Below are positions 1 to 64,000 of a stretch of 64,000 nucleotides of DNA, piece by piece. Each line of letters starts with the position of its first letter. Positions within the stretch are counted from its first letter, which is position 1. Below the pieces are notes generated by a model. It made no database searches and was not told the DNA's origin. It saw only the letters and a list, made by a program, of their open reading frames with translations. The DNA lies in the NCBI RefSeq assembly GCF_002161055.1, contig NZ_NFLT01000004.1:124001-188000 (forward strand), written 5' to 3'. The translations under genes were made by a program, and so were the position numbers. This DNA is from Tyzzerella sp. An114 (GTDB lineage: Bacteria; Bacillota; Clostridia; Lachnospirales; Anaerotignaceae).

Positions 1-212
1 ATAAGTAAAGCTACTGATACACATATTGTTGAAAAAGGAAAGGCAACATTTGTTGCAGCAATTCCCTCTATACCTACACTCTGACCAACAAAAATCTGAT
101 CCACAATGTTATAAAGATAGTTTACCATTAATGTTAGAGCGGTAGGCACAGAGAATTTTTTTAACAGACTTAAAATAGGGTCTGTTCCAAGGGGATTTGA
201 TGTTTTTGTCAT
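1..212 (-). CDS. MATE family efflux transporter, N-terminal part (cut by window edge)
   Basis: Only the first 70 residues lie in the window. They begin MTKTSNPLGTDPILSLLKKF, followed by a hydrophobic stretch containing NYLYNIVDQIFVGQ and IAATNVAFPF. The short polar N-terminus, the VDQIFVGQ-type helix and the following hydrophobic helix are typical of the first membrane segments of MATE (NorM/DinF-like) multidrug/sodium antiporters. The ATG is preceded by a ribosome site (GAAAGGAG on the minus strand). The gene lies directly downstream of a riboswitch-terminator unit (249-402), so its transcription is probably ligand-controlled. The substrate cannot be told from this fragment; the leader suggests a flavin-like compound. 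Confidence 0.85.
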   Translation of the reverse strand, partial: MTKTSNPLGTDPILSLLKKFSVPTALTLMVNYLYNIVDQIFVGQSVGIEGIAATNVAFPFSTICVSVALL

Positions 213-248
213 AAAAATACTCCTTTCAGTCTCTTTAAAATATAAAAA

Positions 249-302
249 GGGAGAAGAAAAGAATTTTATTTATTTTTATAAATAAAAAACTTTTCTTCTC
301 CC
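249..302 (-). terminator. Riboswitch-controlled intrinsic terminator before the MATE gene
   Basis: A perfect 13-bp inverted repeat (GGGAGAAGAAAAG at 249-261, CTTTTCTTCTCCC at 290-302) is followed on the minus strand by a U-rich run (241-248). The upstream arm contains the 3' strand of the riboswitch P1 helix, so terminator and folded aptamer exclude each other. That predicts ligand binding prevents termination. Confidence 0.85.
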
Positions 303-402
303 GTCCAGACTTTCTGTCGGCTCCGTAATTTCAACGGATTAGCAAAAAAATTTGCTCGCAGGCTTTACTACCGGTAGGGGACTTCCCCGTTTCTGAAGAA
401 AA
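291..402 (-). ncRNA. FMN-family riboswitch aptamer, probable rare variant class
   Basis: Read on the minus strand, the element keeps the RFN landmarks: CTTCAG at the 5' side, CUACCGGUAG, GCGAGC, GAGCCGACAG, AGUCUGGACGGGAGAAG. P1 is UUUUCUUC (complement of 395-402) with GAAGAAAA (complement of 291-298). It departs from the canonical copy at 24704-24836: the GGGCAGGGUG...UUCCCGACCGGCGG block is replaced by GAAACGGGGAAGUCCCCUA followed by CCGGUAG. Rare FMN riboswitch variants upstream of efflux genes are known from Clostridioides difficile and relatives; some bind riboflavin, lumiflavin or lumichrome rather than FMN. Assignment to that variant group is inference from sequence and gene context. 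Confidence 0.85.
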
Positions 403-426
403 ATACTTTGTTTAAAATTTAACCTA

Positions 427-455
427 ATTATAATTTCACATTATTTAAAAGTCAA
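427..455 (-). promoter_or_regulatory. Sigma-A promoter for the riboswitch/MATE transcript
   Basis: On the minus strand TTGACT (450-455) and a perfect TATAAT (427-432) are 17 bp apart, about 25 bp upstream of the riboswitch P1 strand. The -35 box touches the 3' end of the subtilase remnant. Confidence 0.75.
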
Positions 456-753
456 TATGGGAAATTTGTACTAAAAGTAAGCATAATATTTTACACGTTA
501 CATGGGTACCGTGTCCGTTGTCATCATAGGCATTAGTTTTTCCATTTACAAAATCTTTAAAGGCTATTATACGATTTTTTGGCAGACAGAAATCAGCAAC
601 AGGAGAAATTCCGGTGTCAAGTATGGCTATGCCTACATTTTTTCCTGTAAATTGATTTTCATAATTTACTGTTTTTTTTGCTGTGTTCATACATGAATAT
701 ATTAATTTGTTATATAAAAAAGATTTGTTCATATCTGTTCTCCCAAAAAACAT
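445..753 (-). pseudogene. Truncated subtilisin-like (S8) serine peptidase remnant
   Basis: The 102-residue frame carries the first two catalytic signatures of the S8 family: the Asp motif in VGIAILDTGISP and the His motif in DDNGHGTHV. It then runs into the unrelated tail TCKILCLLLVQ and stops. A working subtilase needs a further 150 or more residues with the oxyanion Asn and the catalytic Ser (GTSMA). None of that follows; the space is taken by the MATE promoter and riboswitch. The break falls exactly after GTHV, which suggests a deletion or rearrangement. The start is uncertain; MNKSFLYNKL, a few codons in, is an alternative to the first ATG. Confidence 0.75.
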
Positions 754-932
754 TACTTTACTTTACAGCTTATGAAATACACTGTCTCTGTGACATTAAT
801 TTTTCATTTTTGGACAAATTATTGCTTGTCCTTATTAAAAATTTTAAAAAATTGGAATTTTTTTCAAAACACACCCATAAAATTAAATTGTGAAACAAAT
901 AAAACTTTAATTTTTAAAAGGAGGATTTATTT

Positions 933-1127
933 ATGGGTTGTTTAAGTAATGGTTGTGGAGGAAGTAGCTGGCTTTGGATTATCATTCTTCTTTGTTGTTG
1001 TGGAAACAATAACAACAACGGCTGTGGTTGTGGAGGAAGTAATGATGAAATACTTATTTTATTACTTATACTTTGCCTTTGTGGAAATAACAATAATGGT
1101 TTTAACATCTGTGAGGCTAAAGAGTAA
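933..1127 (+). CDS. Small Cys/Gly/Asn-rich membrane-like protein with internal repeat (unknown function)
   Basis: A 64-residue protein behind a strong ribosome site (AAAGGAGG, 7-8 bp before ATG) and closed by its own terminator. It has two hydrophobic stretches (about 13-23 and 40-50), each ending in a Cys cluster and an Asn run (CCCGNNNNN, CLCGNNNN), with Gly/Cys linkers (NGCGGSS, GCGCGGS). It has 10 cysteines. A 16-nt stretch at 951-966 recurs exactly at 1026-1041, 75 bp later and in frame, so the gene probably grew by a 25-codon duplication. Short proteins of this style occur in Clostridia and are usually annotated as hypothetical; a spore-coat, metal-binding or secreted-peptide role is possible but not shown. 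Confidence 0.7.
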   Translation: MGCLSNGCGGSSWLWIIILLCCCGNNNNNGCGCGGSNDEILILLLILCLCGNNNNGFNICEAKE

Positions 1128-1140
1128 TACTTACATCACA

Positions 1141-1168
1141 AGAGGCGGAAATTTTCCGCCTCTTTTTT
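1141..1168 (+). terminator. Intrinsic terminator after the Cys-rich gene
   Basis: AGAGGCGGA ... TCCGCCTCT stem with a five-base loop followed by TTTTTT. It separates the Cys-rich gene from the following pair. Confidence 0.9.
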
Positions 1169-1219
1169 GTATTATAAATAATATTAATTGCATATCCTTT
1201 AAAAGAGGGGTGTATCATT

Positions 1220-1690
1220 ATGGATAACAATGAAAGTTCAAATATAAGAGGAATTCTTGAAAATTTTGGTTTTAATACAGAAAATATAAATAACAATGAT
1301 ATTATTGAAGCACTTAGTAAAGCAAAAAAAATAAAAAGTCTTATAGAAATGAATAGCAATGTAAAAAAACAAGAGGAGGTACATAATGAAATAAATACTG
1401 ATGATAAAAACAATTTTATATATGCGGCAATACCATTTTTGAATGAAGAATATCAAAAAAGTATATATATCGCTGTAAAACTTATTGAGCTTAAAAAGGC
1501 TTTTGATATGCCTGTAATATCTATTCAGAGTAAAACAGTTCAAAAAAGTAGCTATGAGAGAAAAAAAGAACTTTTAAGTGTAATAAAAAAATATATGTCC
1601 AAAGAGGAGGCAGCAAAAATTGACAGTATTTTAAAATTTATTGAAATGAGAAAACTTATAAATATGAAAGGGGAAATTTTCTTTGAATGA
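1220..1690 (+). CDS. Hypothetical helical-repeat protein (156 aa)
   Basis: The start is preceded by AAAGAGGGG. The protein is charged, has no signal or membrane segment, and is predicted almost entirely helical. Two segments look like copies of one helix-turn-helix unit: about 64-94 (NFIYAAIPFLNEEYQKSIYI...) and 117-147 (ELLSVIKKYMSKEEAAKIDS...), sharing the pattern LL..I..(F/Y)(L/M)..E...(S/A)I..(A/I)(V/L)K(L/F)IE(L/M)(K/R)K. I do not recognise a named family. The stop overlaps the TTG start of the next gene, so the two are probably co-translated. Confidence 0.75.
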   Translation: MDNNESSNIRGILENFGFNTENINNNDIIEALSKAKKIKSLIEMNSNVKKQEEVHNEINTDDKNNFIYAAIPFLNEEYQKSIYIAVKLIELKKAFDMPVISIQSKTVQKSSYERKKELLSVIKKYMSKEEAAKIDSILKFIEMRKLINMKGEIFFE

Positions 1691-1901
1691 AAATAAAAAA
1701 ATAGATGATTTTATAAATAGAGCAAAAGGCAGAACTCCTCTTGAGATTATAGGGCTTTTTGCCTCAGAAAGAGAAGAACTTTTATCAGAAAGTACTAAGG
1801 AAGATGAGGAGGCACTTATAAACACTCTTATTTCAAATATGAATGAAAAAGAAATGGAAAGAGCAAGAAAATTTCTTGAGCTTTTGAGAGTAAAAGAATA
1901 A
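1683..1901 (+). CDS. Hypothetical small helical protein (72 aa), coupled to upstream gene
   Basis: The likely start is TTG at 1683, 8 bp inside the upstream gene, with GAAAGGGGAA just before it. The sequence is acidic and helical. Its C-terminal part (ALINTLISNMNEKEMERARKFLELL) repeats the pattern seen twice in the neighbour, so the pair may share a fold. There is no membrane segment and no known domain. No terminator separates it from the upstream gene. Function unknown. Confidence 0.65.
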   Translation: MNENKKIDDFINRAKGRTPLEIIGLFASEREELLSESTKEDEEALINTLISNMNEKEMERARKFLELLRVKE

Positions 1902-2015
1902 AAATGTATAAGTATACCAATAATTTAAGAAAAATATAATAATTTTTATTAACTAAAAATATTCATTATGTGCTATAATAAACCTACTTATTTTAAAAAA
2001 ATGGAGATAATGAAT

Positions 2016-2546
2016 ATGTCAGATAGAGTAAAAAGTGAGATTTTCAGCTGGATAAAAACAATACTTTTTGCCGTAGTTCTTGCGGTATTTATAAACATGT
2101 TTGTAATAGTAAATGCTACTGTTCCAACAGGTTCAATGGAAACAACAATAATGCCCAATGATAGAATAGTTGCATTGAGGCTTTCTTATTTGTTTGGTGA
2201 GCCGGAAAGAGGAGATGTAGCTGTTTTTAAATATCCTGATGACCCAACAGGTGAAACTCTTTATGTAAAAAGAGTTATTGGACTTCCAGGAGAAACTGTT
2301 GAAATAAAGGACGGAGCTGTTTATATTAACGGTGAACTTAATGAAAGTGTTGATGAACATATAAAAGAGACATATATAGGAGATTATGGCCCTTATGAAG
2401 TTCCTGAAGGTTGTTATTTTATGATGGGTGATAATAGAAATAATTCTCTTGATTCTCGTTTTTGGGAGAATAAATTTGTTGAAGAAGATGATGTTTTAGG
2501 AAAAGTTATGTTTAAATATTTTCCAGGATTTAAAATTATAAAATAA
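2016..2546 (+). CDS. lepB: Signal peptidase I
   Basis: This is the membrane-bound serine/lysine-dyad protease that removes signal peptides from secreted proteins. One N-terminal membrane helix (about 12-34) is followed by the catalytic Ser motif PTGSME (Ser40), the Lys motif YVKRVIG (Lys85) and the box E motif GDNRNNSLDSR (138-148). At 176 aa it matches the short Gram-positive type. ATG at 2016 is chosen over earlier in-frame ATGs because GGAG lies 9 bp upstream; the earlier starts have poor spacing. The gene stands alone and ends in a terminator. Confidence 0.95.
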   Translation: MSDRVKSEIFSWIKTILFAVVLAVFINMFVIVNATVPTGSMETTIMPNDRIVALRLSYLFGEPERGDVAVFKYPDDPTGETLYVKRVIGLPGETVEIKDGAVYINGELNESVDEHIKETYIGDYGPYEVPEGCYFMMGDNRNNSLDSRFWENKFVEEDDVLGKVMFKYFPGFKIIK

Positions 2547-2547
2547 T

Positions 2548-2577
2548 AAAAAACCGCTTTAAAAAAGCGGTTTTTTA
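2548..2577. terminator. Bidirectional terminator between lepB and the cyclase gene
   Basis: AAAAACCGCTT and AAGCGGTTTTTT form a hairpin with A- and T-runs on both sides. It serves the converging genes and overlaps the stop of the minus-strand gene. Confidence 0.9.
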
Positions 2578-3183
2578 TTTTTCAAGTATACATCTTACAG
2601 GGCAACCATCAGCATATTTTATTTTTAAAGGAAGACAATAAAATTTATACTCTCCCTCATCTATATTTTTAAGGTCAAGACTTTCAATAATTGGTATATT
2701 GTTTTCAAGTAGCTTTTTGTGAACACAAAAGTCTGTTGAGCTTTCAGACTCTATTGATATATAATCAATACCCACAACATTTATATTTTTTTCCACAAGA
2801 TAACAAGCACATTCATATGTTAATGAACAGTATTCAGAAAGATAATTTTCTCCATCAAATTTTTCTGAATTTGATGTTTTAAAAATAATAATATCATTTT
2901 TTTCAATGTTATATTTTAAAATATCTTCTTTTTCAATTAATAATTTATTAGGTATATGTATAACTTTGCATTTACCACATATACAGTTTAAATCAATTGA
3001 TGATATATCATTCATATCTTTGAAAAAATGTCTTGGTGCGTCAATATGAGTTCCTGTGTGGCTTCCCATAGTAAAAAGTGATACTTTAAAGGGATTTTCA
3101 CATACAGATTGTATTTTAAACTCTGGGTCTTCTGGATATACATATGTTTTTTCTGTTATAGTTCTGCTTATGTCGTATATCAT
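2575..3183 (-). CDS. Cyclase family protein (kynurenine formamidase-like metal hydrolase)
   Basis: The 202-aa protein opens with IYDISRTIT and carries the signature SHTGTHIDAPRHF (41-53). In this family those His and Asp residues bind the catalytic metal; relatives include arylformamidase and isatin hydrolase. The late motif GIDYISIES is also typical. The substrate cannot be inferred: there is no tryptophan-catabolism neighbour. The start has GGAG upstream with good spacing. It is monocistronic on the minus strand between lepB and a DUF1858 gene. Confidence 0.85.
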   Translation of the reverse strand: MIYDISRTITEKTYVYPEDPEFKIQSVCENPFKVSLFTMGSHTGTHIDAPRHFFKDMNDISSIDLNCICGKCKVIHIPNKLLIEKEDILKYNIEKNDIIIFKTSNSEKFDGENYLSEYCSLTYECACYLVEKNINVVGIDYISIESESSTDFCVHKKLLENNIPIIESLDLKNIDEGEYKFYCLPLKIKYADGCPVRCILEK

Positions 3184-3296
3184 AAATTTAAAAACAACTC
3201 CTTTATTTTAAAATAATATATAAATACTCTTGTTTTTTTTATGATTAAAGTATAATATTGTTATGTTAATATTATTATAAAGGAGGTTTTTGTAAT

Positions 3297-3503
3297 ATGG
3301 CAACACAGGTTACAAAATCAACACTTATTGGCGAAATGCTTATGATAGACAGAGGTATAGCTGCTATTTTAATGCAGTCAGGAATGCATTGTGTAGGTTG
3401 TCCTTCTTCAGCTGGAGAAACTCTTGAAGAGGCTTGCCTTGTTCATGGTATGGACGTAGATGCTCTTTTAAATGACATCAATGCATATCTTGCAAGTAAA
3501 TAA
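3297..3503 (+). CDS. DUF1858 domain protein (hybrid-cluster-associated redox disulfide type)
   Basis: A 68-aa protein made almost wholly of a DUF1858 domain: the N-terminal segment STLIGEMLMIDRGIAAILMQSGMHC leads into the CxxC pair CVGC (Cys32, Cys35) and PSSAGETLEEACLVHGMDVDALLNDINAYL. Such proteins are small redox or sulfur-handling factors of anaerobes and often accompany hybrid cluster protein, which is not seen here. The start has AAAGGAGG 8-9 bp upstream. A TATAAT box at 3251-3256 is the probable -10; no clear -35 is seen. Confidence 0.85.
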   Translation: MATQVTKSTLIGEMLMIDRGIAAILMQSGMHCVGCPSSAGETLEEACLVHGMDVDALLNDINAYLASK

Positions 3504-3510
3504 TTAAAAA

Positions 3511-3538
3511 AATGGTGTGCTATTGCACACCATTTTTA
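3511..3538. terminator. Terminator after the DUF1858 gene (bidirectional)
   Basis: AATGGTGTGC-TATT-GCACACCATT hairpin with flanking A- and T-runs, between converging genes. Confidence 0.9.
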
Positions 3539-3552
3539 TTATTCTTAAAATT

Positions 3553-5469
3553 TTATTGAAGTTCTCCCCATTCATCAAAAAGTTCTTCAAGTTTTTCTTC
3601 AAGAGCTGTTTTTTCATCAAATATATCTTTTGCCTTTCCTGGGTCACAGCTTATTTTTTCATCAAAAAGCAGTTTTTCAAGCTCATTTATTTTATTTTCT
3701 GTCTTTTCAATTTCTTCTTCAAGTTTTTTGATTTTATTCTGTATTTTTCTTTCTTTGGCTTGTTCCTCTTTCTGTTTTTTCCAGTCTATTTTTGTGGAAC
3801 TTTCAATTACAGGAGAAGGAATTGAAGGATTTGATATAGCAGCCTCCATTAATTCTCTTTCTTTTTCAGCTTTTTTCTCTAAGTAATAATCATAGTTACC
3901 TAAATATTCTGTTACACCATAAGGGTTAAGGTCAAGTATTCTTTCAGCTGTACGGTTTATAAAATAACGGTCATGGGATATATAAACAACAGTGCCTTCA
4001 TAGCTGTTTATAGCATCTTCAAGTATTTCTTTTGAGAACATATCAAGATGGTTTGTAGGCTCGTCCAACATAAGAAGGTTAGCTTCTGAAAGCATTATTT
4101 TTGCAAGAGAAATTCTTCCTTTTTCTCCACCGCTTAATGAACCTATTGTCTTAAATATGTCATCACCTGTAAATACAAAGGCTGCAAGAACGTTTCTTAT
4201 TTCACCGTTAGTCATATTAGGATAAGTGTCAGATATTTCTTGGAAAATTGTCTTTGTCTCGTCAAGAACTTGTTGTTCCTGGTCATAGTATCCTATATTA
4301 ACATTTGTTCCAAGTCTTATTTCACCATTATCATAATTTACTTTACCTAAAAGCATTTTAAAAAGTGTACTTTTTCCTACACCGTTAGGGCCTATTATAG
4401 CTACTTTTTCGCCTCTGCGAACATCGAAACCTACATTGTTAAAAAGTTCTCTGTCTGGGAATGATTTTGATAAATTTTCAGCATGAATAACATCATTGCC
4501 ACTTGTTATTCTAGGAGTAAGAGTTAAACGCATTTTATCAGGTAAGCTTTCAGGTTTATCAACTCTTTCTATTTTTTCAAGAGCTTTTTCACGGCTTTCA
4601 GCTCGTTTTATTGATTTTTCACGATTAAATGAACGTAAAGTCCTTATTACTTCCTCTTGATGTTTTATTTCCTTCTGTTGATTAATATATTGTTTTAACT
4701 GTATCTGTCGATTGATTTCTTTTTGTTGTGCGTAATAACTGTAATTTCCTTCGTATATTGTGGATTTTCTGTTTTCTATCTCTATAACTTTAGTAACTAT
4801 CTTGTCCATAAAATAACGGTCATGGGATATTATCAAAACAGCTTTAGGATATGAACGCAAAAAGTCCTCAAGCCACATAAGAGAGTCTATGTCAAGGTGG
4901 TTTGTAGGCTCGTCAAGAAGAAGTAAGTCTGGTTGTGTCAATAAAAGCTTTCCTAAATGTACACGAGTTTTCTGTCCTCCAGAAAGTGTATTTAATGGTT
5001 TTTCATATTCTTCCTCAGTAAAGCCTAAACCATTTAAAACACCCTTTATACGGCTTTTATAGCTGTATCTATCAAGCTGTTCAAATTCTTGTGAAAGTCT
5101 TGAATACTGCTCCATAAATTTTGGCAACTCATCTTCAGGAATATCAGCCATTTTGTTTTCCATATCACGTAAATTTTTTTCCATATCCATAATATTATTG
5201 AACACAGAAAGCATTTCACTGTATATTGTAGTATCTTTGTCAATAACAAAATTTTGGGCAAGATAACCCATAGATGCATCTTTTCTTATAAATATATCTC
5301 CATCATCAGCAGATATTTCCCCTGTTATTATTTTAAAAACAGTAGTTTTTCCAGCACCATTTACTCCTACAATGGCAGCCTTTTCTCTATCTTCTATATT
5401 AAATGAAACTTTTTCAAGTATTGTATCAATACCATAGGATTTGCTTATATCCTTACAGGCAAATATCAT
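3553..5469 (-). CDS. ABC-F family ATP-binding protein (ribosome-associated type)
   Basis: This 638-aa soluble protein has two ATPase cassettes and no membrane segments. Cassette 1: GVNGAGKTT (35-43), LSGGQ (162-166), LDEPTNHLD. Cassette 2: GPNGVGKST (359-367), LSGGEKGR, LDEPTNHLD. A charged linker (about 245-310) joins them, and a coiled-coil C-terminus (about 570-638) resembles Uup/YfmR-like members. ABC-F proteins act on the ribosome, relieving stalls or giving antibiotic protection; nothing here marks a resistance type, so a housekeeping role is more likely. The gene stands alone; the start has GGGGG 6-10 bp upstream. Confidence 0.93.
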   Translation of the reverse strand: MIFACKDISKSYGIDTILEKVSFNIEDREKAAIVGVNGAGKTTVFKIITGEISADDGDIFIRKDASMGYLAQNFVIDKDTTIYSEMLSVFNNIMDMEKNLRDMENKMADIPEDELPKFMEQYSRLSQEFEQLDRYSYKSRIKGVLNGLGFTEEEYEKPLNTLSGGQKTRVHLGKLLLTQPDLLLLDEPTNHLDIDSLMWLEDFLRSYPKAVLIISHDRYFMDKIVTKVIEIENRKSTIYEGNYSYYAQQKEINRQIQLKQYINQQKEIKHQEEVIRTLRSFNREKSIKRAESREKALEKIERVDKPESLPDKMRLTLTPRITSGNDVIHAENLSKSFPDRELFNNVGFDVRRGEKVAIIGPNGVGKSTLFKMLLGKVNYDNGEIRLGTNVNIGYYDQEQQVLDETKTIFQEISDTYPNMTNGEIRNVLAAFVFTGDDIFKTIGSLSGGEKGRISLAKIMLSEANLLMLDEPTNHLDMFSKEILEDAINSYEGTVVYISHDRYFINRTAERILDLNPYGVTEYLGNYDYYLEKKAEKERELMEAAISNPSIPSPVIESSTKIDWKKQKEEQAKERKIQNKIKKLEEEIEKTENKINELEKLLFDEKISCDPGKAKDIFDEKTALEEKLEELFDEWGELQ

Positions 5470-5672
5470 TTCATTACCCCCTGTTTAAATTTTTACTTAG
5501 TATATAATATCAGAAAAAATCAGTATATACAATTAATCCTTTAAATAGACTACATTAAAAATGTAGTCTTTAAAATTCCTTAAAAATTTATTATACATAT
5601 CATACAATAAATATATGTTTTTAAACAAGTAGAATAAATTATTTAGTTAAAATGACACAATTCAGTATATCA

Positions 5673-5701
5673 TTGACAATAAAATATCATAAGTGTTATA
5701 C
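5673..5701 (+). promoter_or_regulatory. Sigma-A promoter of rex
   Basis: TTGACA (5673-5678), 17-bp spacer, TTATAC (5696-5701), 36 bp before the rex start. I saw no TTGTTAA-N4-TTAACAA Rex operator here, so autoregulation is not supported by sequence. Confidence 0.75.
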
Positions 5702-5737
5702 TAAATCTAGAGTGGGTTCAAAAGGGGTTTTGATATT

Positions 5738-6457
5738 ATGGAGAATAACGATAAAAAAATTTCAACGGCAGTAATAAACAGATTACCTAGATATTATAGG
5801 TATTTAGGCGATTTGCTTGAGAGTGATATTACAAGAATATCCTCTAAAGAGCTTAGTGCAAAAATGAATATCACAGCTTCTCAAATTCGTCAGGATTTAA
5901 ACAATTTTGGCGGTTTTGGCCAGCAGGGCTATGGGTATAATGTAGAGTATCTTTACAATGAAATCAAAAAAATACTAGGACTTGACAGAATGTATAATCT
6001 TATTGTTGTTGGTGGAGGCAATATAGGTCAGGCTCTTGTAAACTATACCAGCTTTGAAAAAAGAGGGTTTGTTATAAAAGCTGTTTTTGATGTCAATCCA
6101 AGACTTATAGGTATGACTATAAGAGGTATTGAGGTTTATGATGTAGATTATATGGAGGAATTTGTAAAGAATAATGATGTAGATGTGGCTATACTTACAC
6201 TTCCAAGAACTCAGGCTGCAAAGGTTGCCAATGACCTTGCTAGTTGGGGTGTAAAGGGAATGTGGAATTTCTCACATGTTGACCTTCAGGTTCCAGATGA
6301 TGTTGTGGTAGAAAATGTCCATCTTACAGATAGTCTTATGACACTTCTTTATAAACTTAATGAGGTATACAGTGAGGAGAATGATGTGCTTTCACATCAT
6401 AAACTTCATGGAGTAAGTGAAAAAGTAAAAGACAAAAACCCAGACTCGGAAGAATAA
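5738..6457 (+). CDS. rex: Redox-sensing transcriptional repressor Rex
   Basis: Rex reads the NADH/NAD+ ratio and represses fermentation and electron-flow genes when NADH is low. The N-terminal winged helix (about 10-75) contains RLPRYYRYL and SSKELSAKMNITASQIRQDLNNFGGFGQQGYGYNV, a hallmark of the family. The Rossmann domain has the nucleotide loop VGGGNIGQA (91-99). The C-terminal helix with NVHLTDSLMTLLYKLNEVY is the domain-swap helix of the dimer. At 239 aa it is slightly long because of a polar tail. It is monocistronic; its targets are not in this window. Confidence 0.96.
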   Translation: MENNDKKISTAVINRLPRYYRYLGDLLESDITRISSKELSAKMNITASQIRQDLNNFGGFGQQGYGYNVEYLYNEIKKILGLDRMYNLIVVGGGNIGQALVNYTSFEKRGFVIKAVFDVNPRLIGMTIRGIEVYDVDYMEEFVKNNDVDVAILTLPRTQAAKVANDLASWGVKGMWNFSHVDLQVPDDVVVENVHLTDSLMTLLYKLNEVYSEENDVLSHHKLHGVSEKVKDKNPDSEE

Positions 6458-6461
6458 TTTT

Positions 6462-6492
6462 AAAACAGACCTTTTTTAAAGGTCTGTTTTTT
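6462..6492. terminator. Bidirectional terminator between rex and the acetyltransferase gene
   Basis: AAAACAGACCT and AGGTCTGTTTT arms with flanking A- and T-runs; the stem includes the end of the minus-strand gene. Confidence 0.9.
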
Positions 6493-7069
6493 TATTGTCT
6501 GAATATTTTTTAAGTATATTGTTTGTTTTTTCACTGTCAATGTTGTTTATTGAAAGGGGAAATTTTGAAGGTTTAGTGTATTCTCTAAGGGGTTTTGAAA
6601 GAGTAGCAACATCAAGCCATTTTTCAAATTTAAAACCTGTATTTTTGTTTATACCTTCAATTTCAAAGCCTTGTTTTTTATGAAAAGCAAAACTTCTGTC
6701 ATTTGGAACAGTTATAAGGGCATAGGCTGTATAATATCCCTGTTCTCTTACAATATCTTCAAGAGCCTTATATAGAATTGCTCCAATTTCTTTTCCTCTG
6801 AAATCTTTGTCAATATATATTGAAAATTCACAATTCCAACTGTAAGCAGCCCTTTCATGATGAGTTGAGGCATAAGCATAGCCATATATTTTTTCATTTT
6901 CTTCATATACTATGAAAGGATATTGTTTTTGTATATTTAAAAATCTTTTTTTAAATTCATCATAGGAAGGTACAGTATATTCAAATGTTATTGTTGTATT
7001 CTCAATATAGTATGAATATATTTCTATAACTCTTTTTATGTCTCTTTCTTCTAAAAGTCTAATTTTCAT
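6476..7069 (-). CDS. GNAT acetyltransferase, phosphinothricin acetyltransferase-like
   Basis: A 197-aa protein. The order MKIRLLEERDIKRVIEIYSYYIENTTITFEY, FIVYEENEKIYGYAYAS, the acetyl-CoA-binding segment FRGKEIGAILYKALEDIVREQG and NDRSFAFHKKQGFE is that of the phosphinothricin/methionine-sulfone N-acetyltransferase subfamily. These enzymes acetylate small amines; the natural substrate is not predictable. The start is ATG at 7069; a GTG 12 bases earlier falls inside the ribosome site AAAGGTGG and is rejected. Confidence 0.85.
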   Translation of the reverse strand: MKIRLLEERDIKRVIEIYSYYIENTTITFEYTVPSYDEFKKRFLNIQKQYPFIVYEENEKIYGYAYASTHHERAAYSWNCEFSIYIDKDFRGKEIGAILYKALEDIVREQGYYTAYALITVPNDRSFAFHKKQGFEIEGINKNTGFKFEKWLDVATLSKPLREYTKPSKFPLSINNIDSEKTNNILKKYSDNKKTDL

Positions 7070-7085
7070 TGTTTTATCCACCTTT

Positions 7086-7120
7086 AAAAAAGGGCATTGA
7101 AAATCAATGCCCTTAATTTT
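7086..7120. terminator. Terminator of the TrpXYZ-like ABC operon
   Basis: AAGGGCATTGA-AAA-TCAATGCCCTT hairpin with A-rich and T-rich flanks; works in the minus direction after the ATPase gene. Confidence 0.9.
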
Positions 7121-7132
7121 TTATTTAATTTT

Positions 7133-7927
7133 TTAACCAAGAAGCATACGGTCGTTTGTTATACTGTCACCGCTTACTTTTTCAAACATACTTAAAAGGT
7201 CGCTTACTTGGAGATTTTTCTTCTGTTCTTCTGGAAGGTCTATTATTATTTTACCTTTATCCATCATGACAAGACGATTACCATGTTTTAATGCATCACG
7301 CATATTGTGTGTAATCATTAAAGCTGTAAGTTTATTTTCTGCTATAATTTTCTTTGTAAGCTCAAGAACTTTTTTAGCTGTTTTTGGGTCAAGAGCCGCT
7401 GTATGCTCGTCTAAAAGAAGAAGTTTAGGCTTTGTCATAGTAGCCATAAGAAGTGTTAAAGCCTGTCTCTGACCACCTGAGAGAAGACCTGTTTTTGTTG
7501 TAAGTCTGTCTTCAAGTCCAAGGTCAAGCATTTTTAAATGTTCTCTGTAAAAATCACGCTCAGCTTTTGTTATACCTTTTCTAAGGGTACGACCTTTTCC
7601 ACGTCTATAAGCCATTGCCATGTTTTCTTCTATTGTCATTCCTGAGGCTGTACCCATTCTTGTATCCTGAAATACTCGACCTATATATTTTGCTCTCTTA
7701 TATTCAGGAAGATTTGTAACATCGTTTCCATCTATTTCTATTGAGCCTGTATCAGTCATAAACATACCAGCTATGGCGTTTAAAAGTGTTGATTTTCCAG
7801 CACCATTACCACCTATTATTGTTATAAAATCTGATTCCTTCATGTCAAGGCTAACGCCTTTTAAGGCTCTTTTTTCGTTTAATGTACCTGGTTCGAAGGT
7901 TTTTGATATATTGTTAAGTTTAAGCAT
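7133..7927 (-). CDS. ABC transporter ATP-binding protein (TrpZ-like, COG1101 type)
   Basis: This is the ATPase of a three-gene importer. From ATG at 7927 it has 264 aa with Walker A GGNGAGKST (about 39-47), signature LSGGQRQALTLLMA and Walker B LLLLDEHTAALDP. The His after DE, where most ABC proteins have Pro, is usual in this subfamily. An in-frame GTG nine bases earlier overlaps the ribosome site GGAGG, so ATG is preferred. The start lies within the end of the permease gene, indicating translational coupling. It probably acts at the membrane with the permease and binding protein below. Confidence 0.9.
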   Translation of the reverse strand: MLKLNNISKTFEPGTLNEKRALKGVSLDMKESDFITIIGGNGAGKSTLLNAIAGMFMTDTGSIEIDGNDVTNLPEYKRAKYIGRVFQDTRMGTASGMTIEENMAMAYRRGKGRTLRKGITKAERDFYREHLKMLDLGLEDRLTTKTGLLSGGQRQALTLLMATMTKPKLLLLDEHTAALDPKTAKKVLELTKKIIAENKLTALMITHNMRDALKHGNRLVMMDKGKIIIDLPEEQKKNLQVSDLLSMFEKVSGDSITNDRMLLG

Positions 7928-8852
7928 TTTTTCCACCTCCGACTATGTTTTTAACTGATTTTTTTGCAAATAATTTTTCCTTTACAACAGGAAGGAAAAG
8001 ACAAATTGCAAGAACTACTGATGATATAAGTTTAAGGTCTGTTGGCTGAAGACCATTTTGAAGTACAAAAGCTATTATTATACGATAAAGTATTGAACCT
8101 AAAACAACAGATATAAGGCTTCTTAATATTGAAGTTTTTCCAAATATAACTTCACCGATAATAACAGAAGCAAGACCTATAACGATTGTACCTGTACCCA
8201 TTCCAGCGTCAGCATAACCATTATACTGGGCTATTATACCACCGGAAAGAGATATAAGTCCGTTACTTATCATAAGACCAATTATAATCATAATGTCTGT
8301 GTTTACGCCTAAAGCACTTATCATACGAGGATTGTTTCCTGTTGCTCTTATGGCAAAGCCTAACTCTGTTGCAAAGAGAAGTACAAGAAGGATTATTATT
8401 ACTATAACAGATACAATACCAACAATCATAATAGCGTTTGAGTTTGATATTCCCATATCTGTTACAGCAGATATTATTGTTGGTTTTCTTAAGAGGGGAA
8501 GATTTGCTTTTCCCATAATTCTTAAATTTACTGAATAGAGTCCTGTCATAACAAGTATACCACTTAAAAGTCCTGGTATTTTAAGTTTTGTGTTTAAAAG
8601 TCCTGTAACAAGACCAGCAACAAGACCTATAAGGAATGATACAAAAGTTGCCATAAAAGGATTTACATCATTCATTATAAGTGTTGCAGCAACAGCAGCA
8701 CCTAAAGGGAAACTTCCCTCTGTTGTAAGGTCGGCAAAGTCAAGTATTCTATATGTTATGTATACACCCATAGCCAATATAGACCATAAAAGACCTTGTG
8801 ATACTGCGTTTAAAAAAGTATCAAATGATATTAATTCCATATAATTTTCCAC
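7920..8852 (-). CDS. ABC transporter permease (TrpY-like, COG4120 type)
   Basis: A 310-aa hydrophobic protein with about eight to nine membrane helices. N-terminal MELISFDTFLNAVSQGLLWSILAMGVYITYRILDFADLTTEGSFPLGAA and the later LGFAIRATGNNPRMISALGVNTD (the coupling loop toward the ATPase) are typical of the branched-chain/TrpY permease superfamily. It lies between the binding-protein and ATPase genes and overlaps the ATPase start. ATG GAA AAT at 8852 is used; a second ATG (MELISF) four codons on is possible. The transported compound is unknown; homologues take up tryptophan or other small amphiphiles. Confidence 0.9.
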   Translation of the reverse strand: MENYMELISFDTFLNAVSQGLLWSILAMGVYITYRILDFADLTTEGSFPLGAAVAATLIMNDVNPFMATFVSFLIGLVAGLVTGLLNTKLKIPGLLSGILVMTGLYSVNLRIMGKANLPLLRKPTIISAVTDMGISNSNAIMIVGIVSVIVIIILLVLLFATELGFAIRATGNNPRMISALGVNTDIMIIIGLMISNGLISLSGGIIAQYNGYADAGMGTGTIVIGLASVIIGEVIFGKTSILRSLISVVLGSILYRIIIAFVLQNGLQPTDLKLISSVVLAICLFLPVVKEKLFAKKSVKNIVGGGKNA

Positions 8853-8880
8853 CTGTTCTATATTATGTTTTTATATGAAA

Positions 8881-8909
8881 CTATCCGGCATAAGGTATAT
8901 GCCGGATAA
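8881..8909 (-). other. Intercistronic hairpin between binding-protein and permease genes
   Basis: Perfect 11-bp inverted repeat TATCCGGCATA/TATGCCGGATA (8882-8892, 8898-8908) without a U-run on the minus strand. Such hairpins after the first gene of importer operons often protect the binding-protein mRNA and keep that protein in excess; that role is inference. Confidence 0.7.
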
Positions 8910-8919
8910 TTTTTAAAAA

Positions 8920-9975
8920 TTATTTTGTTGTTTTTTCACCATTTTCAATTACTATTACAGCCTTTTCCATAACTGAATCAGGAATTGTAACACCAATTGT
9001 TTTTGCTGTATCAAGATTTACACATATATCCTGAACATCTGAGAATTCAACAGGCATTGTAGCTGGGTCTTCGCCGTTTAAAATTTTAGCTGCCATTTTA
9101 CCTGTCTGTTCACCAAGTTTATAATAGTCAATACCTAAAGTTGCAAGTCCACCACCGGAAACCATACCGTTTTCACCACATATAACAGGAGTTTTTGATG
9201 TGTCTGTTACAGAAGCAACAAGTGGCATTGCAGAAGCAAATGTATTATCTGTTGGAACATATATAGCATCAACTTTTCCAACGATTGACTGAACAACCTG
9301 TGAAATATCGTTTGTGCTTGTTACTGTTCCCATTTCATATTTCATTCCTAAAGCTTCAGCAGCTTCTTTTGCATATCCTGCCTGAATTTCTGAGTTAACT
9401 TCACTGGAGTTGTAAAGAATACCTACTGTCTCAACATCTGGAAGTATTTCTTTTAAAAGGTCAAATTGTTCTTTTACAGGTGTTTTATCACTTGTACCTG
9501 TAACATTTCCTCCAGGAGCTTCATTTGAGTCAACAAGACCTGCTTCAACATAATCTGTTATGGCAGAACCTATAATAGGAATTTCTGTTGTCTCTGTTGC
9601 AGCAGACTGAGCAGCAGGAGTTGCTATTGCAAATATAAGGTCAACACCGTCATTTACAAATTTCTGGCTCATTGTTTTAAGGTTTGACTGGTCATTCTGA
9701 GCATTTTGAATGTCAATTTCAATATTTTCACCTTCAACAAAACCTTCCTCGGCAAGAGCAGCAATAAAACCTTCTCTTGTATTGTCAAGAGCGTCATGTT
9801 CAACAAGCTGAAGAATACCTATTTTTTTCATTTCGGAGTCTGTATTCTCTGTATTTTCAGATGTTTCATTACTGTTTGTTTCAGATGTATCACTTGAACT
9901 TCCGCATCCTGCCAGTGAAAATACCATAGCGGACATAGCTACAAGTGAGCATATGGATTTTAAATATTTTTTCAT
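8920..9975 (-). CDS. ABC transporter substrate-binding lipoprotein (TrpX-like, COG2984 type)
   Basis: A 351-aa protein with a lipoprotein signal ending in the lipobox SLAGC (Cys24), then a Ser/Thr/Asn/Glu-rich linker (about 25-50), then the periplasmic-binding-like fold: KKIGILQLVEHDALDNTREGFIAAL, ATPAAQSAATETTEIPIIGSAITDYVEAG, VETVGILYNSSEVNS, GEQTGKMAAKILNGEDPATMPVEF. The family is ABC-type uncharacterised/TrpX. In streptococci the trpXYZ genes sit behind a T-box and import tryptophan; no T-box is visible here, so the ligand is open. First gene of the operon. Confidence 0.9.
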   Translation of the reverse strand: MKKYLKSICSLVAMSAMVFSLAGCGSSSDTSETNSNETSENTENTDSEMKKIGILQLVEHDALDNTREGFIAALAEEGFVEGENIEIDIQNAQNDQSNLKTMSQKFVNDGVDLIFAIATPAAQSAATETTEIPIIGSAITDYVEAGLVDSNEAPGGNVTGTSDKTPVKEQFDLLKEILPDVETVGILYNSSEVNSEIQAGYAKEAAEALGMKYEMGTVTSTNDISQVVQSIVGKVDAIYVPTDNTFASAMPLVASVTDTSKTPVICGENGMVSGGGLATLGIDYYKLGEQTGKMAAKILNGEDPATMPVEFSDVQDICVNLDTAKTIGVTIPDSVMEKAVIVIENGEKTTK

Positions 9976-10025
9976 TGTGAATTCCCCCCTGTTTTTATAA
10001 AAAAATAAAGATTTTTATGAAGATT

Positions 10026-10054
10026 ATTTTATTGCAGTTGCAAAACAATGTCAA
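10026..10054 (-). promoter_or_regulatory. Sigma-A promoter of the TrpXYZ-like operon
   Basis: On the minus strand TTGACA (10049-10054), 17-bp spacer, TAAAAT (10026-10031), about 50 bp before the lipoprotein start. Confidence 0.75.
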
Positions 10055-10061
10055 TACGATT

Positions 10062-10091
10062 TAGCAATTTAAAGTGTAGCAATTTGAAGTG
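10062..10091. repeat. Tandem 15-bp direct repeat next to the operon promoter (candidate operator)
   Basis: TAGCAATTTAAAGTG at 10062-10076 is followed at once by TAGCAATTTGAAGTG at 10077-10091, one mismatch. The array starts 8 bp upstream of the -35 box of the minus-strand operon. The location and spacing suggest binding of a regulator; its identity is unknown. Confidence 0.6.
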
Positions 10092-10225
10092 TAACGTTAT
10101 TCTGGGATAATGCACTAAAAATAGCTATTTGTTTTGTGCATATTATTGTTTTAAATAGTTTTGTTTACGTGGTGTCGAAAAAGGTATAAAATTAGAATAT
10201 AATGATATGGAGGAGGCTGATATTT

Positions 10226-10750
10226 ATGAATAAAAGCAGATTTTCCGTTATAAAGGGTGACATTACAAGAATGAATACACAGGCCATTGTCAATGCTGCT
10301 AATACATCACTTCTTGGAGGAGGGGGAGTTGATGGTGCAATACATAGATGTGCAGGACCTGAGCTTTTAAAAGAGTGTGAACTTCTTGGAGGTTGCAAAA
10401 CAGGAGAGGCAAAAATAACAGGTGGATATAAACTTAAAGCAGAGTATGTTATACATACACCAGGACCTATATGGATAGATGGTTATCATTTTGAAAAAAG
10501 TTTTCTTGCAGATTGTTATAAAAATTCTTTAGCTTTGGCTGTTGAAAATGATATAACAACAATATCTTTTCCTTCTATAAGTACAGGAGTTTATAGATTT
10601 CCTGTTGAATTGGCTTCAAAAGTTGCTGTACAAGCTATATATGATTTTTTACAACAAAATAATACTATTGAATTAGTTCAAATGGTATGTTTTGATGATA
10701 AGACATATAAAACATATAAATCAGCCTGCGAAGAAATTTTTGGATATTAA
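10226..10750 (+). CDS. Macro domain protein (O-acetyl-ADP-ribose deacetylase, YmdB-like)
   Basis: The 174-aa protein is a single macro domain: FSVIKGDITRMNTQAIVNAANTSLLGGGGVDGAIHRCAGPELLKEC near the N-terminus, with the ADP-ribose-binding loop NAAN..LLGGGGVDGAIH, and FPSISTGVYRFPVELAS later. The family hydrolyses O-acetyl-ADP-ribose or removes ADP-ribose from proteins. ATG at 10226 follows GGAGGAGG with good spacing; an ATG 24 bases earlier precedes that site and is rejected. No sirtuin or ADP-ribosyltransferase is nearby. It is apparently monocistronic. Confidence 0.92.
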   Translation: MNKSRFSVIKGDITRMNTQAIVNAANTSLLGGGGVDGAIHRCAGPELLKECELLGGCKTGEAKITGGYKLKAEYVIHTPGPIWIDGYHFEKSFLADCYKNSLALAVENDITTISFPSISTGVYRFPVELASKVAVQAIYDFLQQNNTIELVQMVCFDDKTYKTYKSACEEIFGY

Positions 10751-11139
10751 TTAACAATAAATTAACAGTAAGTGTTTATTAATATGTGTGTTATCAACAG
10801 TCAAAAGACCTTGATTTTCCAGTTATACACATAGTTATTAACAGTATCAACAGAAATATATGATGAAAAATAGGTGTATAGCATTTTATTTGTTGTTTTT
10901 TGTTATATTATGTTAAATTAAGGTCAAATGTAATTTTACACAGAATTTTTAGTATAATAATGAGCATATTGACGAAAAAAGTTTTATACTAAAAAATTTA
11001 AAATTAAAAGAAGGAGTTTTAATATTTTTATAGAATATAACTATTATAAAACTTAATATTGAATTTTAAAAACTTTTGGTTTTTGAAATATATTTATCAA
11101 GCTAAGCTGTTTTTACAGCTTTTGAAGGGAGTTGTTTTT
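10751..11139. other. 389-bp intergenic leader region of hpf
   Basis: No coding sequence is supported. It contains four same-strand DnaA-box-like 9-mers (10791-10852), a candidate sigma-H-like promoter (10919-10948), a TATAAT at 10953-10958 without a good -35, and a short hairpin AGCTGTTTTTACAGCT (11106-11121) just before the hpf ribosome site. Confidence 0.55.
10791..10852 (+). promoter_or_regulatory. Cluster of DnaA-box-like 9-mers
   Basis: TTATCAACA (10791), TTATACACA (10823), TTATTAACA (10835) and GTATCAACA (10844) all read the same way. The first two differ by one base from TTATCCACA and the last two by two. In AT-rich DNA this can arise by chance; the clustering is the reason to list it. 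Confidence 0.35.
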
Positions 11140-11682
11140 ATGCGTTACAACATCAAAGGAAAAAACATGGACATCGGAGACAGAACAAGAGAAAAGGTTT
11201 CTGCTAAGCTTGACAGAATAGAAAAGCTTTTCCCAGCAGACGCTGAGGCTGTGGTTACTTTTGAATCACAGAAGCTTGAAACAATTGTAGAAGTAACAAT
11301 TCCTATGGGCAAAAGAATTATAAGAGCAGAGGCTGGAGACCCAGACATGATGGCTGCGGTTGATAGCGTTGTTGATATTTTGGAAGGTCAGATTGTTAAA
11401 TACAAAAAACGTCTTCGTTCAAGAATGAGAAGAGATGTATCATTTAAAGAAGAATATGAAGCTGTTCCAGTTTCAGAAGAAGTTCTTGATGAATCTCCTT
11501 TATATAAAATTGAAAAAATTAAACATTTTGAACTTCGTCCTATGGACGCTGAGGAAGCTGTTATGCAGATGGAACTTATCGGTCACAGTTTCTTTGTATT
11601 CAGAAATGGTGAAACAGATGATGTAAACGTTGTTTACAGAAGAAAAGACGGTTCTTATGGTCTTATTGAGCCTGAATATTAA
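11140..11682 (+). CDS. hpf: Ribosome hibernation promoting factor, long form
   Basis: A 180-aa protein. The N-terminal domain (about 1-100), RYNIKGKNMDIGDRTREKVSAKLDRIEKLFP..., is the S30AE/YfiA fold that sits in the decoding channel. A linker leads to the C-terminal dimerisation domain (about 122-180: KIEKIKHFELRPMDAEEAVMQMELIGHSFFVFRNGETDDVNVVYRRKDGSYGLIEPEY). This long form makes 100S ribosome dimers in resting cells. ATG at 11140 with AAGGGAG 8 bp upstream is chosen; an upstream in-frame ATG adds 27 non-conserved residues. A strong terminator follows. Confidence 0.95.
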   Translation: MRYNIKGKNMDIGDRTREKVSAKLDRIEKLFPADAEAVVTFESQKLETIVEVTIPMGKRIIRAEAGDPDMMAAVDSVVDILEGQIVKYKKRLRSRMRRDVSFKEEYEAVPVSEEVLDESPLYKIEKIKHFELRPMDAEEAVMQMELIGHSFFVFRNGETDDVNVVYRRKDGSYGLIEPEY

Positions 11683-11701
11683 TTGAATAATAGTAAATTT
11701 T

Positions 11702-11730
11702 AGTGCCGGTTATACCGGCACTTTTTTATA
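11702..11730 (+). terminator. Terminator of hpf
   Basis: AGTGCCGGT-TAT-ACCGGCACT hairpin followed by TTTTTT. Confidence 0.92.
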
Positions 11731-11760
11731 GTTTATAATTAATATAATAAAGAGTTATAA

Positions 11761-11794
11761 AAAAATCCCACAGTAAAATTACTGTGGGATTTTT
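11761..11794 (+). terminator. Long hairpin directly upstream of the GNAT gene
   Basis: A perfect 15-bp stem (AAAAATCCCACAGTA/TACTGTGGGATTTTT) with a 4-base loop. Its T-run ends 12 bp before the ribosome site of the next gene, so it acts either as a second terminator or as an attenuator or stability element in that gene's leader. Confidence 0.7.
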
Positions 11795-11815
11795 ACTGAT
11801 TTTATGGAGGTTTTT

Positions 11816-12274
11816 ATGATAAGAGAATATGAAGAAAAAGATTTGGATATTATAATAAAACTTTTTTATGATACAGTACATTTTATAAATATAAAACATT
11901 ACACTTATGAACAGGTTAATGCTTGGGCACCTGAAAATATAGACAGAAACTTATGGAATAATTCACTTTTAGAACATTATTCTATTGTATTTGAAGATAA
12001 TGGAATTATAAAAGGTTTTTGTGATTGTGATAATAAAGGTTATATTGATAGATTATATGTTCATAAAGATTTTCAAAATAGGGGCATAGGTAAAAAACTC
12101 ATTGAAAATGTGGAAAAATATATTTTGAATGGTGGAGTTTGTGAATTTTATTCCCATGTTTCAATAACAGCCCTTCCCTTTTTTGAAAAAAGAGGCTATA
12201 CAGTAGTTAAAAAACAGTATGTTAATAGAAATAATATAATTCTTGAAAATTTTATAGTTAAAAAGAAATTATAA
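11816..12274 (+). CDS. GNAT family N-acetyltransferase (YafP-like)
   Basis: A 152-aa single-domain acetyltransferase: MIREYEEKDLDIIIKLFYDTVHFINIKHYTYEQVNAWAP matches the YafP-like subgroup, IVFEDNGIIKGFCD is the central strand pair, and IDRLYVHKDFQNRGIGKKLIENVEKY is the acetyl-CoA-binding motif A with Q/R-x-x-G-x-G. The substrate is unknown. The start is ATG at 11816, with GGAGG 5 bp upstream; the earlier ATG overlaps that site. No promoter is evident between the hairpin and the start, so the transcript must begin upstream of or inside the hairpin region. Confidence 0.88.
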   Translation: MIREYEEKDLDIIIKLFYDTVHFINIKHYTYEQVNAWAPENIDRNLWNNSLLEHYSIVFEDNGIIKGFCDCDNKGYIDRLYVHKDFQNRGIGKKLIENVEKYILNGGVCEFYSHVSITALPFFEKRGYTVVKKQYVNRNNIILENFIVKKKL

Positions 12275-12519
12275 AAGTATACATAATAATTTTTTATGTG
12301 TAACTATGTGCTAAGTAAAATGTGATTAAATGTTCAATATATGTGGACATATTATAAATATATTTTTTGACAGAACAAAAAATTATTTTTTTTCGTATAA
12401 TAGTTAAGAAATTGTTAAGAACAAACCTTTTGTGTATTTTTATATTGCATATATAAGGTGGTTTCTGTTAAACTATTAAGATGATAAAAGGATAAAAGAA
12501 AGTTTGAGGAGGTCTTTAA

Positions 12520-15096
12520 ATGGGACTTTTGGAAAAAATTTTTGGTAATTACAGTGATAAGGAAATAAAAAAGATAATTCCCGTTGTAGATAAAATAGAG
12601 AGTCTCGAAGCGGAAATTTCAAAACTTTCCGATGACGAGCTTAGAGGAAAAACAGAAGAATTTAAAAAGAGAGTTCAGGAACAGGGTGAAAGCCTTGATA
12701 ATATTCTTCCTGAAGCTTTTGCTGTTGTAAGAGAAGCCTCAAAACGTGTTACAGGTATGAGACATTTCCGTGTACAGCTTATAGGTGGTATTGTTCTTCA
12801 TCAAGGAAGAATTTCAGAAATGAAAACTGGTGAAGGTAAAACTCTTGTTGCTACACTTCCAGCATATCTTAATGCCCTTACAGGTAGAGGTGTTCATGTA
12901 GTAACAGTAAATGATTACCTTGCAAAACGTGACGCTGAGTCTATGGGAGAAATTTATAACTTCCTTGGTCTCACTTGTGGTGTTATATTAAATGATATGA
13001 AACCAGATGAGAGACGTGCAGCTTATAATTGTGACATAACTTATGCAACAAATAATGAACTTGGTTTCGACTATCTTCGTGATAACATGGTTGTTCGCCG
13101 TGAAAACATGGTACAGCGTGACCTTGTTTATGCAATAATCGACGAGGTTGACTCTGTACTTATTGACGAGGCAAGAACACCTCTTATTATTTCAGGTAGT
13201 GGTGATAAATCAACACAGCTTTATAAAGTTGCTGACGCCTTTGTAAAAATGCTTAAAAAAGGACGTATACTTAATGAGGAAGACGCTTTAAATCCTCTTA
13301 TAAAAGAAGATATTCAGGAGGAAGGAGATTTTGTTGTTGATGAAAAGGCAAAATCTGTTGTTCTTACTCAGGACGGTGTTAAAAAAGCTGAAAAATTCTT
13401 TAATGTTGAAAACCTTTCAGACCCTGAAAACCTTGAACTTCAGCATCATATAAACAATGCTCTTAAAGCTAACTACAATATGCACCTTGATAAAGATTAT
13501 GTTGTAAATGATGATGAAATTCTTATTGTAGACGAGTTTACAGGTCGTATTATGCCAGGTAGAAGATATTCAGACGGTCTTCATCAGGCTATTGAAGCTA
13601 AAGAAAATGTTAAAGTTAAACGTGAGAGTAAAACTCTTGCAACAATAACATTCCAGAACTTCTTTAATAAATATGAGAAAAAAGCTGGTATGACAGGTAC
13701 TGCTCAGACAGAAGAGTCAGAGTTTAGAAATATATATGGTCTTGACGTTGTAATAATACCTACAAATAGACCAGTACAGAGAATTGATAGACAGGACGTT
13801 GTTTATCGTACAGAAGCTGCAAAATTTAGAGCTGTTGTTCGTGATGTTATAGAAGCTCACGAAAAAGGACAGCCTGTTCTTGTAGGTACTGTTACAATTG
13901 ATAAATCAGAAGAATTAAGCAAAATGCTTAAAAGAGAAGGAATACGTCATCAGGTACTTAATGCTAAATATCATGAAAAAGAAGCTGAGATTGTAGCTCT
14001 TGCAGGACAGATGGGTGCTGTTACAATAGCAACAAATATGGCTGGACGTGGTACTGACATTAAACTTGGAGAAGGTGTTCAGGAGCTTGGCGGTCTTAAG
14101 ATTATAGGTACAGAAAGACATGAGTCAAGACGTATTGATAACCAGCTTCGTGGTCGTTCAGGACGTCAGGGAGACCCAGGAGAGTCTCGTTTCTTCATAT
14201 CAATGGAAGATGACCTTATGCGTCTTTTTGGTTCAGAAAAAACTATGAAAATTGTTGATGCTATGGGACTTGAGGAAGATGACCCTATTGAACATGGTAT
14301 GCTTACAAAAGCCATAGAAAATGCTCAGAAAAAAGTTGAGGGCAATAACTTTGCTGTTCGTAAACATCTTCTTGATTATGATGAAGTTATGAATGAACAG
14401 AGAGAGCTGATATATGGCGAAAGAAGACGTGTTCTTTTCGGTGAAAACTTAAGAGACAGTATAATGTCTATGATTAAAGAGTTTATTAATAGAACAGTTG
14501 AGGGCTGTGTAGGTGAAGTTCAGTATGCCGAAGATTGGGATATGAAAGAACTTAACGAGCAGATTAATGCTGTTATTCCTATGGGCTTTGTAAATATCAA
14601 AGATGAAAAAGTAAAAGAAATGACAAAGGATAAACTCAAAGAGGTTCTTGAACAGCTTGCTGTTAAACTTTATGAGTTTAAAGAAAAAGAAATCGGTGAC
14701 GATGAAAAAATGAGAGAGCTTGAAAGAGTTATACTCTTAAGAGTTATTGACCAGAAATGGATGGACCATATTGACGATATGGACCAGATGCGTCAGGGTA
14801 TAGGTCTTCATGCTTATGCACAGAGAGACCCTCTCATTGAATATAAATATGCTGCTTATGATATGTTCAACGAAATGAGCGAGAATATACAGAAAGACAC
14901 AATAAAAACACTTTATCATGTAAGAATAGTTACAGAGCCTGTTCGTGAGGAAGTGCAGCGTCCAATGTTCACAAACAGAGATGATTCAGCACAGAAAAAA
15001 CCTATTGAACGTAAAGAAGAAAAAATAGGAAGAAATGACCTTTGTCCTTGTGGAAGTGGTCTTAAATATAAACAGTGCTGTGGAAAGAACGCATAA
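12520..15096 (+). CDS. secA: Preprotein translocase subunit SecA
   Basis: The ATPase motor that pushes preproteins through SecYEG. It has 858 aa. Walker A is in [22 protein letters not shown] (about 101-122), [19 protein letters not shown] is the Walker B region, followed by the preprotein cross-linking domain and the second helicase domain ([56 protein letters not shown]). It ends with the SEC-C zinc motif [20 protein letters not shown]. It is full length. GAGGAGG precedes ATG. A poor promoter candidate exists upstream (TTGACA and TATAAT 23 bp apart). Confidence 0.97.
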
Positions 15097-15132
15097 TTAA
15101 TTTATAAAGTCTTAAATTTATAAAGTTATTTC

Positions 15133-15154
15133 TGAGCGGCGTTATTGCCGCTCA
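15133..15154 (+). other. Hairpin between secA and prfB
   Basis: TGAGCGGC-GTTATT-GCCGCTCA stem without an immediate U-run. Placed 37 bp after secA and 47 bp before prfB. It may be a weak terminator or an mRNA end-protecting structure; secA and prfB are often co-transcribed. Confidence 0.6.
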
Positions 15155-15200
15155 TATAATATAAATCAAATATTTTTTATTTTAAAAGGAGTTGATTTTA

Positions 15201-16305
15201 ATGTTCGAATTTGAACAGCTTGGTCTTGAGCTTTCAGCTTACGACGAAAAATTAGAGGAAATGGGGGCTTCACTTTGACGTCGCTGGTGCGAAAGAAAAG
15301 ATAATGGAGCTTGAAGAAATGTCCGCTGACCCTGATTTTTGGAATGATATTGAAAAAAGTCAGAAAGTTTTACAGCAGACAAAGTCACTTAAAACAAAAG
15401 TAGAAAGATATGAAAACCTTGTATCAAAATATGAGGATATACAGACACTTATAGAAATGGGCAACGAGGAGGAAGATATTAGCCTTCTTGATGAGGCTAA
15501 AGAGCTTTCAGAGGAATTTAAAAGAGAATTTGACGAGCTTAAAATCTCAACTCTCCTTGATGGTGAGTATGACAGAAGTAATGCTATACTTACACTTCAT
15601 TCTGGTGCCGGTGGCACAGAGGCTTGTGACTGGGTAAGTATGCTTCTTAGAATGTATCTTCGTTGGGCTGATAATATGGGCTTTTCTGTTGAGGAGCTTG
15701 ACTATCTTCCGGGAGATGAAGCTGGTGTAAAATCTGTTACAATACAGGTTAACGGTGAAAATGCTTATGGATACCTTAAAGCTGAAAAAGGTATACATCG
15801 TCTTGTAAGGGTTTCACCTTTCGACAGTTCAGGAAGAAGACACACTTCCTTTGCTTCCTGTGATGTTATGCCTGAAATTGATGATGATATTGATATTGAA
15901 ATCAATCCAGATGATATACGAGTTGATACATACCGTGCCAGCGGTGCCGGTGGTCAGCACGTAAATAAAACATCATCAGCTATACGTATTACTCATAACC
16001 CTACTGGAATTGTTGTTCAGTGTCAGAATGAAAGAAGTCAGCACAGCAACAAAGATAGAGCTATGAAAATGCTTAAATCAAAACTTCTTGAACTTAAGAT
16101 TGAGGAGCAGATGCAGAAACTTGCAGAAATACGAGGGGATGTCAAAGAAATTGGCTGGGGTAGCCAGATACGTTCCTATGTATTTATGCCATATACCCTT
16201 GTAAAAGACCATAGAACAGGGGAGGAAACAGGTAATATTGCCTCTGTAATGGACGGTAATATAGACCCATTTATAAATGCTTATTTAACTTGGATTCATT
16301 CATAA
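15201..16305 (+). CDS. prfB: Peptide chain release factor 2 (programmed +1 frameshift)
   Basis: RF2 recognises UGA and UAA stops. The gene starts at ATG 15201 (AAAGGAG upstream), reads 25 codons to CTT, meets an in-frame TGA at 15276-15278 and continues in the +1 frame at GAC 15277. The shift site CTT-TGA-C with a G-rich Shine-Dalgarno-like GGGGG nine bases upstream is the standard RF2 autoregulatory signal: low RF2 favours the shift. The merged product is 367 aa. It carries the GGQ loop ([21 protein letters not shown]) and [11 protein letters not shown]. It is not a pseudogene. Confidence 0.96.
15264..15279 (+). promoter_or_regulatory. RF2 programmed frameshift site
   Basis: GGGGG internal Shine-Dalgarno followed by the slippery CTTTGAC; the stop TGA occupies 15276-15278 and T15276 is skipped. 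Confidence 0.95.
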
Positions 16306-16317
16306 GAGGTCTTTTTT

Positions 16318-17286
16318 ATGAAGGAAATAAAAATTACAGAAAAAGAACAAAATCAGCGTCTTGATAAGTATTTGTTAAAATATTTTAATAAAGCACCTAA
16401 AAGCTTTATTTACAAAATGCTGAGAAAGAAAAGAATAAAATATAACGGCAAGAAAGCTGAAGGTGGAGAAATACTTTCAAGTGGTGACAGCCTTCAGCTG
16501 TACCTTGCTGATGAGACAATGGCAGGCTTTATGGAAGAAAAAACTATAAATAAAGCTGAACGCCGTTTCGGTATAGTCTGTGAAGATGAAAATGTTATTT
16601 TTGTCTCAAAACCGGCAGGGGTTTTGACACACCCTGAAAAGGAAAGTGACAAAAACACTCTTATAGACCAGATACTTTATTATCTTTATGAAAAAGGTGA
16701 GTATGAACCTTCTGCTTCATCAGTTTTTACTCCTGCTGTATGTAATCGACTTGACAGAAATACAAGCGGTATAATTATAGCCGGTAAAAATCTTATGGCT
16801 GTTCAGGAGCTTAACAGAGCTGTTTTGGAACATAAGATTGATAAAAGATATATCGCCCTTGTAAAAGGCGGTTTGAAAGCTAAAGGAGAGCTTACAGCCT
16901 ATATAAAGAAAGACGGAAACAGAAATATTTCTTCTGTTATGAATAAAGAAGTTGAAGGCGGTAAAAAAATACTCACAAAATACAATGTAATAAACTCTGT
17001 AAAGGAATATGACCTTGTGGAGATAGAGCTTATTACAGGTAAATCTCACCAGATAAGAGCACAGTTTTCTGCTATGGGAAATCCTCTTGTTGGTGATAGA
17101 AAATACGGAAATGAAAATATCAACAGGTATTTCAGAATAAATTATGGGCTTAACAACCAGTTTCTTCATGCATATAAACTGATTGTAAATATAAATGACG
17201 GAGGACTTTCATATCTTTCGGGCAGAGAGTTTGTTTCACCACTTCCGGAGCCCTTCAGCACTATAAAAAAAGATATTTTCGGATAA
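16318..17286 (+). CDS. RluA family pseudouridine synthase with S4 domain
   Basis: A 322-aa RNA-modifying enzyme. An S4 RNA-binding domain (about 1-60: RLDKYLLKYFNKAPKSFIYKMLRKKRIKYNGKK) precedes the catalytic domain with CNRLDRNTSGIIIAGKN; the Asp of RLDRNTSG is the catalytic residue. HQIRAQFSAMGNPLVGDRKYG is the conserved C-terminal motif. The first motif residue is Asn where many RluA members have His. It probably acts on 23S rRNA like RluC or RluD; the exact site is not predictable. It starts 12 bp after prfB, so it is likely co-transcribed. Confidence 0.92.
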   Translation: MKEIKITEKEQNQRLDKYLLKYFNKAPKSFIYKMLRKKRIKYNGKKAEGGEILSSGDSLQLYLADETMAGFMEEKTINKAERRFGIVCEDENVIFVSKPAGVLTHPEKESDKNTLIDQILYYLYEKGEYEPSASSVFTPAVCNRLDRNTSGIIIAGKNLMAVQELNRAVLEHKIDKRYIALVKGGLKAKGELTAYIKKDGNRNISSVMNKEVEGGKKILTKYNVINSVKEYDLVEIELITGKSHQIRAQFSAMGNPLVGDRKYGNENINRYFRINYGLNNQFLHAYKLIVNINDGGLSYLSGREFVSPLPEPFSTIKKDIFG

Positions 17287-17321
17287 TTTGTAAACTTTTT
17301 TTATTTAGGGGAGGCAAATAA

Positions 17322-18056
17322 ATGAAGGCTATTATTTTGGTTGCAGGCTATGCTACAAGACTTTATCCTCTTACTTTAAACACACCTAAGGCACTTCTTG
17401 AGATTAACGGTAAGGCGATAATAGATTATATTGTTGATGAGATAAATACAATAGATGAAATAGACACAATATATGTTGTTACAAATCATAAATTTGCAGA
17501 GCATTTTGGAAACTGGGCAAAAACTGTAAAATCAGATAAACCTGTTGAGGTTATTGATGATGGTACAACAACAGAGGAAACAAGACGAGGAGCTATCGGA
17601 GATATTTTATACACAATAGATGAAAAGAATATTGATGATGAGACTGTTATAATAGCAGGGGACAACTTCTTCACATATAAGTTAAAAGACTATTTTGATT
17701 ATTATAAAAAAGTTGGCAAAGACTGTGTATGTGTAAAAGAGCTTAAAGACCCTGAACTCTGTAAGGCTTTTGCTGTTGTGCTTATGGACGAAAATGGAAA
17801 AGTAATTGAAATAGAGGAAAAACCTGAAAATCCTAAGTCTGACAAAGTAGCTTATGCTACATATATGTATACAAAGGATACAATGAAACTTATTAAAAAA
17901 TACATTGATGAAGGAAATAAGCCAGATGCACCAGGACATTTCCCAGAATGGCTTTGTAAATTCAAAGATGTATATGCATACATTTTTGACGGTGAGTGCT
18001 ATGATATAGGAACACCACAGAGTTATAAAGAAGTATGTGAACTTTTCGGTAAATAA
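17322..18056 (+). CDS. Sugar/choline-phosphate nucleotidyltransferase family protein
   Basis: A 244-aa Rossmann-like protein of the NTP_transferase family (glucose-1-phosphate thymidylyltransferase / LicC-like). The N-terminal loop reads ILVAGYATRLYPLTLNTPKALLEING, where the usual form is GGxGTRLxPLT..xPKxLLxIxG. VIIAGDNFFTYKL holds the metal-binding Asp, and VIEIEEKP and GECYDIGTPQSYKEV are typical. The nucleoside and sugar are not predictable. Followed by a terminator. A weak G-to-A/Y change in the nucleotide loop is noted but is seen in related clostridial proteins as far as I recall. Confidence 0.85.
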   Translation: MKAIILVAGYATRLYPLTLNTPKALLEINGKAIIDYIVDEINTIDEIDTIYVVTNHKFAEHFGNWAKTVKSDKPVEVIDDGTTTEETRRGAIGDILYTIDEKNIDDETVIIAGDNFFTYKLKDYFDYYKKVGKDCVCVKELKDPELCKAFAVVLMDENGKVIEIEEKPENPKSDKVAYATYMYTKDTMKLIKKYIDEGNKPDAPGHFPEWLCKFKDVYAYIFDGECYDIGTPQSYKEVCELFGK

Positions 18057-18072
18057 AAATATCAAAAAAATT

Positions 18073-18100
18073 AAGGGCAGACCTTTGGTCTGCCCTTTTT
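18073..18100. terminator. Bidirectional terminator after the nucleotidyltransferase
   Basis: AAGGGCAGACC-TTT-GGTCTGCCCTT hairpin, A-run on one side and T-run on the other. Confidence 0.92.
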
Positions 18101-18287
18101 ACTGTTCTTTTTTCTCTATAAATTTTTTAAATCCCTTTTCAAATTTAACCCTAGGAAGCATTACCATATGACCGCATTTTATACATTTTATACGGAAATC
18201 TATTCCTGTTCTTAAAATTTCCCATTCATTTCCACCACATGGGTGATTTTTTTTCATCTGAACAATATCTCCTACATTAAAGTCCAT
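18099..18287 (-). CDS. DUF951 family protein
   Basis: A 62-aa protein, all of it the DUF951 domain: FNVGDIVQMKKNHPCGGNEWEILRTGIDFRIKCIKCGHMVMLPRVKFEKGFKKF. It has the conserved HPCGxNxWE and CIKCGHxVMLPRxxFEK motifs; three Cys may bind zinc or contact nucleic acid. Function unknown. In Firmicutes it is often near DNA replication or MreB-like genes; here it lies 3 bp after a peptidase C26 gene and is likely translated with it. GGAG precedes ATG. Confidence 0.9.
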   Translation of the reverse strand: MDFNVGDIVQMKKNHPCGGNEWEILRTGIDFRIKCIKCGHMVMLPRVKFEKGFKKFIEKKEQ

Positions 18288-18290
18288 TTT

Positions 18291-18986
18291 TTAACTCCTT
18301 TTCGCTTTATCTATAAATGTTTTAAAAATATACCTTTGTATACTTTTTTGTGATGTCTGTTCAGGGTGCCACTGTACACCCATAATAAAATTTTTACCTG
18401 TATATTCAATGGCTTCTATTATTAAATCATCGCTTTTAGCGGATATAATAAAATTTTTTGGAACTTCACATACAGCTTGATGATGAAATGAATTCACATA
18501 AATTCTTTTCTTTTGGAGTATACTGTAAAGTCCTGTGTTTTTTATTATATTCACACCATGGAAGGGGTATTTACCGGAAAAATTCTGAAAATGATTAAAA
18601 GTATTAAAATGTTCTTTTTGTATATCCTGATATATTTTACCTCCAAAAGCAAGAGCTATTATCTGCATACCTCGACATATACCCAGCATAGGTATATTTT
18701 TTTTAAAGGCTTTACGACATAGGTTTATTTCAAAAATATCTCTTTTTGGAGAAACTTCATTACAATACATAGGATTTTCACCAAAAAAAATAGGGTTAGG
18801 GTCTACACCTCCGGAGAATATTATTCCTTGTATATTTTGGAGTATTTCATCAGTACATTCATTGTTGTAGTATGCTGATATTATGGGAATTCCACCTTTT
18901 TGGCATACAGCATTAATGTAACTTTCATTTATTTTCAGTAATTTTTTTTCATCTGATGAGGGTACTATAAGTATTAGTGGTTTCAT
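18291..18986 (-). CDS. Gamma-glutamyl-gamma-aminobutyrate hydrolase family protein (peptidase C26)
   Basis: A 231-aa class I glutamine amidotransferase-like hydrolase (PuuD-like). The oxyanion/nucleophile segment is MLGICRGMQIIALAFGGKIYQD with Cys in GICRG; the His-Glu pair is in GVQWHPEQT; IIFSGGVDPNP and NSFHHQAV are family hallmarks. PuuD cleaves gamma-glutamyl-GABA in putrescine breakdown, but no other puu gene is near, so the substrate may be another gamma-glutamyl compound. First gene of a two-gene minus-strand unit with DUF951. Confidence 0.9.
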   Translation of the reverse strand: MKPLILIVPSSDEKKLLKINESYINAVCQKGGIPIISAYYNNECTDEILQNIQGIIFSGGVDPNPIFFGENPMYCNEVSPKRDIFEINLCRKAFKKNIPMLGICRGMQIIALAFGGKIYQDIQKEHFNTFNHFQNFSGKYPFHGVNIIKNTGLYSILQKKRIYVNSFHHQAVCEVPKNFIISAKSDDLIIEAIEYTGKNFIMGVQWHPEQTSQKSIQRYIFKTFIDKAKRS

Positions 18987-19082
18987 CTCAATCCCCTTTT
19001 ACTATTGTATGTTATCATAATAATATGCTAAAATAAAGTGAATTTGCTTAAACTAAAAGAAATTTTTGGGGAGATGATTAAT

Positions 19083-19781
19083 ATGAAAACCATAGGTATT
19101 ATAGGAGCTATGGACGAGGAGATTGCTGTTTTAAAAGAGAAAATTGATGTTGTTACAGCTAAAAATGTAATCGGGCTTGATTTCTATATAGGCATGTTTA
19201 ACGGAAACAGCGTTGTATTTGTAAGAAGTGGCATAGGCAAAGTTAATGCCGCAGTTTGTGCTCAGGTTTTAGCTGACCATTTTGCTGTTGATTATATAAT
19301 AAATGTTGGAGTTGCAGGTGCTGTGTCTCCTGAATTAAATGTAGGTGACGTTGTAATATCAAAGGATACTGTACAGCATGATATGGATACATCAGCTTTC
19401 GGCGACCCTCTTGGAGAGATGCCTAGAATGGCAGAAAGCTATTTTAAGGCTGATGATGAGCTTGTAAAATTTGCCATTAATGCAGCAGAGGAGATTTGTG
19501 GACCTGAAAAAGTTTTCTTTGGCAGAGTTGCCAGTGGAGACCAGTTTATAAGTGATAAAGATAAAAAGAAAAAACTTTGGTCAACATTCGGTGCTTACTG
19601 TACAGAAATGGAAGGAGCAGCTATTGCCCATGCTTGTTGGCTTAACAAAATTCCTTTTGTAATTATACGTTCAATATCTGATAATGCAGATAATGATGCT
19701 GATATGAAATATGAGGAGTTTGTTAATATTGCAGCTAAAAACTCAGGTGAAATTGTTTATAAACTTCTTGAAGTAATCTAA
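19083..19781 (+). CDS. mtnN: 5'-methylthioadenosine/S-adenosylhomocysteine nucleosidase
   Basis: It removes adenine from MTA and SAH, recycling SAM by-products and feeding the LuxS pathway. The 232-aa protein shows KTIGIIGAMDEEIAVLKEKI with the catalytic Glu, SGIGKVNAAVCAQVL, INVGVAGAVSPELNVGDVVIS, TEMEGAAIAHACW (ribose-binding Met-Glu) and IIRSISDNADNDAD with the catalytic Asp. ATG at 19083 follows GGGGAG; an ATG 45 bases upstream has no ribosome site. It appears monocistronic. luxS is not in the window. Confidence 0.95.
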   Translation: MKTIGIIGAMDEEIAVLKEKIDVVTAKNVIGLDFYIGMFNGNSVVFVRSGIGKVNAAVCAQVLADHFAVDYIINVGVAGAVSPELNVGDVVISKDTVQHDMDTSAFGDPLGEMPRMAESYFKADDELVKFAINAAEEICGPEKVFFGRVASGDQFISDKDKKKKLWSTFGAYCTEMEGAAIAHACWLNKIPFVIIRSISDNADNDADMKYEEFVNIAAKNSGEIVYKLLEVI

Positions 19782-20095
19782 AAAATAACAAACTTTTATA
19801 TAGTGTTTAAACAATTAAAATTAAGTGTTAATAAATTTAACGATAAATTATAAAAAATATACAAAAAATTAGTGTAAAAATTACTATTGATACATATTTA
19901 TATAATAAAAAATATGTTAATTTATGTTGAAAAAGATTTTTGTTGATACCTTTGCATATAAATGAGTGCTAAAATTTGGTTAGTTGTTAAGCTTCTTTTT
20001 GTTGTTTAATATTAATTTTTTTGATAAAATTTTATTAATGATTTAGTTATTTAAAGTAGTTAAAAATTATTTTATATATGCGGGAGGTTGAAAAT
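19782..20095. other. 314-bp AT-rich intergenic region upstream of pckA
   Basis: No gene, strong promoter or riboswitch could be supported. A lone GAGTGCTAA (19964-19972) resembles half a CIRCE element, but no TTAGCACTC partner is present. Confidence 0.5.
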
Positions 20096-21748
20096 ATGTC
20101 AACAAAAGCTAATTTTAGATGGGACGAAGTAAGAGCAGACAATCCTCTTTTCTCTGCTGCAAGAACAACTATTGAAACTGCTTTTTATGGAAATAACGTT
20201 GTAAAAGTTAATTCTCTTAAAGAAGCATATAAACTTGCTAAAAATTCACCAGGTACAATAGTAACAGATATGCCAGTAGAGAGACCAGAGGAAATCGGTC
20301 TTGATGAAGATGCAAAAATACTTGTATTCAATGATGGTGCTGTTTTCGGACGTACAGCAGCTGCAAGAAGAATTGCAGGAGAACCAGGTGTTGATGTAAA
20401 AGACCTTTGCACAAAAATAAGAGATGCTGTTTATAATACAAGATACAAAAAAATGTATCATGCTCAGGCTTACATCGGACTTGATAAAGACTTTATGGTA
20501 AAAGCTCATATGCTTCTTCCAGAAGGTGAAGAAAATCTTATGTATAACTGGCTTCTTAACTTCCAGTACATAACAGATGAATATACAAAGATGTACAAAG
20601 ACTCAAAACCAATGGAAAATGAGGGAGATATTTATTTCTTTGCTGACCCTTCTTGGAGTCACCCAGACCATCCACTTGGACTTGCGTTCTTTGACCCAAC
20701 ACACAACTGTGCAGCTGTTCTTGGTATGAGATACTTTGGAGAACTTAAAAAAGGTACTCTTACACTTGCTTGGGGTATTGCTAACAGAAATGGTTATGCT
20801 TCATGTCACGGTGGACAGAAACGTTATAACCTTGAAAACGGAAGAAAATTCGTTGCTGGTGTATTTGGACTTTCAGGTTCAGGAAAATCAACAATTACAC
20901 ATGCTAAACATGGTGGAAAATATGATGTAACAGTTCTTCATGATGACGCTTTCGTTATTTCAACAGAAAATGGTTCATCTGTTGCTCTTGAGCCTTCATA
21001 TTTCGATAAAACACAGGACTATCCTCTTATGAGCCCTGATAATAAATATCTTCTTTCTGTTCAGAACGTTGGTGCTACTATTGACGAAAACGGAAAAACA
21101 GTTATTGTTACAGAGGACTTAAGAAATGGAAATGGTCGTGCTATAAAATCTAAATTATGGTCACCAAACCGTGTTGACAAATTTGATGAGCCTGTAAATG
21201 CTATATTCTGGCTTATGAAAGACCCAACAATGCCTCCAATATTAAAAATTAAAGGTGCTGCTCTTTCATCAGCTATGGGTGCTTGCCTTGCTACAAAGAG
21301 AACAACAGCAGAGAGACTTGCTCCTGGTGTAGACCCTGATGCTCTTGTATTTGAGCCATATGCAAACCCATTTAGAACATTCCCACTTTCACAGGATTAC
21401 CTTAAATTTAAGGCACTCTTTGAGGAAAGAAATGTTGATTGCTATATACTTAACACAGGTTTCTTAATGGATAAGAAAATTACTCCAGCTGTAACATTAG
21501 GTTGCCTTGAAGCTGTTATAGAAGACAGAGCTACATTCAAGAAATGGGCTAATTTCTCAGATTTCGAGATTATGGAAGTTGAAGGATTTGTTCCAGATAT
21601 GAACGACCCTGAATATAAAGCACAGCTTACAGCAAGAATGAAAGACAGACTTGAGTTCATCAAATCAAGAGATGAAGCTAAAGGAGGTTTTGATAAACTT
21701 CCTGCTGAAGTTGAAGAAGTTATTGCAAAAGTTATAAGTGAATTATAA
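20096..21748 (+). CDS. pckA: Phosphoenolpyruvate carboxykinase (ATP)
   Basis: It interconverts oxaloacetate + ATP and PEP + CO2 + ADP; in fermenting anaerobes it often runs toward oxaloacetate. The 550-aa protein has the kinase P-loop GLSGSGKST (258-266), the metal/oxaloacetate region NCAAVLGMRYFGELKKGTLTL, the second motif VLHDDAFVIS and SPNRVDKF. It is about the usual length of the ATP-dependent form and lacks the GTP-form signatures. ATG at 20096 has GGGAGG 9 bp upstream. Monocistronic, with a terminator. Confidence 0.93.
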   Translation: MSTKANFRWDEVRADNPLFSAARTTIETAFYGNNVVKVNSLKEAYKLAKNSPGTIVTDMPVERPEEIGLDEDAKILVFNDGAVFGRTAAARRIAGEPGVDVKDLCTKIRDAVYNTRYKKMYHAQAYIGLDKDFMVKAHMLLPEGEENLMYNWLLNFQYITDEYTKMYKDSKPMENEGDIYFFADPSWSHPDHPLGLAFFDPTHNCAAVLGMRYFGELKKGTLTLAWGIANRNGYASCHGGQKRYNLENGRKFVAGVFGLSGSGKSTITHAKHGGKYDVTVLHDDAFVISTENGSSVALEPSYFDKTQDYPLMSPDNKYLLSVQNVGATIDENGKTVIVTEDLRNGNGRAIKSKLWSPNRVDKFDEPVNAIFWLMKDPTMPPILKIKGAALSSAMGACLATKRTTAERLAPGVDPDALVFEPYANPFRTFPLSQDYLKFKALFEERNVDCYILNTGFLMDKKITPAVTLGCLEAVIEDRATFKKWANFSDFEIMEVEGFVPDMNDPEYKAQLTARMKDRLEFIKSRDEAKGGFDKLPAEVEEVIAKVISEL

Positions 21749-21760
21749 TATAATAAATAA

Positions 21761-21791
21761 GAGAGCGTCTTTTATAAGACGCTCTTTTTTA
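21761..21791 (+). terminator. Terminator of pckA
   Basis: GAGCGTCTT-TTAT-AAGACGCTC stem followed by a T-run. Confidence 0.92.
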
Positions 21792-21799
21792 TTTTTCTA

Positions 21800-21828
21800 T
21801 TGACAAAACAAGAGTAAAAAAGTATATT
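21800..21828 (+). promoter_or_regulatory. Sigma-A promoter of the C_GCxxG gene
   Basis: TTGACA (21800-21805), 17-bp spacer, TATATT (21823-21828), 45 bp before the start; it begins just after the pckA terminator. Confidence 0.75.
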
Positions 21829-21873
21829 TAAAATCAGTGAAAATTAATGTATAAATATATGGGAGGAAGTAAC

Positions 21874-22284
21874 ATGGAAACAAGAATACAAAAAGCTGTT
21901 GAGAATCACAGCAAAGGATATAACTGTGCACAGGCTGTTGTGTGCACATATTGCGACCTTTTTGGAATGAAAGAGGAGGACGCTTTTAGACTTTCAGAGG
22001 CTTTTGGAGCTGGTATGGGAAATATGAATGGTCCTTGTGGAGCTGTTTCAGGTTTATATATGCTTGCAGGTCTCAAAAAAAGTTCAGGAAATCTTGAAAA
22101 TGGTATGACAAAATCCAAAACATATAAACATGTAAATGAACTTGGAAAAGAGTTTATTGAAATGAATAAAACAATGATTTGTCGTGAACTTAAAGGTCTT
22201 GATGGAACAGGAATGAAAAGGTCATGTCCTGGTTGTATTGAGGATGCTGCAAAACTTGTTGAAAAGTATCTTTTAGATGATTGA
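21874..22284 (+). CDS. C_GCxxG_C_C family redox-type protein
   Basis: A 136-aa protein with the spaced-Cys pattern of this clostridial family: YNCAQAVVCTYC near residue 18, NGPCGAVSGLYMLAGL, MICRELKGLDGT and KRSCPGCIEDAAKLVEKYL. The invariant Cys and Gly pattern is known from proteins found with redox or metal enzymes, but no activity is established. ATG at 21874 follows GGGAGGA; the earlier ATG lies before that site. Followed by a terminator, so it forms a one-gene unit. Confidence 0.88.
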   Translation: METRIQKAVENHSKGYNCAQAVVCTYCDLFGMKEEDAFRLSEAFGAGMGNMNGPCGAVSGLYMLAGLKKSSGNLENGMTKSKTYKHVNELGKEFIEMNKTMICRELKGLDGTGMKRSCPGCIEDAAKLVEKYLLDD

Positions 22285-22294
22285 TTAATATTAT

Positions 22295-22330
22295 AGCTGT
22301 CATATTTTGGTAATGTGACAGCTTTTTTGA
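22295..22330 (+). terminator. Terminator of the C_GCxxG gene
   Basis: AGCTGTCA ... TGACAGCT stem followed by TTTTTT. Confidence 0.88.
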
Positions 22331-22440
22331 TGCAAAAAGACAGCAAAAAAGGGGGGCTTTTTTAACAAAAATGTTTGTTTTTATGATATAATTTATCCCA
22401 TGCAGTATTTTCAGATAGTTTTATAGAATAGAGGTAAAGT

Positions 22441-24585
22441 ATGGATATTTTAAAAAAATTACAGCAGGAATTTAATATACAGGATTTTCAGGCAGAAAAT
22501 ACCGTAAAACTTATTGATGAAGGCAATACAATACCTTTTATAGCCAGATACCGCAAAGAGCTTACAGGCTCCCTTGATGACCAGATTATAAGAGGTATAT
22601 ATGATAGACTTATGTATCTTAGAGGTCTTGATGAGAAACGTGCTCAGATAGTAAAAACAATAGAAGAACAGGGCAATATGACTCCTGAGCTTTTATTAAA
22701 AATAGAAAATGCTGAGACTGTTACAGAGCTTGATGATATATATAGACCTTTCAGACCAAAGAGAAGAACAAGAGCTACAATAGCTAAGGAAAAAGGTCTT
22801 GATGGTCTTGCTGATATTATTTATGGTCAGAAACTTTTAATGACTGTTGAAGACCATGCAAAAATGTTTATTGATGCTGAAAAGGGTGTAAATACTGTTG
22901 AGGAAGCCATTGACGGTGCAAAAGATATTATAGCTGAAAAAATATCTGATGATGCAGATATTAGAAAAATGCTTCGTGATGAGACATTCAAGACAGGTAT
23001 TGTAACATCAAAGGCAACAGATAGTGAAAAACAGTCTGTATATGAAATTTATTATGATTATAATGAACCTGTAAAGAGTATTGCAGGTCATAGAGTTTTA
23101 GCTCTTAATAGAGGTGAAAAAGAAGGTTTTATTTCTGTTTCAATAGCTGTTGATACAGAAAATCTCACATCAAAAATTGCTAAAAATATAATATTAAAAA
23201 ACAGTCAGACAACAGATATATTAAAAGACACAATTGAAGACAGCTTTAAGCGTCTTATATTCCCTTCAATAGAAAGAGAAATAAGAAATGAGCTTACAGA
23301 GAAAGCAGAAGAAAAATCAATGAAAGTTTTCAATAAAAATCTTAAACAGCTCCTCTTACAGCCACCTATTAAAGATAAAGTTGTTCTTGCTTTAGACCCA
23401 GGATATAAAGCAGGTTGTAAAATTGCTATTATAGACCAGACAGGAAAAACTCTTGATACAACAGTTGTATATTTTACAATTAATCCTAAAAAAACAGATA
23501 TAGAGAAAGAAGAATTAAAAAATCTTATAGAGAAATATCATGTTGATATAATAGCTGTTGGAAATGGTACAGCTTCAAGAGAAAGTGAAATATTTGTTGT
23601 AAATATGCTTAAAGAAATTGAGAGAAAAGTTTATTATGTAATGGTAAATGAGGCGGGAGCTTCTGTTTATTCAGCATCAAAACTTGGAGCAGAAGAATTT
23701 CCAGATATGGACGTTGCTCTTAGAAGTGCTGTATCAATAGGTAGAAGACTTCAAGACCCTCTTGCTGAGCTTGTAAAAATTGACCCTAAATCAATAGGTG
23801 TTGGACAGTATCAGCATGATATGAACCAGAAAAAACTTTCAGAAGAACTTAGCGGAGTTGTTGAGGACTGTGTAAACTCTGTTGGTGTTGACCTTAATAC
23901 AGCTTCTCCATCACTTCTCTCTTATGTTTCAGGTATAAGCAGTGCTGTATCTAAAAATATATTAAAATATAGAGAAGAAAACGGAAAATTCAAAACAAGA
24001 AAAGAGCTTTTAAAAGTTCCTAAACTTGGACCAAAAGCCTTTGAACAGTGTGCAGGATTTTTGAGAATACCTGAAAGTGATATGGTTCTTGATAATACAG
24101 GGGTTCACCCTGAAAGCTATAAGGCAGCAGAAGAACTTTTAAATATTTTAGGTTATAGCCTTGAAGATGTTAAAAATAAAAATATTCATGGTATAGGGGA
24201 TAAAGTTTCAAATAAAAAAGAAATGGCGGACAAGCTTGGCATAGGTGTTCCAACTCTTGATGATATTATAAAAGAGCTTGAAAAACCAGGTCGTGACCCT
24301 AGAGAGGATATGCCTGCTCCTGTTTTAAGAAGTGATGTTCTTGAAATGGACGACTTAAAAGAGGGTATGATATTAAAGGGAACTGTAAGAAATGTAATAG
24401 ACTTTGGTGTTTTTGTTGATATTGGAGTTCATCAAGATGGGCTTGTTCATATTTCAGAAATTTCAGATGGCTATGTAAAACATCCTCTTGACGCTGTAAG
24501 TGTTGGAGATATAGTTGATGTTAAGGTTTTAGGTGTTGACCTTAAAAAGAAAAGAGTTTCTCTTACAATGAGAGGTATAAAATAA
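22441..24585 (+). CDS. tex: Tex-type RNA-binding transcription accessory protein
   Basis: A 714-aa homologue of Tex/YhgF. Domains in order: N-terminal helical Tex domain (TIPFIARYRKELTGSLDDQIIR), YqgF/RuvC-like domain (VVLALDPGYKAGCKIAIID at about 320-340, with IAVGNGTASRE), helix-hairpin-helix repeats (VNTASPSLLSYVSGIS here as DLNTASPSLLSYVSGISS, LLKVPKLGPKAFEQCAGFLRIP), and a C-terminal S1 domain (about 642-714: GMILKGTVRNVIDFGVFVDIGVHQDGLVHISEI). It is a nucleic-acid-binding factor whose exact role is debated. AGAGGTAAAGT precedes ATG. Confidence 0.95.
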   Translation: MDILKKLQQEFNIQDFQAENTVKLIDEGNTIPFIARYRKELTGSLDDQIIRGIYDRLMYLRGLDEKRAQIVKTIEEQGNMTPELLLKIENAETVTELDDIYRPFRPKRRTRATIAKEKGLDGLADIIYGQKLLMTVEDHAKMFIDAEKGVNTVEEAIDGAKDIIAEKISDDADIRKMLRDETFKTGIVTSKATDSEKQSVYEIYYDYNEPVKSIAGHRVLALNRGEKEGFISVSIAVDTENLTSKIAKNIILKNSQTTDILKDTIEDSFKRLIFPSIEREIRNELTEKAEEKSMKVFNKNLKQLLLQPPIKDKVVLALDPGYKAGCKIAIIDQTGKTLDTTVVYFTINPKKTDIEKEELKNLIEKYHVDIIAVGNGTASRESEIFVVNMLKEIERKVYYVMVNEAGASVYSASKLGAEEFPDMDVALRSAVSIGRRLQDPLAELVKIDPKSIGVGQYQHDMNQKKLSEELSGVVEDCVNSVGVDLNTASPSLLSYVSGISSAVSKNILKYREENGKFKTRKELLKVPKLGPKAFEQCAGFLRIPESDMVLDNTGVHPESYKAAEELLNILGYSLEDVKNKNIHGIGDKVSNKKEMADKLGIGVPTLDDIIKELEKPGRDPREDMPAPVLRSDVLEMDDLKEGMILKGTVRNVIDFGVFVDIGVHQDGLVHISEISDGYVKHPLDAVSVGDIVDVKVLGVDLKKKRVSLTMRGIK

Positions 24586-24593
24586 TAAGTTCA

Positions 24594-24632
24594 AAAAAAT
24601 GCTGTTTTTTAAAAAAAAACAGCATTTTTTTA
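24594..24632 (+). terminator. Terminator of tex
   Basis: AAAAATGCTGTTTTTT/AAAAAACAGCATTTTT inverted repeat followed by T-run. Confidence 0.9.
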
Positions 24633-24650
24633 TAAATATATGTAGCACTA

Positions 24651-24679
24651 TTGACTAAATAATATTTGTGTTTTATAAT
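24651..24679 (+). promoter_or_regulatory. Sigma-A promoter of the FMN riboswitch/ribU unit
   Basis: TTGACT (24651-24656), 17-bp spacer, TATAAT (24674-24679), about 25 bp before the aptamer. Nearly identical to the promoter of the variant riboswitch at 427-455. Confidence 0.85.
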
Positions 24680-24703
24680 AGCACTGTAAATAATAATAAG
24701 AAA

Positions 24704-24836
24704 TTCTTCAGGGCAGGGTGTAATTCCCGACCGGCGGTTATAGTCCGCGAGCTTGGTTTTAAAATTTTAAATTTTTAAAACTTTGTTGATTTGGTGTAAT
24801 TCCAAAACCGACAGTATAGTCTGGATGGGAGAAGAA
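24704..24836 (+). ncRNA. FMN riboswitch (RFN element), canonical
   Basis: All conserved blocks are present: CTTCAGGGCAGGGTG, ATTCCCGACCGGCGGT, GTCCGCGAGC, TTGGTGTAATTCCAAAACCGACAG, AGTCTGGATGGGAGAAG. P1 pairs TTCTTC (24704-24709) with GAAGAA (24831-24836). The variable P stem between is AT-rich. It binds FMN. Located upstream of a riboflavin transporter gene with a terminator between, it should switch transcription off when FMN is plentiful. Confidence 0.97.
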
Positions 24837-24904
24837 AAACATAAATCGATATGCTTTTTTGACATATTTATTTTGCATATCAATATTTGTTTTGCTTTAT
24901 TTGG

Positions 24905-24930
24905 CCTGAAGATTTTCAGGTCATTTTTTT
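24905..24930 (+). terminator. FMN-riboswitch-controlled terminator
   Basis: CCTGAAGATTTTCAGG hairpin and TTTTTTT. Its 5' part (24905-24917) can instead pair with GAAATTCTTCAGG at 24700-24712, one mismatch, which holds the P1 5' strand. FMN binding frees the terminator; without FMN the antiterminator forms. Confidence 0.85.
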
Positions 24931-24992
24931 ATGGTTTTATAAAATTATAAAAAATGGCTTTGAAAATTCAGAAAAAATGGAGGAGATTTAAA

Positions 24993-25604
24993 ATGAGTAG
25001 TACAACAGCAGCAGTAAAAGTTAGAAGAACAGACACTTCTAAGGTAGTAAAAATCGGTATGTTAAGTGCAGTTTCAATTGTACTTATGATGTTTGAGATT
25101 TCATTCCCTATATTCCCATTTTTCTTAAAAATGGATATAAGTGATATTCCAGCTCTTGTTGGTACAGTTGCAATGGGACCTTTAGCAGGAGTATTAATAG
25201 AACTTATAAAAAATGTACTTCATCTTTTTAAGACAAGTACAGCGGGAGTTGGAGAGCTTGCAAACTTCCTTACAGGAATTGCTCTTGTTGTTCCTATTGG
25301 TGTTATGTATAAAAAGAACCACACACTTAAAAACTTTGTTATAGGAAGTATTATAGGTGCTTGTGTAATGGTTGTTGTTGCTTGTGTATTTAATTATTAC
25401 ATACTTATACCTGCATTTGCAAAGACTTTTGGAACAGATATTGAAGAATTTGTAAATATAGCAAATGCTGTAACACCTATGGTTGTTGATTTCAAAACAC
25501 TTATATTCTTCTCAATAGCACCTTTTAATCTCTTAAAAGCTGTTATTGTTGCACCAGTTGCATATTTAGTTTGTAAAGTTTTAAAACCTGTTTTTAATAG
25601 ATAA
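24993..25604 (+). CDS. ribU: Riboflavin ECF transporter substrate-binding subunit RibU
   Basis: The membrane S-component that binds riboflavin and works with a shared energy-coupling module (EcfA, EcfA', EcfT), none of which is in this window. The 203-aa protein has about six membrane helices. Typical segments are VKIGMLSAVSIVLMMFEISFPIFPFFLKMDISDIPALVG near the N-terminus, GPLAGVLIELIKNVLHL, and the conserved FNYYILIPAFAK. ATG at 24993 follows GGAGGAG; the earlier ATG lies before it. The assignment is supported by the FMN riboswitch directly upstream. Confidence 0.95.
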   Translation: MSSTTAAVKVRRTDTSKVVKIGMLSAVSIVLMMFEISFPIFPFFLKMDISDIPALVGTVAMGPLAGVLIELIKNVLHLFKTSTAGVGELANFLTGIALVVPIGVMYKKNHTLKNFVIGSIIGACVMVVVACVFNYYILIPAFAKTFGTDIEEFVNIANAVTPMVVDFKTLIFFSIAPFNLLKAVIVAPVAYLVCKVLKPVFNR

Positions 25605-25620
25605 TATAAAATAAAAAAAT

Positions 25621-25655
25621 AAATCCAAAGCGAAAGCTTTGGATTTTTTTATTTT
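25621..25655. terminator. Bidirectional terminator between ribU and the DUF1294 gene
   Basis: AAATCCAAAGC-GAAA-GCTTTGGATTT hairpin with A-run and T-run flanks. Confidence 0.92.
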
Positions 25656-25936
25656 ATTATGAAATTTACAGCTATAAAATACACAAGGGCACAATGTAAT
25701 ATTAAAGATATACCATATATTACATAGAATGAAGTTTTTTTTGTTTTGTGATGAAAAACTCTCATTCCCAATAAACCACCAACACAACCACCTAAAAGAG
25801 AGGCAACAAAAAGATTTGCCTCTGGTATACGATAGCGGTGTTTTATGGCATATTTTTTGTCAATGCCCATCATTGCAAAAAGAACTATATTTACTGTAAT
25901 ATAATAAATTATAAGTATTTTTGTAATTATACTCAT
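25649..25936 (-). CDS. DUF1294 membrane protein
   Basis: A 95-aa protein with three predicted membrane helices and the family motif MGIDKKYAIKHRYRIPEANLFVASLLGGCVGGLLGMRVFHHKTKKTSFYVIYG; RIPE, GG..G...GM and HKT are the conserved points. No function is known. It is the last gene of the long minus-strand cell-shape cluster, 2 bp after mgsA, so it is likely translated with mgsA. Confidence 0.9.
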   Translation of the reverse strand: MSIITKILIIYYITVNIVLFAMMGIDKKYAIKHRYRIPEANLFVASLLGGCVGGLLGMRVFHHKTKKTSFYVIYGISLILHCALVYFIAVNFIIK

Positions 25937-25938
25937 AA

Positions 25939-26334
25939 TTATTTCACCATATTTCTCCAGTCAAGGTCTCCTCTGTCAAGGGCAAGAAGAAGAATTTCAG
26001 CAGTAGCAAGATTTGTAGCCACAGGTATATTGTGAACATCACAGAGTCTTAATATAGAGTTTATATCAGGCTCATAATTTTTGGATGATACAGGGTCTCT
26101 TAAAAATATTACAACGTCAATATCATTGTTTGCAACCTGAGAGCCTAACTGCTGTTCTCCTCCAAGATGTCCAGCTAAGTATTTATGAACAACAAGATTT
26201 GCTGTTTCTTCTACAAGTCTTCCTGTTGTGCCTGTTGCGTAAAGATTGTGTTTGCATAAAATATGTCTGTATGCTATACAAAGATTTTCCATAAGTTTCT
26301 TTTTGTTGTCATGTGCAATTAGAGCTATGTTCAT
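25939..26334 (-). CDS. mgsA: Methylglyoxal synthase
   Basis: It turns dihydroxyacetone phosphate into methylglyoxal, a bypass that frees phosphate from blocked glycolysis. The 131-aa protein has [32 protein letters not shown], the segment [29 protein letters not shown] (usual form GPLGGDQQIG and FxRDP), and [13 protein letters not shown]. It starts 3 bp before the rodA stop on the minus strand, so it is translated with rodA. The His for Pro in GHLGG and Glu for Asp in GGEQQ are mild departures. Confidence 0.92.
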
Positions 26335-26337
26335 AGT

Positions 26338-27480
26338 TTAAACCCCCTCGAATAATGATTTTGAATTTCTTAGCCCTATATTTAGGACTAGCCCTATCGA
26401 AAGCATATTCATCCACATGGAACTTCCTCCATAACTTACAAAAGGAAGTGGCATACCTGTATTAGGCATTATTCCTGTTGCAACACCAGCATTTACAAAT
26501 GTTTGAAAAGCGAACATTCCGGCTATTCCGGAAGCTACAAGCTGGCTAAAGAAGTCTCTTGCAGATAATGCAATAAGTATACATCTGAAAATTATAAAAA
26601 GGAGAAGTGCTAAAACGAATATACAGCCTATAAAACCAAATTCCTCTCCTATTACTGAGAATATAAAGTCATTGTGAGGCTCTGGAAGATAGCTAAGCTG
26701 GTTAAGAGTTCCTTCATAAAGACCTTTTCCATGAAGCTGACCAGAACCTATGGCACTTATTGACTTAAATGTCTGGTAATAAGTGTTGGGATTTTGTGCC
26801 GGGTCGATAAAAGCCTCAAGACGTGAAATCTGATGAGCTTTAAGGATTTTATCAACAAACAAATGGGTATCCCTGCTTATATCCCACATAACAACACCTA
26901 TTACAGGAAGACCTATTCCTAAGCAAGTGGATATTATTTTAAAACTAAGTCCTGCCACAAATAATTCTATAAGAAGTATTGCTATTGAAACAAGGCTGGC
27001 TGATAATGAAGGTTGAGCTTGTATCAATATTACAGGAACAAGAGCAAATACACATATTTTAATAAGTGTTGGTATGCGATTTATATCCTCTTTATTTTTT
27101 TCTATAAATTTTGCCAAACAGAATATCATTATTATTTTTGTAAATTCTGATGGCTGTATACTTGCAGGTCCTATATAAATCCATCTTCTGGCACCGTTTA
27201 CTTCACGGCCTATTACAAGAACAGCCAAAAGAAGAACTATATTTATAATGTAAAATGTTTTGTAAAACTGTGAAAAAAAAGTATAATCCACATGGCTGGC
27301 AAAAATCATAAGGACTATTCCTATGGCAAACCAAGCTATTTGTGAATAAAAAGTACTGGGCGATTCTCCCAGATTGATATGGGTTGCACTTCCTATACAT
27401 ATTATACCAAATACAGAAAGTATACACACCGCAATTATAACCCAGTAATCCAAACTGGCAATGTGTCTTTTTAAGTCCAT
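26338..27480 (-). CDS. rodA: Rod-shape peptidoglycan polymerase RodA (SEDS family)
   Basis: A 380-aa SEDS glycosyltransferase that polymerises lipid II in the lateral wall with a class B PBP (PBP2, in the same cluster). About ten membrane helices. Marks: NGARRWIYIGPASIQPSEFTKIIMIFCLAKFI, SAIGSGQLHGKGLYEGTLNQLSYLPEPHNDFIFSVIGEEFGFIG with the catalytic-region EPHNDFIF, and TGMPLPFVSYGGSS. ATG at 27480 follows GGAGG; an upstream in-frame extension of 44 residues is not conserved. A hairpin with a weak U-run lies between minE and rodA. Confidence 0.95.
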   Translation of the reverse strand: MDLKRHIASLDYWVIIAVCILSVFGIICIGSATHINLGESPSTFYSQIAWFAIGIVLMIFASHVDYTFFSQFYKTFYIINIVLLLAVLVIGREVNGARRWIYIGPASIQPSEFTKIIMIFCLAKFIEKNKEDINRIPTLIKICVFALVPVILIQAQPSLSASLVSIAILLIELFVAGLSFKIISTCLGIGLPVIGVVMWDISRDTHLFVDKILKAHQISRLEAFIDPAQNPNTYYQTFKSISAIGSGQLHGKGLYEGTLNQLSYLPEPHNDFIFSVIGEEFGFIGCIFVLALLLFIIFRCILIALSARDFFSQLVASGIAGMFAFQTFVNAGVATGIMPNTGMPLPFVSYGGSSMWMNMLSIGLVLNIGLRNSKSLFEGV

Positions 27481-27535
27481 TCTATACCTCCATTGTTTGG
27501 AACATACCCCATTAATATTATAATAGAAATAATAA

Positions 27536-27561
27536 AGCAGAGCAATAAAAATCACTCTGCC
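27536..27561 (-). terminator. Weak hairpin/terminator in the minE-rodA gap
   Basis: GCAGAG ... CTCTGC, short stem followed on the minus strand by a T-rich run. The rest of the 240-bp gap is AT-rich with no gene seen. Confidence 0.4.
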
Positions 27562-27724
27562 AAAAGTAAATTTTTTGTTTATATCATGCAAACAATTATT
27601 GCAAGTTGCCAAAAGATGATGTTCTAAATGTATAAATATATACTAAAAATAAAGAATTGATTATGCAAAACATATAAAATAGTGTTTTTTGTGTAAAAAA
27701 CAATGCTTATTTGTAATACATTAA

Positions 27725-28015
27725 TTAGTCTTCCTGATTTACTTTTCGCATACTCTTTATAGGAATATTGGCATAAAGCACAGGAACAGTACCGGTATTG
27801 TCTTCGGACTGAGTCTGTGTAATCTGAATATCAAGTTCTTCTTCATCAATTTCCATATAGTTTGATATTACTTTTATAATATCTGTTTTAAGCATTTCAA
27901 GAACTTGAGATGAACAGTTTACTCTGTCGTGAACAAGAACAAGCTTAAGTCTGTCTTTTGCAACATCTTTTGAGGCATTGCTGTCCTTTTTTTTGAAAAA
28001 ACTGAAGAAATCCAT
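27725..28015 (-). CDS. minE: Cell division topological specificity factor MinE
   Basis: MinE displaces MinCD from mid-cell by stimulating MinD ATPase. From ATG at 28015 it has 96 aa: the MTS-like N-terminus MDFFSFFKKK, the anti-MinCD segment AKDRLKLVLVHDRVNCSSQVLEMLKTDIIKVISNYMEIDEEELDIQITQ, then IPIKSMRK. A GTG four codons upstream overlaps the ribosome site and is rejected. It follows minD by 23 bp. Presence of MinE rather than DivIVA-only control is common in Clostridia. Confidence 0.93.
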   Translation of the reverse strand: MDFFSFFKKKDSNASKDVAKDRLKLVLVHDRVNCSSQVLEMLKTDIIKVISNYMEIDEEELDIQITQTQSEDNTGTVPVLYANIPIKSMRKVNQED

Positions 28016-28038
28016 TTTTAAATACACATCCTTTGTTC

Positions 28039-28836
28039 TCAGCGACGGAATAATTTTTTGAGTTTTTCTATTATGCTTTCCGGCTCATCTTCAAGAGAAA
28101 TAAGAGGAACATCTTCTCCCATAATTCTTTTTGTTATATTGCGGTAAGCTTGTCCTGCTTTTGATTCTTCATTTGTAACAGCAGGTTCACCCTTATTAGT
28201 TGAAACAACAATACTTTCATCATCAGGAACAACTCCTAATATATCTATTGCAAGTATTTCGTTTACGTCTTCTATTGTCATCATATCGCCACGTTTAACC
28301 ATGTCAAGTCTTAATCTGTTTAATATAAGAGTTGGGTTATTAAGACCATTTGCTTCAAGAAGACCTATAATTCTATCAGCATCTCTTACAGCAGAGACTT
28401 CAGGTGTTGTTACAACGATAGCTTTATCAGCACCAGCAATGGCATTTTTAAATCCCTGCTCAATACCAGCAGGACAATCCATAAGTATGTATTCAAAGCC
28501 TTCTTCTTTAAGATTATTACAGAGTTTTTTCATCTGTTCTGGTGTAACTGCATCTTTATCTCTTGTCTGTGCAGCTGGAAGAAGGAAAAGACCGTCATAT
28601 CTTTTATCTTTAATAAGGGCTTGTTTTAATCTACAATTGCCTTCAACAACATCAACAAGGTCATATACTATTCTGTTTTCAAGACCCATAACCACATCAA
28701 GGTTTCTAAGTCCAATATCAGCATCAACAAGGGCTACTTTCTTTCCGGAAAGGGCAAGACCGCAGCCGAGGTTTGCAGTGGTGGTTGTTTTGCCAACACC
28801 GCCTTTTCCACTTGTTATTACAATTACTTCACTCAT
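28039..28836 (-). CDS. minD: Septum site-determining protein MinD
   Basis: A membrane-cycling ParA-type ATPase that carries MinC. The 265-aa protein has the deviant Walker A SGKGGVGKTT (9-18), the IGLRNLDVVMGLENRIVYDLVDVVEGNCRLKQALI segment, MDCPAGIEQGFKNAIAGAD, and the C-terminal amphipathic helix ESIIEKLKKLFRR that binds the membrane. GAGAGGAG precedes ATG. Follows minC after a 157-bp gap on the minus strand. Confidence 0.97.
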   Translation of the reverse strand: MSEVIVITSGKGGVGKTTTTANLGCGLALSGKKVALVDADIGLRNLDVVMGLENRIVYDLVDVVEGNCRLKQALIKDKRYDGLFLLPAAQTRDKDAVTPEQMKKLCNNLKEEGFEYILMDCPAGIEQGFKNAIAGADKAIVVTTPEVSAVRDADRIIGLLEANGLNNPTLILNRLRLDMVKRGDMMTIEDVNEILAIDILGVVPDDESIVVSTNKGEPAVTNEESKAGQAYRNITKRIMGEDVPLISLEDEPESIIEKLKKLFRR

Positions 28837-28993
28837 TTATGCTACTCCTCTCAATAAATAGAAGGTATTTTTATACTTTTCTACTTTAATAAATATATAT
28901 TAACAAAAATTTTAAAAATTTGCACCAGTTTTTTAAAGCAAATTTTGTACAAAAATCTTAAAAAGTAACACTTTACGTCAATTTATTATAAAA

Positions 28994-29623
28994 TTAGTTA
29001 AGAGGTTTCACATATATCTGCCCATTTTCTATATAAGCAAATTCGGAAGATTTTTTCCCTTTTATATTTTCTTCAGGGAAAACAGTTATTATATCAGCAA
29101 TTCTAAGTTGTACAGGAACCATACATACTGCGGCGACAAAAGCATCTCTGTTACCGCCAAAACCTGCATGGGCAATTCCTTTAAGTTGACCTAATACAGT
29201 TATATTTCCTGTTGCTTTTACAACAGCACCAGGATTTACATCGCCAACTATTACTATACTTCCTTCAAAACTTAAAACCTGTCCTGAGCGAATAGAGCCT
29301 TTATGATATTTTGTGAAGCTACAATCTTTTAAATCTTTTGTAAGTACTGCGGAAGTATTATTTGTATCTGTGTCTGTTTTTAAAAATGATATATTCATAT
29401 TAAGCTTTTCAGAAATAATTTCTATAAGCTCTTGTTCCTCATCTTCTGATATAGCTTTTCCTTTTAATGTTATACCTGTTGTCACACCTTCAAAAAATTT
29501 TGATGAAGCTTCTATTTTTGCAGCGAGAACAGTTTTTATATCATCAAAAGATGCATTTTCTGAAAGTACAATGGCAATTCCTTTGCCAGTACCTTTAAAA
29601 ACAACACAGTTATCTTTATTCAT
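28994..29623 (-). CDS. minC: Septum site-determining protein MinC
   Basis: The division inhibitor that blocks FtsZ rings away from mid-cell. The 209-aa protein has an N-terminal FtsZ-interacting domain (about 1-100, weakly conserved) and a C-terminal beta-helix domain (about 103-209): KYHKGSIRSGQVLSFEGSIVIVGDVNPGAVVKATGNITVLGQLKGIAHAGFGGNRDAFVAAVCMVPVQLRIAD, the clear MinC signature that dimerises and binds MinD. It starts 19 bp after pbp2 ends, with AAAGGAGTGG upstream. Confidence 0.95.
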   Translation of the reverse strand: MNKDNCVVFKGTGKGIAIVLSENASFDDIKTVLAAKIEASSKFFEGVTTGITLKGKAISEDEEQELIEIISEKLNMNISFLKTDTDTNNTSAVLTKDLKDCSFTKYHKGSIRSGQVLSFEGSIVIVGDVNPGAVVKATGNITVLGQLKGIAHAGFGGNRDAFVAAVCMVPVQLRIADIITVFPEENIKGKKSSEFAYIENGQIYVKPLN

Positions 29624-29641
29624 TTTATTGCCACTCCTTTT

Positions 29642-32467
29642 TTATTCAGCAAGTATATTTTCCATATAATCATTTTCAGGCTGATAATTAAGTCCCATAT
29701 ACTCTGCTATAACTTCCTTTGCGATAGCTGGTGCAGGAGATACAGAGGAATCTCCAAAAGGAACCATTACAGCAACAGAGATTTGAGGGTCCTCATAAGG
29801 TGCAAAGCCTACAAAAAGAGTATGGTCACTTCTAAGGCTTGACTGCTGAGCTGTACCAGATTTTCCAGCTACATCAATAGGAAAATCTCTGAAAGCATTT
29901 CTCAAAGTACCTTTTGAGCCCTGTGTAACAAGAAGCATACCTTCATATACTGCATCAAGGTTTTCTTGTTTAAACTCATGAACATTTTCAACTACTTCTT
30001 CAACTTCCTTAAATGTTGTACCGTCAGGATTATCTACTTTATCAATGATATGCATTTTATAAAGTGTTCCACCATTTGCAAGAGTAGCTATATATTTTGC
30101 CATGTTTGCTGCTGTAAAGTTATTTACAGACTGTCCTATACCAGCACGTATAGAGTCACCATCAGTCCATCTTGTTTGACTTGATGAAGCATCAGGGTTT
30201 TGTGATTTTATTGTACGTTCTTTATACTCTGCTGAAGCCATATTAGGTGTTGTCTCACCTATTTCAATTCCTGTATATGTGTTAAGTCCGAATATAGTCA
30301 TATATTCGTTTAATGTCTTTATACTGTTTAAAGTAGTATTGTCTTGTGCATTTCCCATTCTGTACATTGTCTCATAAAAGAAATAGTTACATGAAACTTC
30401 AAGAGCATGAGAAACATTTATAGCTCCATGGGAACCACTTCCAGAAATCCAACATTTAGCATAAGGCCAACCGGCTTTAGTAAATGAAACTTGGTCATAT
30501 ATAGTAGTATTAGGGCTTATTACACCTGTTTCAAGACCAGCTAATGAAGTCACCATTTTCAATGTAGAACCGGGAGCTTTTTTCTCGCTTAATGGTCGGT
30601 TTACAAGAGGTGTTGATGGGTCTTGAAGAAGACTGTTATAGTAATCGTTATCAAATGTATTTACAAGTCTGTTGTTATCATAAGAAGGGTATGTTACAAG
30701 AGCAAGAGTCTCACCACTGTCAACCTTTGAAACAACAACTGAACCTGTACAAGGGTCAAGACCTGTTTCATAAGGTTTAAGGTCGCCACTTCTTAATTTT
30801 TCAAGTACAACTGTCAAAGCAGATTTTGAGCCACTTCTAACACTGTTTATATAATCCTCGTCACCAGTTATTACACCTTGTTCAAATAATATAAGTGTAA
30901 GCTGACGGACAGAAATTAATCCTTTTTCTATATCATTTATTATTATTGTTTTTGCAGTTTCTATATCTTCACTGTTTTCAGCAGATAAGGCAGGATTTTC
31001 AGCAAGTATTATATCTTTAACAGCTTTCTGTTCGCCTTCTGTTGATGATAAAATTTCTTTAGCTGATATATTGTTGCTCTCAACCATTGTTATAAAAAGC
31101 TCTGTTGTTGAAACAGTTTTATCTTTTGAAGAACCTGTTGTAAGTCTTACAATTTGAACATCTGCCAGATATTTTTCAAGGGCATTATAAGCAACCATTT
31201 GAAGATTTTTATCTATTGTAAGAAAAACATTTTTTCCACTTACAGGCTGTTTAGTTTCTATTGTGTTTATACGACGACCAAGACTGTCAACCTCTACAAG
31301 TATTTCTCCGTCCTGACCGTTAAGATTGAGTTCTTCAACTTTTTCTATACCTATTTTTCCGATAACGTCATTCATAGAATATACATTGGAACCATCTGCT
31401 GTTTTGTATTGAGAATATTCATCATATTCTTCAGCGGACATACTTCTTATATATCCTATTATATGAGCAAAATATTCACCATCTGGATAAACTCTAAGTG
31501 AGTCTGTATCTATTACGATTCCAGGTAAAGTGTCCTGATTTTCTTCTATGACAGCTATTGTTTTATCACTTATATCCATAGCCGCTGTTACCGGTTGAGA
31601 TTTTTTATAACGTATAAGATACAGTGAATATCTTAAAGAAACCATATCTCTTTTTATAGTTTCAGGTAAACCTTTTGCTATTCCAAAATAGTCCACAAGA
31701 TAATCCATTGTCTCATCAGCAGAGTATTTCAGTTCGTCATCTTCCATGCCTACTTCTTTTTTCCATGTCTCTTCTTTTTTCTCATTGCCATCAAACATAA
31801 ATGTATAAGGCTCTGATTGAGATATAGGAACATCGTTTACAATTTCTTCACCGTTTTCTCTAAGGGTGTTTATAAGATTTATAAGCATAAGATTTCTATC
31901 GCTTGACTCAATAGCAAGTGAAACAATTCCTCTTTTTTGACTCTCTGTATATGACGAAGAAATATCATATTTGTCATATAAAAATTCAAGAGTTTCAGAA
32001 GCACTTATATCAAGATTAGATTTTGATAATCCGATACTTTCTTTCCATTCTTTTTCTGCCTTTTTATCTCCATCAAATAAAAATTCAGGAGGATTTGTGT
32101 CTGATATAGGTAAAGTATTTTCTAATGTAAGACCTTGTGCAAAAATTTGTTTTGCTACTATGTCTATAACATTATTTCTGGAGTCTGCAAAATCTACATT
32201 TATACTGTCATCTATTTTTACGGAAAAGGCCACCTGATTGACGGCTAGAGGTCTTCCGTATCGGTCATATATACAGCCTCTTGAAGCAGGTATTGAAACC
32301 TCGTTCATTATACTTGTTTTAAGTTCTTGTTGATATTTTTCACCATTTAATATTTGTAGGTAAAAAAGTCTAAATACAAGTATAACAAAAAGAACTAATA
32401 CACCACAAAAGACTATGAATATTCTGCTTTTAAAAAGTTCGGAAAGTCTTTCAAAAAAACTTTTCAT
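29642..32467 (-). CDS. mrdA: Penicillin-binding protein 2 (class B transpeptidase), unusually long
   Basis: The elongasome transpeptidase that cross-links new wall with RodA. It has 941 aa against about 600-700 for typical PBP2. There is one N-terminal membrane helix (about 17-38) and a pedestal starting RGCIYDRYGRPLA. The catalytic domain has the active-site motif PGSTLKM, SCN, and KSGTAQQ. The extra length includes two copies of a 70-75 residue unit at about 120-192 and 214-287 (ISDTNPPEFLFDGDKK..., ISQSEPYTFMFDGNEK...) and a second insertion at about 450-560. The first gene after mreD, 33 bp downstream. Confidence 0.95.
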   Translation of the reverse strand: MKSFFERLSELFKSRIFIVFCGVLVLFVILVFRLFYLQILNGEKYQQELKTSIMNEVSIPASRGCIYDRYGRPLAVNQVAFSVKIDDSINVDFADSRNNVIDIVAKQIFAQGLTLENTLPISDTNPPEFLFDGDKKAEKEWKESIGLSKSNLDISASETLEFLYDKYDISSSYTESQKRGIVSLAIESSDRNLMLINLINTLRENGEEIVNDVPISQSEPYTFMFDGNEKKEETWKKEVGMEDDELKYSADETMDYLVDYFGIAKGLPETIKRDMVSLRYSLYLIRYKKSQPVTAAMDISDKTIAVIEENQDTLPGIVIDTDSLRVYPDGEYFAHIIGYIRSMSAEEYDEYSQYKTADGSNVYSMNDVIGKIGIEKVEELNLNGQDGEILVEVDSLGRRINTIETKQPVSGKNVFLTIDKNLQMVAYNALEKYLADVQIVRLTTGSSKDKTVSTTELFITMVESNNISAKEILSSTEGEQKAVKDIILAENPALSAENSEDIETAKTIIINDIEKGLISVRQLTLILFEQGVITGDEDYINSVRSGSKSALTVVLEKLRSGDLKPYETGLDPCTGSVVVSKVDSGETLALVTYPSYDNNRLVNTFDNDYYNSLLQDPSTPLVNRPLSEKKAPGSTLKMVTSLAGLETGVISPNTTIYDQVSFTKAGWPYAKCWISGSGSHGAINVSHALEVSCNYFFYETMYRMGNAQDNTTLNSIKTLNEYMTIFGLNTYTGIEIGETTPNMASAEYKERTIKSQNPDASSSQTRWTDGDSIRAGIGQSVNNFTAANMAKYIATLANGGTLYKMHIIDKVDNPDGTTFKEVEEVVENVHEFKQENLDAVYEGMLLVTQGSKGTLRNAFRDFPIDVAGKSGTAQQSSLRSDHTLFVGFAPYEDPQISVAVMVPFGDSSVSPAPAIAKEVIAEYMGLNYQPENDYMENILAE

Positions 32468-32499
32468 GTAAACCTCCTTTTAAAGCATTTATAATTATG

Positions 32500-33018
32500 T
32501 TAAAAAAGTCTATATCTATATTTTTCTCTCTGTTCAAGCCAGTCATTAACAGCAAAAAGAAGTCTGTATATTATTATTGAAAACACTCCTGTATAAACCA
32601 TTTCAGGTATTATAAGGTGAATTAAGAAATAAAAATATTCTGTGTTTCCTTTAAAAAGAAAACCTGTAAAATATATTATGTTTTCATATATAAATACTGC
32701 CGCAGAGGAAATCATTATTGGAAGAATATAGTTTTCACGATAAAGATTGTGGAAACTTCTTCCACATATATACCCAGTCATCATGCCTAAAAAAGCATAA
32801 AATCCGAAAGATGTACCAAAGAATATATCCGTAAGAATACCCGAAAAGCAGCCAACGGCTGCTCCTTCAGTACGTCCCCTCAAAAGGGCATAAGAAACTA
32901 TTATTATAATAGATGTGTTAGGCATTATATTTACAATTCGTATTGCCTGAAAAAGGGTAGATTGGAGTATTATATTCAAAATAAGTATCAATGCTGTTGA
33001 TATAACTCTTTCTTTCAA
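32500..33018 (-). CDS. mreD: Rod shape-determining protein MreD
   Basis: A 172-aa integral membrane protein of the elongasome with about five membrane helices; family identity rests on pattern and position between mreC and pbp2. Segments such as LILNIILQSTLFQAIRIVNIMPNTSIIIIVSYALLRGRTEGAAVGCFSGILTDIFFG are typical of MreD. ATG overlaps the mreC stop by 4 bp, so translation is coupled. Confidence 0.92.
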   Translation of the reverse strand: MKERVISTALILILNIILQSTLFQAIRIVNIMPNTSIIIIVSYALLRGRTEGAAVGCFSGILTDIFFGTSFGFYAFLGMMTGYICGRSFHNLYRENYILPIMISSAAVFIYENIIYFTGFLFKGNTEYFYFLIHLIIPEMVYTGVFSIIIYRLLFAVNDWLEQREKYRYRLF

Positions 33019-33893
33019 TTGGATACCTCCTCGTTATCTGAGGCTTTTTTTGCTGTTTCCTCCATCTCTCCGCTTTCACTTATAACAAGAACAGTGTCAA
33101 GATGTTTAAAGTCTACATGAGGCTCTATTATAGCATATTTTGTAAGACCGTTTGAGTCGGTTTTAATCTCCTTTACGGTACCTATGCTTATACCCGGAGG
33201 AAATATATCACTGAGGTGAGATGTTATTATCTCATCTCCTTCCATAATTTCCGCATCAGAGTCAATATACTCCATTTTACAAAGACCGTCATTCATAAGA
33301 GTATAATCACCCTTTACAATTCCTAAGTCTCCTGTTCTGACACTCATGGCAGATACGGAACTTCTACTGTCAAGGATACTCATACCTTTTGAGTATGTGT
33401 ATCCTGACTCTGTTATTTTTCCTACAAGACCGCCCTCAGCAGTCAAAACCATGTTTGCTGAAAGACCTTCTTTTGTGCCTTTATCTATAACAAATATATT
33501 GTACCAGTTCCCCGGGTCTTTTGCTATTATCTGCGAAGCAGTTGTGTCATAGGCTGCATATTTCTGAGAAATTTCAAGCAGTGAGGAAAGTTTTTTGTTT
33601 TCCTCATCCATAAGGGAGAGTCTCTTGTTTTCTCTTTCAAGACGTTCAATTTCGGCTTTAAGTTCCTCGTTTTCTTTTTCAAGGTCTTTTTCATTTTTTA
33701 TATTTGAAAATTTATCTCCAAAAAATGAAGATACATTTGTAGTAACCTTTTGTAAAGGAGTTATTACAAAGCCGAGAGTACTTTCAAGAAAATTGGCGTT
33801 GCCTGTTCTGCCTGCTGTAAGTATAGAGGCGGCAACAAGTACAACAGCAAGAACTGTCAATATTTGTTTTTTATAGTTCTCAAAAAATTTCAA
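33015..33893 (-). CDS. mreC: Rod shape-determining protein MreC
   Basis: A 292-aa bitopic protein that links MreB filaments to PBP2. It has one N-terminal membrane helix (about 10-28), a coiled coil (about 62-100: KNEKDLEKENEELKAEIERLERENKRLSLMDEENKKL) and the beta-rich domain with QIIAKDPGNWYNIFVIDKGTKEGLSANMVLTAEGGLVGKI. The C-terminus is acidic. It lies 43 bp after mreB; stop and start overlap with mreD. Confidence 0.95.
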   Translation of the reverse strand: MKFFENYKKQILTVLAVVLVAASILTAGRTGNANFLESTLGFVITPLQKVTTNVSSFFGDKFSNIKNEKDLEKENEELKAEIERLERENKRLSLMDEENKKLSSLLEISQKYAAYDTTASQIIAKDPGNWYNIFVIDKGTKEGLSANMVLTAEGGLVGKITESGYTYSKGMSILDSRSSVSAMSVRTGDLGIVKGDYTLMNDGLCKMEYIDSDAEIMEGDEIITSHLSDIFPPGISIGTVKEIKTDSNGLTKYAIIEPHVDFKHLDTVLVISESGEMEETAKKASDNEEVSN

Positions 33894-33935
33894 TTTAAAC
33901 TCTCCTTAAAAATAGCCAAAAACAATAAGTCAAAA

Positions 33936-34964
33936 TTAAAATCTTATTTTTCTTGGTGAAACAAGAACAGATTTTAATGTATCAATATGTTCAAGAACAA
34001 GTCCTGTACCCATAGCAACACAGTTTAATGGTTCGTTTGCAACATTTACAGGCATTCCTGTTTCTGATGATATAAGCTGGTCAAGACCGCTTAAGAGAGC
34101 ACCACCGCCAGTAAGTGTTATACCGCTTTCCATAATATCAGCAGCAAGTTCTGGAGGAGTAGCCTCAAGAGTCTGTTTTATTGTTTCTACTATTGAGTAT
34201 ACAGGCTCGTGAAGGGCTTCCATAATTTCAGGTGAAGTTATCTGAATTGTTTTTGGAAGACCTGTTATAAGGTCACGACCTCTTATGTCCATTGTCTGTG
34301 GTGTTTCTTTAGGGAATGCAGAACCAATCTGTATTTTGATTTCTTCTGCTGTTCTATCACCAATAGCAAGATTATATTCTTTTTTAATGTAGTTTACGAT
34401 ATATGAATCAAATTCATCACCGGCAACTCTTAAAGATGTACTTGTAACTATACCGCCAAGAGATATTACAGCAACTTCAGCTGTACCACCACCAATATCA
34501 ACAACCATACTTCCAGTAGGTTCTTCAACAGGAAGTCCAGCACCGATTGAAGCAGCCATAGGCTCTTCTATAAGGTATGTGTCTTTATCTTTTGAACCTG
34601 CTGATATAGCAGCTTCTATAATTGCTCTTTTTTCAACTTCTGTTGCTCCTGAAGGAACACATACAACAACTCTTGGTTTTGGTCCAAACATTGAACGAAC
34701 ATAAGCTTTTCCTATAAAATAGCGAAGCATAGCCTGTGTTGTGTCAAAGTCTGCAATAACACCATCTTTCATTGGTCTTATAGCAACAATGTTTCCTGGT
34801 GTACGTCCAATCATTTCTTTAGCTTCATTTCCCACAGCAAGAACTTCTCTTGTCTGTGTGTTTATTGCAACAACAGAAGGTTCATTGACAACAATTCCTT
34901 TTCCCTTCATATAAACCAGCGTATTTGCTGTACCAAGGTCTATACCCATATCTTTTGTAAACAT
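33936..34964 (-). CDS. mreB: Rod shape-determining protein MreB
   Basis: The bacterial actin that positions lateral wall synthesis. The 342-aa protein has [27 protein letters not shown] (phosphate 1), the [23 protein letters not shown] segment, [20 protein letters not shown] (phosphate 2), LTGGGALL (adenosine loop) and the C-terminal amphipathic tail. It is the usual length. First gene of the large minus-strand cluster; the promoter is probably in the AT-rich gap just upstream, but I found no clear -35/-10. Confidence 0.97.
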
Positions 34965-35277
34965 TAAAAATTTCTCCCTTCAATTTGTAAGATGTTACTA
35001 GTATAGTCAGATTTTTAAAATATAAAAAACATACTTTTTATTATGTCATAAAAACTTTATTATAAAAAATCAATACTATTAATGATACCTCTTTTTTATA
35101 GTAATTTCAACACTTTGAACCCTTCTCAAATATTAAAAAATTTTTAAGAAGAATAAAAAATTTGTAAATAATCAATAAAAATTTAAAAAAATTGTTTTTT
35201 TACAAAAAAATCAACTCAAAAAATATCTTTTTATGTGATTTCAAATGTTGAAAAGGCCCTTTTTAGACATATAAATT
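34965..35277. other. AT-rich gap between divergent mreB and BMP-lipoprotein genes
   Basis: Very AT-rich, with long A- and T-runs and no supported gene. It should hold the mreB promoter, but no box pair with proper spacing was convincing. Confidence 0.5.
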
Positions 35278-35307
35278 TTGTTAAAGATGTAGATATTAAA
35301 GTATACT
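35278..35307 (+). promoter_or_regulatory. Probable promoter of the BMP nucleoside importer
   Basis: TTGTTA (35278-35283), 18-bp spacer, TATACT (35302-35307); 164 bp before the first start, giving a long leader. Confidence 0.5.
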
Positions 35308-35370
35308 GTGTGAATAATATTGAAATTTTTATGATTTTAGTTTAAAGTTATTTTGTAGTAAAAATATAAA

Positions 35371-35412
35371 AAAATAGGCAGAACAGTATCTTGTTTTGCC
35401 TTTTTATATTTT
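35371..35412 (+). terminator. Leader hairpin resembling a terminator, upstream of the BMP gene
   Basis: GGCAGAACA-GTATCT-TGTTTTGCC (35377-35400, one G-U pair) extended by A-run before and T-run after. It lies inside the leader, 60 bp before the ribosome site, so it may be an attenuator for the importer operon or the end of a short transcript. Confidence 0.6.
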
Positions 35413-35470
35413 TATGGGTTTAAAAACCTGCATATTTTAAATTAGGGATATTTTTTGAAGGAGGATTGTT

Positions 35471-36655
35471 ATGAAAAAGTTTTTAAGTATTGCACTTGCT
35501 TTGACAATGGTTTTTGGTGCTCTTGCTGGCTGTGGAAACAGTACAAAAGATGAAAACACACAAGGCACAGAGACACAGACAGAAGCAAAAGGTGAAAGTG
35601 AAGAAGGCAGTGAAGGTGTTATGCCTACCATAGCAAAAGAAGATATTAAAATTGGTGTTATTCACATTTCAAACCCTGCTGAAGGCTCAGGATACACATA
35701 TACTCATGACCAAGGTATAGTTGCAATGCAGAATGCAATTGGTCTTGAGGATAGTCAGATTGTAAGAAAAAATGATGTTGCAGATGATGACCCTACTGCT
35801 ATTGAAACAGCAATGCTTGAGTGTATAGAAGAAGGCTGTAATGTAATATTTGCAACAAGTTGGGGATATATGGATACTTGTGAACTTCTTGCAGAAGAAT
35901 ATCCAGATGTTATATTCTCTCATGGTACAGGCTACAAATCAAATGGTAAAAACTTTAACAACTACTTCGGAAGAATTTATCAATCAAGATACCTTACAGG
36001 TATTGCAGCAGGTTTAAAAACAGAGACAGATAAAATTGGATACGTTGCAGCATGGGGAAAAGATAACTCAGAGGTAACAGGTGGTGCTGATGCCTTTGCT
36101 ATGGGTGTTTATGCAGTAAATCCAGATGCTAAAGTTTATATTAAAACAACAAACAGCTGGTTTGACCCAGAAGGCGAAAAACAGGCTGCTGATGCTCTTA
36201 TAGCAGAAGGCTGTGACGTTATAGGACAACACTGTGACACTCCAAACCCACAGCTTGCAGCCGAAGCAGCTGGTGTTTACGGTGTAGGTTATAACTCAGA
36301 TATGTCAAAAGATGCTCCTAAGGCTGTATTAACATCAACAATATGGAATTGGGGTGCTTATTATACATATGCTGTTCAGTCAATAATAGATGGAAAATGG
36401 ACAGGTGAAAACTATTTCGGTGGAATTCATGAAGGTCTTGTTGATTTAGCTCCTTTAGCAGATTTCTGTGCTGAAGGAACAGCAGAAAAAATTGAAGAAG
36501 AAAAAACAAAAATTGAGTCTGGTGAATGGGACGTATTCACAGGTCCAATTGAGACAAATACAGGTGAAGTTATTGACCCTGAAGGAAAAGGTCTTGATGA
36601 TGCAACAATCACAGGCGGAATTAACTGGTATTTCAAGAATATTGTTGAAAAATAA
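35471..36655 (+). CDS. BMP family nucleoside-binding lipoprotein
   Basis: Substrate-binding protein of a nucleoside ABC importer (PnrA/BmpA-like). The 394-aa protein has a lipobox ALAGC (Cys21), an acidic linker, then IGVIHISNPAEGSGYTYTHDQGI, CNVIFATSWGYMDTCELLAEEYPDVIFSHGTGYKSNGKNFNNYFGRIYQSRYLTGIAAGLKTET and IGYVAAWGKDNSEVTGGADAFAMGVYAVNPDAKVYIKTTNSWFDPEGEKQAADALIAEGCDVIGQHCDTP. It is first of four co-directional genes. GAAGGAGG precedes ATG. The hairpin after it (36673-36705) may lower downstream expression. Confidence 0.94.
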   Translation: MKKFLSIALALTMVFGALAGCGNSTKDENTQGTETQTEAKGESEEGSEGVMPTIAKEDIKIGVIHISNPAEGSGYTYTHDQGIVAMQNAIGLEDSQIVRKNDVADDDPTAIETAMLECIEEGCNVIFATSWGYMDTCELLAEEYPDVIFSHGTGYKSNGKNFNNYFGRIYQSRYLTGIAAGLKTETDKIGYVAAWGKDNSEVTGGADAFAMGVYAVNPDAKVYIKTTNSWFDPEGEKQAADALIAEGCDVIGQHCDTPNPQLAAEAAGVYGVGYNSDMSKDAPKAVLTSTIWNWGAYYTYAVQSIIDGKWTGENYFGGIHEGLVDLAPLADFCAEGTAEKIEEEKTKIESGEWDVFTGPIETNTGEVIDPEGKGLDDATITGGINWYFKNIVEK

Positions 36656-36672
36656 TTGATACCCTAAATTTA

Positions 36673-36706
36673 AAGGCGGTCTTAATATGACCGCCTTTTT
36701 AAAAAT
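36673..36706 (+). terminator. Partial terminator after the BMP lipoprotein gene
   Basis: AAGGCGGTC-TTAATAT-GACCGCCTT followed by TTTAAAAATATTTTATT. Probably sets a lower level for the ATPase and permeases. Confidence 0.75.
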
Positions 36707-36730
36707 ATTTTATTATTTTGAGGTGACATT

Positions 36731-38266
36731 ATGTCTAATGAAAAGGCAGTAAGATATGCCATAGAATGTAAGGGGATAACAAAAACTTTCGGAAGTGTTG
36801 TTGCTAATGATAATATAGAACTTAATGTGGAATATGGAGAAATACTTGCTCTTTTAGGTGAAAATGGTTCAGGTAAAACAACACTTATGAATATGCTTTC
36901 GGGAATATATCACCCTGATAGTGGTACTATATATATTGGCGGTGATGAAGTAAGTATAAATTCTCCTGTTGATGCTATGGGACTTGGAATAGGTATGATA
37001 CATCAACATTTTAAACTTGTGGAAGTTTTTAGTGCTGGTGATAACATTATACTCGGTGCAAATACAAAGAAAATGAAGCCTAAGGCTTTAAAAGAAGAAA
37101 TAAGAAATATAAGCAAAAAACTTGGTCTTGAAATTGACCCTGATAAAAAAATATATAATATGTCTGTAAGTGAGAAACAGACTGTTGAAATTTTAAAAGT
37201 AGTTTATAGAGGAGCAAAAATATTAATACTTGATGAACCTACGGCTGTTTTAACACCACAGGAGACAGAAAAACTTTTTGCCCTTCTTAGAAAAATGAAA
37301 GAACAGGGCTGTGCAATAATAATAATAACTCATAAACTTAATGAGGTTATGGCAATAAGTGATAGAGTTACAATACTTAGAAAAGGAAAGAGCATTGATA
37401 CTGTAAAAACTTCAGAGACAAATGAAAAACAGCTTACTGAACTTATGGTGGGACGCCCTGTAAGTCTTGAAATTGAGAGAAATGAAATTTCAGATAAGAA
37501 AAAAATACTTAAAATTGTTGATTTAACAGTAGTAAAAGATGACGGAACAAAAGCCCTTGATGATATTTCCTTTAATATAAAAACAGGGGAGATACTTGGA
37601 GTTGCTGGAGTTGCTGGAAGTGGACAAAAGGAGCTTTGCGAGACAATAGCAGGACTTATGCCAGCAAAAGAAGGAGCTATTTTATATAAAAAAGAAAATA
37701 TATTGGGAAAAAGCCCTGCTGATATAATAAAACTTGGAATAAGTATGAGTTTTGTTCCTGAAGATAGATTGGGAATGGGACTTGTTGCTTCAATGGGTAT
37801 GGTTGATAATATGCTCTTAAAATCCTATAAAGATAAAAAAGGATTTTTTGTTGATAGAAAACCGGCAAGAGAGCTTGCTAAAAAACTTAAAGAAAAACTT
37901 AAAATAGTTACTCCAAGTGTTGATACTCCTGTAAGACTTATGTCTGGAGGAAATGTGCAAAAAGTTCTTTTAGGTAGAGAAATAGAATCAAACCCAAATC
38001 TTTTAATAACTGCCTATCCTGTAAGGGGACTTGATATAAATTCATCATATACAGTTTATGACCTTTTAAATGACCAAAAAGAAAAGGGTGTGGCTGTACT
38101 TTTTATAGGTGAAGACCTTGATGTTTTGTTAGAGCTTTCTGATAGAATTATGGTTCTTTGTCATGGAAAAATAACAGGAATTGTTGATGCAAGAACAACA
38201 ACAAAAGAAGAAATAGGAGTTCTTATGACAGGTGGAAGAATTGGAGAGGAGGAAGAAGATGACTAA
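36731..38266 (+). CDS. Nucleoside ABC importer ATP-binding protein (double cassette)
   Basis: A 511-aa protein with two cassettes, as in the NupO/RbsA-like class. Cassette 1 has GENGSGKTT (43-51), MIHQHFKLVEVFSAGDNIILG and ILILDEPTAVLTPQE. Cassette 2 has the atypical GVAGVAGSGQKELC in place of Walker A, FVPEDRLGMGLVASMGMVDNM, and LMSGGNVQKVLLGREIESNPNLLITAYPVRGLD. The degenerate second site is normal for this class. It overlaps the first permease gene. Confidence 0.93.
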   Translation: MSNEKAVRYAIECKGITKTFGSVVANDNIELNVEYGEILALLGENGSGKTTLMNMLSGIYHPDSGTIYIGGDEVSINSPVDAMGLGIGMIHQHFKLVEVFSAGDNIILGANTKKMKPKALKEEIRNISKKLGLEIDPDKKIYNMSVSEKQTVEILKVVYRGAKILILDEPTAVLTPQETEKLFALLRKMKEQGCAIIIITHKLNEVMAISDRVTILRKGKSIDTVKTSETNEKQLTELMVGRPVSLEIERNEISDKKKILKIVDLTVVKDDGTKALDDISFNIKTGEILGVAGVAGSGQKELCETIAGLMPAKEGAILYKKENILGKSPADIIKLGISMSFVPEDRLGMGLVASMGMVDNMLLKSYKDKKGFFVDRKPARELAKKLKEKLKIVTPSVDTPVRLMSGGNVQKVLLGREIESNPNLLITAYPVRGLDINSSYTVYDLLNDQKEKGVAVLFIGEDLDVLLELSDRIMVLCHGKITGIVDARTTTKEEIGVLMTGGRIGEEEEDD

Positions 38267-39356
38267 TCAGACAGCCTTAAAAACAACAAAAGAGCCTTTT
38301 GCACGTGTTGTTAAAAAAGCTGAGATTTCAGGGAAAAAGGTTGCTTTATTGAGAATTATGGCTTTTATACTTGCCATAGTTGCAGGAGGAGTTTTTATAC
38401 TTTTAATAGGTGAAAATCCTTTTGCTGTTTATGGAACAATAATATCCGGTGCTTTTAGAAGTGCTATGGCATTTCAAGGCACTGTAAAAATAATGATACC
38501 TCTACTTATAACATCTTTGGGCGTAACCCTTGCCTTCAAAATGAAATTCTGGAATATAGGTGCTGAAGGTCAAATTATTATGGGTGCAATATTTGCTTCA
38601 TATTTTGCACTTTTCCATGATACTTTAAATCATGGACTTCTTATATTTATAATGTTTGTTGCTGGAATTATAGGCGGTGGCTTGTGGGGTCTTATACCAG
38701 CATTTTTTAAATCAAAATTTGATACAAATGAAACACTTTTCACACTTATGCTTAACTATATAGCATTACACATTGTGTCATATTTAAGAGATGGCCCTTG
38801 GATGGACCCGGGTTCTCAAGGTTATTCAAAAATTGCTACATTTTCAAAAAATGCAATGCTTGATAGAGTTTTTGGTGTTCATATAGGTTGGATTGTGGCT
38901 ATAATACTTACTGTTGTTGTTTTTATATACATAAAATATACAAAACAAGGCTATGAAATAAGTGTTGTAGGTGAAAGCCACGAGACAGCAAGATATGCCG
39001 GTATGAATGTAAAATTTATAACTTTAAGAACAATGTTTTTAAGTGGTGCTATATGTGGTATAGCTGGAATGATACAGGCAACAGGTTCTGACAAAACTCT
39101 TACAACAGCTGTTGCAGGTGGTGTCGGATTTACCGCCATTATAGTTGCATGGCTTGCAAAACTTAATCCTATTATGATATTTGTAATATCATTCCTTTTC
39201 AGTATACTTGAAAAGGGAAGTAGTGTTTTACAATCATCCTATGGACTTTCAACAGATTGTGCCGACGTTTTACAGGGAATAATACTTTTCTTTGTACTTG
39301 GCTGTGAACTTTTTGTAAGATATAAATTTGTATTCCGCAAAAAAGGAGGTGCCTGA
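38259..39356 (+). CDS. Nucleoside ABC importer permease 1 (NupP-like)
   Basis: A 365-aa membrane protein with about nine to ten helices. It has GENPFAVYGTIISGAFRSAMAFQGTVKIMIPLLITSLGVTLAFKMKFWNIGAEGQIIMGAIFAS (the NIGAEGQ motif is typical), and the coupling loop YEISVVGESHETARYAGMNVKFITLRTMFLSGAICGIAGM. ATG at 38259 overlaps the ATPase stop and has GGAGGAAG upstream; an earlier ATG lies before it. Partner of the next permease. Confidence 0.93.
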   Translation: MTNQTALKTTKEPFARVVKKAEISGKKVALLRIMAFILAIVAGGVFILLIGENPFAVYGTIISGAFRSAMAFQGTVKIMIPLLITSLGVTLAFKMKFWNIGAEGQIIMGAIFASYFALFHDTLNHGLLIFIMFVAGIIGGGLWGLIPAFFKSKFDTNETLFTLMLNYIALHIVSYLRDGPWMDPGSQGYSKIATFSKNAMLDRVFGVHIGWIVAIILTVVVFIYIKYTKQGYEISVVGESHETARYAGMNVKFITLRTMFLSGAICGIAGMIQATGSDKTLTTAVAGGVGFTAIIVAWLAKLNPIMIFVISFLFSILEKGSSVLQSSYGLSTDCADVLQGIILFFVLGCELFVRYKFVFRKKGGA

Positions 39357-39358
39357 TA

Positions 39359-40315
39359 ATGGATATGGTTTTAAATATATTTGTAGCAGCAGTTCTTGCA
39401 GGTACTCCACTCCTTTTTGGTACTGTTGGAGAGATAATAAATGAGAAAGTTGGTCATCTTAACCTTGGTGTTGAGGGTATGATGTCAATAGGTGCTTGTG
39501 CAGGCTTTATGGTAGGATATATTACAGATAATTTTGTTCTTGCCATTATAGCTTCATTTATTGCAGCAGCTTTATCATCTCTTATATATGCTGTGTTGAC
39601 TGTAACATTTATGGCAAATCAAAACGTTACAGGTCTTACCCTTACAATATTCGGTATAGGTCTTTCAAACTTTATAGGAATATATATGCTTGGAAAATCT
39701 GAAACAGGAACATTAAAATTACCTGAAAATATAACTTCTCAGATGAGAGACATACATATACCTTTTTTGAGTGATATACCTGTAATAGGAAAAATGTTTT
39801 TCTCATATAATCCTTTTGTTTATATGGGAATAATAATTGCTATTGCTGTTGGATTTTATCTTTATAAAACAAGAATTGGTCTTAATGTAAGAGCAATAGG
39901 TGAAAATCCAGGGGCAGCTGATGCGGCAGGTATAAAGGTTACTAAACTTAAATATATAAATCTCCTTATTGGTGGAGGTATATGTGGTATTGGTGGAGCT
40001 TACTGTTCTATGATTATAAACGGTGGTGTGTGGATAAGTAACAACGTTGGTGGTCTTGGTTGGATTGCCGTTGCTCTTGTTATATTCGCATCATGGAAAC
40101 CTGTAAATGCTATATGGGGCTCATTTATATTTGGTGCTTTGCGTGTACTTAAGTATTATATACCTAAATCAGTATTCCCATTTCCAAATGCATTTTATGA
40201 TATGCTCCCATTCCTTATAACAGCTCTTGTACTTGTTATAACATCTGTTAAACAGTCTAAAGAAAATAATATACCTGAAAGTTGCGGTATAAACTATTTT
40301 AGGGAAGAAAGATAA
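39359..40315 (+). CDS. Nucleoside ABC importer permease 2 (NupQ-like)
   Basis: A 318-aa membrane protein with about eight to nine helices: LAGTPLLFGTVGEIINEKVGHLNLGVEGMMSIGACAGF (NLGVEGMM), the coupling loop RIGLNVRAIGENPGAADAAGIKVTKLKYINLLIGGGICGIGGAYCSM and GLGWIAVALVIFASWKPVNAIWGSFIFG. Second half of the permease heterodimer. GGAGGT lies 11 bp upstream, at the end of permease 1. Ends with a bidirectional terminator. Confidence 0.93.
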   Translation: MDMVLNIFVAAVLAGTPLLFGTVGEIINEKVGHLNLGVEGMMSIGACAGFMVGYITDNFVLAIIASFIAAALSSLIYAVLTVTFMANQNVTGLTLTIFGIGLSNFIGIYMLGKSETGTLKLPENITSQMRDIHIPFLSDIPVIGKMFFSYNPFVYMGIIIAIAVGFYLYKTRIGLNVRAIGENPGAADAAGIKVTKLKYINLLIGGGICGIGGAYCSMIINGGVWISNNVGGLGWIAVALVIFASWKPVNAIWGSFIFGALRVLKYYIPKSVFPFPNAFYDMLPFLITALVLVITSVKQSKENNIPESCGINYFREER

Positions 40316-40318
40316 AAT

Positions 40319-40354
40319 AAAAAGGTGTCATATTAATATGACACCTTTTATTTT
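40319..40354. terminator. Bidirectional terminator between the importer and recR
   Basis: AAAGGTGTCATATTAATATGACACCTTT near-perfect palindrome with A-run and T-run flanks. Confidence 0.92.
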
Positions 40355-40361
40355 TATAAAT

Positions 40362-40961
40362 TTATAATTCTCGTCTGCCTTCAAGAGCTCTTGATAATGT
40401 GACTTCGTCAACATATTCAAGGTCTCCACCAACAGGCACACCGTTTGCTATTCTTGTAACTTTAATTCCCAAAGGTTTAATGAGACGGCTTATATACATT
40501 GCTGTTGCTTCACCTTCAACATTTGGGTTTGTTGCAAGTATTATTTCTTCCACATCATTATTTTGAATTCTTGTAAGAAGTTCTTTTATTTTTATATCGG
40601 AAGGTCCTATTCCTGTCATTGGTGATATAGCACCATGTAAAACATGGTAAACTCCATTAAATTCCTTTGTACGCTCATAGGCTGCCATGTCTCTTGGGTC
40701 TTCAACAACCATTATTATATTATGGTTTCTTGTTATGTTTGAACATATAGGACAAGGGTCTTCATCTGTAAGATTACAGCATATGGAACAGTAATGTACA
40801 TTTTCAACAGCGTCTTTTATAGCGTTAGATAGAGCATAAGCCCTGTCTTTAGGCATATTTATAATATGAAAAGCTATTCTTTGAGCTGATTTTCCACCAA
40901 TTCCGGGAAGTGAGGCAAATTCCTCTATAAGTTTTGTTATAGGGTCTCCGTAGTAGTTCAT
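40362..40961 (-). CDS. recR: Recombination mediator RecR
   Basis: A 199-aa zinc protein of the RecFOR pathway that helps load RecA at gaps. Helix-hairpin-helix at the N-terminus ([23 protein letters not shown]), C4 zinc finger [18 protein letters not shown] (Cys58, 61, 70, 73), Toprim domain with [39 protein letters not shown], and the C-terminal [21 protein letters not shown]-like region (here GIKVTRIA...). It follows ybaB by 3 bp: the classical dnaX-ybaB-recR order. Confidence 0.97.
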
Positions 40962-40964
40962 ATA

Positions 40965-41309
40965 TTAGAAAAGACCTCCACCAAGACCTCCTGTGATTTT
41001 TGACATTTCAGAGTTGTACATTTCATCTGCCTGACGTATAGCCTCGTTTACTGCTGAAAGTATAAGGTCTTCAAGCATTTCAACATCATCTGGGTCAACA
41101 ACCTCAGGGTCAATTTTTATTGATTTTATTTCTTTTTTACCTGAAATAACGATTTTTACGGCACCGCCACCTGATGACATTTCAAGAGTCTTATCTCCTA
41201 AAGTCTCCTGAGCCTCAAGCATCTGTTTCTGCATTTTCTGGGCCTGTTTCATGAGATTATTCATATTCATGCCGCCCATACCACCCATAGGGTTAAATCC
41301 TCTTGCCAT
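40965..41309 (-). CDS. YbaB/EbfC family nucleoid-associated protein
   Basis: A 114-aa DNA-binding protein: [81 protein letters not shown], the full family signature, with Gly-rich N- and C-termini ([21 protein letters not shown]). Between dnaX and recR on the minus strand, as in most Firmicutes. GGAGG precedes ATG. Confidence 0.95.
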
Positions 41310-41403
41310 AATTATAAATCCTCCTAAATTTTGTTTTTTTATATTTTACAGTATACTTAAAATAGTTGCAACATTATCATAAAAATCATTGATTTTATAA
41401 AAA

Positions 41404-42990
41404 TTATAGAAAATCAGCGTCAGGGAATACATTTGACATGAGACTTTCCCAGTCCTCATCTTCTGGAGATTGACTTTCCTCAACTCCATAAGTTATGTCA
41501 TGCCATCTTTTATATTCACTTTCTGTTATTGTTGCCAATTCAAATTCTTTTCCTGTTTTTTCATCAAGAATATCTTTTATAATGTTAAGACTATTTTTGA
41601 CCATATCCCTTTCAAAAGGCTTTTCACAAGATATATATACGGTGTCAGAGTCTTTTTGTCTAAGCTCACTTTTTAAAAGTATTCCTCTAAGAGGCATTTT
41701 GAAGTTTTCGCAAAAATCAAGCCACATATTTCTAAGCCTCTTAAAATCTTCGCTTTCTGCCTTTGGTTTAGGGGCTGCTTTAGTTTTTTTAACAGGTTTT
41801 GAAACTGGTGTTTCAATAGTTGCAGAAACCTTTATACCATCTTTTACAGCCCTCTCAATGGCACTTATTCTTGCTAAAAGTCCATCATAACTTTTTTCTG
41901 CTGAAGGTGTACAGAGTTTTATAAACATAACTTCAAGAAGTACTCTCTCATTATCTGAATATTTTATTTCGTTTGACAATGTTGAAAATGTTTTTATAAG
42001 ATATATAAGCTCATCGGCAGAAGTATTATTGCTTTGATTTTTAAGTTCTTTTATATTTTCTGTTGACATATCAAGTATATTTGAAGGATTATCAACAGAA
42101 ATAGCTACAAGAAGGTTTCTAAAATGGTTTATAAGTTCTGATACAAACTGTTTGACATCTCTACCTTCCATTACAACTTCATCAACAATGTCCATAAGTT
42201 TTTTAGCGTCTTTATTAAAAATCGCATCAGCTGTTTTAAAAAATACTGTTGTGTCAACAGCTCCTGAAATATCAATAACTTTTTCAAGAGTTATTGTCTC
42301 GCCGTAGAAAAATGAAAGACATTGGTCAAGTATGCTCAAAGAATCACGCATTGAACCGTCAGCCAAATGGGAAATATATCTTAATGCGTCTTCATCAGCC
42401 TGAACATTTTCATTTTCAAGATATTTTGATAATGTAGAAACAATATCGTCAGAAGTTATTCTTCTAAAATCAAATCTTTGACATCTTGAAAGTATTGTAA
42501 CAGGCACTTTTTGAGGGTCTGTTGTTGCCAGTATAAATATAACATGGGCTGGAGGTTCTTCCAATGTTTTTAAAAGAGCGTTAAAAGCTCCTTGAGAAAG
42601 CATATGAACTTCATCAATTATATATACTTTATATTTTCCTTCCGTTGGTGGATATTTTACTTCTTCACGTATCTCTCTTATGTTATCTACACTGTTATTT
42701 GAAGCAGCATCAATTTCAATAACATTTACACTGCGTCCTTGGGCTATGGCTGTGCAAGGATTACATTTTCCACAGGGCTCTCCATCAATAGGATTTTCGC
42801 AGTTTATTGCCTTTGCAAATATTTTTGCTGTTGAAGTTTTTCCCGTTCCTCTTGTTCCGCAAAAAAGATATGCATGGGAAATCCTTCCTGTATTCATTTC
42901 GTTTTTAAGTGTTTTTACTATATGGTCTTGTCCTATAACACCATTAAATGTGTCGGGACGGTATTTTCTATATAATGCTGTGTATGACAT
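41404..42990 (-). CDS. dnaX: DNA polymerase III subunits gamma and tau
   Basis: The clamp-loader ATPase. The 528-aa protein has Walker A GTRGTGKTS (45-53), a zinc module (Cys64, 73, 76, 79: CENPIDGEPCGKCNPC), YIIDEVHMLSQGAFNALLKTLEEPPAHVIFILATTDPQK (Walker B and SRC region, ILSRCQRFDFRR), and the domain III collar. A Lys/Pro/Ala linker (about 385-405) precedes a C-terminal tau-like region. I see no slippery A-run signal that would yield a separate gamma form. First of the dnaX-ybaB-recR unit. Confidence 0.96.
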   Translation of the reverse strand: MSYTALYRKYRPDTFNGVIGQDHIVKTLKNEMNTGRISHAYLFCGTRGTGKTSTAKIFAKAINCENPIDGEPCGKCNPCTAIAQGRSVNVIEIDAASNNSVDNIREIREEVKYPPTEGKYKVYIIDEVHMLSQGAFNALLKTLEEPPAHVIFILATTDPQKVPVTILSRCQRFDFRRITSDDIVSTLSKYLENENVQADEDALRYISHLADGSMRDSLSILDQCLSFFYGETITLEKVIDISGAVDTTVFFKTADAIFNKDAKKLMDIVDEVVMEGRDVKQFVSELINHFRNLLVAISVDNPSNILDMSTENIKELKNQSNNTSADELIYLIKTFSTLSNEIKYSDNERVLLEVMFIKLCTPSAEKSYDGLLARISAIERAVKDGIKVSATIETPVSKPVKKTKAAPKPKAESEDFKRLRNMWLDFCENFKMPLRGILLKSELRQKDSDTVYISCEKPFERDMVKNSLNIIKDILDEKTGKEFELATITESEYKRWHDITYGVEESQSPEDEDWESLMSNVFPDADFL

Positions 42991-43124
42991 AAATCAACTC
43001 TCCAAAAGGATTTTTTAATATTAAACTACTTTGATATTTTATCATATATTTAAAGTTGTGTAATCTTTTTTTGATTTTTTCGATTATATAATGTATTATT
43101 ATAATTTGTAGGAGATGATAATTT

Positions 43125-44333
43125 GTGAAAATAACTAAACAGAAAAAACTTAATAGCATAATGTACATTATTACGGTTATATTCTCTGTCATATTTATAT
43201 TTGCCGGAAATAGGATTTTTACACAGAAATCTGTGTTATGGCAAGGACAAAATGGCTTGGCTGAAAAAGCTAGGATAATTGAGATAAAAAGCATAGATAC
43301 AGATGAATATTCTCTTGGAGAAGGAACATCTATGTCCACTATAACGGTAAATTTTAAAGCTGAAATATTAAGCGGAGAGTATAAAGGTAAAATAGTAAGT
43401 GGTATACAGAATATAGATAATTTTTCACCTTATGTCACAAAACAGATAGAGAAAGGTGACAAAGTTCTTTTAACCCATGATGAGGGGGATAACATTGATA
43501 TTTCCGGAGATTGGATTTATTCAGAGATGTTAAGAACAGATAAACTTATGATACTTATGGTAGCATTTTTGTTGCTTATACTTTTGTTTGGAGGGAAAAA
43601 AGGTGTAAATACAATAGTTTCCCTTGGATTTACTTGTCTTGCTATATTCGGTGTTTTTGTGCCTTCTGTGTTGGCGGGGGCGAATATTTATATAACATCT
43701 GTTATAATATGTTTATATACAATAATTATGACTCTTGTAATAGTTAATGGCTGTGATAAAAAAACACTTTCAGCCATTATAGGTTGCTTTTCCGGTGTAT
43801 TGCTTGCAGGTGTAATTACACTTATAATGAATAAGATTTTACATCTTACAGGTGTTCTAGATGAAACTTCAATACATATAACACTTCTTGATACAGAAAA
43901 ACCTATTGACCTTTTAGGTATAATATTTGGTTCAATAATAATAGGTGCTATGGGTGCTGTTATGGACGTTTCAATGTCTATATCATCATCACTCTATGAA
44001 CTTTCAAAAAAAGTTGAAAATGCTGATTTTTATATGCTTATTGGTTCAGGGTTTACAATAGGTAGAGATATTATGGGAACTATGGCAAATACTCTTGTTC
44101 TTGCATATATAGGTAGTTCTCTCTCATCTGTTCTTTTGCTTATAATATATAATCCTAATATTTTAAGTCTTATGAATAGAGAAATGGTAGTTGTTGAAAT
44201 ACTTCAAGCTCTTGTGGGAAGTATAGGAATACTTTTTACAATTCCTTTTACATCTTTTATAGCAGCTTTTTTATATTCAAAAAAGAGTAAAAGTAATATT
44301 GAAGATAGTAATGTTGATGATGTTGAATATTAA
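43125..44333 (+). CDS. YibE/F family membrane protein
   Basis: A 402-aa protein with one N-terminal helix (about 14-30), an extracytoplasmic beta-rich domain (about 31-135: ...SLGEGTSMSTITVNFKAEILSGEYKGKIVSG...) and about seven C-terminal helices. LGIIFGSIIIGAMGAVMDVSMSISSSLYEL and GFTIGRDIMGTMANTLVLAYIGSSL are the YibE/F motifs. It may be a transporter; substrate unknown. The start is GTG with AGGAGA upstream. Likely co-transcribed with the following HAD gene, 17 bp away. Confidence 0.9.
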   Translation: MKITKQKKLNSIMYIITVIFSVIFIFAGNRIFTQKSVLWQGQNGLAEKARIIEIKSIDTDEYSLGEGTSMSTITVNFKAEILSGEYKGKIVSGIQNIDNFSPYVTKQIEKGDKVLLTHDEGDNIDISGDWIYSEMLRTDKLMILMVAFLLLILLFGGKKGVNTIVSLGFTCLAIFGVFVPSVLAGANIYITSVIICLYTIIMTLVIVNGCDKKTLSAIIGCFSGVLLAGVITLIMNKILHLTGVLDETSIHITLLDTEKPIDLLGIIFGSIIIGAMGAVMDVSMSISSSLYELSKKVENADFYMLIGSGFTIGRDIMGTMANTLVLAYIGSSLSSVLLLIIYNPNILSLMNREMVVVEILQALVGSIGILFTIPFTSFIAAFLYSKKSKSNIEDSNVDDVEY

Positions 44334-44350
44334 AGAAAGGAAGAAAAGAT

Positions 44351-44998
44351 TTGAAAAATACATTTATATTTGACCTTGATGGTACACTTTTGAATACAAT
44401 TAACGATTTAGCAGACAGTACTAATTTTGCTCTTGAAAAAAATGGATATAAAAAAAGAACTGTTGAGGAAGTACGAAGTTTTGTAGGCGAAGGCGTAAGA
44501 AAACTTATGGTAAGAGCTTTACCAAATGATGTTGATGATAGTGTTATTGACCAGTGTATAAAAGATTTTAAAGAGTATTATTCTAAAAATATGAGAAATA
44601 AAACTGCACCCTATGAAGGTATTATGGAGCTTTTAAAAACTTTAAAAGACAATAATATGAAAGTTGGAGTTGTTTCAAATAAATTTGATAGAGCTGTAAA
44701 AGAGCTTTGTAAAGATTATTTTGGCGACCTTATTGATATTGCTGTTGGTGAGAGAGAAGGAATAGCAAAAAAACCTGCTCCAGATAGTGTTTTTGAGGCT
44801 TTAAGAATACTTGACTCAAAAAAAGAATGTGTTTTATATATAGGAGACTCTGACACAGATATGGAAACAGCAAAAAATGCAGGTGTTGATTCTATTGGAG
44901 TTACATGGGGATTTAGAGATAGAGAAGTTCTCATTGAAACAGGAGCTAAATATATAGCTGAGAAACCTTTGGATATATTAGAGATATCAAAAATATAA
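44351..44998 (+). CDS. gph: HAD family phosphatase, phosphoglycolate phosphatase-like
   Basis: A 215-aa haloacid dehalogenase-type hydrolase. Motif 1 is FDLDGTLLNT (nucleophile Asp), a helical cap follows (about 16-80), motif 2 VVSNKF, motif 3 Lys in IAKKPAPDSVFEALRIL, motif 4 IGDSDTDMETAKNAG. These match Gph: hydrolysis of 2-phosphoglycolate or a related phosphoester. The start is TTG with AAAGGAAG upstream. The symbol is by similarity; pyrophosphatase PpaX-like activity is an alternative. Confidence 0.85.
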   Translation: MKNTFIFDLDGTLLNTINDLADSTNFALEKNGYKKRTVEEVRSFVGEGVRKLMVRALPNDVDDSVIDQCIKDFKEYYSKNMRNKTAPYEGIMELLKTLKDNNMKVGVVSNKFDRAVKELCKDYFGDLIDIAVGEREGIAKKPAPDSVFEALRILDSKKECVLYIGDSDTDMETAKNAGVDSIGVTWGFRDREVLIETGAKYIAEKPLDILEISKI

Positions 44999-45098
44999 AT
45001 CTTATACATAAAGACAGATTATATTTAATATATATGGTTTTTATGCATAAAAAAGTTGGTTAAAATATATTGAAAATCTACAAAGTGAAAAAAAGCTA

Positions 45099-45127
45099 TT
45101 GACTTTATGTGATACATAAGTTATATT
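45099..45127 (+). promoter_or_regulatory. Sigma-A promoter of the PTS operon
   Basis: TTGACT (45099-45104), 17-bp spacer, TATATT (45122-45127). The transcript would begin about 20 bp before the RAT. Confidence 0.75.
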
Positions 45128-45154
45128 GTAGATGTATTCAATTTGATAGTTTTT

Positions 45155-45183
45155 GGATTGTTACTGGGAAGGCAGGCAAAACC
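45155..45183 (+). promoter_or_regulatory. Ribonucleic antiterminator (RAT) target
   Basis: A 29-nt element starting GGATTGTTACTG and ending GGCAGGCAAAACC, the exact form of RATs bound by BglG/LicT/GlcT proteins. Its last six bases are also the first bases of the terminator stem, so bound antiterminator blocks termination. Confidence 0.95.
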
Positions 45184-45243
45184 AATTTTGATTTATATGA
45201 ATAGTTTTGTACTTTTATATAAATCAAAATTGGTTTTTTTTTT
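45178..45243 (+). terminator. RAT-controlled terminator
   Basis: A perfect 21-bp stem (45178-45198 with 45217-45237) starting AAAACCAATTTTG, followed by a long T-run. Overlaps the RAT. Confidence 0.95.
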
Positions 45244-45267
45244 CCCATAGAAGGTGAGTGCACAGCC

Positions 45268-46098
45268 ATGAAGATTGATAAAATAATAAATAATAATATT
45301 GTAAGCTGTATTGACAATGATGGAAAAGAAATTGTTGTCATGGGTAGAGGCATAGGTTTTGGAACAAAAAGTGGAAAAGTCCTTAAGGAAGATAAAATAG
45401 AAAAAATCTTCAGAATGGACGATGAAAGTGGTCTTGAAAAATTTAAAGAGCTTTTAAGAAAAATGCCACTTGAACATATAGAGGTTTCAGCAGAAATAAT
45501 ATCTTATGCCAAAAGTGTTTTAAATAGAAGACTTAATGAGAATATATATATCACACTTACTGACCATATAAGTTTTGCTATACAGAGATTTAAAAATGGA
45601 ATTCAGTTTTCAAATCCTCTTCTTAATGATGTTAAAACATTTTATAAAGAAGAATACCTTATAGGTGAGTATGCTGTAAGACTTATAGAGCAAAAATTGA
45701 AATTAAAACTTTCATCGGCAGAAGCTGGATTTATTGCTCTTCACATAGTCAATGCAGAATATACAAGTAATATGCGTGATATAACAGACATTACAAACCT
45801 TATACATAATGCTGTTGAAATAGTAAAAGATTATTTTTCCATGAATATGGACGAAGAATCTCTTGACTATCAGCGTTTTATAACGCATTTAAGATTTCTT
45901 GCCCAAAGAGTTATAGCTGACAATATGCTTAATAGCGACAATATTGAATTTAATACTCTTATATCAGGTATGTATCCTGAAGAGTATAAATGTAGTATAA
46001 AAATCAAAGAATATATTAAGGAAGCGTATGATAAAGAGGTGACGGACGAGGAGACAATATACCTTGCCGTACACATAAAAAGATTAAGAATGATATAG
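45268..46098 (+). CDS. BglG/LicT-family transcription antiterminator
   Basis: The RNA-binding regulator for the RAT just upstream. The 276-aa protein has an N-terminal CAT domain (about 1-56: KIDKIINNNIVSCIDNDGKEIVVMGRGIGFGTKSGKVL) and two PTS regulatory domains with the conserved His contexts LTDHISFAI, FIALHIVNAE (PRD1) and HLRFLAQRV, YLAVHIKRL (PRD2). Sugar uptake changes its phosphorylation and so frees it to bind RAT. Because its own gene lies after the RAT, it is autoregulated together with the PTS genes. Which of LicT, GlcT or SacT it matches cannot be settled by eye. Confidence 0.94.
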   Translation: MKIDKIINNNIVSCIDNDGKEIVVMGRGIGFGTKSGKVLKEDKIEKIFRMDDESGLEKFKELLRKMPLEHIEVSAEIISYAKSVLNRRLNENIYITLTDHISFAIQRFKNGIQFSNPLLNDVKTFYKEEYLIGEYAVRLIEQKLKLKLSSAEAGFIALHIVNAEYTSNMRDITDITNLIHNAVEIVKDYFSMNMDEESLDYQRFITHLRFLAQRVIADNMLNSDNIEFNTLISGMYPEEYKCSIKIKEYIKEAYDKEVTDEETIYLAVHIKRLRMI

Positions 46099-46124
46099 TA
46101 TTTTAGGGAAAGGGGAATTTTAGA

Positions 46125-46607
46125 ATGTTTGAAGGATTGAAAAAAATGTTTGGAGGAAAAGATACTGTAAAAATTCTTGCACCAGTTGAAGGTGAAGCAG
46201 TATCAATAAAAGAAGTATCAGACCCTACATTTAGTGAAGAACTCCTTGGAAAAGGAATAGCAATAAAACCAGCAAAAGGAAGAGTTGTTGCTCCAATTGA
46301 TGGAACACTTACAGTTATGTTTGATACAAAACACGCAGTAAGCATTACTGCTAATAATGGGGCTGAAGTTCTTGTTCATGTTGGACTTGATACAGTAAGC
46401 CTTAAAGGTGAACACTATACAGCGCATAAATCTCAGGGAGATAAAGTTAAAGCGGGAGACCTTCTTATTGAATTTGATATTGATGCAATAAAAGGAAAAG
46501 GTTTTGATGTTATAACACCAGTTGTTATATGTAATTCAGCAGATTATCCTAATATGAAAGTTCATACAGGAGCTGTAAAAGAACTTGATACAATAATCGA
46601 ACTTTAA
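46125..46607 (+). CDS. PTS system EIIA component, glucose type
   Basis: A 160-aa phosphocarrier of the EIIA-Glc (Crr) family that passes phosphate from HPr to EIIB. The segment VVAPIDGTLTVMFDTKHAVSITANNGAEVLVHVGLDTVSLKGEHY contains His70 and His85; by comparison with E. coli EIIA, His85 in VHVGLDT is the phosphorylated one. It is a separate protein rather than the IIA domain of a fused EIICBA. It is cotranscribed with the antiterminator; a hairpin separates it from the EIICB gene. Confidence 0.94.
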   Translation: MFEGLKKMFGGKDTVKILAPVEGEAVSIKEVSDPTFSEELLGKGIAIKPAKGRVVAPIDGTLTVMFDTKHAVSITANNGAEVLVHVGLDTVSLKGEHYTAHKSQGDKVKAGDLLIEFDIDAIKGKGFDVITPVVICNSADYPNMKVHTGAVKELDTIIEL

Positions 46608-46636
46608 TCATCTATTACTTTATTAATTAATGTATA

Positions 46637-46665
46637 TAATCCGCAGGTTTACGGACTGCGGATTA
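46637..46665 (+). other. Intercistronic hairpin between EIIA and EIICB genes
   Basis: TAATCCGCAG ... CTGCGGATTA with no U-run; probably mRNA stability or processing. Confidence 0.65.
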
Positions 46666-46715
46666 ATATAAAAAATATTATAAGCCAAAAAGGCAGAAGA
46701 AAGGGGTATATTATT

Positions 46716-48185
46716 ATGATGAAGTTTTTCCAGAAACTTGGTAAATCTTTAATGCTTCCTGTTGCTTGTCTTCCAGCGGCTGGTATCCTTATGGGTCTTG
46801 GATACATACTCGCACCTGGAGTTATGGCAGGAGCGGCAGTTGCAGAATTAAACGGTTACGCAACAAGCGGTGCACTTTATACTATTGGATTTTTCTTAAT
46901 TAAAGCAGGTGGAGCACTCATTGATAACATGCACTGGCTTTTTGCAATCGGTGTTGCTGTTGGTATGTCAGATGACGGAGACGGAACAGCAGGTCTTGCA
47001 GGTCTTGTATCATTCCTTATGATTACAACACTCTTAAATTCTGGTACAGTAGCAGGTCTTACTGGTGCAGAAGCTGACCCAGCTTTCGCAAAAATCCAGA
47101 ACCAGTTTGTTGGTATTTTAGCAGGTATTATAGGTTCTAAATGTTATAATAAGTTCAAAGGAACAAAACTTCCAGATGCACTTGCATTCTTTAGTGGTAA
47201 ACGTGCAGTTGCTATCGTAACAGCACTTACATCAATCGTAGCAGCAGCTATATTATTCTTCGTATGGCCAGTATTGTACGGATTACTTGTAAAACTTGGT
47301 GAAACATTCTTAGGTATGGGCGCTCTTGGTGCTGGTATCTATGCATTCTTCAACCGTTTACTTATCCCATTTGGTCTTCACCACGCACTCAACTCAGTAT
47401 TCTGGTTTGACGTTGCAGGTATCAATGACCTTGGAAACTTCTGGGGTGGCACAGGTGTTTACGGACAGACAGGTATGTACATGACAGGTTTCTTCCCATT
47501 CATGATGCTTGGTCTTCCAGCTGCTTGTCTTGCTATGTATCATTCAGCAAAACCAGGCAAAAAGAAAATGGTTTATGGTCTTCTTGCTTCAGCAGCTTTC
47601 TGTTCAATATTAACAGGTGTTACAGAACCAATTGAATTCTCATTCATGTTCCTTGCTCCTGGACTTTACTTAATCCATGCTTTACTTGCAGGTATTACAG
47701 CAGGTATCACAGTTGCTCTTCCAGTTAGAGTTGGTTTCTCATTCTCTGGTGGTGCTATCGACTGGATTTTAAGTTCTTTCACACCATTAGCACAGAACCC
47801 ATGGATGATACTTCCAATAGCAATCGTTGTTGGTATAATCTACTATGTAGTATTCCGTGTAGCAATCAAAGCTTTCAACTTCAAGACACCAGGTCGTGAA
47901 GATGATGACACAGATGAAACAAAAGTAACTCTTTCAAATAACGACTTCACAGAAGTTGCTAGAATAATACTTGAAGGTGTTGGCGGTAAAGACAACCTTA
48001 CAAGCATTGACAACTGTATTACAAGATTAAGACTTGAAGTTAAAGACCAGTCTCTTGTAAATGAAAAATTAATCAAATCAGCAGGTGTTGCAGGTGTTAT
48101 GAGACCTGGAAAAACAAGTGTTCAGGTTATCGTTGGTACACAGGTACAGTTTGTTGCTGATGAGTTCAAAAAACTTGCTAGATAA
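46716..48185 (+). CDS. PTS system EIICB component (glucose/N-acetylglucosamine family)
   Basis: A 489-aa membrane permease-kinase. IIC domain (about 1-385) starts FFQKLGKSLMLPVACLPAAGILMGLGYIL and has FNRLLIPFGLHHALNSVFWFDVAG and TGVTEPIEFSFMFLAPGLYLIHALLAG, family marks of the Glc/GlcNAc permeases. The IIB domain (about 400-489) has the phospho-Cys in SIDNCITRLRLEV (Cys434). No IIA domain is attached; the separate EIIA upstream supplies it. The sugar is glucose, GlcNAc or similar; not resolvable here. Confidence 0.93.
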   Translation: MMKFFQKLGKSLMLPVACLPAAGILMGLGYILAPGVMAGAAVAELNGYATSGALYTIGFFLIKAGGALIDNMHWLFAIGVAVGMSDDGDGTAGLAGLVSFLMITTLLNSGTVAGLTGAEADPAFAKIQNQFVGILAGIIGSKCYNKFKGTKLPDALAFFSGKRAVAIVTALTSIVAAAILFFVWPVLYGLLVKLGETFLGMGALGAGIYAFFNRLLIPFGLHHALNSVFWFDVAGINDLGNFWGGTGVYGQTGMYMTGFFPFMMLGLPAACLAMYHSAKPGKKKMVYGLLASAAFCSILTGVTEPIEFSFMFLAPGLYLIHALLAGITAGITVALPVRVGFSFSGGAIDWILSSFTPLAQNPWMILPIAIVVGIIYYVVFRVAIKAFNFKTPGREDDDTDETKVTLSNNDFTEVARIILEGVGGKDNLTSIDNCITRLRLEVKDQSLVNEKLIKSAGVAGVMRPGKTSVQVIVGTQVQFVADEFKKLAR

Positions 48186-48212
48186 TAATTAAAATATTAC
48201 ATAAAAGTTTTT

Positions 48213-48245
48213 AAGGGTATCCCATTTGGGATACTCTTTTTTTGT
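48213..48245 (+). terminator. Terminator of the PTS operon
   Basis: AGGGTATCCC-ATTT-GGGATACTCT (one G-T mismatch-type pair) followed by a long T-run. Confidence 0.88.
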
Positions 48246-48317
48246 TTGTAAATATTGTTATACCCTTTGTCACATATAGATGTTATTATTCGTTTTATAA
48301 GTGAAAGGGGTGAAAAT

Positions 48318-48815
48318 ATGAATGATTGGAAAACAAGAGAAAAGGCTGAATATTTTGTAAATACATATTCAGATATAATACTTAGGATATGTATTACATA
48401 CTCACTTTCAAAGGAAGATGCCTTTGATATATGTCAAAACATCTACATAAAACTTATGAAAAAGAATATGGTTTTTGAAGATTATAGAAAAGAAAGGTCA
48501 TACATAATAAAAATAGCTGTAAATGAATGTAAAGATATACTTAAAAGTAGTAGATTTAAAAAGAATGTATCTATTGATAAATATGAAAATACAAGTTTTT
48601 TAAGTAGTCATTATGATGAAATGGAGATTTTGGATATTATAAAAAAACTTCCTGAAAAATATAGAAATATAATATACTTCTGTTGTATAGAAGGTTTTAC
48701 ATCCGATGAAACTTCTGATATTTTGGGGATTTCTCCTTCTGCTGTTAGAAAAAGATTAAGCCGTGCTAGAAATATGATAAAGAAATATATGGAGGTGGAT
48801 TATGAAGGACTTTAA
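48318..48815 (+). CDS. Sigma-70 family RNA polymerase sigma factor (ECF-type), module 1
   Basis: A 165-aa ECF-like sigma factor. Region 2 (about 8-75) has YFVNTYSDIILRICITYSLSKEDAFDICQNIYIKLMKKNMVFEDYRKERSYIIKIAVNECKDILKS. Region 4 (about 105-160) has LPEKYRNIIYFCCIEGFTSDETSDILGISPSAVRKRLSRARNMIKKY. ATG at 48318 follows AAAGGGG. The stop overlaps the start of the DUF4179 gene by 14 bp: a usual sigma/anti-sigma arrangement. Confidence 0.9.
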   Translation: MNDWKTREKAEYFVNTYSDIILRICITYSLSKEDAFDICQNIYIKLMKKNMVFEDYRKERSYIIKIAVNECKDILKSSRFKKNVSIDKYENTSFLSSHYDEMEILDIIKKLPEKYRNIIYFCCIEGFTSDETSDILGISPSAVRKRLSRARNMIKKYMEVDYEGL

Positions 48816-49923
48816 AAATGATTTTGAAAATATAAAATTCAACCATGAAGAAAAAGAACAGCTTACAAATAAAATATTTGAAGCTGCAAAAAAGGAGGAA
48901 TTTGTTATGAAAAAAAGGATAACACCTCTTAAATTTATATTAGCAGCCCTTATTGCCACTTTATGTATTTCTGTTGGAGGATATGCAGCTGTTGAATTTG
49001 GAAATATTATTAAAACTAAACTTAAAGGCTCTGAAAATGCTATTTCAGAATTTAGTGAAAAGGTTTCAAAAGTTGGAATTTCAAAAACTTGGAATGGTTG
49101 GACAGTTACTATTACAGATATTGCAGGGGACAATAAAAATATAATGATAGGTTTTGAAATTAAATCTCCTGAAAATATAAAGTTTTATAAAGATAGATAT
49201 TATTGTTTTGATAGTATAGATGTTTCTATTGGAGATAATAGTCTTATTGGTTGGGGTTCTAATGGAGATAATTTTGATGTTGTTGATGAACATACCCTTA
49301 CTGGCATGATAGCTGTAAATGATTTTTGGGCTGAAAAAGGTGAAGATTTTGAAGGTAAGACAGCAAAAATAACATTCAAAGGATTGTACGATGTTATTGT
49401 TGAAAATGCTGGAACGAAAGATTATAAAAGATATGAGATTACAGAGGATTTTAAAGATGTAAATAAGCATAAGTGGGTTTTTGATAATATTCCTTTAAAT
49501 TTTGAAAGTACAGCTATAATAATGACTCCTAATGATGAAGTCGATATATATGGAGGTAAAGCTACTTTGACAGAAATTTCAGTTTCTCCTATTTCTGTTA
49601 TTGTTAGAGTTGAAGGTGGTAGCTGTGAAAATCATCATTATAGACCTGTAAGTCATAGAGAGACTTATTCTCATTTGCCTTCTGAATGGATTAATGATAA
49701 AAAACTTGAAGGACTTGAATATAATGATTTTTGTGACTATGATTTGACTATAAATGTTGTTATGAAAGACGGAAATTCTGTTGATTTTAGAAGTCAAAAG
49801 GCAAATTGTGAAACAGAAAAAGATATGGCATATATGGAAAGAATATTAAAATCTGATGAAATTATAGATTTAGAAAATATCGATTATATAGAAGTTTGTG
49901 GTAAAAAATATTATATAAATTAA
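48802..49923 (+). CDS. DUF4179 domain protein, probable anti-sigma factor of module 1
   Basis: A 373-aa membrane protein: a cytoplasmic N-terminus of about 40 residues (FKNDFENIKFNHEEKEQLTNKIFEAAKKEE), one membrane helix (about 45-65: LKFILAALIATLCISVGGYAAV), then a long extracellular beta-rich domain that opens GNIIKTKLKGSENAISEFSEKVSKVGISKTWNGWTVTITDIAGDNKN. That layout, with overlap to the sigma gene, is the DUF4179 group. Anti-sigma function is inferred from position and topology, not from a known sigma-binding motif. Confidence 0.82.
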   Translation: MKDFKNDFENIKFNHEEKEQLTNKIFEAAKKEEFVMKKRITPLKFILAALIATLCISVGGYAAVEFGNIIKTKLKGSENAISEFSEKVSKVGISKTWNGWTVTITDIAGDNKNIMIGFEIKSPENIKFYKDRYYCFDSIDVSIGDNSLIGWGSNGDNFDVVDEHTLTGMIAVNDFWAEKGEDFEGKTAKITFKGLYDVIVENAGTKDYKRYEITEDFKDVNKHKWVFDNIPLNFESTAIIMTPNDEVDIYGGKATLTEISVSPISVIVRVEGGSCENHHYRPVSHRETYSHLPSEWINDKKLEGLEYNDFCDYDLTINVVMKDGNSVDFRSQKANCETEKDMAYMERILKSDEIIDLENIDYIEVCGKKYYIN

Positions 49924-49929
49924 ATAGAA

Positions 49930-49957
49930 AAATCGGGCATATGCCCGATTTTTTTTA
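49930..49957. terminator. Bidirectional terminator between module 1 and the HAD gene
   Basis: AATCGGGCAT-ATGCCCGATT palindrome with A-run and T-run flanks. Confidence 0.92.
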
Positions 49958-50608
49958 TTCAACTATCTTTGAAATCTCAAAAAGATTTTCTCCCCTGTAA
50001 TAAACAGTATCAAGAACTTCTTTTTTAGGTTCAACCATATCTTTTATAAATATACTTCTTATTCCAGCACCATGAGCAGCTTTTAAGCCATTTTCAGAGT
50101 CTTCCAATACAAAGGAGTTTTCAGCTTTAAATCCTCCAATTTCAAGAGCCTTTAAAAATACTTCTGGTTCTGGTTTGTGTTTTACTACATCATCACAAGT
50201 TATAAAATGGTCAAAGTAATGAAATACATTTTGTTTTTTTAATATCATTTCAACAACATCTCTTTTACTTGATGTAGCAACAGCAAGAGTTTTATTTTTG
50301 TTTTTTAATTTGTCAAGAAGTTCTACAAGACCATATTTTAAAGGGACACCTTCAGTTTTATAAATTTCACTTCTTTTTTTAAGATATTTTTCCATAAATT
50401 CATAATATGGAAAATCCTTTCCGTATTCTTCAAAAAATCCCTTTGCCATATCTTCATCAGGAACACCTATAAATTGTTTATAAAAATCTAAGTCTAATTT
50501 ATAACCATTACTTTCTAATTCTTCTTTCCAAATTTTATATGCAACCATTTCGGAGTCTATCATAAGTCCGTCCATATCAAATATAAAATAATCAGCTTTT
50601 AAAACCAA
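49955..50608 (-). CDS. HAD family hydrolase (beta-phosphoglucomutase/phosphatase-like)
   Basis: A 217-aa HAD subfamily IA protein: motif 1 FIFDMDGLMIDSE, with a helical cap, motif 2 AVATSSKRDVV, motif 3 Lys in VKHKPEPEVFLKALEIGG, motif 4 VLEDSENGLKAAHGAG. DMDGLxIDSE is typical of phosphosugar phosphatases and beta-phosphoglucomutase-like proteins. The start is TTG with AGGAGG upstream. Substrate unknown. A lone minus-strand gene between sigma module 1 and DHFR. Confidence 0.88.
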   Translation of the reverse strand: MVLKADYFIFDMDGLMIDSEMVAYKIWKEELESNGYKLDLDFYKQFIGVPDEDMAKGFFEEYGKDFPYYEFMEKYLKKRSEIYKTEGVPLKYGLVELLDKLKNKNKTLAVATSSKRDVVEMILKKQNVFHYFDHFITCDDVVKHKPEPEVFLKALEIGGFKAENSFVLEDSENGLKAAHGAGIRSIFIKDMVEPKKEVLDTVYYRGENLFEISKIVE

Positions 50609-50716
50609 AAGTATCTCCTCCTATTTCAATGATTTTTAGTTTTATGATATACTATATTAGCTATTATTACAATTAAATTAATATTAATTCATTAAAGATT
50701 TTGATAGGAGAATGAA

Positions 50717-51208
50717 ATGAAAATTATAGTTGCTGTTGATAAAAATTGGGCAATAGGTAAAAATGGAGATTTACTTTTAAGAATAGATGAAGATTTAAAA
50801 AGATTTAGAGAGATTACAATAGGAAATGTAATTATATTAGGTAGAAAAACCCTTGAGACTTTTCCAAATAAAAAACCACTTGTTGATAGAATTAATATTA
50901 TAGTTACAAGAAATTCTGTGTATAAAAATGAAAAAGCTGTTGTGTGTAAAAGTATTGAAGAAGCTGTTGAAGAAAGTAAAAAATATGTTGATAAAGATAC
51001 TTTTGTTGTTGGTGGAGGTCAGATATATAATCAGATGATTGATATGTGTGATACTGCTATTGTTACAAAAATAGATTATGATTTTGAAAATGCTGATACT
51101 TTTATTATGAACTTTGATGAGAGTGAAGATTGGTATATATCTGAGATGAGTGATATATTTTATCAACAAAATATTCCTTTCAGATACATTACATATAAAA
51201 GAAAATAA
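50717..51208 (+). CDS. folA: Dihydrofolate reductase
   Basis: It reduces dihydrofolate with NADPH. The 163-aa protein has KIIVAVDKNWAIGKNGDLLLRIDEDLKRFREITIGNVIILGRKTLETFPNKKPLVDRINIIVTRN, with the Trp-Ala-Ile-Gly loop and the active-site acidic residue near DEDLKRF, and VVGGGQIYNQMIDMCDTAIVTKIDY. The usual L(P/W) before the acidic residue is LLRIDED here. GGAG precedes ATG. No thymidylate synthase gene is adjacent, which is common in Clostridia. Confidence 0.92.
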   Translation: MKIIVAVDKNWAIGKNGDLLLRIDEDLKRFREITIGNVIILGRKTLETFPNKKPLVDRINIIVTRNSVYKNEKAVVCKSIEEAVEESKKYVDKDTFVVGGGQIYNQMIDMCDTAIVTKIDYDFENADTFIMNFDESEDWYISEMSDIFYQQNIPFRYITYKRK

Positions 51209-51288
51209 CGTTTAATAAAATAAATTTTTATAAAAAATGAAAGAATTTTTGAGTTATAAAAGTCTATTATATAAAGGAGGTAATCCTT

Positions 51289-51819
51289 ATGACAGGTGCT
51301 GACATTATAGACCAAGAGGCTGATGATAAAGGTCAAATGGAACTTGATGAGCTTATGGATTGTTATGGAACCAGCCTTTTAAGGTTATGTTATATGTATC
51401 TTAAGGATTATAGTCTTGCGGAAGATGCTGTTCAGGATACTTTTGTCAGTGTTTATAAAAATATGGGCAATTTTAGGAATGAATGTAGTGAGAAAACTTG
51501 GATAACAAAAATTGCTGTTAATGTATGTAAAAGTTATATGAGACGAGCTTGGTTTAAAAGAATTTTTCCAAGTGATACAATGCCTGACAGCCCATATCAT
51601 GATAATTTTAATAAAAATATTGAGCATGAAGGGATACTTGGTGAAGTTATGAAGCTACAACCAAGATATAGGGAAGTTATATTGTTATATTATTACAGTG
51701 AGCTTAAAATCCCTGAAATCTCGAAAGTCTTGGGAATTCCTGAAGGTACTGTGTCTGTAAGACTTAAAAGAGGTAGAGATAAACTTAAAAATGCGTTGGA
51801 GGACTGGTATTATGAGTAG
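51289..51819 (+). CDS. Sigma-70 family RNA polymerase sigma factor (ECF-type), module 2
   Basis: A 176-aa ECF-like sigma factor. Region 2: LMDCYGTSLLRLCYMYLKDYSLAEDAVQDTFVSVYKNMGNFRNECSEKTWITKIAVNVCKSYMRRAWFKR. Region 4: LQPRYREVILLYYYSELKIPEISKVLGIPEGTVSVRLKRGRDKLKNALEDW. It is closer to the classical SigV/SigW type than module 1. AAAGGAGG precedes ATG. It overlaps the downstream gene by 8 bp. Not a close copy of module 1, so the pair is probably an old duplication or independent gain. Confidence 0.92.
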   Translation: MTGADIIDQEADDKGQMELDELMDCYGTSLLRLCYMYLKDYSLAEDAVQDTFVSVYKNMGNFRNECSEKTWITKIAVNVCKSYMRRAWFKRIFPSDTMPDSPYHDNFNKNIEHEGILGEVMKLQPRYREVILLYYYSELKIPEISKVLGIPEGTVSVRLKRGRDKLKNALEDWYYE

Positions 51820-53215
51820 AATATTTAAAGATGAAATAGATAATATTCTTGAAGATGTCCGCTTTACCGATGATTTGAAAAAGAGAATAGAGAGAGAAGT
51901 TTATTGTGAAAAAAAGTCTGCAATAAGACCTAATATATTTAAAGTGGCTGTATGTATATGTGCTGTATTTGCCATATCTGCCTGTGTTATAGGTGCAACA
52001 TCAATATTTGACAGAGTAAAAGATAAACTTGGTGATACCTATGAAACAGGTATACTTAAAGCTTTTCCTTCTCTTGAAAATACAGAGGTAAGTGGTATAA
52101 AAGTTGATGTTGCTGCTGCAATGACAGATGGTAATTCTGCTGTGGCATATATTGTTATGGAAGATAAATTAAAAGAAGGAAGAATTGACGATACAGCAGA
52201 AATAAGAGAGCTTTATTTAAACCTTGTTGAAGGTAATGACTCTATGGGATATTCTGTTGACTCTGTGGGCTATGATAACAATGGTGAAAGTGTTATAATG
52301 AAAATCAGTATTGACGGTAAAAATCTTGAAAATAAAGATATTACACTTAATGCTAATGATATTATGTCAAATCTTGAAAAGAGTGATGGTAAAGGAAAAG
52401 GGTTTAATATGTTTGGCATAATAAATAAAGATGCCACAGTTATATCAGCCGATAAAGTTGTATATGATACAGACGGAGAAAAATTTCCACAATATATGCT
52501 TAAACCTGACGAAACAAGTATACCTATAAATGATGATGGAAGTATTTTAATATCAAACTGTGGAATTATAAATAATAATATACATTTACAGTTTAAATAT
52601 AAAGGAGAAGTTTCACAACAGGCTAGGATGTTTTTCAGATTTAATGATGGTGAAAAAGATTTTTTTGAAATGCCTATTGTTTATAGAGAGTTTTCAACAT
52701 CAGAGAAAGGAGTAGTAAAAACTGACGATGAAGAAAGTCGTAATGGTTGGTATTATTGTGAAACTGTTTTTGCTGTTGATGAATTTTCAAATTCAATGAA
52801 AAATCTTAGAAATATAAGTGTTTTTCCAGAATATGAGTATTATAGAAATGTAATAAAAGGTTCTTGGAATATATCATTTAAAGTTGATAAACTTGAAAAT
52901 GTTTTTACTGGCAATTGTGATTTTAAAATGGGTGACGGACGTATAACAAGTTATGCCCTTTCACCTATTGGAATAACATTTAGGGGATATTCTGAAAAAG
53001 GCAATATGAGACTTTATGATATAGACCCTAAAGTAGTTATAAATGGAAAAGAAATTGATGTTTATGGTTCTTCAAGCTCAGAATGGAGTCTTGATGAGAC
53101 TGGAGATATGGAAGAGAATTATGCTCTTAAATATAATTTTGTTGAACCAATAGATGTTTCTAATGCAGAAAAAATAATAATGGGAGCTAATGAAATAATT
53201 CTTGAAAAAAATTAA
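51812..53215 (+). CDS. DUF4179 domain protein, probable anti-sigma factor of module 2
   Basis: A 467-aa protein: short cytoplasmic N-terminus (SRIFKDEIDNILEDVRFTDDLKKRIEREVYCEKKSAIRP), one membrane helix (about 45-65: FKVAVCICAVFAISACVIGA), then FDRVKDKLGDTYETGILKAFPSLENTEVSGIKVDVAAAMTDGNSAVAYIVMEDK and a long extracellular beta-rich region ending in an acidic stretch. ATG at 51812 has GGAGG about 10 bp upstream; a start 21 bases earlier lies inside the sigma gene before that site. Anti-sigma role is inferred from layout and overlap. Confidence 0.82.
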   Translation: MSRIFKDEIDNILEDVRFTDDLKKRIEREVYCEKKSAIRPNIFKVAVCICAVFAISACVIGATSIFDRVKDKLGDTYETGILKAFPSLENTEVSGIKVDVAAAMTDGNSAVAYIVMEDKLKEGRIDDTAEIRELYLNLVEGNDSMGYSVDSVGYDNNGESVIMKISIDGKNLENKDITLNANDIMSNLEKSDGKGKGFNMFGIINKDATVISADKVVYDTDGEKFPQYMLKPDETSIPINDDGSILISNCGIINNNIHLQFKYKGEVSQQARMFFRFNDGEKDFFEMPIVYREFSTSEKGVVKTDDEESRNGWYYCETVFAVDEFSNSMKNLRNISVFPEYEYYRNVIKGSWNISFKVDKLENVFTGNCDFKMGDGRITSYALSPIGITFRGYSEKGNMRLYDIDPKVVINGKEIDVYGSSSSEWSLDETGDMEENYALKYNFVEPIDVSNAEKIIMGANEIILEKN

Positions 53216-53222
53216 AAATAGC

Positions 53223-53251
53223 TTGCAACAATGAGGTTTTTATGATAAAAT
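53223..53251 (+). promoter_or_regulatory. Sigma-A promoter of rpsF-ssb-rpsR
   Basis: TTGCAA (53223-53228), 17-bp spacer, TAAAAT (53246-53251), 75 bp before the start. Confidence 0.75.
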
Positions 53252-53257
53252 ATGTGA

Positions 53258-53325
53258 CTGTAAGTTAAAAATCCTTGCTCTCTACAATGTTGGAGGGCCA
53301 TAAGTCCAAGAGGAGGTGTAATGTA
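53258..53325 (+). promoter_or_regulatory. Candidate structured rpsF leader with start-stop element
   Basis: The leader can form a branched hairpin CTTGCTCT ... GGAGGGCCATAAGTCCAAG. In Bacillus the S6-S18 complex represses its own mRNA by binding such a leader; I did not find the conserved CCG, so the match is weak. ATGTAA (53321-53326) directly overlaps the rpsF ATG. Confidence 0.35.
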
Positions 53326-53613
53326 ATGAACAAATACGAATTAGCGTTAGTTATCAGTCCAGCTATCGAGGAAGAAGCAAGAACAGAGGTTGCTGCTAAA
53401 GTTCAGGCACTCATCGAAAGATTTGGAGGCAAAATCGAGAAAGTTGATGACTGGGGTAAAAGAAGACTTGCTTATGAAATCAAAAAAGTAAACGAAGGAT
53501 TCTTCAGCTTTATAACATTTGAAGCTCCAGCAACAGCACCAGCTGAAATCGAAAGCCGTGTACGTATCATGGAAGACGTACTTCGTTACCTCATTGTTCG
53601 TAAAGAAGCGTAA
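53326..53613 (+). CDS. rpsF: 30S ribosomal protein bS6
   Basis: A 95-aa protein of the small-subunit platform that pairs with bS18. It has NKYELALVISPAIEEEARTEVAAKVQALIERFGGKIEKVDDWGKRRLAYEIKKVNEGFFSFITFEAPATAPAEIESRVRIMEDVLRYLIVRK. ATG at 53326 is preceded by AGGAGG 9 bp upstream; the nearer ATG at 53321 is followed at once by TAA. First gene of the conserved rpsF-ssb-rpsR operon. Confidence 0.97.
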   Translation: MNKYELALVISPAIEEEARTEVAAKVQALIERFGGKIEKVDDWGKRRLAYEIKKVNEGFFSFITFEAPATAPAEIESRVRIMEDVLRYLIVRKEA

Positions 53614-53630
53614 GCTAAGGGGGTAATGAC

Positions 53631-54098
53631 ATGAATAAGGTCATTTTGATGGGAAGACTCGTAAAAGAGCCTGAAGTGAGATACTCACAAGGAGCAGAGC
53701 CGATGGCTGTCGCAAGATATACATTGGCAGTAAACCGCCGTTTTAAACGCCAGGGAGAGCCTGACGCAGACTTTATTGGCTGCGTGGCTTTTGGCAAAGC
53801 AGGTGAGTTTGCAGAGAAATATTTTAGAAAAGGTCAGATGGTAAGTGTTATCGGAAGACTTCAGGTGCGTTCTTGGGATGACCAGAACGGGCAGAAAAGA
53901 TGGTCTACTGATGTTGTTATAGAAGAACAGTACTTTGCTGAAAGTAAATCAAATTACGAGCAGAGAGGTGGGCTTTCTGAAAGTCCTATGTCTTCTAATT
54001 CATACCAGCCACAACAGCAAGCACCAAAAAGTGCTCCTGTAAATGATGGTTTCTATCCAATAGACGAAAGTATAGAGGATGACGATTTACCTTTCTAA
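53631..54098 (+). CDS. ssb: Single-stranded DNA-binding protein
   Basis: A 155-aa tetramer-forming OB-fold protein: NKVILMGRLVKEPEVRYSQGAEPMAVARYTLAVNRRFKRQGEPDADFIGCVAFGKAGEFAEKYFRKGQMVSVIGRLQVRSWDDQNGQKRWSTDVVIEE, then a Gln/Ser/Pro-rich linker and the acidic tip DDDLPF that recruits partner proteins. GGGGGTAA precedes ATG. Middle gene of the rpsF operon. Confidence 0.97.
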   Translation: MNKVILMGRLVKEPEVRYSQGAEPMAVARYTLAVNRRFKRQGEPDADFIGCVAFGKAGEFAEKYFRKGQMVSVIGRLQVRSWDDQNGQKRWSTDVVIEEQYFAESKSNYEQRGGLSESPMSSNSYQPQQQAPKSAPVNDGFYPIDESIEDDDLPF

Positions 54099-54134
54099 TA
54101 TAAAAATGTAAAATCTAATAAGGAGGTAGCAGAC

Positions 54135-54365
54135 ATGATTCAGAAAAAACGTGGTCGTAGAAAAAAAAGAGTTTGTGCAGCTTGTGCTGACAAATTAACA
54201 ACAATAGATTACAAAGATATCAGCAAATTAAGAAGATATGTTTCTGAAAGAGGTAAAATTCTTCCAAGAAGAATTACAGGCAACTGTGCTAAACATCAGA
54301 GAGCTTTAACAACAGCTATTAAGAGAGCTAGACACATCAGCCTTATGCCTTATACACAGGATTAA
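54135..54365 (+). CDS. rpsR: 30S ribosomal protein bS18
   Basis: A 76-aa basic protein: [61 protein letters not shown], the bS18 core. It has Cys residues (CAAC, NC) as in zinc-using C+ forms, although the second pair is incomplete. GGAGG precedes ATG. Ends the operon with a terminator. Forms a heterodimer with bS6. Confidence 0.97.
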
Positions 54366-54380
54366 TAAGCATATAATAAA

Positions 54381-54412
54381 GGGTGCAGAACTTTTCTGCA
54401 CTCTTTTTGTTT
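54381..54412 (+). terminator. Terminator of rpsF-ssb-rpsR
   Basis: GTGCAGAA-CTT-TTCTGCAC stem (with flanking GG/CT pair) followed by TTTTT. Confidence 0.88.
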
Positions 54413-54485
54413 ACAAAGAAAGTTTATGATATAATTAGTTATACTTATAATACTATAATATTTAAAATTAAAAAGAGGTGGTTTT

Positions 54486-54764
54486 ATGATTACTATTTTA
54501 AATCGAAAAGAGCTTGTTACAGTTTTTAATATGAAACAACAAGGAGTTATAAGAGAACTTTTAAGAAATGAAGGTATTGATTACAATATAAAAATAGTAG
54601 ACCAGAAAAGCCCTTCACCTTTTTCTTCAGGTTCAAGAGCACACACAGCCACTTTAGGTGAAAATCTTGAACTTAGCAGAGAGTATATTATATATGTAAA
54701 AAAAGACGATTTTGAAAGAGCTGATTATATTTTAAATAAAAATTATAACACTATTTTTGGATAA
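54486..54764 (+). CDS. DUF2007-like small protein
   Basis: A 92-aa protein with a beta-alpha pattern: ITILNRKELVTVFNMKQQGVIRELLRNEGIDYNIKIVD at the N-terminus and EYIIYVKKDDFERADYILNKNY at the end. This matches the putative signal-transducing DUF2007 style, where a short helix selects between two conformations. The middle (SPFSSGSRAHTATLGEN) is flexible. Starts 19 bp before prmA, AAAGAGGTGG upstream. Function unknown; co-location with prmA is the main clue. Confidence 0.7.
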   Translation: MITILNRKELVTVFNMKQQGVIRELLRNEGIDYNIKIVDQKSPSPFSSGSRAHTATLGENLELSREYIIYVKKDDFERADYILNKNYNTIFG

Positions 54765-54783
54765 AATTTTTTAGGAGGAAGTT

Positions 54784-55764
54784 ATGGACTGGCTTGAAAT
54801 TTTTGTTGAGACAACTAGAGAGGGTATCGAAATTGTAAGTGGTCTTTTATATCAGTGTGGTATAACAGGGCTTATGATAGAAGATGAAAACGATTTTAAA
54901 GAATTTATGGAAAATCCAAACAGCAACTGGGATTATATAGATGAGGAACTTGTGGAGATAAAAAGAGAAGCAGGAGTTGGAATAACATTTTTTGTTACTG
55001 ATAATGCTTCTGGAAATGAAATGCTTTCACAGATAAAAAGCGGTCTTGCTTCATTAAAAGAGAATGAAAAAGAATTTGACCTTGGAACTTTAAATGTTAA
55101 ATTTAAAAACATAAAAGAAGAAGATTGGGCTAATAATTGGAAAAAATATTTCAAACCTTTCCCAATAGGTGACAAAATTATGATTAAACCTTCATGGGAA
55201 GAACTCAAAGAGGAGACAGACAAAATTATACTTAAAATTGACCCAGGACATATTTTTGGTACAGGTACTCATGAGACAACACAGCTTTGTATTGAACATA
55301 TTGAAAACTATGTTAAAGAGGGAGACAAAATACTTGATATAGGTTGTGGAAGTGGTATTCTTTCAATAGCTTCCCTTCTTGTAGGTGCTTCCTATGCTGA
55401 TGCTGTAGATATTGACCCTAATGCAATAGAGATTGCCTATGAAAACTCTGACATGAACGATATTCCAAGAGAAAAATATAATGTAATGGCTGGAAATATT
55501 CTTGGAGATAAAGAGCTTTATGAGAAATTTGCAACAAAATCTTATGATGTTGTTGAAGCAAATATAGTTGCTGATATTATAGTTGCTCTTTCAAAAATGG
55601 TTCCTGCTTTCATAAAAGATAATGGAATATTTATATCAAGTGGTATAATAACAGACAGACTTGATGATGTGTATAATGCCCTTGATGAAAACGGATTTAC
55701 TGTTCTTGAGACAAAAACTAAAAAAGACTGGGCTGCTATTGTTTCAAGATATACAGGCAAATAA
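54784..55764 (+). CDS. prmA: Ribosomal protein L11 methyltransferase
   Basis: A SAM enzyme that methylates ribosomal protein L11. The 326-aa protein has an N-terminal substrate domain (DWLEIFVETTREGIEIVSGLLYQCGITGLMIED), GTGTHETTQLCIEHIENY, SAM motif I KILDIGCGSGILSIASLLVGA, and NIVADIIVALS. ATG has GGAGG 6-7 bp upstream. Followed by rsmE 15 bp later: a translation-modification operon. Confidence 0.95.
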   Translation: MDWLEIFVETTREGIEIVSGLLYQCGITGLMIEDENDFKEFMENPNSNWDYIDEELVEIKREAGVGITFFVTDNASGNEMLSQIKSGLASLKENEKEFDLGTLNVKFKNIKEEDWANNWKKYFKPFPIGDKIMIKPSWEELKEETDKIILKIDPGHIFGTGTHETTQLCIEHIENYVKEGDKILDIGCGSGILSIASLLVGASYADAVDIDPNAIEIAYENSDMNDIPREKYNVMAGNILGDKELYEKFATKSYDVVEANIVADIIVALSKMVPAFIKDNGIFISSGIITDRLDDVYNALDENGFTVLETKTKKDWAAIVSRYTGK

Positions 55765-55779
55765 GGAGGTATATAAAAA

Positions 55780-56511
55780 ATGCCTAGATTTTTTGTATCT
55801 CCACAAAATATAAAAAATGAAAATATAATTGTGTCAGGAGAGGACGCAAAACATATAAAAACCGTTCTCAGAATGAGAGAAGGAGAAAGTTTAACTGTCT
55901 GTGACGGCTGTGGAATGGATTATGAATGTAGTATAAATTCATTTGTTGATAAAGAAATTTTACTTGATATTGTTTCGAAGTCCAATTCTGTGTCTGAACC
56001 TGAAACAAAAATAACACTTTTTCAGGGCTTGCCAAAGGCTGATAAAATGGAACTTATAATACAGAAATGTGTTGAACTTGGAATTGATGAAATTGTTCCT
56101 GTTTATACAGAAAGATGTATTGTAAAACTTGATAAAAAGGATAAAGAAGCTAAAAAAATTGAGAGATGGCAGAAAATTTCTGAGTCAGCTGCAAAACAGT
56201 CTGGCAGAGGTAAAATACCAACCATAAAACCTGTTATCAATTTTAAAGAGGCTGTGGAAATATCTAAAAATTTTGATGGTGCAATTATTCCTTATGAAAA
56301 TGAAAAAGATAGGGGAATACGTGAGTTTGTAAAAGATTTTCACGGAAAAACTGTGGCTATGTTTATAGGTCCGGAAGGTGGATTTTCAACAGATGAAATA
56401 AATCTTTCTGTTGAAAAAGGTGTTTTGCCTGTGACTTTAGGTAAAAGAATTTTGAGAACTGAAACAGCAGGTCTTTCTGCTCTTTCAATACTCCTTTATG
56501 AACTTGGCTGA
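55780..56511 (+). CDS. rsmE: 16S rRNA (uracil-1498-N3)-methyltransferase
   Basis: A 243-aa SPOUT-fold methyltransferase: RFFVSPQNIKNENIIVSGEDAKHIKTVLRMREGESLTVCDG at the N-terminus (PUA-like), LPKADKMELIIQKCVELGIDEIVPVYTERC, AKQSGRGKIP, and the knot motifs IGPEGGFSTDEI and VTLGKRILRTETAGLSALSILLYEL that bind SAM. 15 bp after prmA and 13 bp before a cysteine desulfurase. Confidence 0.95.
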   Translation: MPRFFVSPQNIKNENIIVSGEDAKHIKTVLRMREGESLTVCDGCGMDYECSINSFVDKEILLDIVSKSNSVSEPETKITLFQGLPKADKMELIIQKCVELGIDEIVPVYTERCIVKLDKKDKEAKKIERWQKISESAAKQSGRGKIPTIKPVINFKEAVEISKNFDGAIIPYENEKDRGIREFVKDFHGKTVAMFIGPEGGFSTDEINLSVEKGVLPVTLGKRILRTETAGLSALSILLYELG

Positions 56512-56524
56512 GAGGTGATACATA

Positions 56525-57685
56525 ATGATATATTTTGACAATTCTGCAACAACAAGAATACTTGACTCCTCAGCTGATATTATGAGGGATATTATGCTTA
56601 ATCAGTATGCCAATCCGGCATCAATGAGCAGAAAAGGTCTTGAGGTTGAAAAAATAATAAGAAACTCATCAAAAACAATAGTTAATATTATAAATGCCAA
56701 TGAAGATGAGATATATTTTACTTCTGGCGGCTCTGAGGGTGACAACTGGGCTATTTTTGGAACTGCTGAAGGTTATGTGAGAAGTGGAAAACATATTATA
56801 ACAACTGAAACAGAGCACCCTGCTGTTTTAGAACCTTTAAAAATTCTTGAACAAAGAGGATATGAAATTTCTTTCGTTCCTGTGGATAATATGGGTTATG
56901 TAGATGTTGACAAATTAAAAGATATGATAAGAGATGACACAATACTTGTCACAATAATATTTGCCAACAATGAGACAGGAACAGTTCAAGATATTGAGAA
57001 AATAGGAAAAGTAATAAAAGAAAAAAATCCTGAAACTATTTTTCATACAGACGCTGTCCAAGCCTTTGGAAAATGTACTATAAACGTTAAAAAAATGAAT
57101 ATAGATATACTTACTGTAAGTGGTCATAAATTCCATGCTCCAAAGGGTACAGGATTTAACTATATTAAAAAAGGTTTAAAAGTTAAACCTCTTATATACG
57201 GCGGTGGTCATCAGAGAGGTCAAAGGGCAGGGACAGAAAATGCAGCTGGAGCAGCAGCTATTGCCAATTCTGCCACAGACAGCTATAAAAACATTGATGA
57301 ACATACAGAATATGTAAGACAGATTAAAAAAGCTCTCTGGGAGGGTATTTCAAGTAATATTCCGGAGGTTTATATAAACGGTGATACTGTTGAAAATTCA
57401 AATCCTTATGTTTTAAATGTTGCCTTTAAAGACATAAGAAGTGAAGTTCTTCTTCATGCCCTTGAGGAGAAAGATATATATGTATCAGCAGGTTCTGCCT
57501 GTGATAGTAAAAAGAAAGCTTTAAGTCATGTTCTTTTGGCTATGAATATTGAGCCTGACTTGATAGAAGGCTCAATAAGATTTAGTTTTTCAAGATTTAA
57601 TACAGTTTTGGAAGCTGAAAAATGCGTTGAGGAGCTTACCAAAATAGTTCCTATGCTTAGAAGAGTACAGAGAATGAGGAGATAA
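56525..57685 (+). CDS. Cysteine desulfurase (NifS/IscS family)
   Basis: A PLP enzyme that takes sulfur from cysteine for Fe-S, tRNA thiolation or thiamin. The 386-aa protein has YFDNSATTR, TETEHPAV with the PLP-stacking His, the PLP Lys in TVSGHKFHAPKGTGF, and the sulfur-accepting Cys in SAGSACDSKKKALSHVLLAM. The gene sits 5 bp before thiI, which strongly suggests it provides persulfide for 4-thiouridine synthesis. ATG follows GAGGTG. Confidence 0.94.
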   Translation: MIYFDNSATTRILDSSADIMRDIMLNQYANPASMSRKGLEVEKIIRNSSKTIVNIINANEDEIYFTSGGSEGDNWAIFGTAEGYVRSGKHIITTETEHPAVLEPLKILEQRGYEISFVPVDNMGYVDVDKLKDMIRDDTILVTIIFANNETGTVQDIEKIGKVIKEKNPETIFHTDAVQAFGKCTINVKKMNIDILTVSGHKFHAPKGTGFNYIKKGLKVKPLIYGGGHQRGQRAGTENAAGAAAIANSATDSYKNIDEHTEYVRQIKKALWEGISSNIPEVYINGDTVENSNPYVLNVAFKDIRSEVLLHALEEKDIYVSAGSACDSKKKALSHVLLAMNIEPDLIEGSIRFSFSRFNTVLEAEKCVEELTKIVPMLRRVQRMRR

Positions 57686-57690
57686 AAATA

Positions 57691-58866
57691 ATGGCGGAAA
57701 AAGTTCTTATTTTAAAGTATGGTGAAATTGCCATGCGTGGAAATAATAGATATCTTTTTATATCAAGACTTGTGTCTGCAATAAGAAAAAATATTGATGA
57801 TGAAGGTGATTTTTACGTTGTAAAAGAACAAGGTCGTCTTATAATTGAGTCAAGAGGAACAGAGATTGACTTTGATAGAATTATACCTAAAGTTACACCT
57901 ATATTTGGTATAATTGCAGTTTGTCCCGGTATAAAGACACAAGACCAAAGTATGGAAAATTTAAGAAAACTTGCCCTTGAGCAGATGAGAGAACAGTGTA
58001 GTGATAAAAACTATACTTTTAAAGTTAAAGCTAAACGTGCTGATAAAAGATATCCTCTCTCATCAAAAGAGATTGCAGCTGATATAGGGGGATATGTTCT
58101 TGAAAATACAGATAATCTTACAGTTGATGTTCATAATCCAGAAATAGTTTTGAATGTTGAACTTAGAACAGACGCTTATATATATTCAAAACTTATAAAA
58201 ACTTTTGGTGGTCTTCCTGTTGGTTCTTCTGGAAAAGCTGTTGCTTTGCTTTCAGGTGGTATAGATAGCCCTGTTGCTGCTTGGACAATAGCTAAAAGAG
58301 GTGTTGAGATTGAGGCTGTATACTTCCATAGCCCACCTTATACAAGTGAGTGGGCAAAACAGAAAGTTTGTGACCTTGCCGAGAGAATAGCTTGTTTTAC
58401 AGGTGGAATAAAACTTCATATTGTGCCTTTTACAGATTTACAACTTTATCTTTTGGACAATGTTCCCCATGATAAATTAACAATATTCTTAAAAAGGGCA
58501 ATGATGAAAACAGCTGAAATTATAGCAGAGAGAGAAAATGCTTTAGCTTTAATTACTGGTGAGAGTGTTGGTCAGGTAGCAAGTCAGACTTTGCAGGGAC
58601 TTAATGCCATAAATGCTGTTTGTAATATGCCTGTTTTAAGACCTCTTTCCGGTATGGATAAACAAGAGATTGTTGACATTGCAAAGAAGATAGGTACTTT
58701 TGACATTTCAATAAGACCTTATGAAGATTGCTGTACAATATTTGTTGCAAAACACCCAGAAACAAAACCTAAAACAAGTGTTATTGATAGAATAGAAGCA
58801 AAACTTTCAGAACTTGATGGATTTATAGAAAAAGCTATTGAGGATACAGAGGTTGTTGAATATTGA
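57691..58866 (+). CDS. thiI: tRNA 4-thiouridine synthase ThiI
   Basis: The enzyme that adenylates U8 of tRNA and inserts sulfur. The 391-aa protein has ferredoxin-like/THUMP N-terminus (EKVLILKYGEIAMRGNNRYLFISRLVSAIRKN), PP-loop ATPase motif LLSGGIDSPVAAWTIAKRGVEIEAVYFHSPPYTSEWAKQKV, and ALITGESVGQVASQTLQ. It has no C-terminal rhodanese domain, as in most Firmicutes, where the partner NifS-type desulfurase gives sulfur directly. Ends near a bidirectional terminator. Confidence 0.96.
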   Translation: MAEKVLILKYGEIAMRGNNRYLFISRLVSAIRKNIDDEGDFYVVKEQGRLIIESRGTEIDFDRIIPKVTPIFGIIAVCPGIKTQDQSMENLRKLALEQMREQCSDKNYTFKVKAKRADKRYPLSSKEIAADIGGYVLENTDNLTVDVHNPEIVLNVELRTDAYIYSKLIKTFGGLPVGSSGKAVALLSGGIDSPVAAWTIAKRGVEIEAVYFHSPPYTSEWAKQKVCDLAERIACFTGGIKLHIVPFTDLQLYLLDNVPHDKLTIFLKRAMMKTAEIIAERENALALITGESVGQVASQTLQGLNAINAVCNMPVLRPLSGMDKQEIVDIAKKIGTFDISIRPYEDCCTIFVAKHPETKPKTSVIDRIEAKLSELDGFIEKAIEDTEVVEY

Positions 58867-58878
58867 TTTAAAATAAAA

Positions 58879-58907
58879 AATCAGGCTTATGCCTGATTTT
58901 TTTTATT
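58879..58907. terminator. Bidirectional terminator between thiI and the EamA gene
   Basis: AAATCAGGC-TTAT-GCCTGATTT hairpin, A-run and T-run flanks. Confidence 0.92.
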
Positions 58908-59747
58908 CTTACTAAAATATACAATTAAAGAGCCTACTACTACAAATATACTTCCTAAAAGTGTTGTAGAGCTTAAATTTTCTCCCAAAACAAAATATCC
59001 TAAAAGCATTGAGAATATTATTCCTGTATAGTTGTATATGCTTATCTCTCCAGCAGGTGCAAATCTATAAGCGTATGTAATACAAATTTGTCCCAGTGAA
59101 CCACATATACCTATACATAATGTAAATAGCATATTTTGTGGTGAAGGTATGACAAAATTATTTATTAAAAATGGTATACTGCAAATTATACTGAATGCTG
59201 AAAAATGGAGTATTACAGTCATACCGTCAACTTTTCCTCTAAAGTATGAAAGACAAGTGTAGGCTATTGCTGAAAATATTGCTGATAAAAGAGCAGCTGA
59301 CATAGCCAAAGCTGATGAATGAAATTTAGGACCTGCTGATATAAAAACTCCCGCAAAAGCTGTTATAAGTGCTATAACTTGAGCCTTTGAAATTTTCTCT
59401 TTAAAAAATATTAAAGCTAAAACAGTTATTATAAAAGGAGATGTCTTGTTTATAACTGTAACGTCTGCTTGAAAAGCATTTGATGAAGCATAAAAAAGTG
59501 TTATTACTCCCAAATAACCGAAAAATGAACGAGCAAAAAGTGCAGGCTGATATTTTTTAGGCCCTAAAAGAGGCTGTTTTGCACGAATACAGACAAATAA
59601 AGCTACAAAAAAGCTTACTGTATTTCTTATAAAAACTTGCTCCATAAGAGGTATCTCACCGCTTGTAAGATTTACAAATATCTGCATAAGAGAAAATATA
59701 AAAGCAGATAGTATCATTATAAATATTCCTATTTTTTTCTGTGACAT
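58887..59747 (-). CDS. EamA/DMT superfamily transporter
   Basis: A 286-aa integral membrane protein with about ten helices made of two EamA repeats. First repeat: GIFIMILSAFIFSLMQIFVNLTSGEIPLMEQVFIRNTVSFFVALFVC, ...FYASSNAFQADVTVINKTSPFIITVLALIFFKEKI. Second repeat: AMSAALLSAIFSAIAYTCLSYFRGK ... EISIYNYTGIIFSMLLGYFVLGENL. These transporters export amino acids, nucleosides or other metabolites; the substrate is unknown. Lies between thiI and tRNA-Lys on the minus strand. Confidence 0.88.
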   Translation of the reverse strand: MSQKKIGIFIMILSAFIFSLMQIFVNLTSGEIPLMEQVFIRNTVSFFVALFVCIRAKQPLLGPKKYQPALFARSFFGYLGVITLFYASSNAFQADVTVINKTSPFIITVLALIFFKEKISKAQVIALITAFAGVFISAGPKFHSSALAMSAALLSAIFSAIAYTCLSYFRGKVDGMTVILHFSAFSIICSIPFLINNFVIPSPQNMLFTLCIGICGSLGQICITYAYRFAPAGEISIYNYTGIIFSMLLGYFVLGENLSSTTLLGSIFVVVGSLIVYFSKNKKNQA

Positions 59748-59780
59748 TTTTATAAACTTCCTTCTGATTTATTTTTAAAC

Positions 59781-59828
59781 AAAATAAAAACGACACCCCG
59801 GAAACTCCAAGTTTTCCAAAATGTCGCC
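59781..59828 (-). terminator. Terminator of tRNA-Lys, with a run of G-U pairs
   Basis: On the minus strand CGACA-TTTT-GGAAAAC ... GTTTCC-GGGG-TGTCG then TTTTTATTTT. Four consecutive U-G pairs sit between two Watson-Crick blocks. Confidence 0.8.
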
Positions 59829-59835
59829 TTTCTAC

Positions 59836-59908
59836 TGCACCTTCAGGGGCTCGAACCCTGGACCCACTGATTAAGAGTCAGTTGCTCTACCAACTGAGCT
59901 AAAGGTGC
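59836..59908 (-). tRNA. tRNA-Lys (CTT anticodon)
   Basis: The 73-nt cloverleaf fits fully: acceptor GCACCTT/AAGGTGC with discriminator A, D arm GCTC AGTTGGTA GAGC, anticodon stem ACTGA/TCAGT with loop CTCTTAA (anticodon CTT), variable GGGTC, T arm CAGGG TTCGAGC CCCTG. The 3' CCA is not encoded; G follows the discriminator. It reads AAG. Confidence 0.97.
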
Positions 59909-60068
59909 ATATTTAATTTATTATTGCTGAATGCAAAAGATATATTACATCATTTTAATATTTTTGTCAACAGTATTTTTAAAAAAATCTTAAAAAAATT
60001 TAAGAAAATATTTTGTTTTAAATATAATGATATTTTATGATATACTCTTTCCGTTGGGAGGTATAAGA

Positions 60069-61274
60069 ATGAAAAAAATTGATATTCCAAGTGATGTTTT
60101 ATATATACTTGAAAGTCTTAATAAAAAAGGTCATGAGGCTTATATTGTTGGAGGCTGTGTAAGAGATGCTATATTAGGGAGAATTCCTGAGGATTGGGAC
60201 GTGACAACATCAGCAAAACCAGAAGAAGTTAAAATGTGTTTTGAAAAGACCTTTGACACAGGAATAAAACATGGAACTGTTACAGCTGTTATAAACAAAA
60301 ATAATTATGAGATTACAACATACAGAATTGAAGGAGAGTATGAAGATTGTCGTCACCCAAGTCAGGTGTTTTTTACTGAAAAACTTACAGATGACCTTTT
60401 AAGACGTGATTTTACAATGAATGCAATAGCTTATCACCCTGATGAAGGTTTCAAAGACCCATTTGACGGTATTGGTGATATATCAAGAAAAATTATAAAA
60501 GGTGTTGGAAATCCTTCTGAAAGATTTAATGAAGATGCTTTGCGTATGCTCAGAGCTGTGAGATTTTCTGCTCAGATAGGTTTTAAAATAGAGGAGGAAA
60601 CATTAAAAGCTCTTAAAGATAATGTGTCCCTTATAAAGAAAATAAGTGTTGAGAGAATAAGGGAAGAAATATCAAAACTTATAAAGGGAAAATATATTGA
60701 AAAAATACCACTTTTGTGGGAAAGTGGACTTTTATTTGAAATATCACCTGTATTGTATGAAAAAATTGTAGGTGAAAAAGATAGTATAATTAAGGCTCTC
60801 TCTATGAAACCTTATAATGATATTTTATATTGGAGTGTATTTTTAAAAGGTTTTGACGGTGAAGGTGCAAAGAAAATACTTAGATTTTTAAAATTTGATG
60901 TCAATACAATAAAAACTGTATCAAAACTTATTGAGCATATAGATGATGATTTTCCAAAAAATGATTATGAAATAAAAACACAAGCCTGTATTATGGGGGC
61001 TGAAAATATAGAAATGTGGTTTAAATTGTATTCACTTATAAGAGATTTTGAAAAAGGCGAAAAAGGTTTAAATGATTATAGAAATATAATTGATAAAAAA
61101 GAGTGTATATATCAAAAAGACCTTGCTATAACAGGAAATGACCTTATAAATAATGGCTTTGAGAAAGGTAAAAAAATAGGTGATATACTTTCTAAACTTT
61201 TAGATTTTGTCCATAAAAACCCTAATATGAATGAAAGTGAAATACTTATAAAAAAAGCAAAAGAGTGTATTTAA
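60069..61274 (+). CDS. cca: CCA tRNA nucleotidyltransferase
   Basis: It adds and repairs the CCA end of tRNAs, including tRNA-Lys next door, which lacks it. The 401-aa class II enzyme has the head motif EAYIVGGCVRDAILGRIPEDWDVTTSAKPEEV with catalytic Asp residues, RDFTMNAIAYHP, GVGNPSERFNEDALRMLRAVRFSAQIGFKIEEET and the RNA-binding neck. ATG at 60069 follows GGGAGG; an earlier ATG lies in AT-rich leader. A terminator follows. Confidence 0.95.
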   Translation: MKKIDIPSDVLYILESLNKKGHEAYIVGGCVRDAILGRIPEDWDVTTSAKPEEVKMCFEKTFDTGIKHGTVTAVINKNNYEITTYRIEGEYEDCRHPSQVFFTEKLTDDLLRRDFTMNAIAYHPDEGFKDPFDGIGDISRKIIKGVGNPSERFNEDALRMLRAVRFSAQIGFKIEEETLKALKDNVSLIKKISVERIREEISKLIKGKYIEKIPLLWESGLLFEISPVLYEKIVGEKDSIIKALSMKPYNDILYWSVFLKGFDGEGAKKILRFLKFDVNTIKTVSKLIEHIDDDFPKNDYEIKTQACIMGAENIEMWFKLYSLIRDFEKGEKGLNDYRNIIDKKECIYQKDLAITGNDLINNGFEKGKKIGDILSKLLDFVHKNPNMNESEILIKKAKECI

Positions 61275-61278
61275 TAAT

Positions 61279-61328
61279 AAAATGCCTGTTTACAGCATAG
61301 TATGTAAAACAGGCATTTTGTTTTTTTA
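61279..61328 (+). terminator. Terminator of cca
   Basis: AAAATGCCTGTTTAC ... GTAAAACAGGCATTTT stem and long T-run. Confidence 0.9.
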
Positions 61329-61356
61329 AAATTTATAATAAACGGGGGGAGTATAT

Positions 61357-62331
61357 ATGGACGACATATATTTAAAAATACTTAAGGAAGGATATAGTCT
61401 AAAATTTTATGGAGGGAAACGAACAAGAACAGGTTTTGTTTGCCAAACTGATAAGGGACTTAAAGAGATAAGAAAAGGTGGAAATGACTTATTAAGACTT
61501 AAGGCAGAATGTGACCTTAGACACTATATGAAAGACAAAGGTTTTAAAATATCTGAATTTGAAATATGTGATAATGGTGATTTTTTTTATGAAATAAATG
61601 GTAATAAATATGTTCTTGAAGATTGTATGGAAGGTGAGGAGCTGGATTTTTCTAATTTTTGTCAAGCTATGAGGGGAGCAGAGATTTTAGGCCATTTCCA
61701 TAATTGCAGTGAAGGTTTTGAAAGTGATGATATGCCTAACGACATGGACAGAATACATGATATTTTTGTAAAGAGATATACAGAATTAAAGAGAATAAGA
61801 AAAAGAATTAAAGAAAAGAGAAGATATAGTGGAATTGATATGATTGTGATTGAGAATTTTGATATTGTATCTAATATGGCGGAAAAATCAATAAATATTA
61901 TTGAGAATTTTGAAGAGAGTATTTTGAATAATAAAAAATATAGTTTAAACACTGTATGTCATAATGCTTTTAAGGGTGATAATGTAAAAATTCTTGAAAA
62001 TGGCTGTACCACAGTTACAAATCTTGATAAATGTTCTAAAAATTTTACTGTTTGGGATTTGGCGGACTTTATAAGAAGACTTATAAAAACAGAAGTTTTT
62101 GATGACAATCAACTTTTAGAGATTATTAATTCATATAAAAATGTTAGAAATATTGATAATAATGATATGAATATTTTAAAAGCCTTTTTGATGTTTCCAC
62201 AGAAGTTTTTAAGTATATGTAATGAGTATTATAATAAACGTTCTGTATGCATATCTGATGCCATGATGGAAAGATTTAGCAAATCAGCAATGCTTATTAA
62301 AAAAAACAGTGGATTTTCGGAAATTTTATGA
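61357..62331 (+). CDS. CotS-like spore coat kinase-fold protein
   Basis: A 324-aa protein of the aminoglycoside-phosphotransferase fold found in spore-coat CotS/YutH/CotI proteins. The N-lobe has GFVCQTDKGLKEIRKGGNDLLRLKAECDLRHYM and YVLEDCMEGEELDFSN; the helical lobe has GAEILGHFHNCSEGF; the catalytic-loop position reads TVCHNAFKGDNVKIL where active kinases have HGDxxxxNV, and the DFG-like position reads NLDKCSKN followed by TVWDLADFIRRLIK. The weak catalytic residues suggest a pseudo-kinase or an unusual substrate. Likely sporulation-linked. Confidence 0.8.
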   Translation: MDDIYLKILKEGYSLKFYGGKRTRTGFVCQTDKGLKEIRKGGNDLLRLKAECDLRHYMKDKGFKISEFEICDNGDFFYEINGNKYVLEDCMEGEELDFSNFCQAMRGAEILGHFHNCSEGFESDDMPNDMDRIHDIFVKRYTELKRIRKRIKEKRRYSGIDMIVIENFDIVSNMAEKSINIIENFEESILNNKKYSLNTVCHNAFKGDNVKILENGCTTVTNLDKCSKNFTVWDLADFIRRLIKTEVFDDNQLLEIINSYKNVRNIDNNDMNILKAFLMFPQKFLSICNEYYNKRSVCISDAMMERFSKSAMLIKKNSGFSEIL

Positions 62332-62342
62332 AAAATATTTAA

Positions 62343-62385
62343 GAATAACGGGAAAATATGGCAGTTTTCCGTTATTCTGTTTTAA
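62343..62385 (+). terminator. Terminator of the CotS-like gene
   Basis: GAATAACGG(G)AAAA ... TTTTCCGTTATTC followed by a T-rich tail. Confidence 0.85.
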
Positions 62386-62478
62386 ATAAACATTAAATTG
62401 ATGAACTTATTCTTGAATTTTTTATCATATGGAATTAAAATATTATATGTGAAGATTAAGCCTTTAAGGAGTGATATT

Positions 62479-64000
62479 ATGTCCAAATACAATTTTGAAG
62501 ATGATGAGGACAAGTATGGCAAAACACAAAGACTTGATTCCATAAATGAAGAAATTAAAAAATATCATTTTAATGAAAATAGCAGTATCACAAATGACAA
62601 CAGTGAAATAGAAAGAAAACTTGGAGATAAAAATAATTACCTTAATTCTATAAATTCAGAAAAAATACCTAAAAATGAAAATCCTAAAGAAGAATTTAGT
62701 GATAAAACTATTGTGTCATCACAAAATGATTTTTCAAAAGATTATGACTCTGATAAATTCGGCGATACTGTTGTTCTTAAAGGAGAGCTTTTTGAAAACA
62801 AAAACAAAAATCCTAAACCACCAAAAAAGAAAAAGGGACAATATAAAATTTTTATGGGGATAACCCTTATAGTTGGGATTGTTGTTTTTTTAGCAGTTTT
62901 TATATATACTTTTATGTCTTTTAATGAAAACAAAACAGATACAGAAAAAGAAAATATTTTAACTACTGATATTTCAACTGAAAATTCGCCTCTTGTAGTA
63001 AAGAGTATTAATGGAAATTCAGATATACTTGTTTGGGATATAAAAAACGAAAAAAACTATTCTGTAAATATTGATAGTGATACAGAGATTTTTGACAGTG
63101 AGGGAACAAAGTCTTCTCTAAAAAATATTTTGCCCGGCGATGTTATTAATGTTGAGTTTGATAAAGATAATGAGAAAGTAACTAAAATTACATATCCAGA
63201 AGATTTTTTTGTATTGGGAAATTCAAAAGAAGAACCTGTTTATGGTTTTAAACCTTCCGAAAAAGGAGATAGTATTTCCTCTGATGATAAGACATATAAG
63301 GTTTCTGATAAAGTAGATGTTTTTTATAAGGGACAGCATAAGTCTGTTACTGATATAGCTGAGGTTGATGCCCTTAAAATAAAGGGTTATGATGATACAG
63401 TTTATTACATTGAGATATTTGAACTTCATGGCAGTATAAATATTAAAAATATTGATAAAGTGGAAAACGGTCAAATTATAATTGATGAAAATGAACCCTT
63501 AGAACTTAGTGGAATAGAGACTATACCTGTTTTGGAGGGGTCTCATAATATAGTTATAAAGGGTAGCAATATAAATGATTATACAGCGGAAATATTTATT
63601 GTTTCCTGTGAAAGTTTTGAAATAGACCTTTCAGACTTTCAAGGTAAAAAATGTGTTCTTATTGTGAAAGCAAATGTTGATGATTACAATCTTTATATAG
63701 ACGGTATAGGTGTAAGTGACATTGAAAGTCCACAGGTTCTTGATGAGGGACAGTATACAATAAGAATTGAAAAAGAAGGTTACAGTCCTTGGGAGGAGAC
63801 TGTAAATCTTTCAGGAAGTTCTAAGGAAGTAAATGCAAGTCTTGAGAAACTTCCAGAAGAAAAAATTTCTTTTGTTATAACAACATATCCGGCTGATGCA
63901 GATATTTACATTGATGATGAATATGTTGGAAAAAGTCCTATGAATATTTCACTTGAAAAGGGAAGTTATAGATTTGTAGCAAAACTTTCAGGATATAGTG
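62479..64000 (+). CDS. PEGA-domain membrane protein (start only, cut by window edge)
   Basis: At least 507 residues without a stop. ATG at 62479 has AAGGAG upstream. A charged N-terminus rich in Asn, Lys and Glu (1-122, KNPKPPKKKKG just before the helix) precedes one membrane helix (about 124-146) and an extracellular part. Two PEGA domains are visible: about 390-455 (KCVLIVKANVDDYNLYIDGIGV...) and, cut at the edge, 460 onward (SFVITTYPADADIYIDDEYVGKSPM...EKGSYRFVAKLSGY). PEGA proteins usually tether extracellular structures or sense the envelope; the specific role is unknown. Confidence 0.85.
   Translation, partial: MSKYNFEDDEDKYGKTQRLDSINEEIKKYHFNENSSITNDNSEIERKLGDKNNYLNSINSEKIPKNENPKEEFSDKTIVSSQNDFSKDYDSDKFGDTVVLKGELFENKNKNPKPPKKKKGQYKIFMGITLIVGIVVFLAVFIYTFMSFNENKTDTEKENILTTDISTENSPLVVKSINGNSDILVWDIKNEKNYSVNIDSDTEIFDSEGTKSSLKNILPGDVINVEFDKDNEKVTKITYPEDFFVLGNSKEEPVYGFKPSEKGDSISSDDKTYKVSDKVDVFYKGQHKSVTDIAEVDALKIKGYDDTVYYIEIFELHGSINIKNIDKVENGQIIIDENEPLELSGIETIPVLEGSHNIVIKGSNINDYTAEIFIVSCESFEIDLSDFQGKKCVLIVKANVDDYNLYIDGIGVSDIESPQVLDEGQYTIRIEKEGYSPWEETVNLSGSSKEVNASLEKLPEEKISFVITTYPADADIYIDDEYVGKSPMNISLEKGSYRFVAKLSGYS

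Follow-up and report, generated by a model that had tools for sequence, protein, structure and literature searches.

Variant FMN riboswitches were reportedly described by Atilho, Perkins and Breaker in 2019 (RNA 25:23), with only one of two subtypes said to have been found to bind flavins. These variants are said to lose contacts to the phosphate and ribityl parts of FMN and to keep those to the ring, and their natural ligand is reportedly unsettled. In the ordinary aptamer, the phosphate of FMN is held by G10, G11, G32, G62 and G84 and the ring is sandwiched by A48 and A85, as stated in the accessible part of one account (PMC7573352), while the A85-G98 pair and A99 appear as further flavin contacts in the accessible part of another (PMC7824784). 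For the C. difficile variant, the available portion of the published text describes an ON switch, which binds lumichrome and lumiflavin and does not bind FMN (PMC11477304). Besides the review on this variant, our literature search, with its thin journal coverage, found no description of FMN-type riboswitches located before MATE genes or in Anaerotignum.

Here, we analysed a window of 64,000 nucleotides from Tyzzerella sp. An114, i.e. the whole stretch of DNA under study, the beginning of which carries an FMN-like leader upstream of a MATE pump gene. Residue numbers follow the F. nucleatum aptamer; 20 of the 20 listed residue identities agree. The initial annotation had placed a variant FMN-family aptamer at 291-402 of the minus strand and had proposed a covariance-model search against the FMN family, which returned a match to RF00050 at 404-289 (minus strand; 84.9 bits, E 6.9e-18, cut-off 66.2). 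Based on the covariance model and covariation, the variant FMN-class aptamer occupies 289..404 (minus strand), with P1 formed by 399-395 and 298-294. The conserved blocks GCGAGC, GAGCCGACAG and AGUCUGGACGGGAGAAG named in the initial annotation are all present. Concerning the two blocks that had been regarded as a changed pocket, GAAACGGGGAAGUCCCC, which represents J1-2 plus P2, is truly altered and contains GAAAC instead of the GGGCA of the ordinary RNAs of the same genome, whereas CCGGUAG constitutes the 5' side of P3, is paired and covaries with its partner strand, and was therefore rejected as a pocket change. Within J1-2 (389..393, minus strand), G10 is kept and the substitutions are G11A, G12A, C13A and A14C; in addition, nucleotide 62 is an A instead of a G (position 340, minus strand), a second change at the phosphate site that the initial annotation had not named. 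Two of the five phosphate contacts are altered by G11A and G62A, G10, G32 and G84 are kept, and G12 is also changed. All flavin-ring contacts are kept, i.e. A48 (356), A85 (317), G98 and A99 (304; all minus strand). The window aptamer is an FMN-class fold with a retained ring pocket and a rebuilt phosphate/ribityl pocket.

The genome also encodes two ordinary FMN riboswitches. One is located within the window (24700-24840, plus strand; 116.5 bits) before a gene for an ECF substrate component (PF12822), for which an assignment as RibU would fit, and the other (G000:C56:92645-92760) precedes ribD, ribE, ribBA and ribH. Both keep GGGC and match RF00050 more strongly than the window aptamer. Given these two RNAs and the pump-linked one, the organism therefore has FMN-controlled riboflavin genes plus a third, different RNA.

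To define the group to which the window RNA belongs, 58 genomes of the family were searched with RF00050, and 29 matches besides the window aptamer scored below 90 bits: 23 with A11-A12-A13, four with an ordinary pocket and another P1, and two partial ones (L077, L078). The four RNAs with another P1 (L055, L057, L061 and L065) read GGGCG in the pocket and are located before genes of about 186 aa. Variant RNAs occur in 24 of the 58 family genomes; 41 of the 98 family matches above 90 bits were read, as part of the ordinary set of 45 RNAs, and a variant elsewhere that keeps the T-loop could be missed. A degenerate pattern applied to a named genome collection yielded 35 stretches, 21 of which were judged to be already contained in the family set. 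The 14 additional variants, which include representatives of Evtepia, Coprococcus catus, Emergencia, Frisingicoccus, Agathobaculum, Peptoniphilus and Aedoeadaptatus, were chosen by the AAA motif, and their A11-A13 is no independent evidence; a C. difficile-like RNA would be missed by this pattern.

In the resulting variant set (n=38; the window RNA and 37 relatives, 14 of them selected for the motif), A11, A12 and A13 are present in 38/38 RNAs, while the ordinary family RNAs (n=45) show G11, G12 and C13 in 45/45. At 28 other loci from a sample of the class, which were the best scorers with model R1 and are biased towards variant-like RNAs, G11 is kept in 28/28 and G12 in 27/28. At position 13, these loci carry C (12), A (12), G (two) or T (two), and A13 was rejected as a mark of the variants. 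Judged by the sequences compared, it is A11 and A12 alone that set the variant group apart. When applied to the class sample of 391 genomes, model R1 gave 30 loci, with A11 in two of them (the window and L126). However, R1 is of no use for prevalence, because it also picks up ordinary FMN RNAs: the 38 variants score 90.4-120 and seven of 11 ordinary loci 62.9-86.7 (the other four gave no match at E 1e-6), and class-sample RNAs that keep G11 reach 97.6 (L127). Retaining G11 next to A12 and A13, L127 stands half-way to the variant pocket; it is located before a RibU-like gene. Five further RNAs (L128, L129, L130, L132 and L133) read GGGAC, i.e. C13A only; four of the five precede RibU-like genes and L133 is cut short.

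The remainder of the pocket is largely shared among the 38 variants: A48, A85, G98, A99, G32 and G33 are kept in all of them and G10 in 35. Position 62 is an A in 21 variants, including the window RNA, and a G in 17; it also reads A in four of the 45 ordinary RNAs, the rows of which look shifted by one in the parse. G84 is replaced by an A in 17/38 variants, always together with U31 for C31, giving a ratio of C31-G84 to U31-A84 of 21:17, with C31-G84 in the window RNA and U31-A84 in its same-genus relative.

The helices of the 38 variants covary, with 10 pairs showing double changes (6.6 in shuffles) and 75 cells (30.1), counts that are inflated by related sequences. The covariation score amounts to 0.202 compared to 0.108 after shuffling, and 93.9% of the cells are paired versus 34.6-54.4% when the alignment is slid; further pair types show no excess in the variant alignment (24 vs 23.6 in shuffles). 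In the six-helix aptamer, 82.9% of the cells are paired in P2, 69.3% in P4, which is partly misaligned, and at least 99.5% in the other helices.

Upstream of the aptamer, a motif scan identified a putative promoter at 427..455 (minus strand), consisting of TTGACT (455-450) and TATAAT (432-427) separated by 17 nt. Although 11 of 12 positions match in this near-consensus promoter, the scan alone is weak, since shuffles of the region contain on average 1.1 promoter-like sites; both hexamers are conserved in another genome of the same genus (G034). Transcription would start near 420 (minus strand). Downstream, the terminator comprises the 5' arm GGGAGAAGAAAAG (290..302), the 3' arm CTTTTCTTCTCCC (249..261) and the U tract TTTTTATATTTT (237..248; all minus strand), and the two arms form 13 perfect pairs, followed by 10 inner pairs. 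As stated in the initial annotation, the 3' strand of P1 (298-294) lies inside the terminator arm (302-290). The terminator alone folds with -27.9 kcal/mol (z -8.6), and 0/200 shuffles fold equally well. A ribosome-binding site, AAAGGAG, can be read directly at 220..226 (minus strand). When the leader is folded from 420, P1 is present in the minimum-energy fold at all lengths tried between 135 and 160 nt, and the fold without P1 is favoured by 0.5, 7.7, 13.1 and 15.3 kcal/mol at 165, 170, 175 and 184 nt, respectively. With P1 predicted to form early and the terminator later, a ligand would have to keep P1 in place during the emergence of the terminator's 3' arm.

We compared the pairing of downstream sequences with either aptamer strand between the two sets of leaders. 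Pairing with the 5' strand at z<-2 was found in 28/45 ordinary leaders vs 2/38 variants, and pairing with the 3' strand in 1/45 vs 13/38; at least seven Watson-Crick pairs were formed with the 5' strand in 27/45 vs 3/38 and with the 3' strand in 0/45 vs 11/38. Taken singly, 25/38 variants fall short of z<-2 in the 3'-strand test. This shift in the pairing partner fits a conversion of the OFF wiring of ordinary leaders into an ON wiring in the variants. A direct overlap of P1 and terminator is present in nine of the 38 variants (the window, L050, L059, L060, L062, L063, L067, L069 and L110), 28 have a separate terminator and one has none, and among the 45 ordinary leaders direct overlap was called once (L029). 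Energy coupling in a four-state calculation was neutral in 27/28 variants with a separate terminator and in 38/39 terminator-bearing ordinary leaders, so that polarity is unreadable there; the one ordinary leader that was not neutral is the one with the called direct overlap. Terminator overlap, folding order and 3'-strand pairing lend computational support to the ON wiring suggested previously, and the window leader is predicted to act as a transcriptional ON switch belonging to the variant FMN type already known.

The gene downstream of this leader starts at 212 and continues beyond the window, which contains its first part only (1..212, minus strand); the complete protein has 455 aa (G000:C34:122845-124212). 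Its domain is PF01554, in line with the MATE pump expected downstream, and TIGR00797 is matched over its cut-off. The nearest solved structure is the MATE transporter BH2163 (PDB 4lz6; whole length, E 5.9e-74), which presumably is labelled a DinF-type MATE. The pump remains below both NCBIfam cut-offs for the multidrug MATE pumps MepA and FepA, and it is only weakly similar to the YeeO family (39.2 bits vs a cut-off of 465), YeeO being an E. coli flavin exporter according to the accessible part of PMC12934955. MATE orthologs with 53-86% identity to the window pump follow 36 of the 38 variants, three of the 36 being cut by the locus end, and the remaining two precede an MFS protein, recognised by PF07690 (L102) or by a like N-terminus (L106). 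Conversely, orthologs of the pump (at least 54% identity; next match 47%) are encoded in 33/57 family genomes, one in each, and a variant lies upstream in 24 of these 33, namely at 23 of 30 loci examined and in G023 (L074). In the flanks of the other nine, no variant was seen with R1 and the pattern (G009, G010, G014, G015, G016, G020 and G025) or with the pattern only (G011 and G013). A decayed variant aptamer (L181:1055-1150; 20.4 bits) is located before the pump ortholog of G025.

Past the left end of the window, a 305-aa serine recombinase with Resolvase and Recombinase domains (L004:3905-4822) adjoins the pump gene, with 72% identity to a protein at the corresponding place in G034. It was rejected as a sign of recent insertion, since the genes of the pump area, recombinase included, have the same order in G034. 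On the other side, a 102-aa fragment with similarity to the N-terminal region of subtilases (445-753, minus strand; PF00082 at 20.2 bits, just below the cut-off) ends just upstream of the promoter, and its G034 counterpart is 63% identical over 91 aa. Further away, a 64-aa Cys/Asn/Gly-rich peptide (933-1127, plus strand) has no Pfam match, and its first 20 residues alone match near the G034 site.

Taken together, we consider the following model probable as a whole: a terminating ON riboswitch, in which a phosphate-less flavin stabilises P1, with the MATE pump as its output. The nascent leader would first fold into the FMN-class aptamer with the rebuilt phosphate/ribityl pocket, and P1 would be stabilised by a phosphate-less flavin such as riboflavin, a breakdown product (lumichrome, lumiflavin) or a flavin-like toxin. 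P1 held by the ligand would keep its 3' strand out of the terminator and the pump would be made, whereas without ligand the 13-bp terminator would displace P1 and transcription would stop. In this model, the aptamer, its substitutions, the covariation, the pump association, the competing terminator and the changed pairing partner were computed, and we infer the ligand, the direction of switching in the cell and the substrate of the pump. That the ligand would be a phosphate-less flavin is suggested by the changed phosphate contacts, which speak against FMN, and by the kept ring contacts, which point to a flavin or one of its analogues; an efflux pump under ON control suggests an unwanted compound that has to be removed. 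A reasonable candidate is lumichrome, as the gut Lachnospiraceae species C. scindens reportedly forms it from riboflavin under anaerobic conditions (available part of PMC12934955).

The second-best R1 match in the 391-genome class sample, L126 (100.3 bits; RF00050 105.6 bits), allows a comparison with the C. difficile type. This RNA precedes an EmrB-type MFS gene (L155; TIGR00711 over its cut-off), and of the C. difficile ribZ primers, the sequences of which were taken from the accessible part of PMC4418817, the forward one matches upstream of the gene at 21/22 positions and the reverse one just past its stop codon at 17/25, neither of them exactly. L155 therefore probably represents ribZ of C. 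difficile or of a near relative, the organism being named from the primers only. The L155 RNA reads AGAAAU at nucleotides 9-14, has A62 (assigned by eye) and keeps the L2 T-loop. In contrast, an L2 T-loop of the UGNAANU type is present in 45/45 ordinary RNAs and in 0/38 variants. The P6 stretch or loop is one base shorter in 26/38 variants, and an L5 loop of the TGNRA type occurs in 29/38 variants and 41/45 ordinary RNAs.

Since the MATE-linked lineage lacks the L2 T-loop, the C. difficile ligand cannot simply be carried over. It is possible, albeit on the doubtful side, that this lineage has a ligand of its own, unlike that of the C. difficile RNA, i.e. a flavin-like toxin, an anaerobic flavin catabolite or another aromatic compound. 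The missing L2 T-loop, which is retained in the C. difficile-like RNA, the shortened P6 loop and the different pumps (MATE vs EmrB-type MFS) would be in agreement with this, as would the flavin binding that Atilho and colleagues reportedly observed for only one of their two subtypes; however, the changes in J1-2 and at A62 are identical in both RNAs. We regard as doubtful the more specific idea that the T-loop-less lineage represents a separate specificity class sensing a natural flavin-like compound, such as the anaerobic catabolite hydroxyethylflavin or a flavin antimetabolite of a gut neighbour, with the MATE protein as its dedicated exporter.

It is unlikely that FMN itself is still sensed through the modified pocket and switches on the pump to remove surplus flavin. 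The window RNA does keep the ring residues as well as G10, G32 and G84 and scores above the cut-off of the FMN covariance model, but two of its five phosphate-binding guanines are replaced, G11 is replaced in every variant, GGGC is retained in both ordinary FMN RNAs of the genome, and the C. difficile variant is reported, in the available part of the source, not to bind FMN (PMC11477304). A decaying FMN riboswitch without ligand-dependent function is very improbable, since, despite the remnant before the G025 pump (L181, 20.4 bits) and the missing RNA at 9/33 pump orthologs, the helices are kept by compensatory changes across 38 RNAs and promoter and leader are conserved within the genus.

The set described here comprises 38 RNAs from gut-type anaerobes, of which 36 are linked to a single orthologous pump, so that aptamer and transporter are open to joint study in vitro or in a harmless organism. 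The variant FMN kind itself is already known; the value lies in the tight pairing of RNA and pump and in the unsettled ligand. Moreover, the missing L2 T-loop represents a natural experiment on a change of specificity in an FMN-class aptamer.

Compared to the ordinary FMN riboswitch (RFN element, RF00050), the window RNA shares the fold and the ring-binding residues, and the variants mostly share the TGNRA-type L5 loop. It differs by the changes at G11, G12 and G62, by the absent L2 T-loop, by a reversed predicted polarity and by its output, which is efflux instead of synthesis or uptake. With the variant FMN riboswitches reportedly described by Atilho and colleagues in 2019, it has in common the FMN-class fold, altered phosphate/ribityl contacts, an efflux pump downstream and ON wiring by termination, the latter being predicted here from sequence and folding, while the direct overlap of P1 and terminator distinguishes the window RNA from them. 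The ribZ-type RNA of L155 is altered in J1-2 and at position 62 just like the window RNA; in the C. difficile-type system, however, the pump is an EmrB/QacA-type MFS protein and the RNA keeps its L2 T-loop, whereas here a MATE pump is combined with an aptamer lineage without it.
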